Source: Pleomorphomonas diazotrophica
Lineage (GTDB): Bacteria > Pseudomonadota > Alphaproteobacteria > Rhizobiales > Pleomorphomonadaceae
Length of the DNA: 64,000 nucleotides
Assembly: GCF_002844595.1 (NCBI RefSeq)
Contig: NZ_PJNW01000009.1
Location: 248,001 to 312,000, forward strand
Direction of reading: 5' to 3'
Of the stretch, positions 1 through 64,000 are shown piece by piece. Made by a program: the position numbers and the translations under genes. How positions within the stretch are numbered: the first letter of the stretch is position 1; every line of letters begins with the position of its first letter. The notes beneath the pieces were generated by a model. That model was not told the origin of the DNA and ran no database searches. It saw nothing but the letters and a program-made list of their open reading frames with translations.

Positions 1-145
1 CCTCGGCCGTCGCGGCGGAGTAAGTTCGGATCGAACCTACGCAGTGTTCCGGAGCGCCAGCGGCATGGTCGAGCGCTGGCGCCGCCCCCATCTGATCAGC
101 ACCGGCAGGCGACCATCGCTTCGCCGCCGGTAGGGGGAGACAATA

Positions 146-700
146 ATGCCGCATCGCTGTCCTTGGTATCTTGGCTATGTCCTGATCAACCCGCTGCGCA
201 AGCTGCTCCAGCATCCGGCGAAACTGCTGACGCCGCACGTCAGGCCGGGGTTCCGCGTTCTGGAGCCCGGGCCGGGCATGGGCTATTTCACGCTGGAACT
301 GGCGCGCCTCGTCGGGCCGACCGGCAAGGTCCACGTGGTCGACATCGAGCCGCGCATGCTCTCGGCGCTGGGCCGCCGTGCCGAATCGAAGGGTCTGGAG
401 AAGCGGATCGACATGCGCCTCGGGCGGGAGACCAGCCTTGGCGTCGGCGATCTTCCCGGCGAGATCGATTTCGTTCTCGCCTTCGCCGTGGTTCACGAGC
501 TTGGCGATGCGGCAAACTTCTTCCGGGAGGCCGCCGCCGCCATGAAGTCCGGCGCGACACTGCTGCTTGCCGAGCCGGCCGGTCATGTCTCCGAAGCCCT
601 GTTCGCGGAGGAATGCGCCGCCGCCAAGATCGCCGGCCTCGTTGCCGTCGATCGCCCGGACATCTGGCGCAGCCACGCCGCCGTCTTTGCAAAGCCGTAA
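146..700 (+). CDS. Class I SAM-dependent methyltransferase
   Basis: Encodes 184 residues with a Rossmann-type methyltransferase fold. SAM motif I is visible as VLEPGPGMGYFT near residues 38-49, followed by an acidic ribose-binding position in VHVVDIEP about 20 residues later. The start is supported by a GGGGGAG ribosome binding site about 6 bases upstream. The protein is short, like UbiE/Methyltransf_11 proteins that act on small molecules, but no substrate motif is visible. It lies 15 bases from the convergent TetR gene and need not belong to the pyrimidine island. The substrate is unknown. Confidence 0.8.
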   Translation: MPHRCPWYLGYVLINPLRKLLQHPAKLLTPHVRPGFRVLEPGPGMGYFTLELARLVGPTGKVHVVDIEPRMLSALGRRAESKGLEKRIDMRLGRETSLGVGDLPGEIDFVLAFAVVHELGDAANFFREAAAAMKSGATLLLAEPAGHVSEALFAEECAAAKIAGLVAVDRPDIWRSHAAVFAKP

Positions 701-715
701 AGAGGTCAAGACGGC

Positions 716-1387
716 TCAGTCGCGCGTCGGCAGGATGCCGCGCATCAGCACGCCGATCACCGTGTCGGAGGCGGCGCGGAAGGTAGTGGGGTCCTCGACC
801 CCGCGACCCAGCACCGAACGGACCTGGGCGTCGAAGTCGGCATAATGCTGCGTCGTCGCCCAGATCATGAAGATCAGATGGACGGGATCGACATCGATGA
901 GCTTGCCTTCCTCGATCCAGCGGCGAATGACCCCCGCCTTTTCTTCAACGATGGATTTGAGGTCGGTCTTGAGGACGCTGTCGAGATGCGGCGCGCCGAG
1001 CAACACTTCGCCGATGAACAGTCGGCTTTCATGTGGGAAGTCGCGCGACTGCTCGAGTTTCTGACGAATGTAACCGGTGAGCTCGCTCTCCGGGTCGCCG
1101 TCCTCGGTCATGTCTCCGAGGGGCGCAAGCCACATGTCGAGCGTGCGCGTCAGTACCGCCGTGTAGAGATCATGCTTGCGGCGAAAGTAATAGAGAAGGT
1201 TCGGCTTGGACATGCCGGCCCGCTCGGCGATCTGGTCGACGGTGGCACCGCGAAAGCCGTAGCGGGAAAACACCTCCAGCGCCGCATCGAGGATGCGCTC
1301 TTCGTTTTCCGCCTGAATGCGCGTCCGCTTCTTGGAGCCGCGCGCGCGGGCCAGATCCGGGCCGTCGGTCGCAGTTTCGTAACTCAT
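716..1387 (-). CDS. TetR family regulator, RutR/PydR-like
   Basis: Encodes 223 residues. The N-terminal helix-turn-helix (about residues 30-70) ends in the TetR signature MSKPNLLYYFRRKHDLY, with GFRGATVDQIAERAG before it. The C-terminal half resembles the YcdC/RutR ligand-binding domain. RutR of E. coli senses uracil or thymine and controls pyrimidine degradation, and this gene lies beside the beta-alanine aminotransferase, ureidopropionase and dihydropyrimidinase genes, so a pyrimidine-sensing role is the best inference. I chose the ATG at 1387 because GGA lies at a suitable distance; a GTG at 1402 would add five residues. Direct targets are not proven. Confidence 0.82.
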   Translation of the reverse strand: MSYETATDGPDLARARGSKKRTRIQAENEERILDAALEVFSRYGFRGATVDQIAERAGMSKPNLLYYFRRKHDLYTAVLTRTLDMWLAPLGDMTEDGDPESELTGYIRQKLEQSRDFPHESRLFIGEVLLGAPHLDSVLKTDLKSIVEEKAGVIRRWIEEGKLIDVDPVHLIFMIWATTQHYADFDAQVRSVLGRGVEDPTTFRAASDTVIGVLMRGILPTRD

Positions 1388-1488
1388 GAAGCGAATGTCC
1401 ACGCTATCTGAGCGTTCGGCAAGCCCGGATCAGCGGCAAAACGCCGGTTGCAGTGGAAGAATTTGTCCGGATGGTCAGAAGCTCGGCA

Positions 1489-1803
1489 TCAGGCGGCCCG
1501 TGGTGTGATCCGGTGGAGATCGTCGCCAATCTCCCGACGTTTCTCCATCAGGTCGTAGTCTGCCTGAAGCCCAAGAAAAAAACCTTCCGACAAGCCAAAA
1601 TAGCGGGCGAGGCGCAGGTCGGTGTCGGCGGTAATGGCCCGCTTGCCGAGAACAATCTCGTTGATGCGGCGGGGCGGCACAAGGATGGCGCGGGCAAGAG
1701 CGTTTTGGCTGATACCCATTGGAATCAGGAACTCTTCCAGGAGAATTTCGCCCGGCGTCGGGTTGTCGAGAAGATCAGCCATGATAGTCGACGATTGAGA
1801 CAT
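1489..1803 (-). CDS. higA: HigA-type antitoxin (XRE family)
   Basis: Encodes 104 residues of the HigA/VapI antitoxin family. The N terminus has the family motif NPTPGEILLEEFL, followed by a helix-turn-helix around residues 31-55 (ISQNALARAI, then PRRINEIV). The start at 1803 follows a strong AAGGAGGA site that lies inside the 3' end of the toxin gene. The toxin gene comes first and overlaps this one by 29 bases, the usual higBA order. The protein neutralises HigB and is expected to repress the operon through the palindrome at 2081-2092. It is separate in origin from the catabolic genes around it. Confidence 0.92.
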   Translation of the reverse strand: MSQSSTIMADLLDNPTPGEILLEEFLIPMGISQNALARAILVPPRRINEIVLGKRAITADTDLRLARYFGLSEGFFLGLQADYDLMEKRREIGDDLHRITPRAA

Positions 1804-2059
1804 CGGATGGTCCTCCTTCAGTCCAGACGAAGCATATTCGCCACTGGTCGTTGATTCTGATCGAGTGCTGTCCGTAGCGGTCGCCTTTGAGAGCCTCAAG
1901 GCGATTACCCGGTGGAACACGAAGGTCGTCGAGCACTCTTGCCTGATTGAGCATGCGCAACTTGCGAAGCGCAACGGACTGTATATCCGGTGGCAGCCTG
2001 CGACTGCGGCGTCCTTCCCAGACAAGTTCTGTTTCCGCATCCGCGAAGTTCAGGATCAT
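1775..2059 (-). CDS. higB: HigB-type toxin (RelE/ParE superfamily)
   Basis: Encodes 94 residues, the usual size of HigB-1 (plasmid maintenance system killer) proteins. Family features are the start of the form MILNFAD, the central KLRMLNQARVLDDLRVPPG stretch, LEALKGDRYGQHSIRIN and the end WRICFVWTEG followed by a DVSIVDYH tail. Family members are ribosome-dependent mRNA endonucleases. The gene is first in the pair and its 3' end overlaps the antitoxin start. Both domains look intact, so the module is probably functional. Confidence 0.92.
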   Translation of the reverse strand: MILNFADAETELVWEGRRSRRLPPDIQSVALRKLRMLNQARVLDDLRVPPGNRLEALKGDRYGQHSIRINDQWRICFVWTEGGPSDVSIVDYHG

Positions 2060-2073
2060 GATCAGTTTCTACG

Positions 2074-2092
2074 CATAACGCATAACGTTATG
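2074..2092. promoter_or_regulatory. Candidate HigBA autorepression operator
   Basis: A perfect 12-base palindrome, CATAACGTTATG, lies at 2081-2092, preceded by a direct copy of its half CATAACG at 2074-2080. The palindrome is about 22-33 bases upstream of the higB start, where HigA proteins normally bind their own promoter. The location and symmetry are seen directly; binding is inferred. Confidence 0.5.
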
Positions 2093-2107
2093 AGGGTCAA
2101 TAGCCGC

Positions 2108-2656
2108 TCAGAAGCTCGGCGGCGTGCAGACCGAGATGACCTCGCAGACGTCGTCGCCGACGTTGCGGAAGCGGTGCGGTTCGTGGCTTTTGAAATAATA
2201 GGCCTCGCCGGGGCCGAGCACCTGACGCTTGTCGCCGACGATCACCTCAAGCTGTCCCTTCAGCACAATGCCGCCTTCCTCGCCCTCGTGGCGCAGGTGA
2301 ATGCGGCCGGAGCTACCGCCCACCTCGTAGCGCTCGGAGAGGATTTGCAACGCCTTACCCGAGAGGTCGCGCCCCACCTGCCGATAGGACACGCCGCCAC
2401 GGCCGATTTCCATCAGGTCTTCGGCCTTGAAGAAGATCTGCTCGGCGGCCGGCTCCTCCTCGGCGAAGAAGTCGGCCATCGGCACCGGCAGGGCGTCGAG
2501 GATGCGCTTCAAGGCGCCGACCGACGGGCTGATGGTATTGGATTCGATCTGGCTGACGGTGGCGTTCGAGATGCCGGCCCGCCGCGCCAGCTCGCGTTGC
2601 GACAGGCCGCGCGCCTCACGAAACCGCCTGAGCTTGCCGCCGAGATCGAGGGACAT
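2108..2656 (-). CDS. XRE family regulator with C-terminal cupin domain (PuuR-like)
   Basis: Encodes 182 residues. A helix-turn-helix occupies about residues 8-62 (LSQRELARRAGISNATVSQI), and a cupin domain fills the C-terminal half with RHEGEEGGIVLKG and GPGEAYYFKSHEPHRF motifs. This architecture is that of PuuR-type regulators of putrescine and amino acid catabolism. The start at 2656 has a GGAGGA site; an upstream in-frame start would add 28 residues but lacks one. It is divergent from the omega-aminotransferase gene, which it probably regulates. Ligand unknown; beta-alanine or an omega-amino acid are reasonable guesses. Confidence 0.87.
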   Translation of the reverse strand: MSLDLGGKLRRFREARGLSQRELARRAGISNATVSQIESNTISPSVGALKRILDALPVPMADFFAEEEPAAEQIFFKAEDLMEIGRGGVSYRQVGRDLSGKALQILSERYEVGGSSGRIHLRHEGEEGGIVLKGQLEVIVGDKRQVLGPGEAYYFKSHEPHRFRNVGDDVCEVISVCTPPSF

Positions 2657-2844
2657 GGCATCCTCCGCTGTTAAGTTGTTTGCTTTACCGAACAGGTCGC
2701 CACAAACAGCCCGCTTTTGCAAGGAGATCGATCTGCCCAAGATAACTGCTTGTTCAGGAAACGCGCATGTCGTTATCTACGTGTCGATCCGGACCTGCTC
2801 GACCGCTATCCAAGCCTCGCCGTCCGCCTCGCTCGGAGATCTCC

Positions 2845-4164
2845 ATGAACGTTCCCGTTCCCAACAACCTCGAAGCCTTCTGGATGCCGTTCACCGCCAA
2901 CCGGCAGTTCAAGAAGGCGCCGCGCCTGCTCGCCTCGGCCTCCGGCATGTATTACACCACTGTCGACGGCCGAAAGCTGCTCGATGCAGCGGCCGGGCTC
3001 TGGTGCGTCAATGCCGGCCACGGCCGTCGGGAGATCGTCGAGGCGGTGGCCAATCAGGTTGGCGAACTCGACTACGCGCCGGCGTTCCAGATGGGCCATC
3101 CCAAGGCCTTCGAGCTGGCGGCACGGCTGACCTCGATGCTGCCGAAGCCGCTCGACCATGTGTTCTTCACCAACTCCGGGTCCGAGTCGGTGGAAACGGC
3201 GCTGAAGATTGCGCTCGCCTACCAGCGGGCGCGCGGCAAGGGCACCAAGACGCGGCTCATCGGCCGCGAGCGCGGCTATCACGGCGTCAACTTCGGCGGC
3301 ATCTCGGTCGGCGGCATTCCCACCAACCGCAAGTTCTTCGGCTCGCTGCTCACCGGCGTCGATCACATGCGCCATACGCACGACCTTGAGCGCAACGCCT
3401 TCACGCGCGGCCAGCCGGAGTATGGCGCCGAGTTCGCCGACGAACTCGAGCGCATCATCTACCTGCACGATGCCTCCAACATCGCCGCCGTCATCGTCGA
3501 ACCGATGTCCGGCTCAACCGGCGTGCTGGTGCCGCCCAAGGGTTATCTCGAACGCCTCCGGGAGATCTGCACCAAACACGACATTCTCCTGATCTTCGAT
3601 GAAGTGATCACCGGCTTCGGCCGCCTCGGCGCCCCCTTCGCGGTTGATTACTTCGGCATCGTTCCGGACATGGTCGTCACGGCCAAGGGCATCACCAACG
3701 GCGTCATCCCCATGGGTGCCGTGCTCTGTTCCTCGGAAATCTACGATGCCTTCATGACCGGGCCGGAGCACGCCATCGAGCTGTTCCACGGCTATACCTA
3801 TTCGGCCCATCCGGTCGCCTGTGCCGCCTCGATGGCGACGCTCGACATCTACGCCAAGGAAGGCTTGCTGACGCGCGGCCCCGAGCTTGCGCAGTATTTC
3901 GAGGACGCGTTGCATTCCCTGAAGGGCCTGCCGCACGTCATCGACATCCGCAACATCGGTCTCGTCGGTGCCATCGAGCTCAGGCCGATCGACGGCGAGC
4001 CGACCAAGCGCGCCTTCTCCGCCTTCCTGAGCGCCTATGAGAAGGGCGTGATGATGCGCACCACCGGCGATATCATCGCCCTGTCGCCGCCGTTGATCGT
4101 CACGAAGGAGCAGATCGACTTCTTGGTGTCGGTGATCGCCGACGTGCTGAAGGCGCTGCCCTAA
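2845..4164 (+). CDS. Beta-alanine (omega-amino acid):pyruvate aminotransferase, class III
   Basis: Encodes 439 residues, full length for class III PLP transaminases. The PLP lysine is K281 in VVTAKGITNG, the cofactor aspartate is D252 in FDEVITGFGR, and a phosphate-binding NSGSESVETA motif lies near residue 110. The opening AFWMPFTANRQFK is typical of beta-alanine:pyruvate transaminases (EC 2.6.1.18). It would convert beta-alanine to malonate semialdehyde, the step after ureidopropionase in reductive pyrimidine breakdown. The ATG at 2845 has a GGAG site. It is divergent from the cupin regulator and is followed by a strong terminator, so it is monocistronic. Confidence 0.9.
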   Translation: MNVPVPNNLEAFWMPFTANRQFKKAPRLLASASGMYYTTVDGRKLLDAAAGLWCVNAGHGRREIVEAVANQVGELDYAPAFQMGHPKAFELAARLTSMLPKPLDHVFFTNSGSESVETALKIALAYQRARGKGTKTRLIGRERGYHGVNFGGISVGGIPTNRKFFGSLLTGVDHMRHTHDLERNAFTRGQPEYGAEFADELERIIYLHDASNIAAVIVEPMSGSTGVLVPPKGYLERLREICTKHDILLIFDEVITGFGRLGAPFAVDYFGIVPDMVVTAKGITNGVIPMGAVLCSSEIYDAFMTGPEHAIELFHGYTYSAHPVACAASMATLDIYAKEGLLTRGPELAQYFEDALHSLKGLPHVIDIRNIGLVGAIELRPIDGEPTKRAFSAFLSAYEKGVMMRTTGDIIALSPPLIVTKEQIDFLVSVIADVLKALP

Positions 4165-4190
4165 GGGCAGGCCGAGTATTTCTCCAGCGA

Positions 4191-4221
4191 CGCCGGTCGG
4201 GTCTCCCGACCGGCGTTTTTG
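4191..4221 (+). terminator. Rho-independent terminator of the aminotransferase gene
   Basis: An 11-base-pair perfect GC-rich stem (4191-4201 with 4205-4215) encloses a three-base loop and is followed directly by a run of five T residues. Confidence 0.9.
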
Positions 4222-4305
4222 TCATTCTGATCGATTAGTCTCATTGCGCACAACGAAGATCTGGTTCACGTTATGTTCTGTTTGGCGCAAGGAGAGGAGA
4301 TTGCC

Positions 4306-4686
4306 ATGACCAAGCACGGTAGTTTTTGCTGGAATGAGTTGATGACCCCCGACGTCGCCGCCGCCAAGGCCTTCTACGGCGCCGCCCTCGGCTGGACGTT
4401 CACCGAGGAGGACATGGGCGAGAACGGCCTTTACACGCTGGCCTATGTGAAGGGGCAGGAAGGCCCGGTAGCCGGCATTTTCGAGTGGCCCGAAAGCCAG
4501 CCCGGCTCGCGCGACTGGTTCGCCTATGTCGCCGTAGACGATATCGACGCGGCGGTCGGCAAGGTGGAGCCGGCCGGCGGCAAGGTGATGCGCGGCCCGT
4601 GGGCCATCCCCGGCGTCGGCAAGATCGCCATCGTGCTCGATGCGGCCGGTAGCGCCATCGGCTACCTGGAAGCCGAACCCATGTGA
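4306..4686 (+). CDS. VOC (glyoxalase/bleomycin resistance) family protein
   Basis: Encodes 126 residues, a single vicinal-oxygen-chelate fold. The beginning GSFCWNELMTPDVAAAKAFY and the ending LDAAGSAIGYLE match the small VOC proteins annotated as glyoxalase-like or as putative enzymes linked to hydroxylated substrates. The start at 4306 was chosen for its GGAGAGGA site; an in-frame ATG 33 bases upstream has none. It is monocistronic after the aminotransferase terminator. Metal ligands cannot be assigned with confidence and the substrate is unknown. Confidence 0.82.
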   Translation: MTKHGSFCWNELMTPDVAAAKAFYGAALGWTFTEEDMGENGLYTLAYVKGQEGPVAGIFEWPESQPGSRDWFAYVAVDDIDAAVGKVEPAGGKVMRGPWAIPGVGKIAIVLDAAGSAIGYLEAEPM

Positions 4687-4853
4687 TTTGACCAATCTCG
4701 GCCGGGTTCGACAGCCGAACTCGCGCTTATTGAGAAAGCCGGCGGTCGCGACAACGTGATGCCGACCGCCGACTTTCCCCTGGAGTTGCCACCTTTTTGC
4801 CGGACGCTGGGACGACCTTGCGACAACCGAGACGAAACGCGACGAGGTGAGCC

Positions 4854-5084
4854 ATGACGCCGGCCGTTGCCGTGACCATGCTGGTAGCCGCCTTCTGCGG
4901 GCTGGCGCGGCGCTTTGTCGCTTCCCTTGTAGGAGTGTTCTTGCTGGCAATGGTCGGCATTGCCCACGTGCTGGCACGGCAACCTGCATCGGCTCACCAT
5001 ATTCTTCTGCACGGCTTCCATCTCCTTCTGATCTTCAACGTCACCTACGCCGCCTTTGCGCTCCTGTCGGCGTTGGTGCTTTGA
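4854..5084 (+). CDS. Hypothetical small membrane protein
   Basis: Encodes 76 residues with two or three hydrophobic segments (about residues 5-16, 22-41 and 51-75) separated by short basic or polar turns. A GAGGTGA sequence sits just upstream. I do not recognise a family. It lies alone between the VOC gene and the ureidopropionase gene. The composition looks like a true inner-membrane protein rather than an antisense shadow, but no independent support is available. Confidence 0.5.
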   Translation: MTPAVAVTMLVAAFCGLARRFVASLVGVFLLAMVGIAHVLARQPASAHHILLHGFHLLLIFNVTYAAFALLSALVL

Positions 5085-5198
5085 GCTTGGGCGGAAATGG
5101 TCTTGCTTGCGTCAATGGCCGCGCTGCCAAACGCGGCATCTTCGGGCGTTTCGCCGAAAACTGAGGCTTTTGCCTAGTTTGTTGCCCAAAAATCGCCC

Positions 5199-5207
5199 TT
5201 GACCAAT
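5199..5207 (+). promoter_or_regulatory. Candidate RutR/PydR half-site upstream of the ureidopropionase operon
   Basis: TTGACCAAT at 5199-5207 contains a perfect TTGACCA, the half-site of the published E. coli RutR operator. It faces an inverted AATTGGT at 5238-5244. The same 9-mer occurs at 4688-4696. The symmetric second half-site at the canonical spacing is missing, so this is only a candidate. Confidence 0.3.
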
Positions 5208-5340
5208 TCCGGGGCAAATCCGACACTGCCTTTATCAATTGGTAAAAGTTTCGCCGATCCGCTGCCTTGAGGGGCGGTTGGATGGCCGGGGATGCCGGGG
5301 GCGGCTCAATCGGCTTCGCTCCCGCGATCAGGGGAACAAG

Positions 5341-6591
5341 ATGACGACGCCGACCGACAACATGCGGGTCAACGGGGCGCGGCTGTGGGACAGCCTGGAG
5401 GACATGGCCAAGATCGGTCCGGGCGTCAGGGGAGGCTGCAACAGGCAGACGCTGACCGACGCCGATGCCGAGGGCAGGGCGCTGTTCAAGGCCTGGGGCG
5501 AAGCCGCCGGCATGACGCTGGGCATCGACAAGATCGGCACCATGTTCCTGACTCGACCGGGCACCGATCCAGACGCCTTGCCGGTCTACGTCGGCAGCCA
5601 TCTCGACACCCAGCCGACCGGCGGCCGGTATGACGGCGTGCTCGGCGTGCTCGGCGCGCTCGAAGTGGTCCGCTCGCTCAACGACCTCGGCGTCAAGACC
5701 AAGCATCCCATCGTCGTCGTCAACTGGACCAACGAGGAGGGCGGCCGGTTCGCGCCGGCCATGCTGGCCTCGGGCGTTTTCGCCGGCGTTCACAGCCTCG
5801 ACTACGCCTATTCTCGCAAGGATCTCGACGGCAAGGTGTTCGGTGACGAGCTGAAGCGCATCGGCTGGCTCGGCGAGGAAGAGGTGGGCGCGCGCAAGAT
5901 GCACGCCTATTTCGAGTATCACATCGAGCAAGGGCCCATTCTGGAGGCCGAGAACAAGCAGATCGGCGTCGTCACCCACTGCCAGGGGCTCTGGTGGCTG
6001 GAGTTCACGCTGACCGGCAAGGAGGCGCATACCGGCTCGACGCCGATGAACATGCGCGTCAACGCCGGCCTCGCCATGGCCCGCATCTTCGAGCTGGTGC
6101 AGAAGGTGGCGATGGACAGCCAGCCCAACGCGGTCGGTGGCGTCGGCCAGGTGAAGTTCTCGCCCAACTCGCGCAACGTGCTGCCGGGCACGGTGGTCTT
6201 CACCGTCGACATCCGGTCGCCCGAGCAGGAGAAGCTCGACCGCATGCGGGCGCTGATCGAAGCCGAGGCGCCGAAACTCTGCGATCCCCTGGGCGTCAAA
6301 TGCTCGGTGGAGGTGGTCGGCCATTTCGACCCCGTCACCTTCGATCCTACCCTGGTCTCCCGTGTCCGTTCGGTCACCGAAAAGCTCGGCTACAGCCACA
6401 TGAACATCATATCCGGCGCCGGCCATGACGCCTGCTGGGCGGCCAAGGTGGCTCCGGCGACCATGATCATGTGCCCCTGCGTCGACGGCCTGTCCCATAA
6501 CGAGGACGAGAAGATCACCCCGGAATGGGCGGCGGCCGGTGCCGACGTGCTGCTGCATGCCGTGTTGGAAACCGCGGAGATCGTCGCCTGA
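5341..6591 (+). CDS. Beta-ureidopropionase / N-carbamoyl-L-amino acid hydrolase (M20 family)
   Basis: Encodes 416 residues of the M20 zinc amidohydrolase family (HyuC/AtzD-like carbamoylases). Metal-binding motifs are present: GSHLDTQPTGGRYDGVLGV, NWTNEEGGRF, the dimerisation-domain EYHIEQGPILE, and GAGHDACWAA with a late LSHNEDE. It releases CO2 and ammonia from N-carbamoyl-beta-alanine. The start at 5341 follows AGGGGAA. The stop overlaps the next start by one base (TGATG), so translation with the GNAT gene is coupled. Substrate stereochemistry is not resolved, but location with dihydropyrimidinase supports a pyrimidine role. Confidence 0.9.
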   Translation: MTTPTDNMRVNGARLWDSLEDMAKIGPGVRGGCNRQTLTDADAEGRALFKAWGEAAGMTLGIDKIGTMFLTRPGTDPDALPVYVGSHLDTQPTGGRYDGVLGVLGALEVVRSLNDLGVKTKHPIVVVNWTNEEGGRFAPAMLASGVFAGVHSLDYAYSRKDLDGKVFGDELKRIGWLGEEEVGARKMHAYFEYHIEQGPILEAENKQIGVVTHCQGLWWLEFTLTGKEAHTGSTPMNMRVNAGLAMARIFELVQKVAMDSQPNAVGGVGQVKFSPNSRNVLPGTVVFTVDIRSPEQEKLDRMRALIEAEAPKLCDPLGVKCSVEVVGHFDPVTFDPTLVSRVRSVTEKLGYSHMNIISGAGHDACWAAKVAPATMIMCPCVDGLSHNEDEKITPEWAAAGADVLLHAVLETAEIVA

Positions 6592-7079
6592 TGACGGAAG
6601 CGCTCCATGTCATAGCCGAGGAGGCGCCAGATCGGGCCGACGTCATCGCGCTGATCGAGGCCTCCGATGCCTATTCGCTGGAGCGCTACCCGCCGGAAGG
6701 ACATTTCGGCACCGACATCGCAGGGCTGAAGTCGCCTGACGTCACCTTTCTCGTGGCCCGGCGCGGCGGGGCGGCCGAAGGTTGCGGCGCGGTGAAATGG
6801 TTTGCTGACGGCACGGCCGAGCTGAAACGCATTTTCGTGTCCGATGCGGCCCGTGGCCTGGGGCTCGGCCGCCGCATCATGGCCCGCCTCGAGACGCTCG
6901 CCGCCGAGCGCGGCGTGACGACGCTGTATCTGGAGACCGGCCCGCTCAACACCGAGGCTGTGACGATGTATCGTCGGCTCGGTTACGCCGAATGCGGCCC
7001 CTTCGCCGATTACGCGGCGAACCCCTATAGTCTGTTCATGACAAGAAAGCTGACGGACGAACCGTCCAACGAGGGTTGA
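6591..7079 (+). CDS. GNAT family N-acetyltransferase
   Basis: Encodes 162 residues. The acetyl-CoA loop is RGLGLGRRIMARLE, and the C-terminal motif MYRRLGYAECGPFADY is typical of GNAT enzymes. It is sandwiched, with a one-base overlap upstream and a three-base gap downstream, between the ureidopropionase and dihydropyrimidinase genes, so it is part of the same transcript. The acceptor is unknown. A role in acetylating a toxic amine or acid from pyrimidine breakdown is speculation from position only. Confidence 0.85.
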   Translation: MTEALHVIAEEAPDRADVIALIEASDAYSLERYPPEGHFGTDIAGLKSPDVTFLVARRGGAAEGCGAVKWFADGTAELKRIFVSDAARGLGLGRRIMARLETLAAERGVTTLYLETGPLNTEAVTMYRRLGYAECGPFADYAANPYSLFMTRKLTDEPSNEG

Positions 7080-7082
7080 ACC

Positions 7083-8537
7083 ATGTCGAAGGTCATCAAG
7101 GGTGGAACCATCGTCACCGCCGATCTGACGTATGAAGCCGACGTCCTGATCGAAGGCGAGCGCATCGTCGCCATCGGGCCCGATCTCAAGGGCGACGAGG
7201 TGCTGGACGCCACGGGCTGCTACATCATGCCGGGCGGCATCGACCCCCACACCCACCTCGAAATGCCCTTCATGGGCACCTACTCGGCCGACGATTTCGA
7301 CAGCGGCACCCGCGCGGGCCTCGCCGGCGGCACGACCATGGTGGTGGACTTTATCACCCCGCGCCCGGACGAGTCGATGCTGAGCGCGTTGCAGAGCTGG
7401 CACAACCGGGCGAGCCGCGCCAACAGCGACTATTCCTTCCACATGTGCGTGACGGCCTGGAACAAGCAGGTCTTCGACGAGATGAAGGTGGTGGTCGAGG
7501 AGAAGGGTATCAACTCCTTCAAGCACTTCATGGCCTACAAGGGCTCGCTGATGGTGGATGACGACGAGATGTTCTCGTCCTTCCAGCGGCTCGCCGAACT
7601 CGGCGCCCTGCCGATGGTGCATGCCGAGAACGGCGATGTCGTCGCCCAGATGCAGGCCAAGCTCTACGCCGAGGGCAACACCGGCCCCGAGGCGCACGCC
7701 TATTCGCGTCCTCCGGAAGTCGAGGGCGAGGCGACCAACCGCGCCATCATGCTGGCCGATATGGCCGGCGCGCCGCTCTATGTCGTTCATACCTCCTGCG
7801 AGCAGGCGCATGAGGCGATCCGCCGCGCCCGCCAGAAGGGCATGCGCGTCTACGGCGAGCCGCTGATCCAGCACCTGCTGCTCGACGAGAGCGAGTATGC
7901 CAATCCCGACTGGGATCATTCGGCCGCCCGTGTGATGAGCCCGCCGTTCCGCAACAAGCTGCATCAGGACAGCCTGTGGGCCGGTCTCGCCGCCGGATCG
8001 TTGAGCTGCGTCGCCACCGATCACTGCACCTTCACCATTGCCCAGAAACGCAACGGTCTCGGCGACTTCCGCAAGATCCCCAACGGCACCGGCGGCCTCG
8101 AGGACCGCATGCCGCTGCTTTGGACCTACGGCGTGCGCACCGGCCGCCTGACCATGAACGAGTTCGTGGCGGTGACCTCCACGAACAGCGCCAAGATCCT
8201 CAACATGTACCCGAAGAAGGGTGCCGTGCTTGTCGGCGCCGACGCCGACCTCGTGGTCTGGGATCCCAAGCGCACCAAGGTCATCTCGCCGAAGACCCAG
8301 CAGTCGGTGATCGAATACAACGTCTTCGACGGCTACGAGGTGACCGGCCTGCCGCGCTTCACCCTGTCGCGCGGCAAGGTGGTGGTCGAAGAGGCCACGA
8401 TGAAGACCGAGGAAGGCCACGGCAAGTTCGTGCCGCGCAAGCCGTTCACGGCGGTGGCCAAGGCGCTCAGCCAGTGGAAGGACATCGTGGCGCCACGACG
8501 TGTCGAGCGCGCCGGTATTCCGGTGACTGGGATTTAA
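7083..8537 (+). CDS. hydA: Dihydropyrimidinase (D-hydantoinase)
   Basis: Encodes 484 residues, full length for the cyclic amidohydrolase family. The binuclear metal centre is complete: GGIDPHTHLEMPF, the lysine to be carbamylated in HFMAYKG, VHAENGD, VVHTSCEQA and the catalytic aspartate in VATDHCTF. It opens dihydrouracil or dihydrothymine to N-carbamoyl-beta-alanine or its methyl form, the substrate of the ureidopropionase two genes upstream. It starts three bases after the GNAT gene and ends just before a hairpin, so it closes that operon. Confidence 0.95.
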   Translation: MSKVIKGGTIVTADLTYEADVLIEGERIVAIGPDLKGDEVLDATGCYIMPGGIDPHTHLEMPFMGTYSADDFDSGTRAGLAGGTTMVVDFITPRPDESMLSALQSWHNRASRANSDYSFHMCVTAWNKQVFDEMKVVVEEKGINSFKHFMAYKGSLMVDDDEMFSSFQRLAELGALPMVHAENGDVVAQMQAKLYAEGNTGPEAHAYSRPPEVEGEATNRAIMLADMAGAPLYVVHTSCEQAHEAIRRARQKGMRVYGEPLIQHLLLDESEYANPDWDHSAARVMSPPFRNKLHQDSLWAGLAAGSLSCVATDHCTFTIAQKRNGLGDFRKIPNGTGGLEDRMPLLWTYGVRTGRLTMNEFVAVTSTNSAKILNMYPKKGAVLVGADADLVVWDPKRTKVISPKTQQSVIEYNVFDGYEVTGLPRFTLSRGKVVVEEATMKTEEGHGKFVPRKPFTAVAKALSQWKDIVAPRRVERAGIPVTGI

Positions 8538-8539
8538 AA

Positions 8540-8575
8540 AAGCGGCCCGGTCGGCCCGCTTCTTGCTTTGTTTTC
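8540..8575 (+). terminator. Probable terminator after dihydropyrimidinase
   Basis: AAGCGG (8540-8545) pairs with CCGCTT (8556-8561) around a GC-rich core, followed by a T-rich tail. The stem is only moderate. The remaining 8576-8840 holds no gene I can support; it may carry the importer promoter. Confidence 0.5.
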
Positions 8576-8840
8576 GGCCGGGTTTCGGCCGATCCGGTGA
8601 GAGGGGCGGCGTTTCGGTCGGGTGAGGTTAGCGTAACTGGCCGTGCCGTTCCCTCAAGCGGGGCGGCGGACAAGGTGGTCGCCTCAGGGCGGCCGGCCAT
8701 GCGAGCGGCTGTGTCTTCATTCTGCGTTGGGGCGAAGTCGATCGAGCTGCAGGGACTTCGCTTCGGTTTTCTTTCTTACGCATCCGCTTTTCCCGAAAAG
8801 TCTGCAACTTTTCGGCCGGATGCTCGGGGTGCCGGCAAGT

Positions 8841-9620
8841 ATGGATGTCATCGACATAGAGGCGCTATCCCTGACCTTCGAGACCGGCGACGGGCCGGTG
8901 CAGGCGCTCTCGGGCATCGACCTCAAGATCGCCAAGGGCGACTTCGTTTCCTTCATCGGGCCCTCGGGCTGCGGCAAGACGACGCTGCTCCGCGTCATCG
9001 CCGACCTTGAGCAACCGACCGGCGGCTCGATCTCCGTCAATGGCACCACGCCGGAACTCGCCCGCCTCGATCGCGCCTATGGCTATGTCTTCCAGGCGCC
9101 GGCCCTCTATCCCTGGCGCACCATCGCCCGAAACGTGGCGCTGCCGCTGGAGATCATGGGCCTGACCCGAGCCCAGCAGGAGGAGCGCATCGCGCGTAAC
9201 CTCGCGCTGGTCAACCTCACCGGCTTCGAGAAGAAATATCCCTGGCAACTATCGGGCGGCATGCAGCAGCGCGCCTCCATTGCCCGCGCCCTCGCGGTCG
9301 AACCCGACCTTCTCCTGATGGACGAACCCTTCGGCGCCCTCGACGAAATCGTCCGCGACCATCTCAACGAGCAGCTTCTTCAGCTCTGGGCCAAGACGAA
9401 AAAGACGGTGGTCTTCGTCACCCATTCCATCCCCGAGGCGGTTTATCTCTCCACCAAGATCGTGGTGATGAGCCCGCGCCCCGGCCGCATTCACGACATC
9501 GTCGAAAGCGATCTGCCGCGCGGTCCCCGTCCGCTCGATATCCGCGAGACGCCGGAGTTCCTGAAGCTCGCCCAACGCGTACGCGACGGTCTCAGAGCAG
9601 GGCACAGCTATGACGACTGA
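8841..9620 (+). CDS. ABC transporter ATP-binding protein (NrtD/SsuB/TauB type)
   Basis: Encodes 259 residues. Walker A is GPSGCGKTT, the signature is LSGGMQQR, Walker B is LLLMDEPFGALDE, and the H-loop is VTHSIPEA. The Q-loop region reads YVFQAPALYPWRT, characteristic of importers for nitrate, sulfonates, taurine and thiamine precursors. I chose the ATG giving MDVIDIEAL, which aligns with family N termini; an ATG 21 bases upstream is possible. It energises the two permeases that follow. Its last 11 bases overlap a GNAT gene inserted into the operon. Confidence 0.92.
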   Translation: MDVIDIEALSLTFETGDGPVQALSGIDLKIAKGDFVSFIGPSGCGKTTLLRVIADLEQPTGGSISVNGTTPELARLDRAYGYVFQAPALYPWRTIARNVALPLEIMGLTRAQQEERIARNLALVNLTGFEKKYPWQLSGGMQQRASIARALAVEPDLLLMDEPFGALDEIVRDHLNEQLLQLWAKTKKTVVFVTHSIPEAVYLSTKIVVMSPRPGRIHDIVESDLPRGPRPLDIRETPEFLKLAQRVRDGLRAGHSYDD

Positions 9621-10068
9621 AGTCATCCTGCGCCCGGCGCTTCCGTCCGAGATGGCGGAGTGCGCGGGCATCCACAGCGCCTGGATCGACGATACGCCCT
9701 GGATCCCGCGCGTTCATCCCCTGTCGGACATGGAGCGCTATTACCGGGAGAGCGTGTTCGGCACGGCGGAGGTGATCGTCGCCGAGGCCGGCGGAAAGGC
9801 TGACAGATTCCTGGCCCTTTTACCCGATGGCTTCGTCAGCGCGCTCTATCTCCGCAGCACCGCGCGCGGGCAGGGCATCGGCAGTCTCCTGATCGACGCG
9901 GCGAAGGAGCGCTTTCCGACCGGCCTGTCGCTCTGGACCTTCGAGGCCAACACGGATGCGCGGCGGTTCTACGGGCGCCATGGCTTCGTCGAGGATCGCC
10001 GCACCGACGGCGACAACGAGGAAGGGTTGCCTGACGTGCTGCTGCAGTGGCCGGGGAGGGCGGCATGA
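9610..10068 (+). CDS. GNAT family N-acetyltransferase inside the importer operon
   Basis: Encodes 152 residues. The acetyl-CoA-binding segment is RGQGIGSLLIDAA and the C-terminal motif is NTDARRFYGRHGFVE. It overlaps the ATPase gene by 11 bases and the permease gene by four bases (ATGA), so it is translationally coupled within a transporter operon. This is the second GNAT gene embedded in the pyrimidine island. The acceptor substrate is unknown. Confidence 0.87.
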   Translation: MTTEVILRPALPSEMAECAGIHSAWIDDTPWIPRVHPLSDMERYYRESVFGTAEVIVAEAGGKADRFLALLPDGFVSALYLRSTARGQGIGSLLIDAAKERFPTGLSLWTFEANTDARRFYGRHGFVEDRRTDGDNEEGLPDVLLQWPGRAA

Positions 10069-10964
10069 CCAAGCCCACCTTCTTCCGCCATAGCGTCGTG
10101 CCGGTGCTGACGGTCATCGCCGCCATCATCGCCCTGTGGTATGTCGCGGCCCTCTTCATGAACCATTCCATGGTGGTGGCCGACGCGCAACTGAAGGGCC
10201 TCGCCTTCACCCCGTCGGCAACCTGGTATCGGTCCTGGGCGCTCGACAAGCCGCTGTTGCCGGCACCGCATCAGGTGGTTGCCGAGTTGTGGCGGAGCAC
10301 CGCCGGCCTGTCGGTCACCTCCAAGCGCAGCCTCGTCTACCACGGCTGGGTGACGCTGTCGGCGACCCTCCTGGGCTTCCTGCTCGGCACGCTGCTCGGC
10401 ATTTTCCTGGCCATCGGCATCGTCCACCAAAAGGTGATGGACAAGTCGCTGATGCCCTGGATCATCGCCAGCCAGACGGTGCCCATCCTCGCGGTGGCGC
10501 CGATGCTGATCGTCGTGCTCAACGCCATCGGCATCTCCGGCCTGCTGCCCAAGGCCTTGATCTCCACCTATCTCTCCTTCTTCCCGGTGGTGGTCGGCAT
10601 GGTGAAGGGGCTGCGTTCGCCGGAAGCCATCCACCTCGACCTGATGCGCACCTACAATGCCGACGACTTCCAGGTGTTCACCAAGCTGCGCTGGCCGGCC
10701 TCGGTGCCCTTCCTGTTCGCCTCGCTGAAGGTCGGCATCGCCATTTCCCTGATCGGCGCCATCGTCGGCGAGTTGCCGACCGGCGCGGTGGCCGGCCTCG
10801 GGGCACGCCTCCTGTCCGGCTCCTATTACGGCCAGACCATCCAGATCTGGGCGGCGCTGTTCGCTGCGGCCTTTCTGGCCGGCATGCTCGTGCTGGTCGT
10901 CGGCTGGTCGGAGCGTATCGTCATGCGCCTGATGGGCGCCCGCCCCGAGAGGAGGGCCGCCTGA
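10065..10964 (+). CDS. ABC transporter permease (BPD family)
   Basis: Encodes 299 residues with about six membrane helices. The first helix starts near residue 9, followed by a long periplasmic loop carrying PHQVVAELWRS. The cytoplasmic EAA loop reads FTKLRWPASVPFLFASLKVG near residue 205. It starts by ATGA overlap with the GNAT gene and ends in a one-base overlap with the second permease. It belongs to the nitrate/sulfonate/pyrimidine-precursor importer class, and the context makes a pyrimidine-related ligand most likely. Confidence 0.9.
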   Translation: MTKPTFFRHSVVPVLTVIAAIIALWYVAALFMNHSMVVADAQLKGLAFTPSATWYRSWALDKPLLPAPHQVVAELWRSTAGLSVTSKRSLVYHGWVTLSATLLGFLLGTLLGIFLAIGIVHQKVMDKSLMPWIIASQTVPILAVAPMLIVVLNAIGISGLLPKALISTYLSFFPVVVGMVKGLRSPEAIHLDLMRTYNADDFQVFTKLRWPASVPFLFASLKVGIAISLIGAIVGELPTGAVAGLGARLLSGSYYGQTIQIWAALFAAAFLAGMLVLVVGWSERIVMRLMGARPERRAA

Positions 10965-11833
10965 TGCTCGCTCTCCTCTTGACCGCCATCATCGGCGTCG
11001 CGCTCGGCATTTCCTGGCTCTGTGTCTACCTTGTCCACCTCGGAGAAACGGTGCCGGCGTCGCGCCGCGCCGTCGATCTCGCCGTGCCGCTTCTGTTCGG
11101 CGTCATGCTCATTGCCGAGTGGGAGCTGGTGACCCGCGGCTTCGGGGTTCCGGAAATCCTGTTGCCGGCGCCTACGGTCATTCTCGCTGCGGCCGTGAAC
11201 GCGCTACCGACCCTCTGGGAGGACGTGGTCCAGACCTTCGTCAAGTCGGTGCTGTCGGGCTATGTCATCGGATGCGGCCTGGGCTTTCTGGCCGCACTCC
11301 TCATCAACCGCTCCGACTTTCTGAAACGCGGCCTGTTGCCGCTCGGCAACTTCGTATCGGCGCTGCCCATCGTCGGCGTCGCGCCGATCGCCGTCATGTG
11401 GTTCGGCTTCGACTGGCAGTCCAAGGCGGCGGTCATCGTGCTGATGACCTTCTTCCCCATGCTGGTGAACACCGAAGCTGGCCTCGCCGCCGCCGGCCAC
11501 ATGGAGCGGGACCTGATGCGCACCTACGCCGCCACCTGGGGCGACGAGATGCGCCGCCTGCGCCTGCCGGCCGCCTGGCCCTTCGTGTTCAACGCGTTGA
11601 AGATCAACTCCACGCTGGCGCTGATCGGCGCCATCGTCGCCGAGTTCTTCGGCGCGCCGACCTATGGCGTCGGCTTCCGCATCTCCACCGAAATGGGCCG
11701 CATGAACACCGCCATGGTCTGGGCGGAGATCGGCGTCGCGGCCATTCTCGGCTCGGTCTTCTACGGCGTCATCGCGCTGATCGAGCGGCGCGTGACCTTC
11801 TGGCATCCATCCGTCCGCAAAGGGCGGAGGTGA
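10964..11833 (+). CDS. ABC transporter permease (BPD family), second subunit
   Basis: Encodes 289 residues with about seven hydrophobic segments. The ILLPAPTVI motif before the transport core and an EAA-like loop around LRLPAAWPFVFNALKINSTL mark it as a paralogous partner of the preceding permease. The start codon overlaps the upstream stop (TGATG). The heterodimeric permease pair with one ATPase and one binding protein completes the importer. Confidence 0.9.
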   Translation: MLALLLTAIIGVALGISWLCVYLVHLGETVPASRRAVDLAVPLLFGVMLIAEWELVTRGFGVPEILLPAPTVILAAAVNALPTLWEDVVQTFVKSVLSGYVIGCGLGFLAALLINRSDFLKRGLLPLGNFVSALPIVGVAPIAVMWFGFDWQSKAAVIVLMTFFPMLVNTEAGLAAAGHMERDLMRTYAATWGDEMRRLRLPAAWPFVFNALKINSTLALIGAIVAEFFGAPTYGVGFRISTEMGRMNTAMVWAEIGVAAILGSVFYGVIALIERRVTFWHPSVRKGRR

Positions 11834-11879
11834 ACCCGGCGACGGTCTTCGCCGCCGGCAATCAAAAAAGGGGAACGAC

Positions 11880-12863
11880 ATGACCAACACCGTGACCAAG
11901 CTGGCGCTGGCCGGCGCCGTGGCCCTGACGGCCTTCGGGGCCGAAGCCGCCGACAAGCTGACGCTGCAACTGAAATGGGTGACGCAGGCCCAGTTCGCCG
12001 GCTATTTCGTCGCCAAGGACAAGGGCTATTACGAGGCCGAGGGGCTTGAGGTCGAGATCAAGCCCGGCGGCCCCAATATCGCTCCCGAGCAGATCATCGC
12101 CGGCGGCGGCGCCGACGTGATCGTCGACTGGATGGGCGCCGCGCTCGCCGCTCGCGAAAAGGGCGTGCCGCTCGTCAACATCGCCCAGCCCTACAAGAAC
12201 GCCGGCCTGGAGATCATCTGCCCCGCCGACAGCCCGATCAAGAAGGTGGAGGACTTCAAGGGTCACACCATCGGCGTCTGGTTCTACGGCAACGAGGTGC
12301 CCTTCTTCGCGCTGATGAACAAATACGGCCTGAAGACCGAAGGCGGCGCCGACGGCGTCAAGGTGCTGCAGCAGAGCTTCGACGTGCAGCCGCTCATCCA
12401 GAAGCAGGCCGACTGCATTCACGTCATGACCTACAACGAACTCGGTCAGGCCTATGACGCCGGCTACACGCCTGAGAAGCTGACCGTTTTCTCCTATACC
12501 GAGATGGGCGACAACCTGCTTGAGGACGGTCTCTACGTGCTGGAGCCGAGCCTCAAGGATACCGCCTTCAAAGACAAGCTGATCCGCTTCGTCCGCGCCT
12601 CGATGAAGGGCTGGTCCTATGCCAAGGACAATCCCGAGGAAGCCGCCGACATCGTTCTCGACAACGACACCACCGGTGCTCAGACCAAGGAACACCAGCT
12701 CTACATGATCAAGGAGGTCGCCAAGCTCCTGGGGGACTCGACCGGCGTCCTCGACGAAGCGGCCTATGCCCGCACCGAGAAGGCCGTGCTCGACCAGAAG
12801 ATCATCACCAAGAAGCCGGAGGGCGCCTGGACGCACGAGATCACCGACGCCGCCCTGAAGTGA
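11880..12863 (+). CDS. ABC substrate-binding protein, NMT1/THI5-like
   Basis: Encodes 327 residues with a signal peptide of about 23 residues ending in AEA. The mature protein opens with LTLQLKWVTQAQFAGYFVAKD, the hallmark of the NMT1/THI5 group that binds pyrimidine-like ligands such as thiamine precursors, riboflavin or hydantoins/pyrimidines. With dihydropyrimidinase upstream and a RutR-like regulator nearby, pyrimidine or hydantoin uptake is the best inference. It is the last gene of the operon, 46 bases after the permease, with AAAAGGGG ahead of its ATG. Confidence 0.9.
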   Translation: MTNTVTKLALAGAVALTAFGAEAADKLTLQLKWVTQAQFAGYFVAKDKGYYEAEGLEVEIKPGGPNIAPEQIIAGGGADVIVDWMGAALAAREKGVPLVNIAQPYKNAGLEIICPADSPIKKVEDFKGHTIGVWFYGNEVPFFALMNKYGLKTEGGADGVKVLQQSFDVQPLIQKQADCIHVMTYNELGQAYDAGYTPEKLTVFSYTEMGDNLLEDGLYVLEPSLKDTAFKDKLIRFVRASMKGWSYAKDNPEEAADIVLDNDTTGAQTKEHQLYMIKEVAKLLGDSTGVLDEAAYARTEKAVLDQKIITKKPEGAWTHEITDAALK

Positions 12864-12895
12864 CGGTGACGGGCCTCCATCAGGACGCATGAAGA

Positions 12896-12930
12896 GAGCC
12901 GCGTGGGAAACATCTCGCGCGGCTCATTCT
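12896..12930 (+). terminator. Probable terminator after the pyrimidine-type importer
   Basis: GAGCCGCG (12896-12903) pairs perfectly with CGCGGCTC (12918-12925), with a short, imperfect T-rich tail (ATTCTAT). Confidence 0.55.
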
Positions 12931-12981
12931 ATGGAGGTCATGGAAAGGCGGGGGCCTGGCGGCACATGCCGTCGGCCGGGA

Positions 12982-13305
12982 TCACACGAGAAGGCGGTTG
13001 AGGCCGGCCAGAAAATCGCCGATGCGCTGGCGATGGGCGCAGTAATAGATGGTCCGTCCCTCGCGACGGGTCACGACGAGGCCGTCTGATCTCAAGCGGG
13101 CCAGCTGTTGTGATACCGCAGGTTGCGGAAGGTCCAGCTTCCGTTCAAGCTCGCCGACCGAGCATTCCTTGCGCGAGAGATGCACCAGAATGGCAAGGCG
13201 CTGTTCGTGCGACAACGCCCGAACGGTGCGGCAGAGATCGTGGATCACCAACGGAACAGCCGCCCTTCCGTCGTCAACTGAATCGTTCTGACTTGTATTG
13301 TGCAT
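12982..13305 (-). CDS. ArsR/SmtB family repressor
   Basis: Encodes 107 residues with a winged helix. LCRTVRALSHEQRLAILVHL, the recognition region LDLPQPAVSQQLARLR and the wing VVTRREGRTIYYCA are clear. There is no ELCVCDL-type alpha-3 metal site, but C48 in KECSVGELE and C90 near the end could be redox or metal ligands. A GAGGTGA site precedes the start. The neighbours give no obvious target, so it probably regulates itself or a distant gene. Confidence 0.88.
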   Translation of the reverse strand: MHNTSQNDSVDDGRAAVPLVIHDLCRTVRALSHEQRLAILVHLSRKECSVGELERKLDLPQPAVSQQLARLRSDGLVVTRREGRTIYYCAHRQRIGDFLAGLNRLLV

Positions 13306-13794
13306 GGCTCAGTTCACCTCGACGCGAGAGGTGCCTTCCCTGACAATAAATCGTCAACCGTAAGGAAACACAAGGCGAGTCAGATCCGTTCAGCCGGCTA
13401 CGGGCGGGTAGTCCGATTGCGCTTGGTAATTTTAGCGAGCAAAAATAACGAAGTGAAATAAAACCTAGGATATGGTGAACAAAATATCAATTGAAGAACT
13501 TTCAGGGCGCATTTCAGAAACGGTGATTTTGCGGGAAATTTCAGACGCCTAGCTAACCGGCTCAAGCGGCAGCAACCGGCCGATGCGGAAAACATCCTGT
13601 CGGTGGCAAGGATGCCCTTAAACTGGAAGTTGTTAAGGATCTCGTAAATTTTCTTGAGGAAATCGTGGCGCTCGACTGATGTGGGCGCGTCAGGCATCCC
13701 TTCGGCCATCTTGGATCAGGCCGGTCGGCGGGAATCGAAAAGCCGCCTTGCCCCGGTCGGGCATGACGGCCTTTTGAACAACGTTGGGAACCGA
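13306..13794. other. Intergenic region with an AT-rich core and a possible decayed reading frame
   Basis: No confident gene. The part 13420-13560 is distinctly AT-rich for this genome. On the minus strand a frame starting at 13709 reads plausibly as protein (MAEGMPDAPTSVERHDFLKK) to about 13590. A neighbouring frame then carries a natural-looking end, DVFRIGRLLPLEPVS, with its stop near 13550. This fits a small frameshifted remnant but may be chance. Confidence 0.35.
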
Positions 13795-14397
13795 TTACTT
13801 CAGCGAGCCGACCAGCGAGGCGCGTGCGTCTTCGATGAGATCCCAGGTGTTGGGGTCGCGCGTCGATTGGCGCTTGAGATAGGTGTAGGACGTGTCCGCC
13901 CAAACCAGAATCCTGTCGGTCTTGTTATCGAGCACGACGTCGCCCCGGTTCGTGCGGGCGGTCAGGACAGCGTGTCCCGAACCTGTTTCGTCGCGCACCA
14001 CCGTGATCAGCAGGGCGCTTTCCGGCCAGCCCGAGCGCATCAGCTCCCGACGCTTCTCGAGGACATAATCCTCGCAGTCGCCGGCGAGCTTGGGATAGTC
14101 CCAGCGTTCCAGAACGCCGTAGATCTCCATGTCGGTGGCCGGCAAGACGGCCGTGTTGACGGCCGTGTTGATCTGGTTGAGCTGGTTCCACACCGCCTGG
14201 GTGAGGGTGACGACCTGATCGACATCCTTTTCGGCGCGGCAGTCGGCGGGATAGGCCGCGCAGAACTGCACATAGCCGATCGGCGGAGCCGCGACGCCGT
14301 GGATGCTCATCAGCTTCTCCGCAGCCATGGCAGTATTGGCCGCAAGCAGAGCCAAAGCTAATGGAGCTATTGTCTTTAGCGTCGCGATCTTTTTCAT
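13795..14397 (-). CDS. Transglutaminase-like cysteine peptidase (BTLCP family)
   Basis: Encodes 200 residues with a signal peptide (MKKIATLKTI to the AMA cleavage region near residue 25). The catalytic triad is visible: Cys in AGDCEDYVLEK, His in SGHAVLTART and Asp in VVLDNKTDR. This is the bacterial transglutaminase-like cysteine proteinase family (DUF920), related to LapG, and expected in the periplasm. In Hyphomicrobiales most copies are uncharacterised. It stands alone. No LapD partner is present, although a double-PilZ protein lies 550 bases away. Confidence 0.9.
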   Translation of the reverse strand: MKKIATLKTIAPLALALLAANTAMAAEKLMSIHGVAAPPIGYVQFCAAYPADCRAEKDVDQVVTLTQAVWNQLNQINTAVNTAVLPATDMEIYGVLERWDYPKLAGDCEDYVLEKRRELMRSGWPESALLITVVRDETGSGHAVLTARTNRGDVVLDNKTDRILVWADTSYTYLKRQSTRDPNTWDLIEDARASLVGSLK

Positions 14398-14946
14398 CGT
14401 CGTGACGTCTCCCTGTTGTTGTCAGGAGAATGGCACATTTGTTTTTCGGTCGCGTGAAATGAGGGAATCAAAACGAAGGTATTCAGGAAATGATCTGTTT
14501 ACGAAAATTATCGGAGTGTTTTAGGTTTTATTTATACTAATCGGATGGGCCATATTTACTTCCTGTCCACCATGGAACGGGCCTGTCGGCCCAGCATTAA
14601 CGCCTCATGAGGCGAAGGGTTGCCCCGACCGGCCCGGACTCCTGGACTTGTCCGACTTCGGCACGCCTCATTGCGGACGCTGCATTAACCCTGCCAGGCG
14701 GGGTGTCCGCCGTTGGCACAGGTTCCGTGGTTTCAGGGCTGGGAAGGGAGTGCCATGGTCGGCGGCGATCGGCGCGCGCATGGGCCAGCATCGGCCCGGG
14801 TCGGAAAGCGGCCGGACGGTGCAAACATCAAGGCGTGGTTATCGAAGTGAAAACGCCGGAAAGCGGCAATGTCGCGGCTTTCCTCGGATGGCCCGAGGGT
14901 CCCGGGCAGCCGCAATCACGCTGGGTCGGCCTGAACGGCACGAACG
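14398..14946. other. Intergenic region without a supported gene
   Basis: The part 14440-14580 is AT-rich and lies upstream of the BTLCP peptidase gene, so its promoter is likely there. The remainder is GC-rich, and the open frames on it have the arginine-heavy composition of shadows. I see no tRNA or clear terminator. Confidence 0.5.
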
Positions 14947-15564
14947 CTAGAGATTGTTTTTCAGCATGTCCTCGGACTGCAGCATCGCAAATTCCACGGC
15001 GATGCCGTCGCCGAAATGACGGACCACGCGGGCCCGCATGCGCCCGAGGGTGATCGACGTGCCGAGCGGCGGCTTGACGCTGGTGGCGACCGCTGCACCG
15101 GAGAGGGACACGTCGATGATCTTGCAGCGGCTTTCCTGGCCGTCTGGCAGGACGAGGTTCGAGAACGGACGCTGCGGCGTGATGCGCTCGTGACGCCGAT
15201 CCTCGGGCAGGTTGAGAGTGTCGCGGTTGGCGAGCCAGGTGAGCTGGGCGGCGAGCTTCTCGCGCTTGCCGGCGGTGGCGTTCACCGTCATGGCAAAGCC
15301 ACCCTCGAACAGCCGGGTGATCTGCCCCTCGATGCGGCCGACATGGTCGATATAGGCAACGACCCGCTCGCCGACGACGCCGGACACCGGCGTGATCAGC
15401 GCCGCGCCCCCCGGCGACATGTCCTGAACTTGGCAGGGATACTCATTGCGGTTGGGCAGCATGAAACGGCCCAGCACGTCGATTTTCACGCGCTGAAACC
15501 GCCGACGTTCCGGCTTGGGAAATTTGCTCGCACGAGGAGGCGTCGGAGCCGCGAGGGTTGCCAT
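14947..15564 (-). CDS. Double PilZ-domain protein (c-di-GMP receptor)
   Basis: Encodes 205 residues with two PilZ modules in tandem. The first has RRRFQR around residue 25 with DMSPGG about 30 residues later. The second has RRHER near residue 125 with DVSLSG about 30 residues later. Both keep the RxxxR and D/NxSxxG c-di-GMP-binding motifs, so both could bind ligand. I chose the ATG at 15564 over a GTG 12 bases upstream. The following gene on the same strand encodes a PAS_5 protein. The output, motility or polysaccharide, is not shown. Confidence 0.88.
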   Translation of the reverse strand: MATLAAPTPPRASKFPKPERRRFQRVKIDVLGRFMLPNRNEYPCQVQDMSPGGAALITPVSGVVGERVVAYIDHVGRIEGQITRLFEGGFAMTVNATAGKREKLAAQLTWLANRDTLNLPEDRRHERITPQRPFSNLVLPDGQESRCKIIDVSLSGAAVATSVKPPLGTSITLGRMRARVVRHFGDGIAVEFAMLQSEDMLKNNL

Positions 15565-15661
15565 GCCGCATTCCACTGGTCGGCCAAACGCGGCCGCTCA
15601 GCGTGCAACGCTACGCACCCAACCTTAAAATTGAGTTTAGTGAGGCTCCGTACAACCGTTT

Positions 15662-16327
15662 TCAGTCGGCCCGGCCGCCTTCGATCACCCGAAAATGGCG
15701 GAAGGTCCGCCCCGGCAGCATGTGGGGCGCGGGCCGGCGGCGGTCCATGCTGAGCGGCGGTGGCTCGTGGCGCACCGGCGCACGGGCATGCGTGCCGTCG
15801 ACCTTTTCGCTGTTGAGCAGGAAGGCCGGCTTTTCATCCGGCCAGATCAGCCTGAGGCTCTGCAGCGGCTGGCGAACCACCGGATAGAGCCCGAGCCAGT
15901 AAGGCTGATCCATCGGCGCGAAACAGCCGAGAATGCGGGTGTGATTCGTCCCCTGATGCCGGAGCGGCAGGAACATGACCTCGACCGGCATGATCTGGCC
16001 GCGGTCATTGGTGGCGTTGAGGCCGAACACGGCGGCGGCCCCGTCTTCCACCACAGCCGCTAGCAGGCAGGCAATCGATTCCCGGTCTTTGCCAGACCAG
16101 AAGTCGAGCACGTTCCGGCCCTTCAGCTCGCGGCCATAGGCGGCGCAGATGCGGGTGCCGGCGAGGCGAAAGGAATAGGTCTGGCGGTCGAGGGCTTCGA
16201 GAATGAAGGTGTCGCCCAGGATGCCACGGATGGCTGCCGGGTCCACTTCGTTGCGCTCCGGCGCCGCCCGCTGGCCGCGCAGGTTCGTCCAATAATCATA
16301 AAGAGAACGCGCGACGACGCTTTTCAT
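15662..16327 (-). CDS. PAS_5 domain protein
   Basis: Encodes 221 residues starting at the ATG at 16327, which has a GGGGAT site. An upstream extension of the frame is arginine-rich and not coding. The body matches the alphaproteobacterial PAS_5 (PF07310) family, with FLEALDRQTYSFRLAGTRIC, LKGRNVLDFW and a basic C terminus ending in FRHFRVIEGG. Members are single-domain sensors of unknown partner. It lies 97 bases upstream of the double-PilZ gene on the same strand. Confidence 0.85.
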   Translation of the reverse strand: MKSVVARSLYDYWTNLRGQRAAPERNEVDPAAIRGILGDTFILEALDRQTYSFRLAGTRICAAYGRELKGRNVLDFWSGKDRESIACLLAAVVEDGAAAVFGLNATNDRGQIMPVEVMFLPLRHQGTNHTRILGCFAPMDQPYWLGLYPVVRQPLQSLRLIWPDEKPAFLLNSEKVDGTHARAPVRHEPPPLSMDRRRPAPHMLPGRTFRHFRVIEGGRAD

Positions 16328-16809
16328 CGAAATCCCCGCAAGACCAGACCGACACCGGCTCAAACTGCCGGTGTTGGACGAAGCGCCATGCCATTTCGGC
16401 ACACGGGCACCCCGTCCTAAACCAACCTGATGCTTCCTGAGCAGGCCTCGTGCCAGGAGAGGCCCGTTGTCCCCAATGTTCTGACGGGAACGGGGATCGG
16501 CAGTTGAAAAATGACCGGCGAGTAGGGTGTCCACTCCTCGACTTCTGCGTGAAAACCGGCAGCGACCCGGACAGAACCTCGCGGAAGGTCGATTGGTTAC
16601 CGGGCGTCCGATCTTTCGCCGCAGTCTTGGTTTGCAACAGGTTATCGCGACGGCTGTGTTTTTATGATCGCCCGATCGACTGATGCCTGCGTCATCGCGG
16701 CACTCGTCCGCGCCGCCTGTCTCTTTTTGACGACGCTCTGGCACGGTTCCCGCCTTTGCGATAAAGCCCTGTCCTGGCTCGCGGCACGGCGGGCGTTGAG
16801 GAAGCCGCG
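16328..16809. other. Divergent intergenic region between PAS_5 and rhomboid-like genes
   Basis: No supported gene is seen. It lies between divergent genes and must contain both promoters. A frame at 16664-16861 could encode a hydrophobic N terminus but overlaps the rhomboid-like start and lacks a ribosome binding site. Confidence 0.5.
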
Positions 16810-17541
16810 ATGCAGAGTGACAACGACAATCACCAGCCGATGTTCAACCTGCCCAAGGTGATCCTCGCCTTCATCCTCCTGTCGGCCGGCATTTTCATCG
16901 GCCGTACCTGGTATCTCGGCGGCGACGGGGCGGCGACCTTCCTTCTCACCTTCTGCTTCACGCCGATGCGCTACGACTATCTGGCATCCGGCATTGGCTT
17001 TCCCGGTGGTTGGCTGGCTGGCCTGTGGAGCCCGTTCACCTATGTCTTCCTCAGCCCGACGCTGCAGAGCCTGATCTTCGATCTCCTTTGGCTGGCGGCC
17101 TTTGGCACCGCCGTGGCCCGCCGGTTCGGGCCCTGGCGCTTCGTTGGCTTCACCGCCGTGTCGGCCGCCGCCGGAGCCGGTCTGTTTTGGCTGCTGTCCG
17201 GAGGTGGCGAGCAGATACTTCTGGGCCCGAATTTCGTGGTGGCGGCCCTGCTCGGTGCGGCGATCCGCTTCATCTACGCCGCGGGGCTCAGCGGCATCAT
17301 GACCATGGGCGGCGACACTTGGCGCCAGCCGGCGCTCGGCATCGTCGAGATGTGGTCGAACGTCCGGGTGCTGCAACTGCTCGGCTTCATCTTCGCCGCT
17401 AACGCCCTCTTTGCCATCCTCTATGCCTCGTCGGGCCTCGACGGCCGGGCGCTGTTGCAGAACGCGCTCGGCTATATTGTCGGCATCCTCCTGTTTTCCC
17501 TGTTCGATCCGCGGCCGACGGCGGCTAACCGACCCGGCTAG
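16810..17541 (+). CDS. Rhomboid-family membrane protein, probably catalytically inactive
   Basis: Encodes 243 residues with about six membrane helices and the rhomboid layout: FLLTFCFTPMRYD, the L1 loop segment WSPFTYVFL, TM2 and LWLAAFGTAVARRFGPWRF. The catalytic parts are gone. TM2 positions normally holding His and Asn read LSPTLQSLIFDLLWL, and the GxSG serine motif is replaced by GPNFVVAALLG near residue 139. The protein therefore looks like an iRhom-type pseudoprotease. No neighbour points to a client protein. Confidence 0.72.
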   Translation: MQSDNDNHQPMFNLPKVILAFILLSAGIFIGRTWYLGGDGAATFLLTFCFTPMRYDYLASGIGFPGGWLAGLWSPFTYVFLSPTLQSLIFDLLWLAAFGTAVARRFGPWRFVGFTAVSAAAGAGLFWLLSGGGEQILLGPNFVVAALLGAAIRFIYAAGLSGIMTMGGDTWRQPALGIVEMWSNVRVLQLLGFIFAANALFAILYASSGLDGRALLQNALGYIVGILLFSLFDPRPTAANRPG

Positions 17542-17550
17542 AGCACCCGC

Positions 17551-17700
17551 CGATCAGGTTGATTGAACCTGATCGAAAAGCGGCTGCTCCAGCAAATGAC
17601 CTGGAGCCTTCGCTGGACGACCAAGTCTTTCAATTTGGTCGGCGAAGGCTCTAAGGGAAAATCCCTAGGTCGAGCTTGCCAGACCCTTCGTTTCATTCCA
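17551..17700. repeat. Cluster of consecutive hairpins
   Basis: At least four inverted repeats follow each other. A 10-bp perfect stem spans 17551-17575. A 7-bp stem GCTCCAG/CTGGAGC spans 17586-17607. A long hairpin at 17605-17650 has arms AGCCTTCGC..CGACCAA and TTGGTCG.GCGAAGGCT. A short AGGGA/TCCCT hairpin lies near 17654-17666. The cluster lies between the rhomboid-like and CBS genes and does not look like a simple terminator. Confidence 0.7.
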
Positions 17701-17783
17701 TCCTATGACGAAGGGGGCGACGAGGAAGAGACCGCCGGCCACTGGCGGCCTTCCTGTCTCGGGACAAGCTGGAGGGATGGAAA

Positions 17784-18218
17784 ATGACGACCGTCAAACA
17801 GATTCTGTCCGTCAAGGGCGAAGACGTGATCACCGGCGATGCGTCGATGACGCTGGGACAGGCGGTGGCAAGGCTGGCCGGTCACAAGATCGGCGCCCTG
17901 ATCTTCGTCGACGGCGATCGCCGCGTCATCGGCATCCTGTCGGAGCGCGACATCGTCGCCTCGCTGGCGCTTCATGGCGCGCGCGTGCTTGAAGAGCTCG
18001 CCACCGCCCACATGACGCGCAAAGTCAGCACCTGCACGCGCGAAGACACGGTCGAGGACCTCATGGACATGATGACCGCCGGCCGTTTCCGCCACCTGCC
18101 GGTGGTCGAGGACGGAAAGCTGGTGGGCATGGTGTCGATCGGCGACGTCGTCAAGCATCGCGTGGCCGACATCGAGCATCAGGCGTCCGAGATCCGGAAC
18201 TATCTTTTCACCACCTGA
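17784..18218 (+). CDS. Two-CBS-domain protein
   Basis: Encodes 144 residues consisting of two CBS motifs. The first (about residues 8-62) holds LIFVDGDRRVIGILSERDIV and the second (about 77-130) holds FRHLPVVEDGKLVGMVSIGDVV. The intact motif pairs suggest binding of an adenosyl nucleotide or NADH. Such stand-alone proteins act as regulatory modules or redox sensors. GGAGGGAT lies upstream of the start. No partner enzyme is adjacent. Confidence 0.9.
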   Translation: MTTVKQILSVKGEDVITGDASMTLGQAVARLAGHKIGALIFVDGDRRVIGILSERDIVASLALHGARVLEELATAHMTRKVSTCTREDTVEDLMDMMTAGRFRHLPVVEDGKLVGMVSIGDVVKHRVADIEHQASEIRNYLFTT

Positions 18219-18564
18219 ATCCGTCGATCCTTGGCCGGCTCAGGTATGGTTTTCCACCGGCCAGGGCGCAAAACCTCGACGTGTGGAAAGAAATTCCGCT
18301 TCTCTGGCAGGAGGTTGGAACGCTATCGCCTTATTGCCCATGGCGCTGAGGCTGAAAATGGTTGCGCTCGGGCGGGAGGCGGTTAAGATTTCGTTCAAGC
18401 CCGATCACCTGGGTGGCGGCCTTTGCGCACTGCAACGGCCGCGCGAACGACGGTTCCGCCGCTGGCGGAGCTCATGAACAGGTTGAAACGTTCTGTTTCC
18501 GCGACCGCCCGGACGACGATGCTTCGGCAGGCGGGTGGTCGTGAAGGCACGAAGGAGACCCGCG
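18219..18564. other. Intergenic region without a supported gene
   Basis: No frame with protein-like composition is seen. The final 20 bases supply the GAAGGAGA ribosome binding site of the 27-residue gene that follows. Confidence 0.45.
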
Positions 18565-18648
18565 ATGAGCCTAACCCGTAGCCTCAACACCCTCGTTGTC
18601 TGCGCAGCATTTCTGTTCGTCGTCGCCATCGTGGCCGGCGTCATCTGA
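18565..18648 (+). CDS. Tiny single-pass membrane protein (27 residues)
   Basis: The frame reads MSLTRSLNTLVVCAAFLFVV and then seven more residues. It has a basic N terminus and one hydrophobic helix of about 19 residues. A strong GAAGGAGA ribosome binding site lies 8 bases before the ATG, and a clear terminator follows the stop, so the gene has a complete expression unit of its own. Rhizobiales genomes carry similar short membrane peptides, but I cannot name a family. The function is unknown. Confidence 0.62.
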   Translation: MSLTRSLNTLVVCAAFLFVVAIVAGVI

Positions 18649-18672
18649 AAACGCGCAGTCCAAGCCATTGAG

Positions 18673-18711
18673 AAGCCGATCGGCGAAGGCCCGCCGGTCG
18701 GCTTTTCTTTT
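18673..18711 (+). terminator. Rho-independent terminator of the 27-residue gene
   Basis: AAGCCGATCGGCG (18673-18685) pairs with CGCCGGTCGGCTT (18692-18704) with a single G-T mismatch, followed by a T-rich tail. It may also serve the convergent gene ending at 18716. Confidence 0.8.
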
Positions 18712-18715
18712 GGGC

Positions 18716-18982
18716 TCAGGCGGCGATGATGATCCGCTCGACTTCGGCGCGGCGGGAATCGAAGCGGCCGAAGATGCGCGCGGACAGGGCGCGCTCCCCC
18801 TTCAAGACGATGGTGGCGTTGCCGTCGAACAGGCAGTCGACGGTGCTGATCGAGTTGGAATGCGGCTCGATGTGATCGAGTTCAGGCTTGTCGCCGCCGG
18901 CCGCGAGGCTGGTCCAGGCCGGCGTGGCCTCGATCTGGAAGCGACGGAGGGCATCGGCAATCATCGTCTTGGTCGGGTTCAT
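18716..18982 (-). CDS. Hypothetical small protein
   Basis: Encodes 88 residues with no signal peptide or membrane segment. The sequence is balanced (helix-rich N terminus MIADALRRFQIEA, later VDCLFDGNATIVLKGE), unlike a shadow frame. CCAAGGA lies upstream of the ATG. I do not recognise the family. It ends convergently at the terminator of the 27-residue gene and is divergent from radA. Confidence 0.6.
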   Translation of the reverse strand: MNPTKTMIADALRRFQIEATPAWTSLAAGGDKPELDHIEPHSNSISTVDCLFDGNATIVLKGERALSARIFGRFDSRRAEVERIIIAA

Positions 18983-19253
18983 GGTGCGGTCCTTGGCTCC
19001 CGGCTACGGGAGAACACATACAATAGAAGCGTTGTTTGTTGGCTAATGGCGACAAAACTAAGGCGCCTGACCGGCTTGCGACCTTTGTCACCCCTCCAGC
19101 GTGCTAGGCTGCCAACCCTTTGCCAAGAGGGAGCTTTTCCCTGGACGCATGGGAGGGTTCGACGTTTTGCTGTGGACAAAACAGGAACACTCGGTCATGG
19201 TTCGTCAACCCTGTCCGCAGCTTTCGCGGATGGGAGCTCGTAGCGGAGACGTC

Positions 19254-20672
19254 ATGGCCAAGCGCACCACCCAGTTTGTCTGCCAATCCTGCGGCGCCGT
19301 CAGCTCGCGCTGGGTGGGCAAGTGCGAGGCCTGCGGCGCCTGGAACTCCTTCGTCGAGGAAGTGGGTGGCGGCACCACGATAGGCTCGGCCGTCTTCGGT
19401 CAGAAGGGGCGGCCGATGCGCAAGGGACGCGTCGTGCCGCTCGTCGAACTGTCGGGCGAGATCGCCCAGACACCCCGCCTCGAATCCGGCATCGCCGAGC
19501 TCGATCGCGTCACCGGCGGCGGCTTTGTGCGCGGGTCGGCGCTTCTGGTCGGTGGCGATCCCGGCATCGGCAAGTCGACCCTGCTGATCCAGGCGGCGGC
19601 GACCCTCGCCCGCAAGGGTGCACGTGTCGTCTACGTCTCCGGTGAAGAGGCGGTGGCGCAGGTGCGCCTCAGGGCCGAGCGGCTCGGCCTGTCCGATGCG
19701 CCGGTGGCGCTCGCCGCCGAAACTTCGGTGGAAGACATCCTGACGACGCTGGCCGACGGCCCGGTGCCGGATCTGGTCGTCATCGATTCCATCCAGACGC
19801 TGTGGACCGAAGTGGTCGAGTCCGGCCCTGGTACGGTGACGCAGGTGCGCACCGCCGCCCAGGCCATGGTCCGCTATGCCAAGGAGAGCGGCGCCACCGT
19901 CGTTCTGGTCGGCCACGTCACCAAGGACGGCTCCATTGCCGGGCCGCGCGTCGTCGAGCACATGGTCGATGCCGTCCTCTATTTCGAGGGCGACGGCGCC
20001 CGGCATTTCCGCGTGCTGCGGTCGGTGAAGAACCGCTTCGGCCCCACTGACGAGATCGGCGTGTTCGAGATGACGGGGGGCGGCCTGCGGGAGGTGCCGA
20101 ACCCGTCGGAACTGTTCATGGGCGAGCGCGACGGTTCGTCGGCCGGCGCCGCCGTCTTCGCCGGCATGGAGGGTACGCGGCCGATGCTGGTGGAAATTCA
20201 GGCCCTGGTGGCGCCCACCTCGCTCGGCACGCCGCGCCGCGCCGTCGTCGGCTGGGACAACAGCCGCCTCGCCATGATTCTCGCCGTGCTGGAGGCTCAT
20301 TGCGGCGTGCGCTTCGGCCAGCACGACGTCTATCTCGCCGTAGCCGGCGGGCTTCGCATCCAGGAGCCCGCCGCCGACCTCGCCGTCGCCGCGGCGCTGG
20401 TGTCGTCGCTGGCCGGCGCGCCGCTTGGGCATGACTGCGTCTATTTCGGCGAGGTCAGCCTGTCGGGCGCCGTCCGTCCGGTGGCACATGCCGCCGCCCG
20501 CCTCAAGGAAGCCGAAAAGTTGGGCTTCGTTCGGGCCGTCGGACCCAAGCTGGCGAACGGTGAGGCGCCCAACGGACTGAAGCGGGCGGCCGTCGCCCAA
20601 CTCGTCGATCTCGTCACGCGGATCGCCGCCGACGGTGCCGGCGGGGCGCCTCGCCGCGAGCAGCGCGGGTAA
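19254..20672 (+). CDS. radA: DNA repair protein RadA (Sms)
   Basis: Encodes 472 residues, the normal length. A four-cysteine zinc finger is formed by C10, C13, C24 and C27. Walker A is GGDPGIGKST, the RadA-specific KNRFG motif appears as KNRFGPTDEIG, and the C-terminal Lon-like domain contains a conserved GLRIQEPAADLAVAAAL stretch. RadA is a DnaB-type helicase-like ATPase that processes recombination branches. The ATG at 19254 was chosen because the zinc finger begins 9 residues later; longer frames upstream are not conserved in type. It precedes cvpA and purF. Confidence 0.96.
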   Translation: MAKRTTQFVCQSCGAVSSRWVGKCEACGAWNSFVEEVGGGTTIGSAVFGQKGRPMRKGRVVPLVELSGEIAQTPRLESGIAELDRVTGGGFVRGSALLVGGDPGIGKSTLLIQAAATLARKGARVVYVSGEEAVAQVRLRAERLGLSDAPVALAAETSVEDILTTLADGPVPDLVVIDSIQTLWTEVVESGPGTVTQVRTAAQAMVRYAKESGATVVLVGHVTKDGSIAGPRVVEHMVDAVLYFEGDGARHFRVLRSVKNRFGPTDEIGVFEMTGGGLREVPNPSELFMGERDGSSAGAAVFAGMEGTRPMLVEIQALVAPTSLGTPRRAVVGWDNSRLAMILAVLEAHCGVRFGQHDVYLAVAGGLRIQEPAADLAVAAALVSSLAGAPLGHDCVYFGEVSLSGAVRPVAHAAARLKEAEKLGFVRAVGPKLANGEAPNGLKRAAVAQLVDLVTRIAADGAGGAPRREQRG

Positions 20673-20791
20673 GCGAACGGCGATGCACGTCATTGCAGTC
20701 ATTGATTGAATTTGCGACTTCGGGCCGTTACCGTTAATTCGGTATCGGCGTGAAGGAATCAGGGCCGGGCTTCGGCGCCAAAGGGGCAGAG

Positions 20792-21496
20792 ATGTCGATT
20801 ACGCTACTCGACGGGATCCTCATCGTGGTCATGCTGATCTCGGCGTTGCTCGCCATGATCCGTGGCTTCGTGCGCGAAGTGCTGTCGATCGCCGCCTGGG
20901 TCGCCGCCGCCATCGCCGCCTTCCTGCTCTACGACGACGTCCTGCCTTTCGTTCAGCCGCATATCTCGCAGAAGCAGCTGGCGCTGGTGGCCTCGGCCGG
21001 CGGCGTCTTCGTGCTGACGCTGATCATCGTCAGCTTCATCACCATGCGCATCTCCGACTATGTGCTCGACAGCCGCATCGGTCCGCTCGACCGCACGCTG
21101 GGCTTCGTGTTCGGTGCGGCGCGCGGCCTCCTGCTGGTCGTCGTCGGCATGCTGTTCTTCAACTGGTTCATCCACGATGAAGCGTCCCAGCCGGCCTGGG
21201 TGGCGCAGGCCAAGTCGCGGCCGATGCTCAACGCGCTCGGTGCCCAGCTGATGGCGGCGCTGCCGGAGGATCCCGAGAAGCAGATCCTCGACCAGTTCCA
21301 GAACCCCAGCCTCGACGATGGAACCACCGTGCCGGATGGCGACGATACGCAGCCGCCGGCCGACGACGCGGCGCCTGGCGATCCGGCTCCCGGCGCGGCT
21401 CCGGGTGGCGCCGCGCCCAATGACGGCGCCTACCGGCCGGGCGAGCAGAACGGCCTCGACCAGCTCATCCAGTCGACCGCCTCGCCCAAGCCGTGA
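20792..21496 (+). CDS. cvpA: CvpA family membrane protein
   Basis: Encodes 234 residues. About four membrane helices occupy the first 120 residues, beginning ITLLDGILIVVMLISALLA, with MIRGFVREVLSIAAWV as the family marker. The tail from about residue 180 is low-complexity, rich in Pro, Ala, Asp and Gly. CvpA is required for colicin V export in E. coli and is often linked to purF, as here (275 bases upstream). The ATG at 20792 has an AAGGGG site. Confidence 0.9.
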   Translation: MSITLLDGILIVVMLISALLAMIRGFVREVLSIAAWVAAAIAAFLLYDDVLPFVQPHISQKQLALVASAGGVFVLTLIIVSFITMRISDYVLDSRIGPLDRTLGFVFGAARGLLLVVVGMLFFNWFIHDEASQPAWVAQAKSRPMLNALGAQLMAALPEDPEKQILDQFQNPSLDDGTTVPDGDDTQPPADDAAPGDPAPGAAPGGAAPNDGAYRPGEQNGLDQLIQSTASPKP

Positions 21497-21771
21497 GCGG
21501 CCGGAGGAGGGCGATATGCGAATGCGTCGGATCCGTCCGGCGCATTTGACGTTTTGAAGACGGCGCCGAATGCATTATATGCCTGCCTGCGCGATGGCTT
21601 TCGGGCGTCCTCGGGCATCGCGCACCGCCGATGCGGAATCCGGCTGATCGGGTCGGCTTTTGCTTTTGCCTTTCGGAAAGTCCGGCTGCACGCCGCGATC
21701 TTCCGGCATCCCCGGCCTTGCGAGGCAATCGGTCGGGATCAGATGAAATCTCGAAAGTGGGTAGGCCGACC

Positions 21772-23241
21772 ATGGACGATTTCACCCTCGACCCGTTCGC
21801 CGCCGACGATGACGACCGCTTCCACGAGGAATGCGGCGTTTTCGGCGTGTTTGGCGTGGAAAACGCCTCGGCGCTCGCCGCCCTCGGCCTGCATGCTCTG
21901 CAGCATCGCGGCCAGGAGGCGGCCGGCATCACCACCTTCGACGGCAAGGAGTTCTACACCGAGCGGCACATCGGCCTCGTCGGCGACAACTTCACCAAGA
22001 CCAAGGTGCTGGCCCGCCTGCCTGGCAACCGGGCGATCGGCCACACGCGCTATTCCACCACCGGCGGCTCCGGCCTCAGGAATGTTCAGCCGCTCTATGC
22101 CGAACTGTCGGCCGGCGGCTTCGCGCTCGCCCACAACGGCAACCTGACCAACGCCATGACCATCCAGCGCGATCTGCAGCGCCGGGGGGCCATCTTCCAG
22201 TCAACCTCCGACACCGAGACCATCCTGCATCTCGTCGCCACCAGCCAGAAGGCGGCGCTGGTCGACAAGGTGGTCGACGCGTTGAGGGCCATCGAAGGCG
22301 CCTATTCCATCGTCTGCATGAGCCAGGAGAAGATGATCGGCTGCCGCGATCCCCATGGCATCCGGCCGCTGATCCTCGGCGACCTCGACGGCGCGGTCAT
22401 CCTCGCCTCCGAGACCTGCGCCCTCGACATCATCGGCGCCCATTTCGTGCGCGAGATCGAGCCTGGCGAGATGGTGGTGGTCACCGAGCGCGGCATCGAA
22501 AGCCTGCGCCCCTTCGACCGGCGGCCGTCGCGCTTCTGCATCTTCGAGTATGTCTATTTCGCCCGGCCAGACTCGGTCTACGCCGGCACGTCGGTCTATC
22601 AGGTTCGAAAGCGCATCGGCGCCGAGCTTGCCCGCGAGACGCCGGCCGACGCCGATGTGGTGATCCCGGTGCCCGACAGCGGCACGCCCGCCGCCATCGG
22701 CTTTGCCGAGGCCTCCGGCATTCCCTTCGACTTCGGCATCATCCGCAATCACTATGTCGGCCGCACCTTCATCTCGCCGACCGACACCATCCGCCACATG
22801 GGCGTCAAGCTGAAGCACAACGCCAACCGCACGGTGATCGAAGGCAAGCGCATCGTTCTCGTCGACGATTCGATCGTGCGCGGCACCACGTCGCTGAAGA
22901 TCGTGCAGATGATGCGCGAGGCCGGCGCCGCCGAGGTGCACATGCGCATCGCCTCGCCGCCGACCACCGACTCCTGCTTCTACGGCGTCGACACCCCGGA
23001 AAAGGGCAAGCTCCTGGCGTCGCGCATGTCGATCGAGGAGATGACGCGCTACATCCAGGTGGACAGCCTCGGCTTCCTGTCGATCGACGGTCTTTACCGT
23101 GCTGTTGGCTCGGCGGCGCGCAACAACGAGCTGCCGCAATACTGCGACGCCTGCTTTACCGGCGAATACCCGACCACATTGACCGATGCCGCCGGCTCTG
23201 GTCCGGTGCGTCAGCTATCGCTGCTGGCCGACGCCGGCTGA
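21772..23241 (+). CDS. purF: Amidophosphoribosyltransferase
   Basis: Encodes 489 residues. It transfers the glutamine amide nitrogen to PRPP, the first step of purine synthesis. The catalytic cysteine is C21 in ECGVFGVFG, so a 20-residue propeptide must be cleaved to free it. The PRPP loop is RIVLVDDSIVRGTTS, and the glutaminase domain contains GNRAIGHTRYSTTG. Cysteines such as those in SPPTTDSCFYG and QYCDACF suggest the iron-sulfur type found in Bacillus. It is followed within 20 bases by an SDR gene, a common rhizobial arrangement. Confidence 0.97.
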   Translation: MDDFTLDPFAADDDDRFHEECGVFGVFGVENASALAALGLHALQHRGQEAAGITTFDGKEFYTERHIGLVGDNFTKTKVLARLPGNRAIGHTRYSTTGGSGLRNVQPLYAELSAGGFALAHNGNLTNAMTIQRDLQRRGAIFQSTSDTETILHLVATSQKAALVDKVVDALRAIEGAYSIVCMSQEKMIGCRDPHGIRPLILGDLDGAVILASETCALDIIGAHFVREIEPGEMVVVTERGIESLRPFDRRPSRFCIFEYVYFARPDSVYAGTSVYQVRKRIGAELARETPADADVVIPVPDSGTPAAIGFAEASGIPFDFGIIRNHYVGRTFISPTDTIRHMGVKLKHNANRTVIEGKRIVLVDDSIVRGTTSLKIVQMMREAGAAEVHMRIASPPTTDSCFYGVDTPEKGKLLASRMSIEEMTRYIQVDSLGFLSIDGLYRAVGSAARNNELPQYCDACFTGEYPTTLTDAAGSGPVRQLSLLADAG

Positions 23242-23259
23242 TCACCTCGGGGGGATAGG

Positions 23260-23991
23260 GTGACTGAAAAACGCATCGTGGTAGTGACCGGCGCCTCGCG
23301 CGGCATCGGTTACGAGGCGGCGCTGGCGCTCGGCCGCGCCGGCTGGCACGTCGTCGCCGTTGCGCGCACGCAGGGTGGGCTCGAGGAACTGGACGACGCC
23401 ATTCGCGACGCCGGCGGCTCCGCCTCGCTGGTGCCGCTCGATCTCGCCGACCCCGCCCGCATCGACGAAGTTGGCGCCGCGCTCAATCAGCGCTTCGGCC
23501 GCATCGATGCGCTCCTCGGCAACGCCGGTCTTCTGGGCGGTCTGGCGCCGGTCGGTCACATCGACCCGAAGAAGTGGGATCAGGCCTTTGCCGTCAATGT
23601 CACCGCCAACTACCGGCTGATCCGCTCGCTCGACCCGCTCCTGCGCCAGTCGCCGGCCGGTCGCTGCCTGTTCCTCTCCTCGGCCGCGGCCTGGAAGGGC
23701 GCTCCCTTCTGGGGGCTCTACGCCGCCTCGAAGGCGGCGCTCAACGCGCTCGTCATGGCCTATGCCGAGGAAGTCAGGAACTTCGGCATCGCCGTCAACC
23801 TCCTCAACCCCGGACCGCTTCGGACGCGCATGCGCGCCCAGGCCATGCCCGGCGAGGACCCGGACACGCTCGCAACCCCTGCCGACCTTGCCCCCCACAT
23901 CGTCTCCATCCTCGAGGCGAGTGACGGGCGGACCGGCGCGCTTTACGACTATCCGACGCTCTCGTGGATGAAGCTGCAGCCGCCGCAATGA
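23260..23991 (+). CDS. SDR family oxidoreductase
   Basis: Encodes 243 residues. The nucleotide motif is TGASRGIGYEAALALG, the NAG-type motif appears as GNAGLLGGLAP, and the active site is the Ser of FLSSAAAW with YAASKAALN. The start is GTG with a strong GGGGGGAT site. It sits 18 bases after purF and its stop overlaps the following amidase by ATGA, so the three are likely co-transcribed. The substrate is unknown; orthologues at this locus are widely annotated only as short-chain dehydrogenases. Confidence 0.92.
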   Translation: MTEKRIVVVTGASRGIGYEAALALGRAGWHVVAVARTQGGLEELDDAIRDAGGSASLVPLDLADPARIDEVGAALNQRFGRIDALLGNAGLLGGLAPVGHIDPKKWDQAFAVNVTANYRLIRSLDPLLRQSPAGRCLFLSSAAAWKGAPFWGLYAASKAALNALVMAYAEEVRNFGIAVNLLNPGPLRTRMRAQAMPGEDPDTLATPADLAPHIVSILEASDGRTGALYDYPTLSWMKLQPPQ

Positions 23992-24743
23992 GCCCCTACG
24001 ACATCGATCGCGCCTGGTCTTCGCCCAACTCAGGGCATCGGTCACCCGGTAGTGCCATCGATCACCTCGTCCTGCATTACACCGGCATGCGCTCGGAGGA
24101 GGGCGCCCGCGACTGGCTGTGCGATCCGCGCTCGCAGGTGTCGAGCCACTATGTGGTGTTCGAGAACGGCCGCGTCTTCCAACTGGTCGATGAAAGCCGC
24201 CGCGCCTGGCATGCCGGCCGCTCCTTCTGGCAGGGCCTCACCGACCTCAACTCGCGCTCCATCGGCATCGAGATCGCCAATCCCGGCCACGAGTTCGGCT
24301 ATCGTCCCTTTCCCGACCGGCAGATCGAGGCGGTGATCGGCCTCTGCCGGTCCATCCTTGCACGGCACTTCATTCCGCCGCATCAGGTTGTCGCCCATTC
24401 CGACGTTGCCCCTGATCGCAAGGAGGATCCGGGCGAGCTGTTTCCCTGGGAATGGTGCGCCGCCTTCGGCATCGGCCTCTGGGTGCCGCCCGCGCCACTC
24501 GACCACGGGCAAGCGCTGGCCTTCGGTGACGAGGGGGAGAAAGTCCTGGAACTTCAGCGCCTTCTTGTCACCATCGGCTTCGATGCGCCGATCGCCGGCC
24601 AGTTCGACGAGCGCACCGAGACGGTCGTCCGCGCCTTCCAGCGCCATTGGCGGCCGGCTCTCATCGACGGCCGCGCCGACCCGTCGACGCTTGATACACT
24701 CACGCGTGTCGCGGCGGCTTTCGAGGCTTCGCGCGCCTCCTGA
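23988..24743 (+). CDS. N-acetylmuramoyl-L-alanine amidase (AmpD-like) with peptidoglycan-binding domain
   Basis: Encodes 251 residues. The amidase_2 domain has HLVLHYTGMRSEEGARDWL with the first zinc histidine, and VAHSDVAPDRKEDPGELFPW with the second histidine and the aspartate ligand. A PG_binding_1 domain is at about residues 180-240 (GEKVLELQRLL to VRAFQRHW). No signal peptide is seen, as in AmpD of muropeptide recycling. It overlaps the SDR stop by four bases. Confidence 0.92.
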   Translation: MSPYDIDRAWSSPNSGHRSPGSAIDHLVLHYTGMRSEEGARDWLCDPRSQVSSHYVVFENGRVFQLVDESRRAWHAGRSFWQGLTDLNSRSIGIEIANPGHEFGYRPFPDRQIEAVIGLCRSILARHFIPPHQVVAHSDVAPDRKEDPGELFPWEWCAAFGIGLWVPPAPLDHGQALAFGDEGEKVLELQRLLVTIGFDAPIAGQFDERTETVVRAFQRHWRPALIDGRADPSTLDTLTRVAAAFEASRAS

Positions 24744-24892
24744 TCTTTCGTCGGCTGCATAATCAATGCGGCGAAGATGGGGATGATTTCGCGACTGCAT
24801 GGCTGGCATGCGCCACATTGACGGCCTCCCATGGCCCGATTTGTCCGTCAGTTCCTTGCCCACCGCTGGGAGGGCAATGGAACAGAGACCGC

Positions 24893-25489
24893 ATGACCCT
24901 GATCAAGACGTTTGCCGCTACGCTTCTTTTCACCGGCACCATCGTGGCTCCCGCCATGGCCGACACCGTCCAATCCGGCAAGGCCGAAGTGCCCGCCGCC
25001 GTTGCCGATGCCGAGAAGCCCGACAGCCTTTTCGAGCTGTGGTTCGGCGCGAAGACCAAGACCGCGACCGTCGCGACCGAGACACTCGATACCTCCGCCG
25101 CCAAGGGGGCTCCGAACGCCACCCTTCGCAGCCGCATCGCCGCCCATGCCAAGGCCGCCGGCCTGCCGGCCGAGCTGGCTGAGGCGGTGGTTCGCCACGA
25201 GAGCCGCTTCAATCCCAAGGCGCGTGGCCGCCATGGCGAGATCGGCCTGATGCAGATCAAGCCGCAGACCGCCCGCGGTCTCGGTTATTCCGGCAGCGCC
25301 GCCGGCCTCTATGACGTCGAGACCAATCTCAAGTGGGGCATGGCTTATCTCGCCGGCGCCTACAAGCTGGCCGGCGGCGACACCTGCGGCACCATCCTTC
25401 GCTACAACGCCGGCCATGGCGCCACGCGCATGAACCGCATCTCCCGCGCCTATTGCTCGGAAGTGAGCACCTACGTCGCCTCGCTCTGA
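24893..25489 (+). CDS. Lytic transglycosylase (SLT family)
   Basis: Encodes 198 residues with a signal peptide of about 23 residues ending AMA. The SLT domain follows: the catalytic Glu lies in VVRHESRFNPKA, then GEIGLMQIKPQTARGLGY and ILRYNAGHG. The linker between is rich in Ala, Lys and Thr. It would cleave peptidoglycan in the periplasm and sits next to a murein amidase. The stop codon lies at the beginning of a hairpin-rich direct repeat. The ATG at 24893 was chosen because it starts the signal peptide. Confidence 0.92.
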   Translation: MTLIKTFAATLLFTGTIVAPAMADTVQSGKAEVPAAVADAEKPDSLFELWFGAKTKTATVATETLDTSAAKGAPNATLRSRIAAHAKAAGLPAELAEAVVRHESRFNPKARGRHGEIGLMQIKPQTARGLGYSGSAAGLYDVETNLKWGMAYLAGAYKLAGGDTCGTILRYNAGHGATRMNRISRAYCSEVSTYVASL

Positions 25490-25700
25490 AGCCGCGTCTT
25501 GCGGCTTCCGGCGCCAAGCGGCGCCCGCGCGCAGCGCGAAAGCCAAGGCGCGGAGCGCTGCCGGCGACTGAGGCTAGAAAACCGAAGCCGCTTCTTGCGG
25601 CTTCCGGCGCCAAGCGAGTCTTTCGGGTGCGCAGCCTTCCGAAAGACGGAGGCGGAGCGAAAGCCAAGCGCCGGAGGCGCGCCGGCGACTGAGGCTGAGA
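25487..25700. repeat. Two tandem hairpin-bearing direct repeats
   Basis: Unit 1 (25487-25578) and unit 2 (25584-25700) share GAAGCCGC-N5-GCGGCTTC hairpins, CCGGCGCCAAGCG, GCGAAAGCCAA and CCGGCGACTGAGGCT. Unit 2 has an extra GTCTTTCGG/CCGAAAGAC hairpin. The array begins at the stop codon of the lytic transglycosylase and ends 40 bases before rnpB. Confidence 0.85.
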
Positions 25701-25739
25701 TCTTGACCTTATGGCGGGGGCGTGCCACACGGCTCCCCG

Positions 25740-26116
25740 CCAGTCGGTCGGACGACCGCGCGGACATCAGGCGAAAGCCCGTCCGGGAGGAAAGTCCGGG
25801 CTCCACGGAAACACGGTGCCGGGTAACGCCCGGCGAGGGCGACCTCAGGGAAAGTGCCACAGAGATCGAACCGCCCCGGTGCGCCGGGGTAAGGGTGAAA
25901 AGGTGGTGTAAGAGACCACCGCGGGCCCGGCAACGGGACCGGCATGGCAAACCCCACCGGGAGCAAGACCGAATAGGGATGACGCGGGCCTCGGCCCAGC
26001 CTGTTTCCGGGCCAGTCGTCCGGGTTGGTTGCACGAGGCGTCCGGCAACGGCCGTCCCAGATGAATGGTCGTCAGGCGGGAAACCGCTCACAGAACCCGG
26101 CTTACAGACCGACTGG
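25740..26116 (+). ncRNA. rnpB: RNase P RNA, bacterial class A
   Basis: The conserved core is clear: GAGGAAAGTCCGGGCTCC near 25796 at the 5' side and ACAGAACCCGGCTTACAG at 26091-26107 at the 3' side. The ends pair: 25740-25749 CCAGTCGGTC is complementary to 26107-26116. Length about 377 bases. The RNA is the catalytic subunit that trims tRNA 5' ends. Open frames on either strand here are spurious. The boundaries rest on the terminal stem and could be off by a few bases. Confidence 0.95.
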
Positions 26117-26136
26117 CTTTTCCGTCTTTCGCCGCG

Positions 26137-27054
26137 TTACGTTGGCGGCAGCATGCCGCCGTTTTCGAGGAAGACCTTGGCCGTCAGGAAATCGCGCCAC
26201 GCCTCGCGTTTCTTGATCGGCGTCCTGAGCAGATAGGCCGGGTGGAAGGTCGGCAGCGCCTTGAAGCGCTTGCCGCCGATCTCCAGCTCGCACCAGCGGC
26301 CGCGCAGCTTGTTGATGCCCTGCTTGACCGCATCGCCGCCCAGAAGCGCCTTGGCCGGCTGCGCGCCTAGGAAGACGATCAGCTCCGGGTTGATCAGCTC
26401 GATCTGCCTGAGGATGAACGGCCGGCAGATGGCGACCTCCACGTCGGAGGGGTCGCGGTTGCCCGGCGGCCGCCAGTAGATGACGTTGGCGATATAGGCG
26501 TTGTGGCTGCGGCTGTAGCCGATGGCATTGAGCATGCGATCGAGCAACTGGCCGGAGCGGCCGACAAAGGGCCGGCCCTCGATATCCTCGTCGCGGCCGG
26601 GCGCTTCGCCCACCAGCATCAGCTTCGACGCTGGATTGCCGTCGGCAAACACCGTGTTCTTGGCTGTGAGCTTGAGATTGCAGCCGTCGAAGGCTTCGAT
26701 CAGCGCCTTCAGCTCGTCGAGCGTCTGAGCCGACTGGGCGGCCGCGCGCGCTTGCATCACCGTGGCTTCCGTCGGCACCTGCGCCGTCTGGCTGGGCGTC
26801 AGGGAGGGCGCCGGGGCGGGGCGTGCGGCGGCTGCATGCGGCGGGAGGTTGATCGCCGGCATCGGGCCGCGCGGAGCGGGCGGCGGCGCCTGCCGCCGGG
26901 CTGCCTCCGCCGCCGCCTTGGCCTTGGCGCTTTCCTCGAAACGGTCGAGCGGCGCATCGGCCAGCGTCACGTCGACGCCCATCGCCGCATACCATTCGAG
27001 AAGGGCAGCGGCGGCGTCGAAGCCAGGGGGAAGGGACGTCGGATCGGACGGCAT
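26137..27054 (-). CDS. Uracil-DNA glycosylase, type-4-like
   Basis: Encodes 305 residues. About 115 N-terminal residues are Ala/Pro-rich; the glycosylase domain follows with [20 protein letters not shown] (residues 149-168) and the catalytic-loop motif HPAYLL near residue 271. Family 4 enzymes remove uracil from DNA. Only three cysteines occur (C125, C210, C255), fewer than the four expected for the family's 4Fe-4S cluster. The start at 27054 is the one before the long N-terminal region; the frame extends upstream only through the divergent ETF-QO gene. Confidence 0.85.
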
Positions 27055-27268
27055 GGCCCTTCTATAGAGCAGGATGGTCGCCGAGGAAACGTCGCCGCCC
27101 CCGTCGGCGGATCTCGCTGCGCCGGAAAGCGTTTGATCGCGCCTCAGGATCGTGATTGAAGGGCAGCGACGCGCATGATCCGTGTTTTCACCCAAGCGCC
27201 TCCGGGCGACCTTGGCGCGGATGATGCACGCGACGATGGCGATCTGCTGCCCGAAAAGAGGGACACTC

Positions 27269-28942
27269 ATGACCACCGAGCTGCCCGAACGCGAGTCCAT
27301 GGAATTCGACGTGGTGATCGTCGGCGCCGGCCCGGCCGGCCTTGCCGCCGCCATCCGCATCAAACAGCAGGCGTCCGTGAGCGGGCAGGACATTTCGGTG
27401 CTGGTGCTCGAAAAGGGCTCGGAGGTTGGCGCCCACATTCTCTCCGGCGCAGTGGTCGACGTCGGCGGTATTTCGGCGCTGTTGCCCGACTGGCGCGACG
27501 ACCCGGACAATCCGTTCAAGACGCCCGTCACCGACGACCGGTTCCTCTTCCTGTTCAAATCCTTCGGCATCCGCCTGCCGAACTTCCTGATGCCGCCCTT
27601 GATGAGCAATCACGGCGCCTATGCCGTGTCGCTGGGCAACGTCTGCCGCTGGCTGGCGCAGAAGGCCGAGGCGCTCGGCGTCGAGATCTATCCGGGCTTC
27701 GCGGCGGCCGAGGTGCTTTACGATGAGAGCGGCCGGGTGATCGGCGTCGCCACCGGCGACATGGGGATCAAGAAGGACGGCACGCCCGGCCCCAACTACC
27801 AGCGCGGCATGGCGCTTCTCGCCAAATACACGCTGTTCGCCGAGGGCGCGCGCGGCTCGCTCACCAAGAAGGTGATCGAGCGCTATCGGCTCGACGAGGG
27901 GCGTGAGCCGCAGAAGTTCGGCCTCGGCATCAAGGAGCTATGGGAGGTTGCGCCGGACAAGGCGAAGCCCGGCCTCGTGCAGCATTCCTTCGGCTGGCCG
28001 CTCGGGAGCAACACCGGCGGCGGCTCCTTCCTCTATCATCTCGACAACAATCAGGTGGCCGTCGGCTTCGTCGTCCACCTCAACTACGAGAATCCCTATC
28101 TGTCGCCCTTCGAGGAGTTCCAGCGCTTCAAGACGCATCCGCTCATCCGCGATACCCTAGAGGGTGGCAAGCGCATCGCCTATGGCGCGCGGGCGCTCAC
28201 CGAGGGCGGCTGGCAGTCGGTGCCCAAGCTCGTCTTCCCCGGCGGCGCCCTGATCGGCTGCTCGGCCGGCTTCATGAACGTGCCGCGCATCAAGGGCAGC
28301 CACAACGCGGTGCACTCGGGCATCCTTGCCGCCGACGCGGTTGTCGAAGCCGTGGCGGCCGGCCGTTCCGGTGACGAGCTGGCCTCCTATGAGGCCGGCT
28401 GGCGCACCTCGGCCATCGGCAAGGACTTGAGGCGGGTGCGCAACGTCAAGCCGCTGTGGTCGCGGTTCGGCACGCTTCTCGGCATCGGTCTCGGCGGTCT
28501 CGATATGTGGCTGGAGACGCTATTCGGCGTGTCGCTCTTCGGCACGCTCCGTCATGGAAAGACGGACGCCGACTGCCTGAAGCCCGCTGAGCGCTTCAAG
28601 CCGATCGCCTATCCCAAGCCGGACGGCAAGCTCACCTTCGACCGGCTGTCATCGGTTTTCCTGTCGGGCACCGCCCATGAGGAGAACCAGCCGGTGCATC
28701 TGAAGCTCCTGGATCCCGACCTGCAAAAGGTCTCCGAGCTCGATGTTTTCGCTGGCCCGTCCGCCCGCTATTGTCCGGCCGGCGTCTACGAGTGGATAAA
28801 CGAGCCAAATATCGGACCGCGTTATGTAATCAATGCCACAAACTGTGTTCACTGCAAAACTTGTGATATCAAGGACCCCAACCAGAACATCGATTGGGCG
28901 GTCCCGGAGGGAGCGGGGGGACCCAATTATCCGAACATGTAA
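27269..28942 (+). CDS. Electron transfer flavoprotein-ubiquinone oxidoreductase
   Basis: Encodes 557 residues, full length. FAD binding is [20 protein letters not shown] near residue 16. The C-terminal 4Fe-4S centre uses C in ARYCPAG and [14 protein letters not shown] near the end. The protein passes electrons from ETF, reduced by acyl-CoA and similar dehydrogenases, to ubiquinone at the inner membrane. The ATG at 27269 has AAGAGG; upstream frames are shadows. Divergent from the uracil-DNA glycosylase, as in many Hyphomicrobiales. Confidence 0.95.
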
Positions 28943-28975
28943 TGGTCATTTCGTTCTAGCGGGTAGGGTGGATTG

Positions 28976-29659
28976 ATGAACGAGCGGGTAGAAGACGCGC
29001 AGCCGGCCGACGTCGGCCAGAATTGGACGGCCATCGTTGCCGAAGACCATCCGATCATCCAGTCGGCGGTGGTTCGCATCCTGAAGAAGCGTTTCGGTTT
29101 CAAGCAGCCGATTCTCGCCACCAGCTACGACGAACTTGCCGACGCCGTTCTCGATACCGGCGACAACACGCTGGTCATCACCGACCTTGTCATGCCCGGC
29201 ATGCGGGGCCTCGATACCATCAAGCATGTGCGCTCGCTGGCGCCCAAGGCCTTCGTGGCTGTCTATTCCTCCAACTCCGGCGAGGAACTGGCGCAGGGCT
29301 GCCTCGACCTCGGTTGCCGTGCCTTCATCGGCAAGCGGTCGTCCGAGGACATGCTGGCCGCCGCCATCGAAACCGTGCTCGACGGCGGAACGATCATCGA
29401 GGTTGGCGCCGACAATTCGGCGGTGTCGCAGGCGGTGCTGGAGCGTTCGGCGCTGGTGGCCGAACTGTCGCCCCAGCAGCTCAAGGTGTTCCAGCTCCTC
29501 GGCGACGGTCTCCTCAACAAGCAGATCGCCTACCAGCTTGGAATCTCCGAGGCCACCGTCAAGGCGCATGTCGGCAAGATCCTCGAAACGCTGAAGATCA
29601 CCTCGCGCAGCCAGGCCGCGATCACCTCCGCCTGGATGGCCGAGCACGGCCTGATCTGA
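28976..29659 (+). CDS. LuxR-family response regulator (NarL type)
   Basis: Encodes 227 residues. The receiver domain starts AIVAEDHPIIQSAVV with acidic pocket E-D; the phospho-acceptor Asp is in VITDLVMPGM near residue 67, with the conserved lysine in FIGKRSSED. The LuxR DNA-binding domain is LSPQQLKVFQLLGDGLLNKQ then ATVKAHVGKIL. No histidine kinase is beside it, so it is an orphan. The gene is followed within two bases by the NUDIX gene. Confidence 0.92.
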   Translation: MNERVEDAQPADVGQNWTAIVAEDHPIIQSAVVRILKKRFGFKQPILATSYDELADAVLDTGDNTLVITDLVMPGMRGLDTIKHVRSLAPKAFVAVYSSNSGEELAQGCLDLGCRAFIGKRSSEDMLAAAIETVLDGGTIIEVGADNSAVSQAVLERSALVAELSPQQLKVFQLLGDGLLNKQIAYQLGISEATVKAHVGKILETLKITSRSQAAITSAWMAEHGLI

Positions 29660-29660
29660 C

Positions 29661-30209
29661 ATGGCGGCGGATATCCGCACCATTGGAAGTCAGGTCGTCT
29701 ACGAGAACCGCTGGATGCGCGTCCGCGAGGACGCCATCGAGCGGCCCGATGGTTCGCGCGGCATCTACGGCGTCGTCGAGAAGCCGGACTTCGTGGCCAT
29801 CGCCGCCGTCGATCGGGCGCGCGGCCTGATCCATCTCGTCGAGCAGTACCGCTACCCGGTCGCCGGTCGCTACTGGGAGGTGCCGCAAGGCTCCTGGGAG
29901 ACGCGGCCGGACGTGCCGCCCGAAGAGGTGGCGCGCGCCGAGTTATCTGAAGAGACCGGCATCGTTGCCAAGACGATGACGCGCGTCGGCGAGCTGTTCC
30001 TCGCCTATGGCTATTCATCGCAGCGCTATCACGTCTTCCTGGCCGAGGATCTGGAGCAGGGCGCCACCTCTCTCGAAGCCGAGGAGGCCGATCTGGTCTC
30101 GCGTGCCTTCCCGCTCGCCGAGGTCGATGCGATGATCGCCGGCGGCATCATCCGCGACGCCACCACGGTTGCCGCGCTGGGCTTGATCCGGATGAAGGGT
30201 CTTCTATAG
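29661..30209 (+). CDS. NUDIX hydrolase (ADP-ribose pyrophosphatase-like)
   Basis: Encodes 182 residues. YWEVPQGSWETRPD and ARAELSEETGIV form the NUDIX box. It is unusual: two residues are inserted between the glycine and the helix, and the usual REL is AEL, while EE-TG is kept. PQGSWE is typical of a subfamily of NUDIX enzymes of uncertain substrate. Start ATG two bases after the response regulator stop, so likely coupled. Possibly cleaves a nucleoside diphosphate derivative. Confidence 0.88.
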   Translation: MAADIRTIGSQVVYENRWMRVREDAIERPDGSRGIYGVVEKPDFVAIAAVDRARGLIHLVEQYRYPVAGRYWEVPQGSWETRPDVPPEEVARAELSEETGIVAKTMTRVGELFLAYGYSSQRYHVFLAEDLEQGATSLEAEEADLVSRAFPLAEVDAMIAGGIIRDATTVAALGLIRMKGLL

Positions 30210-30216
30210 GCCGTTC

Positions 30217-30867
30217 TCAGATCTCTTCGAGCAGGTCGTCGTAGAAGCGCTGCAGCCGGGCGTGGCGCTCGGAGGCCAGCCGGCGGCCGGTTGCCGTCTT
30301 GAAGCCATCACAGAGCTTGAACAGCTTGGTCATGAAATGATCGAGGGCGAAGCGGCTGTCGTTGAGCGGCCGCTCTTCGGCCGAGGGATCGCCGGCGTCG
30401 TAGAGGTGATTGTTGAGCCGCCCGGCGACGTAGAAGCAGCGCGCCGCGCCGATCATGCCGATGGCGTCGAGACGATCGGCATCCTGCAGGATACGGGCTT
30501 CCAGCGTCGTCGGCTCGATGCCGGCCGAGAAGCTGTGCGCCTCTATGGCATGCGCCACCTTTTCCCGCCGCTCGGCGTCCCAGCCGATGTCGTCGAGAAT
30601 GCCGCGCGCCTTTCGCGCCGACAGTTGCGACGCGCGGGGACGGTCGGGTGAGTTCTTCTCGACATCGACGCAGTCATGCAGAAGAACGGACGCGAGAAGA
30701 ATCTCGGTATCCCCGCCTTCGTTATCGGAGATGACGGTCGCGTTCTTCCACACCCGAAGGAGGTGGGAGAAATCATGGCTGCCGTCGGTGCTGCAAACGC
30801 AGGCACCCGAATGGGGAAGGAGAAGGGAGGCAAGGCGGTCATGCGGAGAGAACAGCGAAAAGGTCAA
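30217..30867 (-). CDS. HD-domain phosphohydrolase
   Basis: Encodes 216 residues. The HD metal motif is complete: HDFSHLLRVW near residue 31, LLHDCVD near 63, AIEAHSFS and RILQDADRLDAIG near 130. This matches the YedJ/YpgQ-type single HD family, often phosphohydrolases of nucleotides. It ends convergent with the NUDIX gene, 7 bases apart. The region upstream to 31000 is AT-rich and contains its promoter. Confidence 0.9.
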   Translation of the reverse strand: MTFSLFSPHDRLASLLLPHSGACVCSTDGSHDFSHLLRVWKNATVISDNEGGDTEILLASVLLHDCVDVEKNSPDRPRASQLSARKARGILDDIGWDAERREKVAHAIEAHSFSAGIEPTTLEARILQDADRLDAIGMIGAARCFYVAGRLNNHLYDAGDPSAEERPLNDSRFALDHFMTKLFKLCDGFKTATGRRLASERHARLQRFYDDLLEEI

Positions 30868-31011
30868 CAGCGCTCATCCGTTAGCGATAGACATTGGGAG
30901 TAGCATACGCCGAAAGTCGTATATGCCAAGCCTTTTTGCACAATACACGCGCAAAAAAGACAATTCTCGAATCGTAACGATTTCAGGTTGAGTTTGGTTC
31001 CGTAGCCGAAC

Positions 31012-31049
31012 AAAAAAAGCCGCCCGCCAGCATCGGCGAACGGCTTTTT
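31012..31049 (-). terminator. Bidirectional-looking terminator downstream of glyS
   Basis: AAAAAGCCG..CGCC pairs with GGCG..CGGCTTTTT at 31014-31049, flanked by seven A on one side and five T on the other, giving a T run in the transcript of glyS read on the minus strand. Confidence 0.8.
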
Positions 31050-31069
31050 ACTGTCAGAAATACCGAGGC

Positions 31070-33109
31070 TCAGCCTTCGATCTTCGAGAAATCGGCCACC
31101 TGATGGCAGGCGTCGCGCAGCACTGTCAGGAGAGCGAGGCGGTTGGCGCGGACCTTCTCGTCGGCGTCGTTGACCAGAACCTTGTCGAAGAAGGCATCGA
31201 CCGGCGCGCGTAGCGTGGCGAGCGCCTTCATGGCGCCCTCGAAGTTCTCGCCGGCCACCGCGTCATGGGCGGTCCTGGCGGCCGTCTCGACGGCGGCGGC
31301 CAGCGCCTTCTCCTCGGCGTCCTTGAACAGACCGGCGTCGACGGCGTCGGCGACGGCCGTGCCCTTCTTCTCCTCGGCCTTCAGGATGTTGGCGGCGCGC
31401 TTGTAGCCGGCCAAGAGGTTCTTGCCATCGTCGGTGGCGAGCAGGGCGCCCAGCGCCTCGACGCGCTTGACGATCAGCAAGAGGTCATCCTGACCGCCCA
31501 GGGCGAACACGGCATCGACGAGGTCGAAGCGGGTGCCCTGTTCGCGGAGCTGCACCTTGAGGCGGTCCGCGAAGAAGTTGAGAAGATCGGGCGTCTTGCT
31601 TGCATAGGCGTTGAGCGGCAGGCGGACGCCATTGTCGAGAATGATGCGGATGACGCCGAGCGCGGCACGGCGCAGCGCGAACGGGTCCTTGCTGCCCGTC
31701 GGCTTCTCGTCGATCGCCCAGAAGCCGACGAGGGTATCGAGCTTGTCGGCCAGCGCCACGGCGATGGACACCGGAGCCGTCGGCACGCGGTCGGACGGGC
31801 CCTGTGGCTTCCAATGCTCCTCGATGGCGGCAGCCACCGCCGCATCCTCGCCGCCATGGGCGGCGTAGTAGCGGCCCATCAGGCCCTGCACTTCGGGGAA
31901 CTCGCCGACCACGCCGGAGAGGAGGTCCGCCTTGGCGAGCAACGCGGCCCGAGCAGCTTTCTCGGCATCGGCGCCTACCAGCGGCGCGATCTTGCGGGCG
32001 AGTTCCACGATGCGGCGCACGCGGTCGCCCTGGCTGCCGAGCTTCTCGTGGAAGGTGATGCCCTCGAGCTTGGGCACCAGCGTCTCCAGGGGAATGGCGA
32101 GGTCGCCGTCCCAGAAGAACTTGGCGTCCGACAGGCGGGCACGGATGACGCGCTCGTTGCCGGCGATGATGGTGGCGCCGCCGTCGGTGGCGGCCATGTT
32201 GGAGGTGAGGATGAAGCGGTTGGCGAGGCGGCCGGTCTTCGGGTCGCGCAGCACGAAGCACTTCTGGTTGGCGCGGATGGTGGCGCGGATCACCTCGTCG
32301 GGCACGTCGAGGAAGGCGGCGTCGAAGGTGCCCATCAGCACGACGGGCCATTCGACGAGGCCGGCCACCTCATGCAGCAGCCCCTCGTCCTCGACCAGCT
32401 CCAGGCCGGCGGCGAAGGCGAGGTCGCGCGCGTCATGCAGGATGATGTCGCGCCGGCGGGCCGGATCGAGCACCACCTTGGCCTTTTCGAGCTTCTCGAC
32501 GTAATCGGCGAAGCGCCTGACCTTGATCGCCTCCGGCGCCAGGAAGCGGTGGCCGTAGGTGGTGTTGCCGGAGCGGATGCCGTCCACCTCGAAGTCGATG
32601 ACGACGGGCTCCTCGGTCTCGGGGCCGAAGGTGCAGACGATCGAATGCAGCGGCCGCACCCAGCGGAGCGTGCCCGAGCCCCAGCGCTGCGACTTCGGCC
32701 AGGGGAAGCTGCGGATGACCTGCGGGATCAGCTCGGCGATGATTTCCTCGGCGGCGCGGCCCGGCTTGACGAGGTCGGCGACGTAGAAGTCGCCCTTCTT
32801 CGGGTCGGACACGACGCGCGCCTTGGCGATGTCGTCGAGCCCGGCGCCGCGCAGGAAGCCCTGGATGGCGCCGGCCGGCGCGTCGGTACGCGGCCCCTTC
32901 TTCTCTTCGCGGATGTCCGGCGAGCGGGTGTTGAGCCCGTGAATGGTCAGTGCCAGACGGCGCGGCGTCGCGAAGGCGCCGGCGCTTTCATAGGTGAGGC
33001 CGGCTTCCACCAGACCGTTCGTCACCAGACCCTTGAGATCGTCGGCGGCCTTCGCCTGCATGCGAGCGGGGATCTCTTCGGAGAAGAGTTCGATGAAAAG
33101 ATCGGGCAT
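31070..33109 (-). CDS. glyS: Glycyl-tRNA synthetase beta subunit
   Basis: Encodes 679 residues. The opening [17 protein letters not shown] is diagnostic of GlyS. HD-like core and C-terminal anticodon-binding region are present, and length is full. The beta subunit recognises tRNA-Gly and works with the catalytic alpha subunit GlyQ. glyQ is not adjacent; a SleB-type hydrolase gene occupies the upstream position, so glyQ must lie elsewhere. A strong terminator follows the stop. Confidence 0.97.
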
Positions 33110-33173
33110 GGTGGTCCTCGGGTCCTCCCGGCCTGTTGCCGGTCGTCTTGGAATGCTGCGTCTGATTAGTCGG

Positions 33174-33198
33174 TTCGGGGAAAAATGTCATCCCCGAA
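33174..33198 (-). terminator. Hairpin between SleB and glyS genes
   Basis: TTCGGGGA (33174-33181) pairs perfectly with TCCCCGAA (33191-33198). On the minus strand the loop contains a T run rather than a tail, so termination is possible but not certain; it may be an attenuator or RNA stabiliser upstream of glyS. Confidence 0.45.
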
Positions 33199-33262
33199 TA
33201 GACGCGCGCCAGGACGGAAGACCACGAGGGATCGCGGCGGAAAGCGCCACAAGGCCCGTCGC

Positions 33263-34498
33263 TCAGCTCCAGCCGCCGTTGATGGTCTGATAGAAGACGT
33301 GCAGCCCTATCTTCGCCCGCTTCTTGAACACGCTGGCCCAGTTCGGCCGCACGTAGGTGGCGTGATAGTGGGTGGACGTGCCGACGTCGTCGAGCCAGGC
33401 GGCGCCGCTCGTCACCTCGCCGGCCAGTTGCTTGGCCTGCCGCCAGGATGCCTGATCGAACACCACGTCGCGCCGGCCGTCGCAGGCAAACGAGAACTGG
33501 CATTCGTTGTACTTGTCGCGGTTCTGGTAGACGACCTTGCAGATGGTGTCGGGATAGGCCGGGTTCTTGACGCGGTTGAGCACCACCTGAGCCACGGCGA
33601 GCTGGCCTTTGCGTGGCTCGGAACGGGCCTCGAAGTAGATCGCCTCGGCAAGGCATTTCTGCTGCGCATCGTCCCAGACGCTGGCCGGCAGCGGGTTGGC
33701 GGACCACCAGTGATCGCCGGGGCGAACCACCGGCGCCGGCGGCGCCGGCTTGTCGCCGGGCATGGCGAACAACGGCGCGAACATGTCCTGGCTCACCACC
33801 GAGCTGTCGGGCGCATAGGCGGCGAGCAGGGCCGAGGCGGCGGCGCCGGTCTCGGCCGGGGCATAGGCGCGCGACGGATAGCTGGCGGCCACCAGCATCG
33901 TCCGGTCGGGCTTGTGCTGGGGGATGGGGATCGGCGCGAGGTCGGCGACGGCGGTGGTCGGTTTCGGACCGATGAAGCGCGACACCGCCAGAACGGACAG
34001 CGGCGCCGACGACGCCTCGAAGGCCATGGTCGGCAGCACGGCGGGCGGCGTCAGGCGGCTGGCGTCGCCGAGGGTGAGGGAGCCGGCGGAAAAGCCGCGT
34101 TCGGTCGGCGGCGTGGTGATGGTCATCGGAAGGTCGCCCTTCCAGCTGCGGTCGATGCGGTCTTCATCGGGCACGAAGGCGGAGCTTCCCACCGCGCCGG
34201 TGACCACGTCGCCCATGCCCTCAATGACGATGGAGCCGCCGTTCATCTCGAGGCGGGCCGAGCCGTCCTTGACATCGGGAAGGCGCGGGCCGACCACCGT
34301 GCTCTCGCCGCCCGGACCGACGCCGAGCGTCATCGCCCAGCGGGTTGCCGGGCTGATGGAATCGACGACAAGGCTGGCAATGTCCTGATAGGCGATGCTG
34401 GTGGGGAAGGTGGCGGCGGCGACGAACAGCACGCCTGCGGCGGCAAGTCCGACGCGCCCGTGTCCGGGCCGGACTTTGGTACGAGGAACGCGACGCAT
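33263..34498 (-). CDS. SleB-type cell wall hydrolase (Hydrolase_2)
   Basis: Encodes 411 residues. A basic N terminus and one hydrophobic helix (VGLAAAGVLFVAAATF) give a signal anchor, a long low-complexity linker follows, and the SleB domain fills the C-terminal 150 residues: CLAEAIYFEARSEPRKGQLA with the catalytic Glu, VAQVVLNRVKNPAYPDTIC and THYHATYVRPNW. The domain cleaves peptidoglycan glycan or peptide bonds. The ATG at 34498 was chosen over a longer start because the membrane anchor follows it. Confidence 0.9.
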   Translation of the reverse strand: MRRVPRTKVRPGHGRVGLAAAGVLFVAAATFPTSIAYQDIASLVVDSISPATRWAMTLGVGPGGESTVVGPRLPDVKDGSARLEMNGGSIVIEGMGDVVTGAVGSSAFVPDEDRIDRSWKGDLPMTITTPPTERGFSAGSLTLGDASRLTPPAVLPTMAFEASSAPLSVLAVSRFIGPKPTTAVADLAPIPIPQHKPDRTMLVAASYPSRAYAPAETGAAASALLAAYAPDSSVVSQDMFAPLFAMPGDKPAPPAPVVRPGDHWWSANPLPASVWDDAQQKCLAEAIYFEARSEPRKGQLAVAQVVLNRVKNPAYPDTICKVVYQNRDKYNECQFSFACDGRRDVVFDQASWRQAKQLAGEVTSGAAWLDDVGTSTHYHATYVRPNWASVFKKRAKIGLHVFYQTINGGWS

Positions 34499-34726
34499 GG
34501 ACTGACGGCCTCCGGCGGGAACAGGACTGAGACAGACGTGACGGAGACGAAGACTGCTCCCCACCAGCCAAGCTGCCGGATTAACCTTGAAAAGCCGTTA
34601 ATGACGCTGGCCGCCGCTGCCCCGGTTGGCGCGTTTCCGCGAAAAACGACAATCCACCAGCAGTTTGAAGATGCTGACGCAGGCGCCATCGTGGTAAATG
34701 GCGAGGACGAAACGGAAGGAAGAGCA

Positions 34727-35722
34727 ATGACGGATTTCGCTGCGGTGCTGCTCGAACGGGACGAGGAGGGGCGGACAGGAGCCCGATTGACCCGCCTTGC
34801 CGACAGCGACCTGATGGCGGGCGAGGTCACGCTTGCCGTCCGCGCCTCGGCGGTGAACTTCAAGGACGGTCTTGCCGTGACCGGCCGCCTGCCGGTGGTG
34901 CGGCGCTGGCCGATGGTGCCCGGCATCGACGCCGCCGGCGTCGTCATCGCCTCGGAAGACGCGCGCTGGCAGCCCGGCGACGAAGTGATCCTGACCGGTT
35001 GGGGCGTCGGCGAAACCCATCTCGGCGGCTGGAGCGAGAAAATGCGCGTCTCCGGCGACTGGCTGGTGCGCCGCCCGGCGGCACTGTCACCGGTCGAGGC
35101 GATGGCACTCGGCACGGCAGGCGTTACCGTGGCGGAAGGGCTCGACAGGTTGGCTCGCCTTGGCGTGACGCCGGCCGACGGATCCATCGTGGTGACCGGC
35201 GCGGCCGGCGGCGTCGGCTCGCTCGCCGTCATGCTGCTGGCGCGGGAAGGATGGAGCGTCACCGCCGTCACCGGCCGCCCCGAGGAGGCGGAGCGGCTGC
35301 GGCGGCTCGGCGCCGTCGAGGTGATCGGCCGCGATCTGTTCATGGGGCCGGTGAAGCCGCTTGGCCGCGAGCGCTGGGCGGCCGCCTTCGACATGGTGGG
35401 ATCGGCGATGCTGGCCCATGTCCTGTCGATGCTGAAGCCGGGCGGCGCGGCGATCGCCTGCGGCAATGCCGCCGGCATGGATCTGCCGGCCAGCCTCGCA
35501 CCCTTCATCCTGCGCGGCGTCAGCCTGATCGGCGTCGACAGCGTGCGGGTGCCGAAGGCGCGCCGCGAGGCGATATGGAGCCGCCTTGCCGACATCGTCG
35601 ATCGCCAGCGCCTCGCTGCCATGACGGCGGTGGTTGACTTGACCGAAGCGATCGATGCCGGCCACCGGATCGTCGAAGGGGGCATAGCCGGCCGGATGGT
35701 GGTGGCGATCGGCGATCTCTAG
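34727..35722 (+). CDS. AcuI/YhdH-type NADPH-dependent acryloyl-CoA reductase (MDR family)
   Basis: Encodes 331 residues. The MDR motifs are VRASAVNFKDGLAVTG, PMVPGIDAAGVVIAS and the nucleotide-binding VVTGAAGGVGSLAVMLLAR. The YhdH/AcuI subfamily reduces acryloyl-CoA to propionyl-CoA and protects against acrylate. GGAAGGAAG lies 6 bases upstream of the ATG. A DMT transporter gene follows after 103 bases. Zinc ligands are absent, as expected for the subfamily. Confidence 0.88.
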   Translation: MTDFAAVLLERDEEGRTGARLTRLADSDLMAGEVTLAVRASAVNFKDGLAVTGRLPVVRRWPMVPGIDAAGVVIASEDARWQPGDEVILTGWGVGETHLGGWSEKMRVSGDWLVRRPAALSPVEAMALGTAGVTVAEGLDRLARLGVTPADGSIVVTGAAGGVGSLAVMLLAREGWSVTAVTGRPEEAERLRRLGAVEVIGRDLFMGPVKPLGRERWAAAFDMVGSAMLAHVLSMLKPGGAAIACGNAAGMDLPASLAPFILRGVSLIGVDSVRVPKARREAIWSRLADIVDRQRLAAMTAVVDLTEAIDAGHRIVEGGIAGRMVVAIGDL

Positions 35723-35825
35723 GGGAATGCCAGCGCGAGCCGGATCGGCCTTCGTCCTTGCCGTGAATCGTTCCATGCAGCATAGTGCGCGTCGGATCGA
35801 CCGCTTTGAAGGCATTTCCCATTCC

Positions 35826-36725
35826 ATGACCGATTTCCGAGAGACGCTGCGCGGCATCGTTGCGATGCTGCTTTGTTGCCTGTTTTTTCTGATCAACGAC
35901 ACCATCGTCAAAGCCGTGGCCGCCGACCTGCCGATCGGCGAAATTCTATTCATCCGATCGCTGATCGCCACGGTGGTGGTGATCGTTGTCGTCTGGCGGA
36001 TGGGTCTTCTGCCCAGCGTGTTGCCGCAGACCTCGCGCTTCGTCTTGACGCGCTCGATCTGCGAGGGCATCGCGACGGTGGTCTATCTCACTGGCCTGGT
36101 GCATCTGCCGATCGCCAACGCGTCGGCCATCTCGCAGGGCGCGCCGCTCGCCATCACGGCAGCCGGCGCCTTCGTGCTCGGCGAGATCGTCGGCTGGCGG
36201 CGCTGGATGTCGGTCGCCGTCGGCTTCCTCGGCATCCTGATCATCGTCCGGCCGGGACCGGACGGCTTCAACAGCTGGGCCCTGCTGCCCCTGGCCTCGG
36301 TCGGTATCGTGACGGTGCGCGAGCTCTCGACCCGCTTCATCGCGCCGGCCACCAATTCGGCAGTGGTGACGCTGGTGACCCAGGTGATGGTGACGGTGGC
36401 CTGCGGCCTCCTGTCGGCCACCGAGGTCTGGCTGCCGATGACAGCCATGCAGTTCGGTCTGATCGTCGTCGCCGGCCTCAGTTGCATCTTCGGCGTCCAG
36501 TTCTCGATCGACGCCATGCGGCACGGCGACATCTCCCTGGTCGCCCAGTTCCGCTATTCCACCATTCCCTTCGCCATCCTGCTCGGCTGGGTCATCTGGG
36601 GCGACGTGCCGGACCTTCTGACCCTCGTCGGCATCGCCATCGTCGTCGGGTCCGGCATCTACATCTTCTACCGCGAGCGGGTCCGGCACCAGACGCTCGC
36701 CAGCCGGGCGGACCCGTCGGTCTAG
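35826..36725 (+). CDS. DMT-superfamily exporter (EamA, two domains)
   Basis: Encodes 299 residues with about ten membrane segments in two EamA repeats. The first holds FFLINDTIVKAVAADLPIGEILFIRS, shown here only in part, and the second ends with the GVVGSGIYI-like segment IAIVVGSGIYIFYRERV. The ATG at 35826 aligns with family starts; an upstream start would add 33 residues. Substrate unknown; RarD, RhaT and YdcZ relatives export metabolites. Convergent with mrp. Confidence 0.88.
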   Translation: MTDFRETLRGIVAMLLCCLFFLINDTIVKAVAADLPIGEILFIRSLIATVVVIVVVWRMGLLPSVLPQTSRFVLTRSICEGIATVVYLTGLVHLPIANASAISQGAPLAITAAGAFVLGEIVGWRRWMSVAVGFLGILIIVRPGPDGFNSWALLPLASVGIVTVRELSTRFIAPATNSAVVTLVTQVMVTVACGLLSATEVWLPMTAMQFGLIVVAGLSCIFGVQFSIDAMRHGDISLVAQFRYSTIPFAILLGWVIWGDVPDLLTLVGIAIVVGSGIYIFYRERVRHQTLASRADPSV

Positions 36726-36733
36726 AAAGCAAT

Positions 36734-36762
36734 GGGCGCTCCCACCGTTTGGCGAAGCGCCC
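36734..36762. terminator. Possible terminator between convergent DMT and mrp genes
   Basis: GGGCGCT (36734-36740) pairs with AGCGCCC (36756-36762). There is no proper T run on either side, so support is modest. Confidence 0.4.
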
Positions 36763-36787
36763 TGACGCTTGGTTGCTCCAGAGAGCC

Positions 36788-37906
36788 TTACTCGATGACG
36801 ATGCGGGGGGCTACCCGCTCGGGCTTGCCGGCCAGCGTGTCGAGAACGCGGTCGGCAATGGCGAGATAGGATTCGGCATGCGGGCCGTTCGGCTCGGTGG
36901 CCACCACCGGCAGGCCGGCGTCCGACGTCTCGCGGATGCGCATCTCCAGCGGCACTTCGCCGAGGAAGGGAACGCCGATGCGGCGGGCTTCCTGCGCCGC
37001 GCCGCCATGGCCGAAGATGTCGTGATGGGTGCCGCAGTTGGGGCAGATGAAATAGGCCATGTTCTCGACGATGCCCAGGACCGGCACCTCGACCTTTTGG
37101 AACATGGCAACGCCGCGCCGGGCGTCGAGCAGGGCCAGATCCTGCGGCGTCGAGACGATGACGGCGCCGGTGAGCGGCACCTGCTGCGCCATGGTCAGCT
37201 GCACGTCGCCGGTGCCGGGCGGCATGTCGACCACCAGCACGTCGAGATCGTCCCAGGCGCTTTCGCGCAGCATCTGCGTCAGGGCGGAGACGGCCATTGG
37301 CGCCCGCCAGATCATCGGCGTCTCCTCCTCGACGAGGAAGCCGATCGACATCACCTTGAGGCCGTAGTTCTCGAGCGGCACCAGCGTGCGGTCTTCGTTG
37401 ACCTCCGGCTTCTCGCCGGAGAGGCCCATCAGGCGCGGTACCGACGGGCCGTAGATGTCGGCGTCGAGGATGCCGACCTTGAGGCCGCGCGCGGCGAGGG
37501 CGAGCGCGAAGTTGACGGCCGTGGTCGACTTGCCGACGCCGCCCTTGCCGGAGGCGACGGCGATGATCGACTTGACGCCGGGAATGCCGTTCTTGGCCGG
37601 TGCGCCATGGCTGTGGGCGTGGCCCTGGGCGGGCGGCGCCTTGGGCGCACTGCCGGGTGCCACCTCGGCGGTCAGCGCCACCGTTGCCTTGGTGACGCCG
37701 GGAATGGACTTCACCGCCGCCTCTGCCGCCGCGCGGATCGGCTCGAATCGCGAGGCCTTGTCGGCGGGCACGGAGATCGACAGCATCACCTTGCCGTCCT
37801 TCTCGTAGATGTCCGACACGGCGCCGGCCGCGACGATGTCCTTGCCGGTACCGGGCATGGTGATCTTGCTGAGGGCGGCGGCGACCTGGTCCTTGAGGCT
37901 TGGCAT
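36788..37906 (-). CDS. Mrp/ApbC/NBP35 family iron-sulfur carrier ATPase
   Basis: Encodes 372 residues. An N-terminal MIP18-like domain (about 1-90) is followed by a Gly/Pro/His-rich linker, then the deviant Walker A ASGKGGVGKSTTAVN near residue 134 and the scaffold cysteines in FICPNCGTHHDIFG. Mrp proteins carry and deliver 4Fe-4S clusters. GGAG precedes the ATG. Neighbouring mobA suggests only a loose cofactor-biosynthesis theme. Confidence 0.93.
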   Translation of the reverse strand: MPSLKDQVAAALSKITMPGTGKDIVAAGAVSDIYEKDGKVMLSISVPADKASRFEPIRAAAEAAVKSIPGVTKATVALTAEVAPGSAPKAPPAQGHAHSHGAPAKNGIPGVKSIIAVASGKGGVGKSTTAVNFALALAARGLKVGILDADIYGPSVPRLMGLSGEKPEVNEDRTLVPLENYGLKVMSIGFLVEEETPMIWRAPMAVSALTQMLRESAWDDLDVLVVDMPPGTGDVQLTMAQQVPLTGAVIVSTPQDLALLDARRGVAMFQKVEVPVLGIVENMAYFICPNCGTHHDIFGHGGAAQEARRIGVPFLGEVPLEMRIRETSDAGLPVVATEPNGPHAESYLAIADRVLDTLAGKPERVAPRIVIE

Positions 37907-38038
37907 GGCGGGCTCCGATTGGCTTTTGCTCTACCTAATCCATAATGCCGGCGATCGGGAGTGAATTTGCGGCAGGGCAATCATGCGGACGAACAGGGAG
38001 GGGTTGTCCGGTTCTGCCGAATGCCGTTCAATCGCCGC

Positions 38039-38668
38039 ATGACGAAACTGGCTGGTCTCATTCTCGCCGGAGGGCGTTCGAGCCGCATGGGCGGCGGAGT
38101 GCCCAAGGCGCTGATCGAGCTCGCGGGCACGACGCTGCTCGCGCGGACGATAGCCGTGCTTGCGCCCGAGGTGGATGACCTCGCCGTCAACCTGCCGCCC
38201 GGCGTCGATGTTCCGGATCTGGGGCTGCCGGTGGTGCGCGACGAGGCGCCCACTTTCGAGGGGCCGCTCGCCGGCGTTCTTGCCGGCCTCGTCCGCGCGT
38301 CGGCGCTGCCGGTTCGGCCGACCCACCTGCTGACCGCGCCGGTGGACCTGCCCTTCCTGCCCGCCGGACTGGCCGAGCGCTTTGCGACGGCAGCCGGCGA
38401 TCCCGACGCCATCATCCTTGCCGAAGGGCCGAGCGGACGGGCACCGCTCTCGGCGCTCTGGCCGCTTTCGGTGGCGCCGCGACTGTCGGCTTTTCTATCC
38501 GATGGAACGGAGCGGCGGGTCGGAGCCTTCCTCTCCAGAGAGCGGACCGTTAGCGTTGCCTTCGCGCCTGCCATCATCGGGGGGAGGGCGGTCGATCCCT
38601 TCTTCAACATCAATACCCCCGACGACCTTGCCGAGGCGGCCGAGCTGATAGCTCAAGGCGATCCGTGA
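38039..38668 (+). CDS. mobA: Molybdenum cofactor guanylyltransferase
   Basis: Encodes 209 residues. The GTP-binding motif is LILAGGRSSRMGG at the N terminus; then PKALIELAG, APVDLPFLP with the metal aspartate, and the end FFNINTPDDLAEA typical of MobA. It converts molybdopterin to the guanine dinucleotide form. The short distance to the divergent mrp gene makes a shared promoter region likely. An upstream ATG adding six residues (MPFNRR) is possible. Confidence 0.92.
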   Translation: MTKLAGLILAGGRSSRMGGGVPKALIELAGTTLLARTIAVLAPEVDDLAVNLPPGVDVPDLGLPVVRDEAPTFEGPLAGVLAGLVRASALPVRPTHLLTAPVDLPFLPAGLAERFATAAGDPDAIILAEGPSGRAPLSALWPLSVAPRLSAFLSDGTERRVGAFLSRERTVSVAFAPAIIGGRAVDPFFNINTPDDLAEAAELIAQGDP

Positions 38669-38953
38669 TCCTCCCGGCGTGCAGAATCCGACCCCGCGAC
38701 ATAATGTCCCCCGTTGCATCCGGTCGCGGAATAAGATGAAGATGCGGGCGGATCGGCGTCAGCACAAGGTTTAGGCAGTGCGTCGGTTCGCCGGAAGGTT
38801 CGGGCGCGCTAGGCTGCTTCAACGAAGGATCTCAACTCCTCGGACGGCTGCGCCAAAACGAACAGGGGGCCGCCCTTCGGTCGCGTTGATCGCCTGAGGC
38901 GAAGGCGCGCGCCGGAAGCGGTGGCCGGTCAAACAGGTTCAGAGGGGACAGTC

Positions 38954-39733
38954 ATGAAGTTCGCTAGGACAATCGCTACCGCCGCCGCCTTGATCGCTCT
39001 GTCGCTCGGCGGCGCGGCGGCCAAGGAGTGGAAGAAGGTCATCATCGGCACCGAGGGCGCCTATCCGCCGTTCAACTATGTCGACACCGACGGCAAGATG
39101 AAGGGCTTCGACGTCGACATCGCGCTCGCGCTCTGCGAGGAGATGAAGGTGGAGTGCGAGATCGTCGCCCAGGACTGGGACGGCATGATCCCGGCGCTGC
39201 TCGCCGGCAAGTTCGACGCCATCATCGCCTCCATGTCGGCCACCGACGAGCGCAAGAAGGTCATCGACTTCTCCGAGAAGTATTACAACACGCCGCCGGC
39301 CATCGTCGCCCCCAAGGACACCGACATCAAGGGCGTCACGCCGGAAGATCTCGCCGGCAAGGTCATCGGTGCGCAGGTATCGACCATGCATGCCGACTAT
39401 GTCGAGAAGAAGCTGACCGAGAGCGAGCTCAAGACCTATCCGACCGCCGACGAATACAAGCTCGACCTCGCCAACGGCCGCCTCGACGCCGCCAATGACG
39501 ACATCGTTGTTCTCTCCGAGTGGCTGAAGACCGAAGCCGGCGCCTGCTGCAAGGTGGTGGGTACGGTGACGCCGGTCCTCGAGATCCACGGCCCCGGCGC
39601 TGCCATCGGCGTCCGCAAGGAGGACACCGACCTGCGCGACATGTTCTCGGCGGCGATCAAGGCGATCCGCGCCAACGGCAAGTATCAGGAAGTCAACAAG
39701 AAGTACTTCGACTTCGACGTCTACGGCGGCTGA
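38954..39733 (+). CDS. Polar amino acid ABC substrate-binding protein
   Basis: Encodes 259 residues with a signal peptide of about 24 residues. The family-3 solute-binding signature is IGTEGAYPPFNYVDTDGKMKG and GFDVDIALALCEEMKVECEI, with SMSATDERKKVIDFSEKYY. The closest types are lysine/arginine/ornithine/histidine binders. GAGGGGAC precedes the ATG. Permeases follow 150 bases later, after a hairpin. Confidence 0.92.
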   Translation: MKFARTIATAAALIALSLGGAAAKEWKKVIIGTEGAYPPFNYVDTDGKMKGFDVDIALALCEEMKVECEIVAQDWDGMIPALLAGKFDAIIASMSATDERKKVIDFSEKYYNTPPAIVAPKDTDIKGVTPEDLAGKVIGAQVSTMHADYVEKKLTESELKTYPTADEYKLDLANGRLDAANDDIVVLSEWLKTEAGACCKVVGTVTPVLEIHGPGAAIGVRKEDTDLRDMFSAAIKAIRANGKYQEVNKKYFDFDVYGG

Positions 39734-39764
39734 GCCGGGGCGCTGAAAGCAACGAAACGAACCG

Positions 39765-39797
39765 GCGCGGGTTTTGCTTATTGAAGCAGGCCCGCGC
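39765..39797 (+). terminator. Intercistronic hairpin between the binding protein and permease genes
   Basis: GCGCGGG (39765-39771) pairs with CCCGCGC (39791-39797), with an inner GCTT/AAGC pair. Such hairpins after a binding-protein gene usually stabilise its mRNA or partially terminate so the binding protein is made in excess. Confidence 0.65.
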
Positions 39798-39883
39798 TTG
39801 TTGCAAGTGAAAGGCCCGCGAACAGCGGGACGGCGAATGGCGGACCGCCATCGCGACAAGACGTGGTCAGGGGGACCGGCCGG

Positions 39884-40594
39884 ATGGCCAACTATATGGA
39901 ACTGCTGTCTTTCGGGGACAGCGGCTGGGGTGACGAGTTGGCTCGGGGTGTGCTGGTGACGGTGACGCTGGCGATCGCCACTTTGCCTCTCGGCTTGCTC
40001 ATCGGCTTTCTGATCGCCCTCGCCAAGAACTCCAGCGAACCGCTGCTGCGCAACGCTGCCCACGTCTACACGACGATCTTCCGCGGCCTTCCCGAGCTCC
40101 TGACGCTGTTCCTGATCTACTATGGCGGCCAGATCGCCATGTCGGCGCTGTGGCGCCTGCTGTTCGGCTACCCCTTCGAGATCAACAGCTACCTCGCCGG
40201 CATGATCGCGCTGGCCCTGGTCTTCTCCTCCTACGCCAGCGAGGTGTTCCTGTCGGCCTTCAAGGGCATCACGCTCGGCCAGTATGAGGGCGCCTATGCC
40301 CTGGGGCTGTCGCGCTCCCGCACCATGCTCCTGGTCATCCTGCCGCAACTCGTCCGTCTGGCTCTGCCGGGCCTCTCCAATCTCTGGCTCAACCTCCTGA
40401 AGGACACGTCGCTGGTGTCGGTGATCGGCCTCACCGACCTCCTCAGGAACACCAACATCGCCGTCGGCGTCACCAAGCAGGCCTTCTTCTTCTTCTTCGT
40501 GGCCTGTTCGCTCTATCTCGTCATGTCGATCATCTCGTCCTTCGGTCTGCGCCGCGTGTCGGCCTGGGCCGAGCGCGGGCAGGGGAGGCACTGA
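39884..40594 (+). CDS. Polar amino acid ABC permease (HisQ-like)
   Basis: Encodes 236 residues with about five helices. The HisMQ signature is FRGLPELLTLFLIYYGG, and the EAA loop is EGAYALGLSRSRTMLLVILPQ. The stop overlaps the next start (TGATG). The ATG at 39884 was chosen because the first helix begins soon after it. Confidence 0.92.
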   Translation: MANYMELLSFGDSGWGDELARGVLVTVTLAIATLPLGLLIGFLIALAKNSSEPLLRNAAHVYTTIFRGLPELLTLFLIYYGGQIAMSALWRLLFGYPFEINSYLAGMIALALVFSSYASEVFLSAFKGITLGQYEGAYALGLSRSRTMLLVILPQLVRLALPGLSNLWLNLLKDTSLVSVIGLTDLLRNTNIAVGVTKQAFFFFFVACSLYLVMSIISSFGLRRVSAWAERGQGRH

Positions 40595-41421
40595 TGAGCT
40601 ATATCGACGCCCCCTCGACCGAACGGCCGCCCGCCGCCCTCCGCCGCCGCTGGACGGCCGCCCGCTTCACCGGCCTCGCGCTGATGGCGCTCTGGGCGCT
40701 GCTCGGTCTCTCCATCGTCTACATCCTCGTCGTCGGCTACGATCCCGAGAAGCTCGCCAAATATGGCCCGCGCATCCTGAGCGGCATCGGGGTGACCCTG
40801 AAGCTCGTGGTGATGTCGGTCCTGCTCGGCGCGCTGATCTCGATCCCGGTCGCTGCCGGCCGTCTGTCGAGCAATCCCATCATCGGCGGCATCGCCTTCG
40901 GCTATTCCTATTTCTTCCGCGGTACGCCGCTGCTGGCCCAGACCTTCCTCGTCTATTACGGCGCCGGCCAGTTCACCGACACCCTGAAGGCGGTCGGCCT
41001 CTGGGTGTTCTTTCGCGACGCCTATTTCTGCGCGGTACTGACCTTCTCGCTCAACACCGCCGCCTATCAGGCGGAAATCCTGGCGGGTGCCATACGGGCC
41101 GTGCCGTCGGGTCAGTGGCAGGCCGCCGATTCGCTCGGTCTGCGCCCCTTCACCACCATGTTCAAGATCGTCTTGCCGCAGGCCCTGATCACCGCCTTGA
41201 GGCCCTATGGCAACGAGGTGATTCTGATGATCAAGGCGTCGGCCATCGCCTCGATCATCACCGTGCTCGATCTGATGGGGCAGACCCGCTACGCCTTCTC
41301 CAAGACCTACGACCTGCAGATCTACATCTGGGCGGCGGTGATCTACCTCGTCACGGTCGAGGTGCTGCGGCGTCTGTGGGAGCTGATGGAACGCCGGCTG
41401 ACGCGGCATCTCCGGCGCTGA
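40594..41421 (+). CDS. Polar amino acid ABC permease (HisM-like)
   Basis: Encodes 275 residues. An N-terminal cytoplasmic extension is followed by a first helix, then the FRGTPLLAQTFLVYYGAG motif and the EAA loop WQAADSLGLRPFTTMFKIVL. It starts in a one-base overlap with the first permease. No ATP-binding subunit follows: the next gene is on the other strand. The importer therefore needs an ATPase from another locus. Confidence 0.92.
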   Translation: MSYIDAPSTERPPAALRRRWTAARFTGLALMALWALLGLSIVYILVVGYDPEKLAKYGPRILSGIGVTLKLVVMSVLLGALISIPVAAGRLSSNPIIGGIAFGYSYFFRGTPLLAQTFLVYYGAGQFTDTLKAVGLWVFFRDAYFCAVLTFSLNTAAYQAEILAGAIRAVPSGQWQAADSLGLRPFTTMFKIVLPQALITALRPYGNEVILMIKASAIASIITVLDLMGQTRYAFSKTYDLQIYIWAAVIYLVTVEVLRRLWELMERRLTRHLRR

Positions 41422-41503
41422 AGACCCGCCAAAAGAACAAGGCCCGAAGCGGTGCTCCGGGCCCTGAAGAGAGATACGCGGCTCAGCGATGGTCGCTATG
41501 CGA

Positions 41504-41779
41504 TCAATTGCAGGCGACGCGGTAGGGGCGACCGTAACGATCGTAGGCGACACAGTCTTCGCGGGGCGCCGTTGCGCCGGCCACCGCTGCGCCGCCGATG
41601 CCGCCCACCGTGGCGCCGATCAGGGCGCCCTTGCCGCCGCCGGCGATGCCGCCGATCGCCGCGCCGCCGAGCGCGCCAACGGCCGCGCCAGTGGTGACAC
41701 GCTGCTGGGTCGGCGTCTGGTTGGCACAGGCGCCGAGGCCAAGGGCCAGCGCGGTGACTGCGACTGCGAGAACTTTCAT
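41504..41779 (-). CDS. Glycine-zipper lipoprotein
   Basis: Encodes 91 residues. The lipobox is LGLGAC with Cys at about residue 20. The middle is a glycine zipper (GAAVGALGGAAIGGIAGGG onward) of about 50 residues; the end YDRYGRPYRVACN resembles rhizobial outer-membrane small lipoproteins. ATG at 41779 gives the complete lipoprotein signal. Likely inserted in the outer membrane. Function unknown. Confidence 0.85.
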   Translation of the reverse strand: MKVLAVAVTALALGLGACANQTPTQQRVTTGAAVGALGGAAIGGIAGGGKGALIGATVGGIGGAAVAGATAPREDCVAYDRYGRPYRVACN

Positions 41780-41954
41780 GATTGCCTCCAAAATCTGGTC
41801 CTGTCGGTGACTTCAACGCGCCAGCGGTGAAAGGGTTCCCCGCGCCGCGGCATCGCCGCCATCTGGTTCGTCTCCGTGCCTTCTGCTAATGCGGCTAGGA
41901 CAAGCGCCTGTGACAATAAGCGAAAACACTGCAATTGGATAGATGAGGTTGATG

Positions 41955-42824
41955 ATGGCAAAGGTCGTATTCCTCGGACTCGGCGTGATGGGCTATCCGA
42001 TGGCCGGCCACCTCCGGACGCGGGGCGGTCACGAGGTCACGGTCTACAACCGGACCGGCGCCAAGGCGGACGCCTGGGTGAAGGCCTTTGGCGGACGCGC
42101 CGCGCCGACGCCGCGCGAGGCGGCGGCGGGTGCCGACTTCGTCTTCGCCTGCGTCGGCAACGACGATGATCTTCGCTCGGTCGTGCTGGGTCCCGATGGC
42201 GCCTTCGTCGGCATGAAGCCGGGAGCGGTCTTCATAGATCACACCACCGCCTCGGCGGACGTTGCCCGCGAACTCCAGGAAAAGGCCGTCGCCCTCGGTC
42301 TCGATTTCCTGGACGCGCCGGTATCCGGCGGCCAGGCCGGCGCCGAAAACGGCGCGCTGACCATCATGGTCGGCGGCGATGACAAGAGCTTTGCCGCCGC
42401 CGAGCCGGTGATGCAGGCCTACGCCAAGATGATCGTCCATCTGGGGCCGTCCGGCTCCGGGCAGCTCGCCAAGATGGTCAACCAGATCTGCATCGCCGGT
42501 GTCGTGCAGGGGCTCGCCGAGGCCATCCATTTCGCCAAGTCGGCCGGTCTCGACGTCGAGAAGACCATCGCCGCCATCTCCAAGGGCGCGGCCCAGAGCT
42601 GGCAGATGGAGAATCGCTGGAAGACCATGACCGCCGGCAAGTTCGACTTCGGCTTTGCCGTCGACTGGATGCGCAAGGATCTCGGCATCGTCTTGGACGA
42701 GGCGCGGCGGACTGGCGCCCGCCTGCCGCTGACGGCGCTGGTCGACCAGTTCTACGCCGACGTCCAGGCGTCCGGCGGCAACAGGTGGGACACCTCGAGC
42801 CTGATCTCCCGTCTGGAGAAATGA
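41955..42824 (+). CDS. 3-hydroxyisobutyrate dehydrogenase family NAD(P)-dependent oxidoreductase
   Basis: Encodes 289 residues. The Rossmann motif is VFLGLGVMGYPMAGHLRTRG; substrate and catalytic regions are DAPVSGGQAGAENG and the lysine in GSGQLAKMVNQ. The family oxidises beta-hydroxy acids or reduces related semialdehydes (glyoxylate/succinic semialdehyde reductase, tartronate semialdehyde reductase). The substrate cannot be fixed. Three ATG codons lie close together; the third is best spaced from GAGG. Confidence 0.88.
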   Translation: MAKVVFLGLGVMGYPMAGHLRTRGGHEVTVYNRTGAKADAWVKAFGGRAAPTPREAAAGADFVFACVGNDDDLRSVVLGPDGAFVGMKPGAVFIDHTTASADVARELQEKAVALGLDFLDAPVSGGQAGAENGALTIMVGGDDKSFAAAEPVMQAYAKMIVHLGPSGSGQLAKMVNQICIAGVVQGLAEAIHFAKSAGLDVEKTIAAISKGAAQSWQMENRWKTMTAGKFDFGFAVDWMRKDLGIVLDEARRTGARLPLTALVDQFYADVQASGGNRWDTSSLISRLEK

Positions 42825-42858
42825 TCTGCAAACTGTCGAGTGGTCGGCGGCGCCCCCA

Positions 42859-42955
42859 GCATCGGACCGAAAAGTGGAATCCGGTTTTCGGAACATCCGA
42901 TGCACGACAGAAATCCAGAGCGGTGGCCCGGATACATCCGGGCATCTGCCGCTCT
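42859..42955. repeat. Two intergenic hairpins of a repeat type common in Hyphomicrobiales
   Basis: A hairpin at 42859-42903 has outer arms GCATCGGA/TCCGATGC and inner arms CCGAAAA/TTTTCGG. A second at 42917-42955 has AGAGCGG/CCGCTCT and CCCGGAT/ATCCGGG arms. The CCGAAAA-N-CCGGTTTTCGG core occurs in many rhizobial intergenic repeats. Confidence 0.7.
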
Positions 42956-43102
42956 AGCGCCCGCCGGGTGGGGCATGGGAGCCATTCGCCTTCCGCAAGG
43001 CTCGATAGCGTCCGTGCAAGCAGGCCGATAACTGAACCGAGAAGGGTAGTTTTCTCAGGCGACTAGCTGTTTTGCCTCGGCAAAAGCGTTGCCCTGGCTA
43101 AC

Positions 43103-43119
43103 ATGCAAATGACTTGCAT
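43103..43119. promoter_or_regulatory. Mur/Fur-like box upstream of mntP
   Basis: ATGCAAATGACTTGCAT is a 17-base near-palindrome matching the alphaproteobacterial Fur/Mur type TGCAAAT-N-ATTTGCA closely in the outer positions. It lies about 70 bases upstream of the riboswitch. Mur is the manganese-responsive Fur homologue in this order. A second palindrome, TTTTGCC-TC-GGCAAAA, is at 43070-43085. Confidence 0.5.
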
Positions 43120-43159
43120 TTTCAGCTAAGTATTTGAAGTTGCTTGATAATATATCTCG

Positions 43160-43300
43160 TTTCGGGTATCGAACTCGCATCGGGGAGTAGCCACCGTCGC
43201 CTGAGACGGGACCGCGTCAACATGCTCGCACTCATTGCGTGGCGCGGTCGGCCGAAAGGTCCGGCAAGACCGTGGTGACGCCATCTTCGAGCGAGGTGTG
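43160..43300 (+). promoter_or_regulatory. yybP-ykoY manganese riboswitch
   Basis: CGGGGAGTAGCC at 43181-43192 is the conserved 5' loop, and GGTCCGGCAAGACC near 43258-43271 is the conserved 3' loop with its short helix. Between them a GACCGCG/CGCGGTC hairpin forms the variable arm. The element lies ahead of mntP, its most usual target in proteobacteria: Mn2+ binding turns on efflux. Boundaries are approximate. Confidence 0.78.
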
Positions 43301-43338
43301 CCGACGTCATCCGGTTTTGCGCTCGACTGGTACCGCCG

Positions 43339-43908
43339 ATGTCTCCGATCTCCATCGCCGTGCTCGCCGTGGGCATGTCCATCGACAGCCTGCTTGCCTC
43401 GGTCGGCGGCGGCGCCAGCCTCCGGCGCCAGTGCCGGCTCTGCGATGCGATCCTGGTCGGCATTGTCTTCGCGGTCGTGCAGATGATCACGCCCTTGCTC
43501 GGCTGGGCGGCCGGTGCGGCCGCCAGCTCCTATGTGGCGAGCTTCGATCACTGGCTGGCCTTCGGCCTCCTGACGCTGGTGGGCGGCCGCATGGTTCTCC
43601 TGGCCTTCCGCGCCGAGGAGGAGGGCGCTCCGGAGGCAAGCTTCATCGGCACGCCGGTGACGCTGCTGCTCACCGCCGTGGGCACGTCGATCGACGCCAT
43701 GGCCGTCGGCGTGTCGCTCGCCTTCGTCAAGGCCAACATCGTCGTCATCGTGGCGGCGATCGGCGCGACGACATTCCTGATGTCGGCCGGCGGCGTGATG
43801 ATGGGCCGGCTGATCGGCAACAGATTCGGCCGGTCGGCCGAAGTGGTCGGCGGCCTCGTGCTCATCGGCCTCGGCTGCCTGATCCTGCGCGAGCATCTGA
43901 TCGGCTGA
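43339..43908 (+). CDS. mntP: Manganese efflux pump MntP
   Basis: Encodes 189 residues with six helices in two repeats. Each repeat has the Mn-binding Asp motif: GMSIDSLLASVGGG near the N terminus and GTSIDAMAVGVSLAF near residue 116. It exports Mn2+ and protects against manganese excess. The ATG lacks a strong ribosome binding site, consistent with riboswitch-gated translation. Its last 47 bases overlap the convergent MFS gene. Confidence 0.93.
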   Translation: MSPISIAVLAVGMSIDSLLASVGGGASLRRQCRLCDAILVGIVFAVVQMITPLLGWAAGAAASSYVASFDHWLAFGLLTLVGGRMVLLAFRAEEEGAPEASFIGTPVTLLLTAVGTSIDAMAVGVSLAFVKANIVVIVAAIGATTFLMSAGGVMMGRLIGNRFGRSAEVVGGLVLIGLGCLILREHLIG

Positions 43909-45097
43909 CCCCGTCCCCGGCCGCATGGGCAAGCCGCTCGCCGAGCGCAAATCCGGCGAGGGAGATGAGCGACAGTCCGGCCACCACCGGCGCCACCACC
44001 GACCAGCCCCAGCGGCTCGCCACGTAGCCGACGAGCGGCGGGCCGATCAGCGACCCCGCCGCGCCGAACTGGGCGAACACGCCGTTCGAGGCGGTGACCA
44101 GCGACAGCGCCGCGCCGCTCCGGCGCAACAGCACCGGCAGTCGCGCGAAGGCGATGGCGGCGACGAGGCCGGAGACGGCGTTGGCCGCGATCACCGCCGC
44201 GGCGACGATCGTTCCGGACAGGCGCGTCGCAAGCTCCCCATTTGGAAACCCCGCGAAGAACAGCGCCGCCGGCAGCGCGAGGCCCACGGCGACGAGCACC
44301 AGCGGACGGCTTGCGCCCTCGCCGGTGCCGATGAGACGCGCGGCGGCGAAACTGCCGGCGATGGTCGCGGCCGACGTCACGCCGGTCACCACGCCGGCGC
44401 TGGCGATCGAAAAGCCCCAGGCTTCCGAAAGATAGGCAGGCAGCATGCCGAGAACGCCGACCTCCAGCGTGGTGTAGAAGCCGAAGCCGAGGGCGAGCGC
44501 CCATATGGCGGGCGGCGGAACGGCAAACCCGGTCTGCCGGTGTTCGGCCATGGCCGGCAGGCGGAAGGTTCTTGGCAGCGTCACCAGCACGGCCAGCGCC
44601 CAGAACACCAGGATCAGGCGCCAGTCGATCAGGCTGGCGGCAAGGCCCGAGAGGATCGTACCCCCGGCGATGCCCACGGGGACGAAGGTGCTCCAGAGCG
44701 CCAGTGCGGCGGCGCTGTCGCGGCCAGCCGCCATGGCAATCAAGCTCGGCGCGGCGATGACCACCATCAGGTAGCCGATGCTTTCGACGAGACGGGCGAG
44801 ATAGAGCAGCGTCGCGTCGGGCGCCGCAGCCGCCGCGAGGCCGGCTGCGGCCACGAGGACGGTGCCTGTCGCCAACACGGCGCGGGCGGAAAAGCGGGCG
44901 GCCAGGATGCCGGCAATGGCGCCGAGGCTGGCTCCGCCCGCCTCGATCAGCGACACCATCAGCCCGGCACCAGCCAGCGTCAGGTCAAGGTCGGCGCGTA
45001 TGGCCGGCATCAGCGCCGCCATCTTGCCGAGCTGGGCGGCGGCCAGCACCCCGGCGAGCCAGAGAAGAAAAATGGTCGGCCAGCGCTTGGTCATCAT
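43862..45097 (-). CDS. MFS transporter
   Basis: Encodes 411 residues with about twelve membrane segments (first helix FLLWLAGVLAAAQLGKMAAL). It belongs to the CynX/NimT-like or general drug/anion MFS group; no decisive substrate motif is visible. ATG at 45097 has AAGGACT upstream. The C-terminal end of the gene overlaps mntP on the opposite strand by 47 bases. A small XRE regulator is just upstream, separated by 56 bases, and could control it. Confidence 0.88.
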   Translation of the reverse strand: MMTKRWPTIFLLWLAGVLAAAQLGKMAALMPAIRADLDLTLAGAGLMVSLIEAGGASLGAIAGILAARFSARAVLATGTVLVAAAGLAAAAAPDATLLYLARLVESIGYLMVVIAAPSLIAMAAGRDSAAALALWSTFVPVGIAGGTILSGLAASLIDWRLILVFWALAVLVTLPRTFRLPAMAEHRQTGFAVPPPAIWALALGFGFYTTLEVGVLGMLPAYLSEAWGFSIASAGVVTGVTSAATIAGSFAAARLIGTGEGASRPLVLVAVGLALPAALFFAGFPNGELATRLSGTIVAAAVIAANAVSGLVAAIAFARLPVLLRRSGAALSLVTASNGVFAQFGAAGSLIGPPLVGYVASRWGWSVVAPVVAGLSLISLAGFALGERLAHAAGDGVSRSDARAGSGSRGR

Positions 45098-45153
45098 CGT
45101 CAGTCCTTTCGGACGACGGCTAGCAACGCCTCGCGTCACATTCCACGCATGAA

Positions 45154-45699
45154 TTATGCGGGCCGGCCATAGAAGGACGTGGCGAGCCGACCGGCCGAAC
45201 CGTCCGAAAGGCGCACCCGCTCCCACAGCATCGGGCCGGGCCGGATGGGAATGTCGGGGTCGCCGTTGGCGCCGGTGTCGAAGGCCAGCGATCCAATCTG
45301 GCCGTCATGCCAGCCGAGATCCTTGAGCCGGGCTTCGGCGGCCAGGATCTCCTCGGAGGCGTAGACCAGCATCGACCGCCCCAGGTAATCGGCAAGATCC
45401 ACCCGCCAGTCGGCGGCGCGGGCCGGCGAGGCGGCGAGCAGGCGATGGGTTCGGTCGCAGATGAGGTGGACCGGGCTGGTCGACGTCTCGACCAGCCGCT
45501 TCAGCGCCGCGTCCTGGGCCGGGTCGGGGCGGGATGCGAAGATGGCCTGCAAGGCGCGCGCCTGCTCCACCGTGAGCGGCAGGCTGCCGTTCTCCCAGCG
45601 CGATACGGTGGGCTGGGTGACGCCCATCAGGTCGGCAAGATGCGACTGCTTCATGCCGGCGAGGCGGCGCAGGTGCCGGAGCGGCAGTGTGGGAACCAT
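45154..45699 (-). CDS. XRE-type helix-turn-helix regulator
   Basis: Encodes 181 residues. The helix-turn-helix is at residues 10-40 (MKQSHLADLMGVTQPTVSRW). The C-terminal two thirds (residues 70-181) is a sensor-like region of unclear family, with LICDRTHRLLAASPARAADW, reminiscent of a PAS fold. The MFS gene lies directly downstream on the same strand, so it is the likely target. Confidence 0.85.
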   Translation of the reverse strand: MVPTLPLRHLRRLAGMKQSHLADLMGVTQPTVSRWENGSLPLTVEQARALQAIFASRPDPAQDAALKRLVETSTSPVHLICDRTHRLLAASPARAADWRVDLADYLGRSMLVYASEEILAAEARLKDLGWHDGQIGSLAFDTGANGDPDIPIRPGPMLWERVRLSDGSAGRLATSFYGRPA

Positions 45700-45741
45700 G
45701 GCAAGGTGTCTCGGTGGCCGAACCGACAGGGTACGTCCGCT

Positions 45742-48465
45742 TCAGCCTCCCGACAAGCCGCTCCGACGACGCCTGAGCACCGTCTGGTAGGCAAGGCCGA
45801 TCGCCACCAGCACGCCGCCGAGGCCGATGAAGGACAGGGCCCTGAGCGCGCCGGTGAGGCCGGCCGTGTCGATCAGGAACACCTTGGCCACCACGCCGGC
45901 GACGATCACCGCCGCCACCGTGCGCACCGTCCGGCTGGCGGTTGCAAAGCCGATGCCGAGCACCACGAGGCCGAGCGTGAGCCAGACGGCCGAGTAGGCG
46001 TAGAGCTCGCCTTCCTCCACTCCGCCCCAGCCGAGGTTGCCCGTGTGCCAGCCGGCGCGCACGGCCAGCGTCGCCCACATGGCAGCGAGCAGGCCGCCAA
46101 CCGTGGCGGCGATGGTGACGGCATAGGGCGGCAGATCCTTGCGACGGCGGGCCAGTCCGGCGATCAGCAGGGCCATGACGGCCGGCCCGAAATAGCCGAG
46201 AAGAAGCGTGCCGTCGAAGGCGCCGCCATCGATCGGCTCGCCGCTGAAGATCGGGTTGTTGACGATGAGAAGGCCGATGGCCGCCATGACCAAGCCGAAA
46301 CCGCCGAACAGCGGAACACCCCAGATCATGACCGGCGATGGCCGGCGGGCGCCGACCCAGTTGAGGCCGAGCGAGATGGCCATCATCACCATGCTGAGAA
46401 GGCTCTGCTCGGCAAGGCTGGAGACAGGCGCGAACATGTCGCCGCCGTTCATGGCATGGTGGACTTCCACCGTCGCCGTCAGCGCCGTGAAGATGACGGC
46501 CAGCGCCTCGAACACCGGCACATAGCGCGGATCGCCCGGCGTGCGGCCGAAGCGCCATGCGGCATAGGCGAAGGCCAGCGTCGGCACGCCATAGCCATAG
46601 AGCAGCGGGTTGAACAGCACGGTGGTGCCGAGATCGTCGCCGACGATGCGCGGGTCCCAGGCGACGCGAGCGATCACCACGGCGGCGACCGCCAGCGCGG
46701 TGGGCCGCAGCGCGACGACCGGCCGCCGCGCCTCCACCCAGGCGATGGCGGCGACCAGCAGGGCGAGCGAGACGGTCAGCATGCCCCGCTCCAGAGCGAT
46801 GGTCAGGGCGGCGCCGAGTGCGGCGACGCAGCCCACCGCATAGGCGGCAATGGCGCCATCGCGCCCCCTGGCGTCGGAAGCGAGGCGGCGGCCGAGATAC
46901 TCGGTGACCGAGCCAAGATAGATGGCCGCCACCAGCGCCGCGACGGCGAAGGCCGGCGAGGCCGCGAGGTCAAGACTAGTATTGAGATAGGCGATGGCGA
47001 TCAGCCCGGTTGGCGCGAAGGCGCCGGCGATGGCGAGCTGCGGCCGGCCGCGCGAGGCGATGGTGCCGGCAAGGCCGGCCACCGTCAGGATCACGCCGAG
47101 CAGGATGCCGATGCCGAGATAGTCGCTGCCGGCCGGCGAGGCCAGGAGATCGGCAAAGCCCGGCACGGTGGGCTGGCCGGTCACCGGATCGATGACGACG
47201 TTGGAAACCGTCACGTTGAGGAGGCCATAGGCGAGGAGCGTGGTGACGAGCGCCGTCACCGCGAGGCCGCGCGCCGCCGGCCATTCCGAGGCGAGCGCCA
47301 TCAGGAGCGCCGCGAAGATCACGATGAGGCCGACCGTCAGCGGCTGCGTGCCGGCGGCCGCCACGAAGGCGAGAAGCGGCAGCGTAAACAGGCTGAGGAC
47401 GCCGGCCGCCGTCCGGTCGAAGGCGGCATCCGCCGTGCGGTCGCGCGGCGCGTGGCTGGTGACGAAGACCACCGCGGCGAGCAGCAGCGAAATCAGGAAA
47501 TGTGCGGCGATGTAGAGCTGGTCGGCTCCGTGCCCGACGGTTCCGACGGTGGCCGAAAGCAGCAGTGACCAGAGTATGTTGGCGACCGTCGCCGATATGG
47601 CGAGCCAGCGCCACAGGCGGAGGCGGGCGACGCCATAGGTGGCGGCGGTGACCACGGCGAGATAGAGGATGAGCGGCAACAGCGCCGGCTCGGTGCTGGA
47701 GACGAGGAGCGGCGTGACATAGGCGGCAAGCAGGCCGAGCGCCGCCAGCGCCGGCCCGTGCCTGAGCGCCAGCACCAGGGTGGCGACGCCGACGGCGCCG
47801 AGCGCCACGAAGGCGAAGGCCGGCCCGATCAGCCCATAGAGACCATAGGCGGCATAGACCGAGGCGAAGGCCGATACCGCGCCGGCGGCGGCCAGCACGC
47901 CGGGAATATAGGCGCGGCGCGCCGGACCGTCCGCTTCGGCAAAGCCGGAGCGGCGCAGCCACTCGCCGCCGGCGAGCAGCAGGGCCGAAAAGACGAGGCC
48001 GAGGAGCACCCGCGCCGCCGGGCCGAGCAGCCCTGCTTCAATCGAATAGCGGACGAGGAAGATGCCGCCGAGGCCGAGCGCCAGCCCGCCGACCCAGACG
48101 GCCCAGCGGCTGCCGATCTTCTCTTCCAGCGAGTCCCGGGCGGCGAGCGGCGGCTGTTCCGGCTCCGGCTGAGCGGGGTCGTCGGCGCTCTCCGCTTCGT
48201 CCAGCGGCTCCGGCGCGGCCTCGGACGCGGCGACCTCTTCCTCGGCTTCGACGATCTCCTCGTCAGGCGCGCTGGCGGCGGGGCGCGCTTCGGTGAGTGG
48301 CGGCTCCGCCATGGGCTCGATCCGCCGTGGCGCGCGCAATGCCGCTTCCAACTGCTCGATGCGCCGCCGCAACTCCTGGGTTCGCGAGAAGGCGACGATG
48401 CCGAGCACCGAGCCGGCGAGGATCGTCAGAACAATGAGGGCGGCAAAAAGCAGAAGCTCATCCAT
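45742..48465 (-). CDS. DUF2339 giant membrane protein
   Basis: Encodes 907 residues. One N-terminal helix, a coiled segment (RTQELRRRIEQLEAAL) and an acidic Ala/Glu/Pro linker to about residue 115 precede some 25 membrane segments, the layout of DUF2339 proteins. The first membrane domain begins SRWAVWVGGLALGLGGIFLV. Family function is unknown; some are linked to envelope or polysaccharide processes. It lies 64 bases downstream of a histidine kinase gene on the same strand. Confidence 0.9.
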   Translation of the reverse strand: MDELLLFAALIVLTILAGSVLGIVAFSRTQELRRRIEQLEAALRAPRRIEPMAEPPLTEARPAASAPDEEIVEAEEEVAASEAAPEPLDEAESADDPAQPEPEQPPLAARDSLEEKIGSRWAVWVGGLALGLGGIFLVRYSIEAGLLGPAARVLLGLVFSALLLAGGEWLRRSGFAEADGPARRAYIPGVLAAAGAVSAFASVYAAYGLYGLIGPAFAFVALGAVGVATLVLALRHGPALAALGLLAAYVTPLLVSSTEPALLPLILYLAVVTAATYGVARLRLWRWLAISATVANILWSLLLSATVGTVGHGADQLYIAAHFLISLLLAAVVFVTSHAPRDRTADAAFDRTAAGVLSLFTLPLLAFVAAAGTQPLTVGLIVIFAALLMALASEWPAARGLAVTALVTTLLAYGLLNVTVSNVVIDPVTGQPTVPGFADLLASPAGSDYLGIGILLGVILTVAGLAGTIASRGRPQLAIAGAFAPTGLIAIAYLNTSLDLAASPAFAVAALVAAIYLGSVTEYLGRRLASDARGRDGAIAAYAVGCVAALGAALTIALERGMLTVSLALLVAAIAWVEARRPVVALRPTALAVAAVVIARVAWDPRIVGDDLGTTVLFNPLLYGYGVPTLAFAYAAWRFGRTPGDPRYVPVFEALAVIFTALTATVEVHHAMNGGDMFAPVSSLAEQSLLSMVMMAISLGLNWVGARRPSPVMIWGVPLFGGFGLVMAAIGLLIVNNPIFSGEPIDGGAFDGTLLLGYFGPAVMALLIAGLARRRKDLPPYAVTIAATVGGLLAAMWATLAVRAGWHTGNLGWGGVEEGELYAYSAVWLTLGLVVLGIGFATASRTVRTVAAVIVAGVVAKVFLIDTAGLTGALRALSFIGLGGVLVAIGLAYQTVLRRRRSGLSGG

Positions 48466-48529
48466 GGCGCAACCGGCTCCCGTTCGGAAGGCAGTGATAG
48501 CCTATTGCGGGAGCTTGCGAAATGGGAGG

Positions 48530-50071
<1,542 letters not shown>

Positions 50072-50289
50072 GCTTGATGCCAACTTCCAGCCAATGGTTT
50101 GGCCACACTTAAGCCCGATTTTCCCTAACGGCCGGTTCGCTCGTATGGTTAACATACGGTGTTCAACGCATGCGGGGCCTTGGTCGGTCGGACCCGGGGC
50201 TTGACAAAATGGAGAAAAAATTTCTTATTCCAGGCTAGATAATCGTCGAAAATAGAATGTCATTTCGAGCTACGGGTGGGCGCAAGATC

Positions 50290-50775
50290 ATGCTGGACCG
50301 GCTGGATAGGAAAATTCTCTCGATCCTTCAGGAGGATGCCACCATTCCCGTGGCCGAAGTGGCCAAAAGGGTGGGCCTGTCGACGACGCCCTGCTGGCGA
50401 CGCATCCAGAAGTTGGAGGAGGATGGCGTCATCCTGCGCCGGGTGGCCTTGCTCGATCCCAAGTCGGTCAACACCAAGGTGACGGTCTTCGTGTCCATCG
50501 TCACCAACCAGCATTCGGAGGAATGGTTGCGCCGTTTCGCCGAACTGATCCGCGAGTTTCCCGAGGTGGTCGAGTTCTACCGCATGAGCGGCCAGGTCGA
50601 CTATCTCCTGCGCGTGGTGGTGCCGGACATCGAGGCCTACGACGCCTTCTACAAGCGCCTGATCGCCAAGATCGACATCTCCGACGTCTCCTCGGCCTTC
50701 GCCATGGAGCAGATCAAATACACGACCGCGCTGCCGCTCTCCTACATACAGCTCGACAAGGACAAGCAGCTCTAG
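50290..50775 (+). CDS. Lrp/AsnC family transcriptional regulator
   Basis: Encodes 161 residues. LDRLDRKILSILQEDATIPV and AEVAKRVGLSTTPCWRRIQK form the helix-turn-helix; the RAM/AsnC effector domain occupies the second half. The ATG at 50290 places family residues at the expected positions; the frame extends 33 bases upstream. The AT-rich region 50200-50270 probably carries the promoter. Target unknown; moaA starts 106 bases after. Confidence 0.92.
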   Translation: MLDRLDRKILSILQEDATIPVAEVAKRVGLSTTPCWRRIQKLEEDGVILRRVALLDPKSVNTKVTVFVSIVTNQHSEEWLRRFAELIREFPEVVEFYRMSGQVDYLLRVVVPDIEAYDAFYKRLIAKIDISDVSSAFAMEQIKYTTALPLSYIQLDKDKQL

Positions 50776-50881
50776 GCCCGAAAGCGTTTAAAGATGAGCG
50801 TCGGTTGGAGGTTTCCTCCGCCGACCGGTTGGGCTATCGTCACCATTCCGGCAAGTCCGGCCCCGAGGTGAGCGCAACCGC

Positions 50882-51889
50882 ATGCAGCACGTTTCCAACC
50901 TGGTCGATCCCTTTGGCCGGCGCGTTGATTATCTTCGCGTCTCGGTGACCGATCGCTGCGACTTCCGCTGCGTCTACTGCATGTCCTCGGACATGACCTT
51001 CCTGCCGCATGGCGACCTTCTGACGCTGGAGGAGCTCGACCGCCTCTGCGGCGCCTTTATCCGGCGGGGTGTCAGGCGCATTCGCGTCTCCGGCGGTGAG
51101 CCGCTGGTGCGGCGCGGCATCATGGCGCTGTTCCGTTCGCTGAAAAGCTATCTCGACGACGGCAGCCTCGACGAGGTGACGCTGACCACCAACGGCTCGC
51201 AGCTGACCCGCTTCGCCGACGAACTCGCCGACTGCGGCGTGCGCCGCATCAACGTGTCGCTCGACAGTCTCGACGCCGACAAGTTCAAGGCGATCACCCG
51301 CACCGGCAGCCTCGACAAGGTGCTCGCCGGCATCGACGCCGCCGTGCGCGCCGGCCTCAAGGTGAAGATCAACACGGTGGCGCTGCGCGACATCAACGAG
51401 TTCGAGCTCGCCGACATGCTCGCCTGGGCGCATGGGCGCGGCTTCGACATGACGGTGATCGAGACCATGCCGCTCGGCGAGATCGACGGCGACCGGCTCG
51501 CCCAGTACCTGCCGCTCAACGAGGTGCGGGCCAATCTCGCCCGCCGCTTCACGCTCGACGACACCAACTACCGCACGAGCGGCCCGGCCCGCTACGTGAC
51601 CGTCCGCGAGACCGGCGGCCGGCTCGGCTTCATCACGCCGATGACCCATAATTTCTGCGAGAGCTGCAACCGGGTGCGCGTCACCTGCACCGGCACCGTC
51701 TACATGTGCCTCGGGCAGGAGGACAAGGTCGACCTCAGGGCACCGCTCCGCGCCTCGGAAGCCGACGATCTGCTCGATCAGGCCATCCTCAAGGCCATCG
51801 CCCACAAGCCACGCGGCCACGACTTCGTCATCGACCGCACCGGCATCCCCTCGGTCAAGGGGCGCCACATGAACACGACTGGGGGGTAG
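50882..51889 (+). CDS. moaA: GTP 3',8-cyclase
   Basis: Encodes 335 residues. The radical-SAM cluster is C26, C30 and C33 (CDFRCVYC), SAM binding is in [12 protein letters not shown], and the second cluster is in [13 protein letters not shown] with a later Cys near MCLG. The C terminus ends in the Gly-Gly that is essential in MoaA. It starts molybdenum cofactor synthesis from GTP. GAGGTGAG precedes the ATG. Confidence 0.97.
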
Positions 51890-51919
51890 GGGACGCACGC
51901 TCGCGCGTCCCCGGATCAC

Positions 51920-53524
51920 TCAGCTCTTCAAAGCGACGTCTGCCCAGTTGGACACTGCCCAGCGCGGATTGCTGGCGACGTTCTCGACGCTGTCGCGCGC
52001 CACTGTGATGAAGCCCCATTCGGCGACGTTGATCAGCGGCAGGTCGGCGGTCACCTTTTTCTGGAACTCCTTGTAAAGCTCGGTGCGGGCGGCGGTGTCC
52101 ACCGTCGCGGCGGCCTTGTCGATCAGTGCGTCGAGGTCGGCATTGGCATAGCCGCCCTGGTTGGAGAAGGGCACGCCGTCGGGCGTTCCCGAGCGGACCA
52201 GGATGGTGGTGGAGATGGCCGGGTCGCCGCGGAACACCGGCGGCGCCACCGCGAGGTCGAAGGCGTGGTCGGTGTAGACCGCCTTCTGGTGGCCGGCCGC
52301 GTCGTTGTTGACGATCACCGCGTCGATGCCGACGGCGGCCAGCGCCTGCCGGAGATAGTCGCCGAACTGGCGCGTCTCGTTGAAATAGGGCGCCGGCAAG
52401 AGCTTGAGCTGGAAGCGCGTGCCCTCGGCGCCGCGCTTGTAGCCGGCCTCGTCGAGCAGCGCGTTGGCCTTGTCGACGCTGAAGTCGTAGGTCGGCACAT
52501 CCGCCGTGTAGAACTCCGGCGCGTTCTTCGGCACGGGGCCGGTGGCCGTCGCCGCGTAGCCGAGGAAGATGGTCTTGACCACGAAATCCCTGTCGATGGC
52601 GTGGGCGATGGCCTGGCGCACCTTGAGGTTGGCGAGTTCCTTGCGGCGGTGATTGATCTCGACGACGAGCTGATAGGTGAGGGCCTCGTACCCCTTGGAT
52701 ATCACCTTGATGCCCGGCACCTTGGAGATGCGGTCGAGATCGGCCAGCGGCACCGCCGAGAAGGCGGCGAGATGCACTTCCTCGGCCTCCAGCGCCGCCC
52801 CGGCGCCGGCCCGGTCGGGCAGCACGCGGAAGACGATCTCGTCCACCTTCGGCTCGCCCTTCTCCCAGTAATTTTCGTTCTTGGAGAGCAGGTAATATTC
52901 GCCCGGCCTGTATTCGGTGAACTTGAAGGGACCGGTGCCGATCAGCTTGTCGATGGTCGGCGCCGCCTTGAGGTCGCTGCCGGCGAAGACATGCTTGGGC
53001 AGCACGGCGGTGACGGCCGGCAGCGCGTTGCGGATGAGCTGGATCGGCGTCGGCTTTGCGAACTTGAAGACGGCGGTGTGCGCATCCGGCGTGTCGACGG
53101 CGTCGAGGTTGGCGAATACCGAACGGCCGAGGTTCTGCAGCGGCTTCCACAGCTCCAGCGCCGAGAAGGCGACGTCTTCGGAGGTGAACGGCTTGCCGTC
53201 GTGCCAGGTGACGCCCTCGCGCAGCTTGAAGGTGACCGAAAGTCCGTCCTCGGCGCCCTCCCAGGAGAGGGCGAGGCGCGGCGCAAGGCCGTTCTCGCCG
53301 TCGAAGGATGCCTCGGCCAAGGGCTCGATCACCTTGCTCGACAGGAAGAACACGCCGTTCGAGGCGACCACCGCCGGATTGAGGTTCTTCGGCTCGCTGT
53401 CGGCGGCCACCACGAGGCGCGTCTTCTCCTGCGCCATCAGGCGGGTGGTCGACAGCGCGGTCGAGGCGGCGAGGATGAGGGAAGCCTTGAGGAGGCCACG
53501 GCGGGAAAGGGCGGCAAGGGTCAT
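51920..53524 (-). CDS. Peptide/opine ABC substrate-binding protein (SBP family 5)
   Basis: Encodes 534 residues. A twin-arginine-like signal (SRRGLLKASLILAAS) is followed by LVVAADSEPKNLNPAVV, the SBP_bac_5 opening; GLAPRLALSWEGAEDG and VTWHDGKPFTSEDVAFS are typical of DppA/OppA relatives. No permease or ATPase genes are adjacent, so it is an orphan binding protein. The gene is divergent from a phosphoribosyltransferase. Confidence 0.9.
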   Translation of the reverse strand: MTLAALSRRGLLKASLILAASTALSTTRLMAQEKTRLVVAADSEPKNLNPAVVASNGVFFLSSKVIEPLAEASFDGENGLAPRLALSWEGAEDGLSVTFKLREGVTWHDGKPFTSEDVAFSALELWKPLQNLGRSVFANLDAVDTPDAHTAVFKFAKPTPIQLIRNALPAVTAVLPKHVFAGSDLKAAPTIDKLIGTGPFKFTEYRPGEYYLLSKNENYWEKGEPKVDEIVFRVLPDRAGAGAALEAEEVHLAAFSAVPLADLDRISKVPGIKVISKGYEALTYQLVVEINHRRKELANLKVRQAIAHAIDRDFVVKTIFLGYAATATGPVPKNAPEFYTADVPTYDFSVDKANALLDEAGYKRGAEGTRFQLKLLPAPYFNETRQFGDYLRQALAAVGIDAVIVNNDAAGHQKAVYTDHAFDLAVAPPVFRGDPAISTTILVRSGTPDGVPFSNQGGYANADLDALIDKAAATVDTAARTELYKEFQKKVTADLPLINVAEWGFITVARDSVENVASNPRWAVSNWADVALKS

Positions 53525-53812
53525 GATGAGCTCCGGCGAAAGCTTCGGCGATCGGACGGTCGCGGATGCGATCCTGCTGTCACTGTCGATCCGCTGGGGC
53601 GGATGTTACAGGGATGGATTTGCGGGCGGCAACGGCCCGGAGAACTATTTTTCGCGCTGAGCCGATTTGAGATGGCAACGCCCGCCAAAGCATTGGGATT
53701 TGCCGGTGCCGGCGCGAATTCATTCCAGAGTGCTTCCGCCATCCTGCCGAAACAAGATGCTTTCCCTGAGGTCGGCTTGTCACTACACCCTAGGTACCAA
53801 CCGGGATTTCCC

Positions 53813-54490
53813 ATGCAGCCGCACGACTTCTGGCAGACCATCCATCCGGCCGGCGGCCATGCCGACGAAGGTCCCTTCGCGGACGCCTATCCAGCCCGTC
53901 TCGCCGACGGCCGGCAGCTTCTCCTGCCCATCCGGGCGCACCCCGACGGCAAGCATGGGCTGGCCTCGCTGATCGTCAATCAGGCGAGCTTCGCCGTGCT
54001 CTCCGCGCTGGCCGACGATCTCGTCGCCCGCCTGCGGCCTTATTCGCCCGACGTGGTGGTTGGCCTGCCGACGCTGGGCCTGACGTTGGCCGCCGCCGTC
54101 GCCGAGCGGCTCGGCCACTCCCGCTATGTCCCCTGCGGCACCTCGCGCAAGTTCTGGTACCTGGACGAGCTGTCGGTGCCGATGAGCTCGGTCACCACCC
54201 ACCACGTCAAGCGCCTCTACATCGACCCGCGCATGCTGCCGCTCCTGCAAGGGCGGCGGGTGGCTCTCGTCGACGACGTCATCTCCTCCGGCGCTTCCAT
54301 CGTCGCCGGCCTCGGCCTGATGGCGGCCGTTGCCGTCGAACCGGTGGCGATCGGCGCTGCCATGCTCCAGACCGGCCGCTGGCGGCCAGCGCTCGCGGAT
54401 CTGTCGCCGATCTGGCCCGACCGCGTCGTCGGCTCGCTCACGACGCCTCTGCTCGAACGGACCGAAGGCGGCTGGAAGCGCGCGGGATAG
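53813..54490 (+). CDS. Phosphoribosyltransferase
   Basis: Encodes 225 residues. The PRPP loop is RVALVDDVISSGAS near residue 145, with PDVVVGLPTLGLTLAAAVAE as the second conserved segment and a YVPCGTSRKFWY motif between. This form is found in a group of alphaproteobacterial proteins of unknown base specificity. The ATG at 53813 has no strong ribosome binding site. Possibly salvage of a purine or pyrimidine base. Confidence 0.85.
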   Translation: MQPHDFWQTIHPAGGHADEGPFADAYPARLADGRQLLLPIRAHPDGKHGLASLIVNQASFAVLSALADDLVARLRPYSPDVVVGLPTLGLTLAAAVAERLGHSRYVPCGTSRKFWYLDELSVPMSSVTTHHVKRLYIDPRMLPLLQGRRVALVDDVISSGASIVAGLGLMAAVAVEPVAIGAAMLQTGRWRPALADLSPIWPDRVVGSLTTPLLERTEGGWKRAG

Positions 54491-54593
54491 TGTCCATTCA
54501 GAAAAAAGATTGGGGTCTACGGAATAAAACGTATCGGGCGGTGTTGTTGCCTTCGGGAGCTGGAAAACCCCGCGTCTCCCAAGGAGGGATATC

Positions 54594-54986
54594 ATGAACC
54601 GTTTGATCGTTTCCGCATTGCTCGCCGGCCTTGCCGCCGCCGCCACTCCGGCTTTTGCCGAGGACTATGCCTCCGGAGCCATCAAGACGATGGATAGCTC
54701 CAAGGGCGAGATCCTGACCGATGCCAAGGGTATGGCGCTTTATACCTTCGACAAGGATGCCCAGGGCGTCTCCAACTGCTATGGCGATTGCGCGGTGAAA
54801 TGGCCGCCGGTGACGGCCGCGGCCGGCGCCATGGCCGACGGCGACTTCTCGCTGGTGACCCGCAAGGACGGCGCGCAACAGTGGGCCTTCAAGGGCATGC
54901 CGCTCTATCTCTGGCAGGGCGACAAGAAGGCGGGCGACATCACCGGCGACGGAATGGGCGGCGTCTGGCACCTCGCTAAGGAGTGA
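54594..54986 (+). CDS. Secreted COG4315 repeat protein (Lipoprotein_15)
   Basis: Encodes 130 residues with a signal peptide of about 22 residues (ends AFA). Two related halves hold the COG4315 motifs: LTDAKGMALYTFDKDAQG with SNCYGDCAVKWPPV, and a second WAFKGMPLYLWQGDKKAGD. The paired cysteines may bind metal or form a disulfide. GGAGGGAT precedes the ATG. Many ECF sigma operons in proteobacteria neighbour such genes, as here. Confidence 0.88.
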   Translation: MNRLIVSALLAGLAAAATPAFAEDYASGAIKTMDSSKGEILTDAKGMALYTFDKDAQGVSNCYGDCAVKWPPVTAAAGAMADGDFSLVTRKDGAQQWAFKGMPLYLWQGDKKAGDITGDGMGGVWHLAKE

Positions 54987-55104
54987 TACCAAGCCGCGTT
55001 GAAAATGCGGCTTGGTATTCCGCTTGCGGATTTCTCATCGCCTGATGCAAATGAGAAATCCGTAATCCTCAATGAGCGGATGCGTCAGCATCTTCGCGAG
55101 TTGC
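54984..55104 (+). repeat. Three-hairpin structured repeat, copy A
   Basis: It starts with the TGA stop of the COG4315 gene. Hairpin 1: ATACCAAGCCGC pairs with GCGGCTTGGTAT. Hairpin 2: CGGATTTCTCAT pairs with ATGAGAAATCCG. Hairpin 3: GATGC-GTCA-GCATC. A closely related copy lies at 63670-63790. The last conserved block is CAATGAGCGGATGCGTCAGC. Confidence 0.9.
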
Positions 55105-55118
55105 TACAAGATCGGATC

Positions 55119-55625
55119 ATGCCGGGCTTCCTGGACGACATCGAAACGCTGGTGCCGGCCTTGCGACGCTACGCAAGGGCGCTCACCCGCAACATCGACC
55201 GGGCCGACGATCTGGTCCAGGACTGTCTCGAACGCGCGATTGCCAAGCAGAGCCTGTGGCGGCCGACCGGCCCGCTCCGCCCCTGGCTTTTCAAGATCAT
55301 GATCAATCTCTACCGCAACGACCGCCGCCGCCAGCGCAATTCCCTTGAACAGGAAACGCTGGACATCATGCCCTTCGAGCCGGCCACACCGGCACCGCAG
55401 GGCGCGCGGCTGGCCCTGGCTGAAACGGCCGCCGCGCTTCAGCGGCTTCCGGGCGAACAGCGCGAGGCGCTGCTGCTGGTCGCCCTCGAAGGCATGAGCT
55501 ATGCCGAGGCGGCTGCCGCCCTCGACATACCCCAGGGCACGCTGATGTCGCGGATATCAAGGGCGCGCGAAGCCCTGCGCGGCATGGTGGACGGAACAGG
55601 ACCGAAACTGAGGTCGGTGAAATGA
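55119..55625 (+). CDS. ECF-family RNA polymerase sigma factor
   Basis: Encodes 168 residues. Region 2 contains LVPALRRYARALTRNIDRAD and DDLVQDCLERAIAKQS; region 4 holds LPGEQREALLLVALEGMSYA and the helix-turn-helix ALDIPQGTLMSRISRAREAL. The ATG at 55119 lies just after the repeat; longer frames upstream pass through it and are unlikely coding. The stop overlaps the anti-sigma start by four bases. Promoter must lie in or before the repeat. Confidence 0.9.
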   Translation: MPGFLDDIETLVPALRRYARALTRNIDRADDLVQDCLERAIAKQSLWRPTGPLRPWLFKIMINLYRNDRRRQRNSLEQETLDIMPFEPATPAPQGARLALAETAAALQRLPGEQREALLLVALEGMSYAEAAAALDIPQGTLMSRISRAREALRGMVDGTGPKLRSVK

Positions 55626-56401
55626 ACCAGAGGACCACCATCACCGAGGCCGATCTCAACGCCTATGTCGACGGCGAGCTGACGCCGGAGCGGCGGGCGG
55701 TGGTCGAGGCGCATCTTGCCGACCACCCGGTCGACCGCGAGCGCGTGGCCGCCTGGCGCGAGCAGACCGCGACGTTGCGGTCGCTGTACGGCCATGTGGC
55801 CGAGGAAACGCCGCCGGCGCGCCTGACGCCCTGGCGCCTCGCGGCCGAACGGCGTCGTAATCTCAGTCGATTTGCCATGGCCACGGCGGCAGCCATGGTG
55901 CTCGTGGTGTCGGGCGCTGTTGGTGGCTGGGTCGGTCGCGGCCTCATCCTGCCCGCTCAGTCGGAAATGACCCTGGTGAGCGAAGCCGAGGCCGCCCATA
56001 CGCTCTATGTGCCGGAGGTGCTACATCCGGTGGAGGTGACGGGGGAGGAGGGCTCGCATCTCACCAAATGGCTCTCGAAGCGCCTCGACCGCACCCTGAT
56101 TATCCCCGACCTCTCATCGGAAGGCTTCTCGCTGGTCGGCGGTCGGCTGCTGCCGGCGGCCCGCAGCGCCGCCGCGCTCCTGATGTATGAGAACCGCGAT
56201 GGCGCCCGCGTCACGCTCTACGTCGTGCCGAAGGACGGCGGCGAAACGGCCATGCGCTTCAGCTCCGTCGGAGATCTGACGGCGGTATCCTGGCAGGCCG
56301 AGGCGCTCGGCTGCGTGCTGGTCGGCAGCCTGCCGCGCGAAACGCTGACGAAGCTCGCCAAGGCGAGCTACGGCACCCTCGACGCCGGGTCGGACATCTG
56401 A
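55622..56401 (+). CDS. Anti-sigma factor (transmembrane, zinc-free)
   Basis: Encodes 259 residues. The N-terminal part ITEADLNAYVDGELTPERRA matches the anti-sigma domain, but the HxxxCxxC zinc motif is absent (HLADHP follows). One membrane helix lies at about residues 83-103, then a periplasmic domain of about 150 residues. It probably holds the ECF factor inactive until an envelope signal arrives. ATGA overlap with the sigma gene. Confidence 0.88.
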   Translation: MNQRTTITEADLNAYVDGELTPERRAVVEAHLADHPVDRERVAAWREQTATLRSLYGHVAEETPPARLTPWRLAAERRRNLSRFAMATAAAMVLVVSGAVGGWVGRGLILPAQSEMTLVSEAEAAHTLYVPEVLHPVEVTGEEGSHLTKWLSKRLDRTLIIPDLSSEGFSLVGGRLLPAARSAAALLMYENRDGARVTLYVVPKDGGETAMRFSSVGDLTAVSWQAEALGCVLVGSLPRETLTKLAKASYGTLDAGSDI

Positions 56402-56421
56402 GATCGCCGTCGGCCGGAGCG

Positions 56422-56590
56422 CTAGTGGAGCGAATTTGACATTTGAGTCCCGCCCGACATAAGGCTCCAGATCAAATGTCAAATTCAAAAGCTCCACTAG
56501 AAACAAAAACTTGCTAGTGGTTCTTTTGATTCCGACATTTGCTCCGAGGTTGGTATCAGGCGGAGGCAAATGTCGGAATCGAACCACTAG
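56422..56590. repeat. Two adjacent long palindromes, CTAGTGG-flanked
   Basis: Palindrome 1 (56422-56500) has outer arms CTAGTGGAGC/GCTCCACTAG and inner 14-base arms AATTTGACATTTGA and its complement. Palindrome 2 (56514-56590) has outer arms CTAGTGGTTC/GAACCACTAG and inner 15-base arms GATTCCGACATTTGC and its complement. The two differ in sequence but each is perfectly self-complementary. They end at the stop codon of the minus-strand gene. Confidence 0.9.
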
Positions 56591-56826
56591 ATCCTCGGCT
56601 CTTCCGTCCGCCGGCGGCTGCGCAACTCGCGCCAGGCCTCCATACGCGGCGCGATGCCGAGCGCCACGGGCACCGCGATGATGAAGGTCAGGCCGACCAC
56701 CCAGGGCACGAAAACCTCGGCCTGCTCTTCAAGAGGCGTCGCCATCACGATGACCATGCCGATGCCGAACAGGACGCCCTGCACGATCAGGTAGATCAGC
56801 AACGTGAGCATGATGCGGAGTCTCAT
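56587..56826 (-). CDS. Small membrane protein
   Basis: Encodes 79 residues with two membrane helices (MLTLLIYLIVQGVLFGIGMV, then VPWVVGLTFIIAVPVALGI) and a basic Arg/Glu-rich tail. AAGGAG lies 8 bases before the ATG at 56826, which therefore is preferred over the ATG at 56832 that lies only two bases from it. No family recognised. The stop codon lies within palindrome 2. Confidence 0.72.
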   Translation of the reverse strand: MRLRIMLTLLIYLIVQGVLFGIGMVIVMATPLEEQAEVFVPWVVGLTFIIAVPVALGIAPRMEAWRELRSRRRTEEPRI

Positions 56827-56923
56827 CGCCATCTCTCCTTGAAGGTCACTTCTCCCTTCAACGCAGAGACGGCCCGCTCGGTTGCCAAGGAAGGCCAGAA
56901 GCGATCCTCGCCCAACCGATAAG

Positions 56924-57946
56924 CTACAGGTTTTCCTTGATCAGCACTTCGATCCGGATCTTTTCCTGGGAGGCCAGGATTTCGCGCCGGTCCTTGCGGG
57001 CTCTGAGGATGCGGATGGCGCTTCGCACCAGATGACCCGGATCCTGGGTGATCAGGGCGTCGACATGATGGGAACGCAGGGCAGCCTCGGTGAAGGGCGT
57101 TCGCTCGTGCGCGATGATCACCGGTTTCTCCTTGGTGAAAGCCTTGGTGACGACTTCGAGCGGAACCCGCGCCTCGGAGCTCACGATGTAGACGCCGGCG
57201 ATATTGGGCTGGCTCAGAAGACTGTTGTGAATGATGCGCGCCGTGCGCTCGGCATCGCCATAGGTCTCCAGCGAGGGCAGCACCGCGAGGTTGGGATAGT
57301 CGGCGTTGATGATTTCATCAAAACCCAGCCGCCGCTCCAGGCTGTCGCGGGCCAGCATCGTCTCGGCGATCACCAGGATCGCGCCCTCCGAATGCTTGAG
57401 GAAGCGCCCCATCAGCCGGCCTGCCGTGGCTCCCGCCGCATGATTGTCGATGCCGACGAAGTCATGCCGGCCGCTGGCCATCTGGCCGGCGATGAAGCTG
57501 ATGGCGTCGATGCCCTTTTCGACCAGCCGTGCCTTGGCGTCGCGCACCTGGGGCGATTCCGGCGCCATGATGGCCACGCCGTCCGCCTGTTCCAGTTCGA
57601 GCGAGCCAAGCGCGTTGGCGATTTGGTGCGGATCGCTTTCGTGAATGTGCATGACATCCGCATGGATCATTTCCGCCGCGAAGATCTGGTTGGCCTCGTG
57701 GATGCGCTCGACCAGTCCGGCGCGAAACTGGTCGCCGGTTCGGGGCAGCAGAAACAGGAAACGATAGCTTTTTCCTCGGGCCAGATTGGCAGCGACGACG
57801 TTGCGGATGAATCCAAGTTTTTGAATGGCTTGGTTCACCTTGAGGACGGTGTCCTCCCGGACGCCGGGCCGATTGTTCAGGACGCGGTCCACCGTCGCAA
57901 GGCTGACTCCCGCCTCGATCGCCAAATCCTTGGTTGTCGGTCGCAT
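56924..57946 (-). CDS. LacI-family regulator of the polyol/sugar operon
   Basis: Encodes 340 residues. The helix-turn-helix and hinge are TTKDLAIEAGVSLATVDRVL and NNRPGVREDTVLKV; the ligand domain is the periplasmic-binding-like fold (FLFLLPRTGDQFRAGLVERI onward). It is divergent from the binding-protein gene and separated by two matching palindromes that should be its operators. The inducer is likely the transported sugar or its phosphate. Confidence 0.93.
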   Translation of the reverse strand: MRPTTKDLAIEAGVSLATVDRVLNNRPGVREDTVLKVNQAIQKLGFIRNVVAANLARGKSYRFLFLLPRTGDQFRAGLVERIHEANQIFAAEMIHADVMHIHESDPHQIANALGSLELEQADGVAIMAPESPQVRDAKARLVEKGIDAISFIAGQMASGRHDFVGIDNHAAGATAGRLMGRFLKHSEGAILVIAETMLARDSLERRLGFDEIINADYPNLAVLPSLETYGDAERTARIIHNSLLSQPNIAGVYIVSSEARVPLEVVTKAFTKEKPVIIAHERTPFTEAALRSHHVDALITQDPGHLVRSAIRILRARKDRREILASQEKIRIEVLIKENL

Positions 57947-58010
57947 CCGGCCTCCCGCTCAGCGCACCCGTCTCTTTTCATTGAAATTCGGATCGAGCGC
58001 AACAGGCTTT

Positions 58011-58054
58011 GAGGTACGTACCTAAAAGTCTGATTGCCGTGAGGCACGTACCTC
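58011..58054. promoter_or_regulatory. Twin LacI-type operators
   Basis: GAGGTACGTACCT (58011-58023) and GAGGCACGTACCTC (58041-58054) are palindromic with the same AGG-ACGT-CCT core, centres 30 bases apart, about three helical turns, in the lacI/binding-protein promoter region. Repression of both directions is expected. Confidence 0.75.
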
Positions 58055-58123
58055 ATGTACGGTCAAACCCGTAAGTGTTGTGGCGAGGAGGCTGCTGCGC
58101 TTGCTATGGGGAGGACCAATCAC

Positions 58124-59455
58124 ATGAACGCGAAACGATTGCTGACGCGGGCCTTCACGGCCGCGGTCGTCGCCCTTGGCTTCAGCGCCGGCGCCGCACG
58201 GGCGACGGATCTGACGCTGTGCTGGGCGGCCTGGGATCCTGCCAACGCCCTGGTGGAACTCAGCAAGGAATATGAGGCCCAGTCGGGCAACACCATGCAT
58301 TTCGAGTTCGTGCCGTGGACCAGCTTTGCCGATCGCATGCTGAACGAGCTGAACTCGGGCGGCAAACTCTGCGACCTGATGATCGGCGACAGCCAGTGGA
58401 TCGGCGGCGCTGCCGAGAACGGCCAGTACATCAAGCTCAACGACTTCTTCGACGCCAACGCCATCAAGATGGACGACTTCATCCCGGCGACGGTGGTGGG
58501 CTATTCCGAATGGCCCAAGAACACGCCGAACTACTGGGCGCTTCCCGCCTTCGGCGACGTGGTCGGCTGGACCTATCGCAAGGACTGGTTCGCACGCCCC
58601 GAGTTGCAGGCCGAGTTCAAGGCGAAATACGGCCATGACCTCGCCGTGCCCGCCACCTTCGACGAGCTGAAGCAGATCGCCGAGTTCTTCCAGAACCGCG
58701 ACATCGACGGCAAGAAGGTCTATGGCGTGTCGATCTACACCGAGCGCGGCTCGGAAGGCATCACCATGGGGGTGATGGACGTCCTCTACAGTTACGGCTT
58801 CAAATACGACAATCCCGACAAGCCCTACGACATGGAAGGCTTCGTCAACTCCGACAATGCCGTCAAGGGATTGGAGTTCTACAAGTCGCTCTATGACTGC
58901 TGCGTGCCGCCGGGATCGTCCAACGGCTACATGACCGAGGGCGTCGATGCCTTCAAGTCGGGCCAGGTGGCCCTGCAGATGAACTTCGCCTTCACCTGGC
59001 CGGGCTTCAACACCGATGCCAACGTGGGCGGCGACCGCACCGGCTATTTCGCCAACCCGGCCGGGCCGAACGGCGACAAGTTCGCGCAGTTGGGCGGGCA
59101 GGGCATTTCGGTCGTCTCGGCCTCGGACAAGCAGGAGGCGGCGCTCACCTACATCAAGTGGTTTGCCCAGCCGAGCGTCCAGGCCAAGTGGTGGAAACTC
59201 GGCGGCTACTCGGCCTTGCGCGCCGTGGTGGAAGACCCCGGCTTTGCCACCAGCCAGCCCTATGCCCAGACCTTCCTCGACAGCATGGCTATCGTGAAGG
59301 ACTTCTGGGCGGAGCCGAGCTACGCCACGCTGATGCAATCGTCGCAGAAGTGGTTCCACGACTATGTGGTGGCCGGCCACGGCACGGCCAAGCAAGCCCT
59401 CGACGGACTGGTGGCCGATTGGCACGCCACCTTCGAGGAAGAAGGCAAGTACTGA
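58124..59455 (+). CDS. Sugar/polyol ABC substrate-binding protein
   Basis: Encodes 443 residues with a signal peptide of about 26 residues. It belongs to the extracellular family-1 binders: VELSKEYEAQSGNTMHFEFV, PNYWALPAFGDVVGWTYRKD, then FNTDANVGGDRTGYF. GGGGAGGA precedes the ATG. It is the first gene of the operon, 177 bases from the divergent lacI. Substrate inferred as a polyol because of the downstream dhaK. Confidence 0.92.
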   Translation: MNAKRLLTRAFTAAVVALGFSAGAARATDLTLCWAAWDPANALVELSKEYEAQSGNTMHFEFVPWTSFADRMLNELNSGGKLCDLMIGDSQWIGGAAENGQYIKLNDFFDANAIKMDDFIPATVVGYSEWPKNTPNYWALPAFGDVVGWTYRKDWFARPELQAEFKAKYGHDLAVPATFDELKQIAEFFQNRDIDGKKVYGVSIYTERGSEGITMGVMDVLYSYGFKYDNPDKPYDMEGFVNSDNAVKGLEFYKSLYDCCVPPGSSNGYMTEGVDAFKSGQVALQMNFAFTWPGFNTDANVGGDRTGYFANPAGPNGDKFAQLGGQGISVVSASDKQEAALTYIKWFAQPSVQAKWWKLGGYSALRAVVEDPGFATSQPYAQTFLDSMAIVKDFWAEPSYATLMQSSQKWFHDYVVAGHGTAKQALDGLVADWHATFEEEGKY

Positions 59456-59518
59456 CCAAGCTCATGCGGGCCGAAGGCCGTCCGCGCCTTCGGCTCGCCG
59501 CTCCAGGAACGCACCATC

Positions 59519-60466
59519 ATGTCCGATCATCTCATCCAACGCGTCGCGTCAGCCACGCCACCCCGGCTTGCGCGCCGGATCCGGGGTGTTTCCGACCGGA
59601 CGATCGCCTGGCTGTTCGTGACGCCGACCATCCTGCTGCTCTTGGCGGTGAACATCTTCCCGCTGATCTGGACGATCCGCCTGAGCATGACGAATTTCCG
59701 TACCAACCGGCCGAACAACCCGGTCGAGTTCGTCGGCCTGGAGAACTACCGCAAGATCCTGAGCAATCCCGATACCTGGGCCTCGTTGCAGGCGACCGCC
59801 CACTTCCTGATCTCCACCATCGTCCTGCAGGTCGTGCTCGGCTTCACGCTGGCCTATCTCATCAACAAGAAGTTCCGCGGCAACGATCTCTGGACCACGC
59901 TGATCGTGCTGCCGATGATGCTGTCGCCGGCGGTCGTCGGCAACTTCTGGACCTTCCTCTATCAGCCACAGATCGGATTGTTCAACTATTTCATAGAGTT
60001 CCTGTCCGGGATCGATCCCGCCAGCTTCTCGATGATCGGCGACGTCTCGCTCGCTCCCTGGACGATCGTCCTCGTCGACACCTGGATGTGGACGCCCTTC
60101 GTGATGCTGATCTGCCTCGCCGGTCTCCGGTCGATACCGCCCAGCATCTATGAGGCGGCCGAATGCGACCGCGCCAGCAAGTGGCGGCAGTTCTGGACCA
60201 TCACGCTGCCGATGGCGCTGCCCTTTTTGATGCTGGCGGTGCTGTTCCGCGGCATCGAGAACTTCAAGATGTTCGACCTCGTGGTGCAGCTCACCGGCGG
60301 CGGCCCAGGCGCCACCACGCAGCTCACCTCGATCGATCTCAAGCGCGAAGCCTTCGAGAAATGGCGCACCGGCTTTGCCTCGGCCTATGCGGTCATCCTG
60401 TTCGTCACCGTCTTCGGCCTGGCCTCGATCTACGTGAAGGCGCTCAACAAGGTGAAAGACAGATGA
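59519..60466 (+). CDS. Sugar ABC permease (MalF-like)
   Basis: Encodes 315 residues with six or seven helices, the first at about residue 35. The EAA-type loop is EAAECDRASKWRQFWTITLP. It overlaps the next gene by ATGA. It forms the pore with the following permease. Confidence 0.92.
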   Translation: MSDHLIQRVASATPPRLARRIRGVSDRTIAWLFVTPTILLLLAVNIFPLIWTIRLSMTNFRTNRPNNPVEFVGLENYRKILSNPDTWASLQATAHFLISTIVLQVVLGFTLAYLINKKFRGNDLWTTLIVLPMMLSPAVVGNFWTFLYQPQIGLFNYFIEFLSGIDPASFSMIGDVSLAPWTIVLVDTWMWTPFVMLICLAGLRSIPPSIYEAAECDRASKWRQFWTITLPMALPFLMLAVLFRGIENFKMFDLVVQLTGGGPGATTQLTSIDLKREAFEKWRTGFASAYAVILFVTVFGLASIYVKALNKVKDR

Positions 60467-61401
60467 GCTATTCGATCACCGAGCCGTCAAGCCGCCAGAA
60501 ATGGTTCGCCGGAATCCTGGTTGTCGGCTACGCGCTGCTGACCTTGCTGCCGCTCATCTGGATCATCGCCACCGGCTTCAAGACGCCGGCCGACGCCATC
60601 GCCTATCCGCCCAAGGTGATTTTCACCCCATCGCTCGAGGGCTACGTCAACCTCTTCACCTCGCGCAGCCGGGTGACGCCGGAGGATCTCGCCGCGCTCG
60701 GCCCGCCCACCACATGGTACGACGCGATCGTGCGGCAATACGACATGGTCATCAACGGCCCCTCGCGCTACGGCGAGCGGTTCATGAACTCGGTGATCAT
60801 CGGCTTCGGCTCGACCTTCCTGTCGGTGTTCCTCGGCACGATCGCTGCCTATGCCTTCAGCCGCTTCAAGGTGCCGCTCAAGGACGACCTCCTGTTCTTC
60901 ATCCTGTCGACCCGGATGATGCCACCGATCGCCGTCGCCATCCCGATCTTCCTGATGTACCGGCAGCTCGGCCTGAGCGACACGCACCTCGGCATGATCC
61001 TGCTCTACACCGCGGTGAACCTGTCGCTGTCGGTCTGGCTGCTGAAGGGCTTCATCGACGAGATACCGATCGAATACGAGGAAGCGGCGCTGATCGACGG
61101 CTACACGCGCTTCCAGGCCTTCTACAAGGTGGTCCTGCCGCAGGCCGCCACCGGCATCGCCTCGACGGCCATCTTCTGCCTGATCTTCTCCTGGAACGAA
61201 TACGCCTTCGCCGTGCTGCTCACCTCCGGCGAGGCGCAGACGGCGCCACCCTTCATTCCCACCATCATCGGATCGGGCGGCAAGGACTGGCCCGCCGTGG
61301 CCGCCGGCGCGACGCTGTTCCTCATGCCGATCATGATCTTCACCATCCTGCTCCGCAAACACCTGCTGCGCGGCATCACCTTCGGAGCGGTCCGCAAATG
61401 A
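60463..61401 (+). CDS. Sugar ABC permease (MalG-like)
   Basis: Encodes 312 residues. It has the MalG layout: first helix near residue 20, then a long loop and the transport domain with EEAALIDGYTRFQAFYKVVL as the EAA loop. The stop overlaps the start of the 62-residue gene by four bases (ATGA), tying that small gene to the operon. Confidence 0.92.
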   Translation: MSYSITEPSSRQKWFAGILVVGYALLTLLPLIWIIATGFKTPADAIAYPPKVIFTPSLEGYVNLFTSRSRVTPEDLAALGPPTTWYDAIVRQYDMVINGPSRYGERFMNSVIIGFGSTFLSVFLGTIAAYAFSRFKVPLKDDLLFFILSTRMMPPIAVAIPIFLMYRQLGLSDTHLGMILLYTAVNLSLSVWLLKGFIDEIPIEYEEAALIDGYTRFQAFYKVVLPQAATGIASTAIFCLIFSWNEYAFAVLLTSGEAQTAPPFIPTIIGSGGKDWPAVAAGATLFLMPIMIFTILLRKHLLRGITFGAVRK

Positions 61402-61586
61402 ACGCCTTCCTCCACGGCCTCTTGCGCCTGCGCCGAGGCCCCTGGGAAATGGTCGCCACGGTGTTGATCGCCCTGGGAGTGGTCATGCTGATGCAGCCCA
61501 TCGCGTTGGTTCTCTTCACCTATTCCTTCGTCGTGACCTTGGTGGGAACGGTTCTGTTCATCATCGTCAGCCATTTCCCGGAGTGA
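61398..61586 (+). CDS. Small two-helix membrane protein of the polyol operon
   Basis: Encodes 62 residues. A basic N terminus (LLRLRRGPWEM) is followed by two helices, MVATVLIALGVVMLMQPIAL and LFTYSFVVTLVGTVLFIIV. Coupled by ATGA overlap to the permease upstream and by a three-base gap to the ATPase downstream. Rhizobial glycerol importers have a small DUF2160-type membrane protein in the same position; whether this one is related cannot be seen. It is hidden in longer frames. Confidence 0.78.
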   Translation: MNAFLHGLLRLRRGPWEMVATVLIALGVVMLMQPIALVLFTYSFVVTLVGTVLFIIVSHFPE

Positions 61587-61589
61587 TCG

Positions 61590-62684
61590 ATGGCACAGAT
61601 CGTCATCAAGAACCTGCGCAAGGAATTTGGCGCCTTCACTGCCGTGCAGTCGTCGAGCTTCACCATCGAAGACGGCGAGTTCTTCATGCTGCTGGGCCCG
61701 TCGGGCTGCGGCAAGACCACGACGCTCCGGATGATCGCCGGGCTGGAGCTGCCGACGGCCGGCGAGATCTACATCAACGGCACCGAAGTCAGCCAGAAGC
61801 CGGCCTCCAAGCGCGATATCGCCTTCGTCTTCCAGATGTTCGCCCTCTATCCGCACATGAACGTGCGCCGGAACATCTCCTATCCGCTCGTCAGCCAGGG
61901 CATGCCGAGGGATCAGGTGCGCGCCAAGGTCGACGAGGTGGCCAGGATTCTGGGCATCACCGCCTTGCTCGACAAGCCGGTGGGCGGTCTCTCCGGCGGC
62001 GACCGGCAGCGCGTGGCGCTCGGGCGCGCCGTGGTGCGCGATCCCGCCTGCTTTCTGATGGACGAGCCGCTCGGCGCCCTCGATGCCGAGTTTCGAGAGC
62101 ATATGGCGCAGGAGCTGCGCGCCCTTCACGACCGCATGCACGCCACCACGGTCTACGTGACGCACGACCAGCTCGAAGCGATGCAGATGGGCGACAAGAT
62201 CGTGGTGATGAACCACGGTGTCATCGAGCAGTTCGGCCGCCCGCAGGAGATCTACGACTGGCCGGCGACCACCTTCGTCGCCACCTTCATCGGCTCCCCG
62301 GCCATGAACCTGTTGCCCTTCGAGGGCATGGTCGGCAATGGCGCGACCTCGGTCACGCTGGCCGGGGCGGAGGTGCATATCCCCAAGATGATCAGCGGCG
62401 GCGATGGTACGCTGACCCTCGGCGTCAGGCCCGAGCACGTGCACCTCGACGATGCCGCCACCTATCGCGGGCGCATCGTCACCGCCGAATACCTCGGCAC
62501 CACGCAGATCGTCACGCTCGATACGCCGCTCGGTCAGGTCAAGGCCCGCCTCAGCTCCAACAAGGTGGTGACACCAGGCGAAACCGTCGGTCTGAGGTTC
62601 GACGCCCGCTCGATCTCGCTCTTCGGGTCCGATGGCCGCGCACTGACCTCAACGGCCAATCAGAGGGTGCTGCACCATGGCTGA
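61590..62684 (+). CDS. Sugar ABC ATP-binding protein 1 (UgpC/MalK-like)
   Basis: Encodes 364 residues. Walker A is GPSGCGKTT, the signature reads LSGGDRQRVALGRA with D in place of the usual Q, Walker B is CFLMDEPLGALDAE, and the H-loop is VTHDQLEA. A C-terminal regulatory TOBE-like domain follows. Overlaps the second ATPase by 8 bases. Two ATPases in one importer operon suggest a heterodimer. Confidence 0.92.
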   Translation: MAQIVIKNLRKEFGAFTAVQSSSFTIEDGEFFMLLGPSGCGKTTTLRMIAGLELPTAGEIYINGTEVSQKPASKRDIAFVFQMFALYPHMNVRRNISYPLVSQGMPRDQVRAKVDEVARILGITALLDKPVGGLSGGDRQRVALGRAVVRDPACFLMDEPLGALDAEFREHMAQELRALHDRMHATTVYVTHDQLEAMQMGDKIVVMNHGVIEQFGRPQEIYDWPATTFVATFIGSPAMNLLPFEGMVGNGATSVTLAGAEVHIPKMISGGDGTLTLGVRPEHVHLDDAATYRGRIVTAEYLGTTQIVTLDTPLGQVKARLSSNKVVTPGETVGLRFDARSISLFGSDGRALTSTANQRVLHHG

Positions 62685-63672
62685 AGTCCGCTTGCAGAAC
62701 GTCTCGAAATCCTTCGGCCGGCAGACGGCCCTCGAGGACGTTTCCCTGAGGGTGCCCAATGGCTCCTTCGTGGTGCTGCTGGGGCCGACCGGCGCCGGGA
62801 AGACCACGCTGCTGCGCATAGTCTCGGGGTTGGATACCCCCAACGAGGGCGATGTGTTCATTGCCGGCCGCTCCATGGCAGGGTTGCCGCCGGCCGAGCG
62901 CAACGTGGCGATGGTGTTCCAGCAATATTCGCTCTACCCGCATCTGACGGTGCGCGAGAACATGGAATTTCCGCTGAAATCGCCCCTACTCAGGACGCCC
63001 AAGGCGGAGATCGCCCGCAAGGTGGGGGAGGTGGCCGAGATCCTTCAGATCTCCCACAAGCTCGACAACAAGGCGACGGCTCTCTCCGGCGGCGAAATGC
63101 AGCGTGTCTCGATCGGCCGTGCCCTCGTGCGCAGCCCCAACGTCTATCTGATGGACGAGCCGCTCTCCTCGCTGGACGCCAAGCTGCGTGCCGACCTGCG
63201 CGTCGAGCTCAAGAACATCCAGGCCAATCTGGGCGCCACCTTCCTCTACGTCACCCACGACCAGATCGAGGCGATGACCATGGCCACCCATGTCGGCGTC
63301 CTCGATCACGGCCGGCTGGTGCAGTTCGGCACGCCACGCGAGATCTACGAGCAGCCGGTCAGCATCTACGCCGCCGGGCGCCTGGGACAGCCGCATATCA
63401 ACATCCTGCCGGCCGACCTGTTCGGCCCGGCGCCCTCCGGCGCCGCCTACATCGGCATGCGTCCCGAGCAGATCCTTCAGGGCGAGGGGCAGGACAGCCT
63501 GGTCAAGCGCGTCGAGCATCTCGGCGACCAGACCCGCCTGCACCTTGCTTTCAGGAATCACGACCTGACGACGGTCATCGACGCGCACACGCCGCTGCGG
63601 GCAGGCGACATCGTCAAGATCCAGCCGTTGAAGCCATTCTATTTCGACGCCGCCGGCGCTCGCATCGTCTGA
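62677..63672 (+). CDS. Sugar ABC ATP-binding protein 2 (UgpC/MalK-like)
   Basis: Encodes 331 residues. Walker A is GPTGAGKTT, the signature is LSGGEMQRVSIGRA, Walker B is VYLMDEPLSSLDAK and the H-loop is VTHDQIEA. Its C-terminal domain is shorter than in the first ATPase. The TGA stop is the first three bases of repeat copy B. Partner of the preceding ATPase. Confidence 0.92.
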   Translation: MAEVRLQNVSKSFGRQTALEDVSLRVPNGSFVVLLGPTGAGKTTLLRIVSGLDTPNEGDVFIAGRSMAGLPPAERNVAMVFQQYSLYPHLTVRENMEFPLKSPLLRTPKAEIARKVGEVAEILQISHKLDNKATALSGGEMQRVSIGRALVRSPNVYLMDEPLSSLDAKLRADLRVELKNIQANLGATFLYVTHDQIEAMTMATHVGVLDHGRLVQFGTPREIYEQPVSIYAAGRLGQPHINILPADLFGPAPSGAAYIGMRPEQILQGEGQDSLVKRVEHLGDQTRLHLAFRNHDLTTVIDAHTPLRAGDIVKIQPLKPFYFDAAGARIV

Positions 63673-63790
63673 TACCAAGATGCATTGAAAATGCCTCTTG
63701 GTATTCCGTTTGCCGATTTCTCATGCCCCTGACGCAACTGAGAAATCGGCAGTTCAATGAGCGGATGCGCCAGCATCTTCGCGAATTGGC
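63670..63790 (+). repeat. Three-hairpin structured repeat, copy B
   Basis: It starts with the TGA of the second ATPase gene. Hairpin 1 keeps ATACCAAG/CTTGGTAT with a GCA/TGC inner part; hairpin 2 is CCGATTTCTCA/TGAGAAATCGG; hairpin 3 is GATGC-GCCA-GCATC. In hairpin 2 the base pair G-C of copy A is C-G here, a compensating change. Confidence 0.9.
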
Positions 63791-63804
63791 ATGAGGGGGA
63801 CAAC

Positions 63805-64000
63805 ATGACGCAGTTCATGAACAAGCGCGAGAACATCGTCACCGAGGCGATCGAGGGGGCGGTGCTGGCCTCGGGCGGGCGCCTCGTCAGGCTGGACGGC
63901 TTCCCGCATATCCGCGTGGTGATGCGGGCCGACTGGGACAAGAGCCGCGTCGCCATCGTCTCCGGCGGCGGTTCGGGCCACGAGCCCGCCCATGTCGGCT
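63805..64000 (+). CDS. dhaK: Dihydroxyacetone kinase subunit DhaK (partial, cut by window end)
   Basis: About 65 N-terminal residues are visible. The segment SGGGSGHEPAHVG near residues 53-65 is the DhaK dihydroxyacetone-binding region, and MNKRENIVTEAIEGAVLA is the usual DhaK N terminus. The start follows AGGGGGAC. The rest, including the residue that binds the substrate covalently, is outside the window. DhaK-like proteins also phosphorylate erythrulose in tetritol pathways. It probably reads from the ABC operon. Confidence 0.88.
   Translation, partial: MTQFMNKRENIVTEAIEGAVLASGGRLVRLDGFPHIRVVMRADWDKSRVAIVSGGGSGHEPAHVG

Follow-up and report, generated by a model that had tools for sequence, protein, structure and literature searches.

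Among the closest described systems, mntP of Escherichia coli is activated by manganese-loaded MntR, carries the yybP-ykoY riboswitch and reportedly is under the control of Fur as well (PMC11647493). Paired MntR sites lie there at around 170 bp from the promoter (PMC11275975), and the MntR sites that we found in the E. coli mntP sequence agree with this position. The gene is also listed in a Fur iModulon together with ftnA (PMC10164565), and 90 nt ahead of its aptamer the sequence contains a candidate Fur-like core, AATGAAAATCGTT, that departs from the pattern at one position. In Bacillus subtilis, MntR represses import and activates export at mneP and mneS, with four cooperative sites at mneP (PMC11275975). 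Mur has been described as a repressor of sitABCD and mntH in Rhizobium leguminosarum (PMC5575495), and the Mur protein of Deinococcus radiodurans, DR0865, as a positive regulator of mntE, whose expression measured by qRT-PCR was 24- and 54-fold lower in the mutant; in the absence of DR0865 the manganese import genes rise (PMC4171365). The mechanism of gene activation by Fur and DtxR proteins has been called unclear (PMC11275975). For rhizobia and Brucella, the table of a 2023 review names EmfA and exporters of YiiP type and, in its accessible part, no alphaproteobacterial MntP (PMC9936198). We found no description of Mur at an alphaproteobacterial mntP in the literature searched; RegPrecise and the 2006 reconstruction of the alphaproteobacterial Mur/Irr/RirA regulons, which lay outside that search, may list mntP.

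The stretch of DNA analysed here (the window) comprises 64,000 nucleotides of a Pleomorphomonas genome. On its plus strand, a gene at 43339-43908 was identified as mntP, a manganese efflux pump, by its match to the profile PF02659 (153.4 bits, cut-off 24.4; E 4.9e-45). With the NCBIfam equivalog NF008546 it reached 157.1 bits, below the cut-off of 214, in such a way that the protein is in the Pfam family but misses the equivalog cut-off. Nine relatives with 88-96% identity were found, seven in Pleomorphomonas records and two in MAGs named Proteobacteria bacterium, and among 14 genomes of the genus a close orthologue was present in 12, a 57% relative alone in one, and none in the remaining one. 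In four genus genomes (loci L019-L022) there is also a second copy of mntP, a paralogue with 56-58% identity, in which the start motif of the riboswitch is present.

The first-pass annotation had placed a yybP-ykoY riboswitch in front of mntP. A covariance-model match to this Mn2+ riboswitch (RF00080) was found at 43170-43333 of the plus strand, just ahead of the gene, with a score of 53 bits against a gathering cut-off of 45 and an E value of 3.2e-11 in the window, thus confirming both the element and its place before mntP; its aptamer is recognisable from GGGGAGTAG at 43182. The mntP leader was the only match to RF00080 in the whole genome at E <= 0.001. When 13 leaders of the genus were aligned, three of them from paralogous mntP genes, two-sided changes that keep the pair were detected in 11 of the 47 predicted pairs. 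GGGGAGUAG and the GUCAACA loop letters were invariant in all 13 leaders, and GUCAACAU ended with U in 10 of them and with G in the other three. The conserved loop letters expected of RF00080 are present in the genus leaders, and the element is predicted to act as a Mn2+ switch. No intrinsic terminator that could serve as the expression platform was found in the mntP leader, whose fold is stable, though not unusually so (z -1.35), and the switch may work through translation, Rho or another mode. The window also contains a class A RNase P RNA (25740-26120, 302.5 bits).

Upstream of the riboswitch a Mur/Fur-type palindrome had been reported, and at 43103-43119 (plus strand) there is a 17-bp Mur-type inverted repeat, ATGCAAATGACTTGCAT, one mismatch away from TTGCAARTNMNTYKCAW and the sole site of the window within two mismatches of the 17-mer consensus. 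The distance of 62 bases to the riboswitch was also right, counted from the end of the palindrome to the start of GGGGAGTAG. In the genus the palindrome is conserved as the first 17 bp of a 22-bp block (43103-43124, plus strand) with the consensus TTGCAAATGAnTGTCATTTTCA, found within 3 mismatches in 12/12 close orthologues. The conserved unit therefore exceeds the palindrome first reported, and its register is partly shifted, with a Fur-like core, AATGA-N3-TCATT, centred 3 bp downstream. Species with TTGCA as the right half show a near-perfect TTGCAART-N-AYTTGCAA repeat; the remaining species have GTCAT, ATCAT or GTCAC in its place, which gives or approaches the Fur-like core.

The same order is kept in the 12 orthologues: TTGCAAATGAnTGTCATTTTCA, an A+T-rich stretch, TTGAT[A/T], 17 bp, TAT[C/T] and the aptamer, with a constant 78 nt from the box to GGGGAGTAG, while the DNA upstream of the box diverges. 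In the window, all on the plus strand, the A+T-rich gap from the operator to the -35 element spans 43120-43143 and may be a contact zone for the alpha subunit of RNA polymerase; the -35 hexamer TTGATA lies at 43144-43149 (TTGAT in 12/12 orthologues), and the -10 hexamer TATCGA follows after 17 bp at 43167-43172, in such a way that transcription would be expected to start around 43179. Both hexamers were read from the alignment alone, and a scan with the strict sigma-70 consensus gave no promoter at mntP. Further upstream of the operator, GAGAAGGGTAGTTTTCTCAGG and its neighbours (43033-43066) are similar in several orthologues of the genus.

A second palindrome had been put forward as well, TTTTGCC-TC-GGCAAAA (TTTTGCCTCGGCAAAA, 43070-43085, unstranded). 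The sequence is there, but it is not conserved and is probably not an operator, as none of the other 11 close orthologues has a perfect repeat of its size in the region 80-160 nt ahead of the aptamer. The window as a whole contains 49 perfect repeats with arms of 7 bp and spacers of 0-4, whereas 20 shuffles of it contained 47 on average (38-66). Within the 345 nt at 42825-43169 there were two, against a mean of 0.12 in shuffles, at least one being present in 10% of 500 shuffles; the tally counted three, two of which are one nested repeat at 42926-42943. We thus rejected an operator role for this palindrome, which is missing in the other 11 orthologues and at chance level window-wide, though locally somewhat unusual. 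The nested position holds the perfect repeat GCCCGGATACATCCGGGC (42926-42943), in the same intergenic stretch.

Three proteins of the Fur family are encoded in the genome. The first is 70% identical over 135 amino acids to PDB chain 5fd6 (recorded as ferric uptake regulation protein), which we take to be Mur of R. leguminosarum, and by sequence it is a Mur orthologue. The second is Irr (223 bits, cut-off 150), and the third was read from its sequence as a putative Zur. RirA is also encoded, its score of 193.0 bits being equal to the cut-off (193), and so is MntR, with 188.8 bits against a cut-off of 153, from a gene divergent from mntH.

A 17-mer consensus was written from the mntP and mntH sites, without using sitA. 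Allowing up to one mismatch, it produced 14 strand-hits (11 sites) in the whole genome, against 0 for the reversed-pattern control. The two exact matches lie 5' of sitA and at mntH, and sites with one mismatch are found at mntP, at the flavodoxin gene fldA and at the gene of an FTR1 iron permease; at six of the 11 sites (L223-L226, L228, L229) no obvious target gene was seen. The name sitA is based on PF01297 and on an adjacent ATPase of a Mn/Fe-type ABC system, cut by the end of the locus, and by eye its box lies within the presumed promoter. In the genus, the motif is located just upstream of the -35 element of mntH in 12/14 loci by the strict pattern, and a palindrome of MntR type by resemblance, TGTAGCnnnTGCTATA, overlaps the -10 element. 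Neorhizobium mntH has two Mur-type sites around 13 bp apart upstream of the gene. At sitA (L221, 1500-1560) the exact Mur box is followed by an MntR-like GCCTAGGCTA, which suggests a double control of import.

With the strict 21-bp pattern, four matches were obtained in this genome, corresponding to mntP, to one site near a proteasome-like gene and to two sites at 3 mismatches. Upstream of a proteasome-like gene (PF00227) there is a classical Fur box, TTGCAAATGATTATCATTTnTA (L098, 1500-1521; G000 C11:283685-283706), with equivalents in 12/14 genus genomes, this one included; on that strand it is followed by a strongly conserved leader of more than 150 nt, which could be an iron-regulated RNA. 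In two relatives (L126, L127) a similar box precedes a periplasmic binding protein that we read as an iron- or heme-type one.

The presence of the box at other mntP loci was analysed with a matrix built from the 12 genus sites, which was run over the 120 nt before the aptamer of 40 other loci: 35 from outside the genus in which GGGAGTAG precedes the gene, plus five more distant copies from the genus (L017, L019-L022), leaving out L037 as a duplicate of L017. The threshold was the score that 1% of shuffled sequences attain, and 19 of the 40 loci passed it, all of them on the plus strand and 72-82 nt before the aptamer. Related copies inflate this count, because L049, L052, L053, L054 and L090 belong to a single cluster and because L055 pairs with L056, L050 with L051 and L042 with L057; at 70% identity the 40 loci make 31 clusters, and passing sites occur in 12 of these. 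The passing loci come from records named Neorhizobium, Rhizobium, Endobacterium, Brucella haematophila, Bosea, Stappia, Paracoccus, Pseudooceanicola and Oceanicola. The other 21 loci remained below the threshold, some with weaker sites at the same place, and six of them are not alphaproteobacterial. Among the genus paralogues, L019, L021 and L022 show degenerate sites only, and L020 none.

As a control, a class-wide survey with RF00080, used for this purpose only, detected the riboswitch in 57/385 genomes, with 55 loci where the start of the aptamer is readable, and only one of these 55 passes the matrix threshold. Downstream of the riboswitch, 43 of the control loci encode the motif GD[K/R]TQ, typical of UPF0016 proteins, and nine have an MntP match, one of these nine showing both. 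A Fur-family box in front of an mntP riboswitch is, considering E. coli mntP, not unique to this genome.

The two layers can also be found apart. In L032, L040 and L046 no riboswitch is detected at E <= 0.01 and a Mur-type box is retained upstream of mntP, with a TTGACT -35 element visible in L032 and L046; these three were the only ones with a box (up to two mismatches) among 15 scanned mntP loci without GGGAGTAG. L034, which also lacks the riboswitch by Rfam, has no box at up to two mismatches. With respect to the protein, 19 of 20 genomes probed encode a Mur/Fur orthologue (43-72% identity), and the exception is Mesorhizobium comanense, which has only a 26% relative. Alone among the 20, this genome carries an MntR box, ATAGCCTAGGCTAT, before the riboswitch of mntP, and by eye its mntH has an MntR-like sequence. 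Among the 19 Mur-bearing genomes, 12 have a passing site and five a sub-threshold one (L033, L035, L036, L043, L060); L044 and L093 encode the orthologue and yet have no site at mntP. The riboswitch-less loci with a box and the Mur-less genome with an MntR box support therefore that the layers are separable and that the box goes with Mur, a separation seen in three riboswitch-less loci and a correlation with Mur loss seen in one genome.

Taken with the conservation in the genus, the sites at other mntP loci, the motif at sitA and mntH, and the Mur orthologue, the MntR box of the Mur-less genome supports the proposal of a Mur/Fur-type operator combined with a riboswitch, and we regard 43103-43124 with high confidence as a predicted Mur/Fur operator. 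The mode of action was approached through its position. Between the end of the 17-bp box and the -35 element there are 19-27 bp in 32/33 loci measured; the value of 14 in L014 corresponds to an internal TTGAT, the alignment giving this locus the spacing of its relatives, whereas L060 was dropped for want of a TTGAC and the -35 element of L017 is uncertain. The centre of the box lies roughly 63-71 bp before the expected start in these loci. The gap between box and promoter has a mean of 72% A+T against 40% upstream of the box, and is the richer of the two in 33/33 loci. In 32/33 loci the site is thus upstream of the -35 element without overlapping it, a class-I-type position, and its distance to the promoter varies by 8 bp, not by whole helical turns. 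With this A+T-rich gap of 19-27 bp separating box and -35 element, activation appears likelier than repression, such geometry being suited to a contact with the alpha subunit of the polymerase and not to simple occlusion. A manganese exporter should furthermore rise with manganese, as the riboswitch implies, which also favours activation, and there are precedents in D. radiodurans Mur at mntE (PMC4171365) and in MntR at E. coli mntP (PMC11647493). We infer that the protein bound is Mur, that its effector in the cell is Mn2+ rather than Fe2+ and that the effect is activation, and hold with moderate confidence that the site activates mntP in response to manganese.

Accepting these assignments, high cytoplasmic Mn2+ would lead Mn-loaded Mur to occupy 43103-43124, a site whose centre precedes the expected start by around 65-68 bp, and from there Mur would recruit RNA polymerase to TTGATA-17-TATCGA across the A+T-rich gap, as an activator of class-I type. 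The transcript would begin essentially at the riboswitch, and the Mn-bound switch would permit the expression of mntP, while the same Mur would repress import at sitABCD and mntH from sites placed against or within the presumed promoter. We consider it probable that the control of mntP combines two manganese sensors acting in series, an activating Mn-Mur and the riboswitch.

Since fldA, FTR1 and the iron- or heme-type binding proteins of two relatives carry the motif too, Fe2+ may also be the metal. The same Fur-family protein could act as an iron sensor, in such a way that iron sufficiency, and not manganese, switches the transcription of mntP as a device to balance iron and manganese. The membership of E. 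coli mntP in a Fur iModulon with ftnA (PMC10164565) would agree with it, as would the Fur-like core in that species, at 90 nt from the aptamer, and the fact that the Paracoccus orthologues are only 43-45% identical. However, this genome encodes Irr and, at the cut-off with its 193.0 bits, RirA, and it was in a setting with RirA and Irr that Fur became Mur in rhizobia. The 70% identity with the chain taken to be R. leguminosarum Mur also argues against an iron sensor, and so do the two exact matches of the motif, at sitA and mntH, even considering that the mntH sites helped to write it. On balance we see iron sensing as an unlikely explanation.

Fur-family proteins mostly repress, and Mur or Fur could do so here, for instance if it extended along the DNA from the box to cover the -35 element, keeping mntP low until the riboswitch opens. 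Such a role would be in line with the repression of sitABCD and mntH by Mur in R. leguminosarum (PMC5575495), but the distance between box and -35 element differs from that at sitA, whose box was placed by eye within the presumed promoter, the repression of a manganese exporter by manganese would oppose the riboswitch, and the precedent in D. radiodurans is a positive one (PMC4171365), all of which makes a repressor improbable. As to MntR, it is encoded here above its cut-off (188.8 bits against 153), and exact MntR boxes precede the riboswitch in L038, L065 and L193, so that it could be the protein layer, with the palindrome being a relic or a mere UP element for the polymerase. Nevertheless, a box of ATAGCC type at up to one mismatch is found in 0/12 mntP upstream regions of the genus (160 nt before the aptamer), despite the presence of such a palindrome at the -10 element of mntH, and in our judgement the base-level conservation of the palindrome goes beyond what an A+T-rich UP element needs. 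MntR was accordingly rejected as the protein layer in the genus, and we give this last alternative very little credit.

The arrangement here has in common with E. coli that the same riboswitch precedes the gene of a manganese exporter, with upstream sites for metalloregulators and a Fur-like core, and it differs in that the activator described there is MntR, whereas here no MntR box is seen and the Fur-family site is the sole candidate. The first-pass annotation had spoken of a different wiring, which was overstated, as E. coli mntP is reportedly regulated by Fur too (PMC11647493) and has a Fur-like core, and as MntR is also encoded in this genome, although no MntR box was found at mntP of the genus. 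With the rhizobial Mur regulon there is in common an orthologous regulator and TTGCAA-type boxes at sitA and mntH here and at Neorhizobium mntH, although its known role is the repression of import and the site at mntP lies upstream of the promoter. As with DR0865 of D. radiodurans, a Fur-family manganese regulator would be needed for the expression of a manganese efflux gene, the exporter there being mntE, with no riboswitch mentioned in the accessible part of the paper (PMC4171365). MntR at mneP and mneS of B. subtilis likewise represents a single manganese sensor for the repression of import and the activation of export, but it is a DtxR-type protein, and those genes have no riboswitch (PMC11647493).

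What is new here is that in many Alphaproteobacteria a Fur-family box appears to be the recognisable protein layer at mntP and to go with Mur, which offers a candidate regulator for mntP-type manganese export in this class. Tentatively, and with slightly less than even confidence, the scheme may extend to bacteria of Rhizobiales and Rhodobacterales type, in which Mur would be a two-way switch, repressing import and activating mntP from an upstream site of nearly constant position, with the riboswitch in series and either layer able to be lost, the Fur-like box of E. coli being part of the same old arrangement. The natural variants without a detectable riboswitch, together with the swap of regulator, could make the sensing of one metal by protein and by RNA experimentally separable, and the mntP promoter, which is natural and compact and has a single conserved site at an almost constant distance, lends itself to the study of activation of Fur type.
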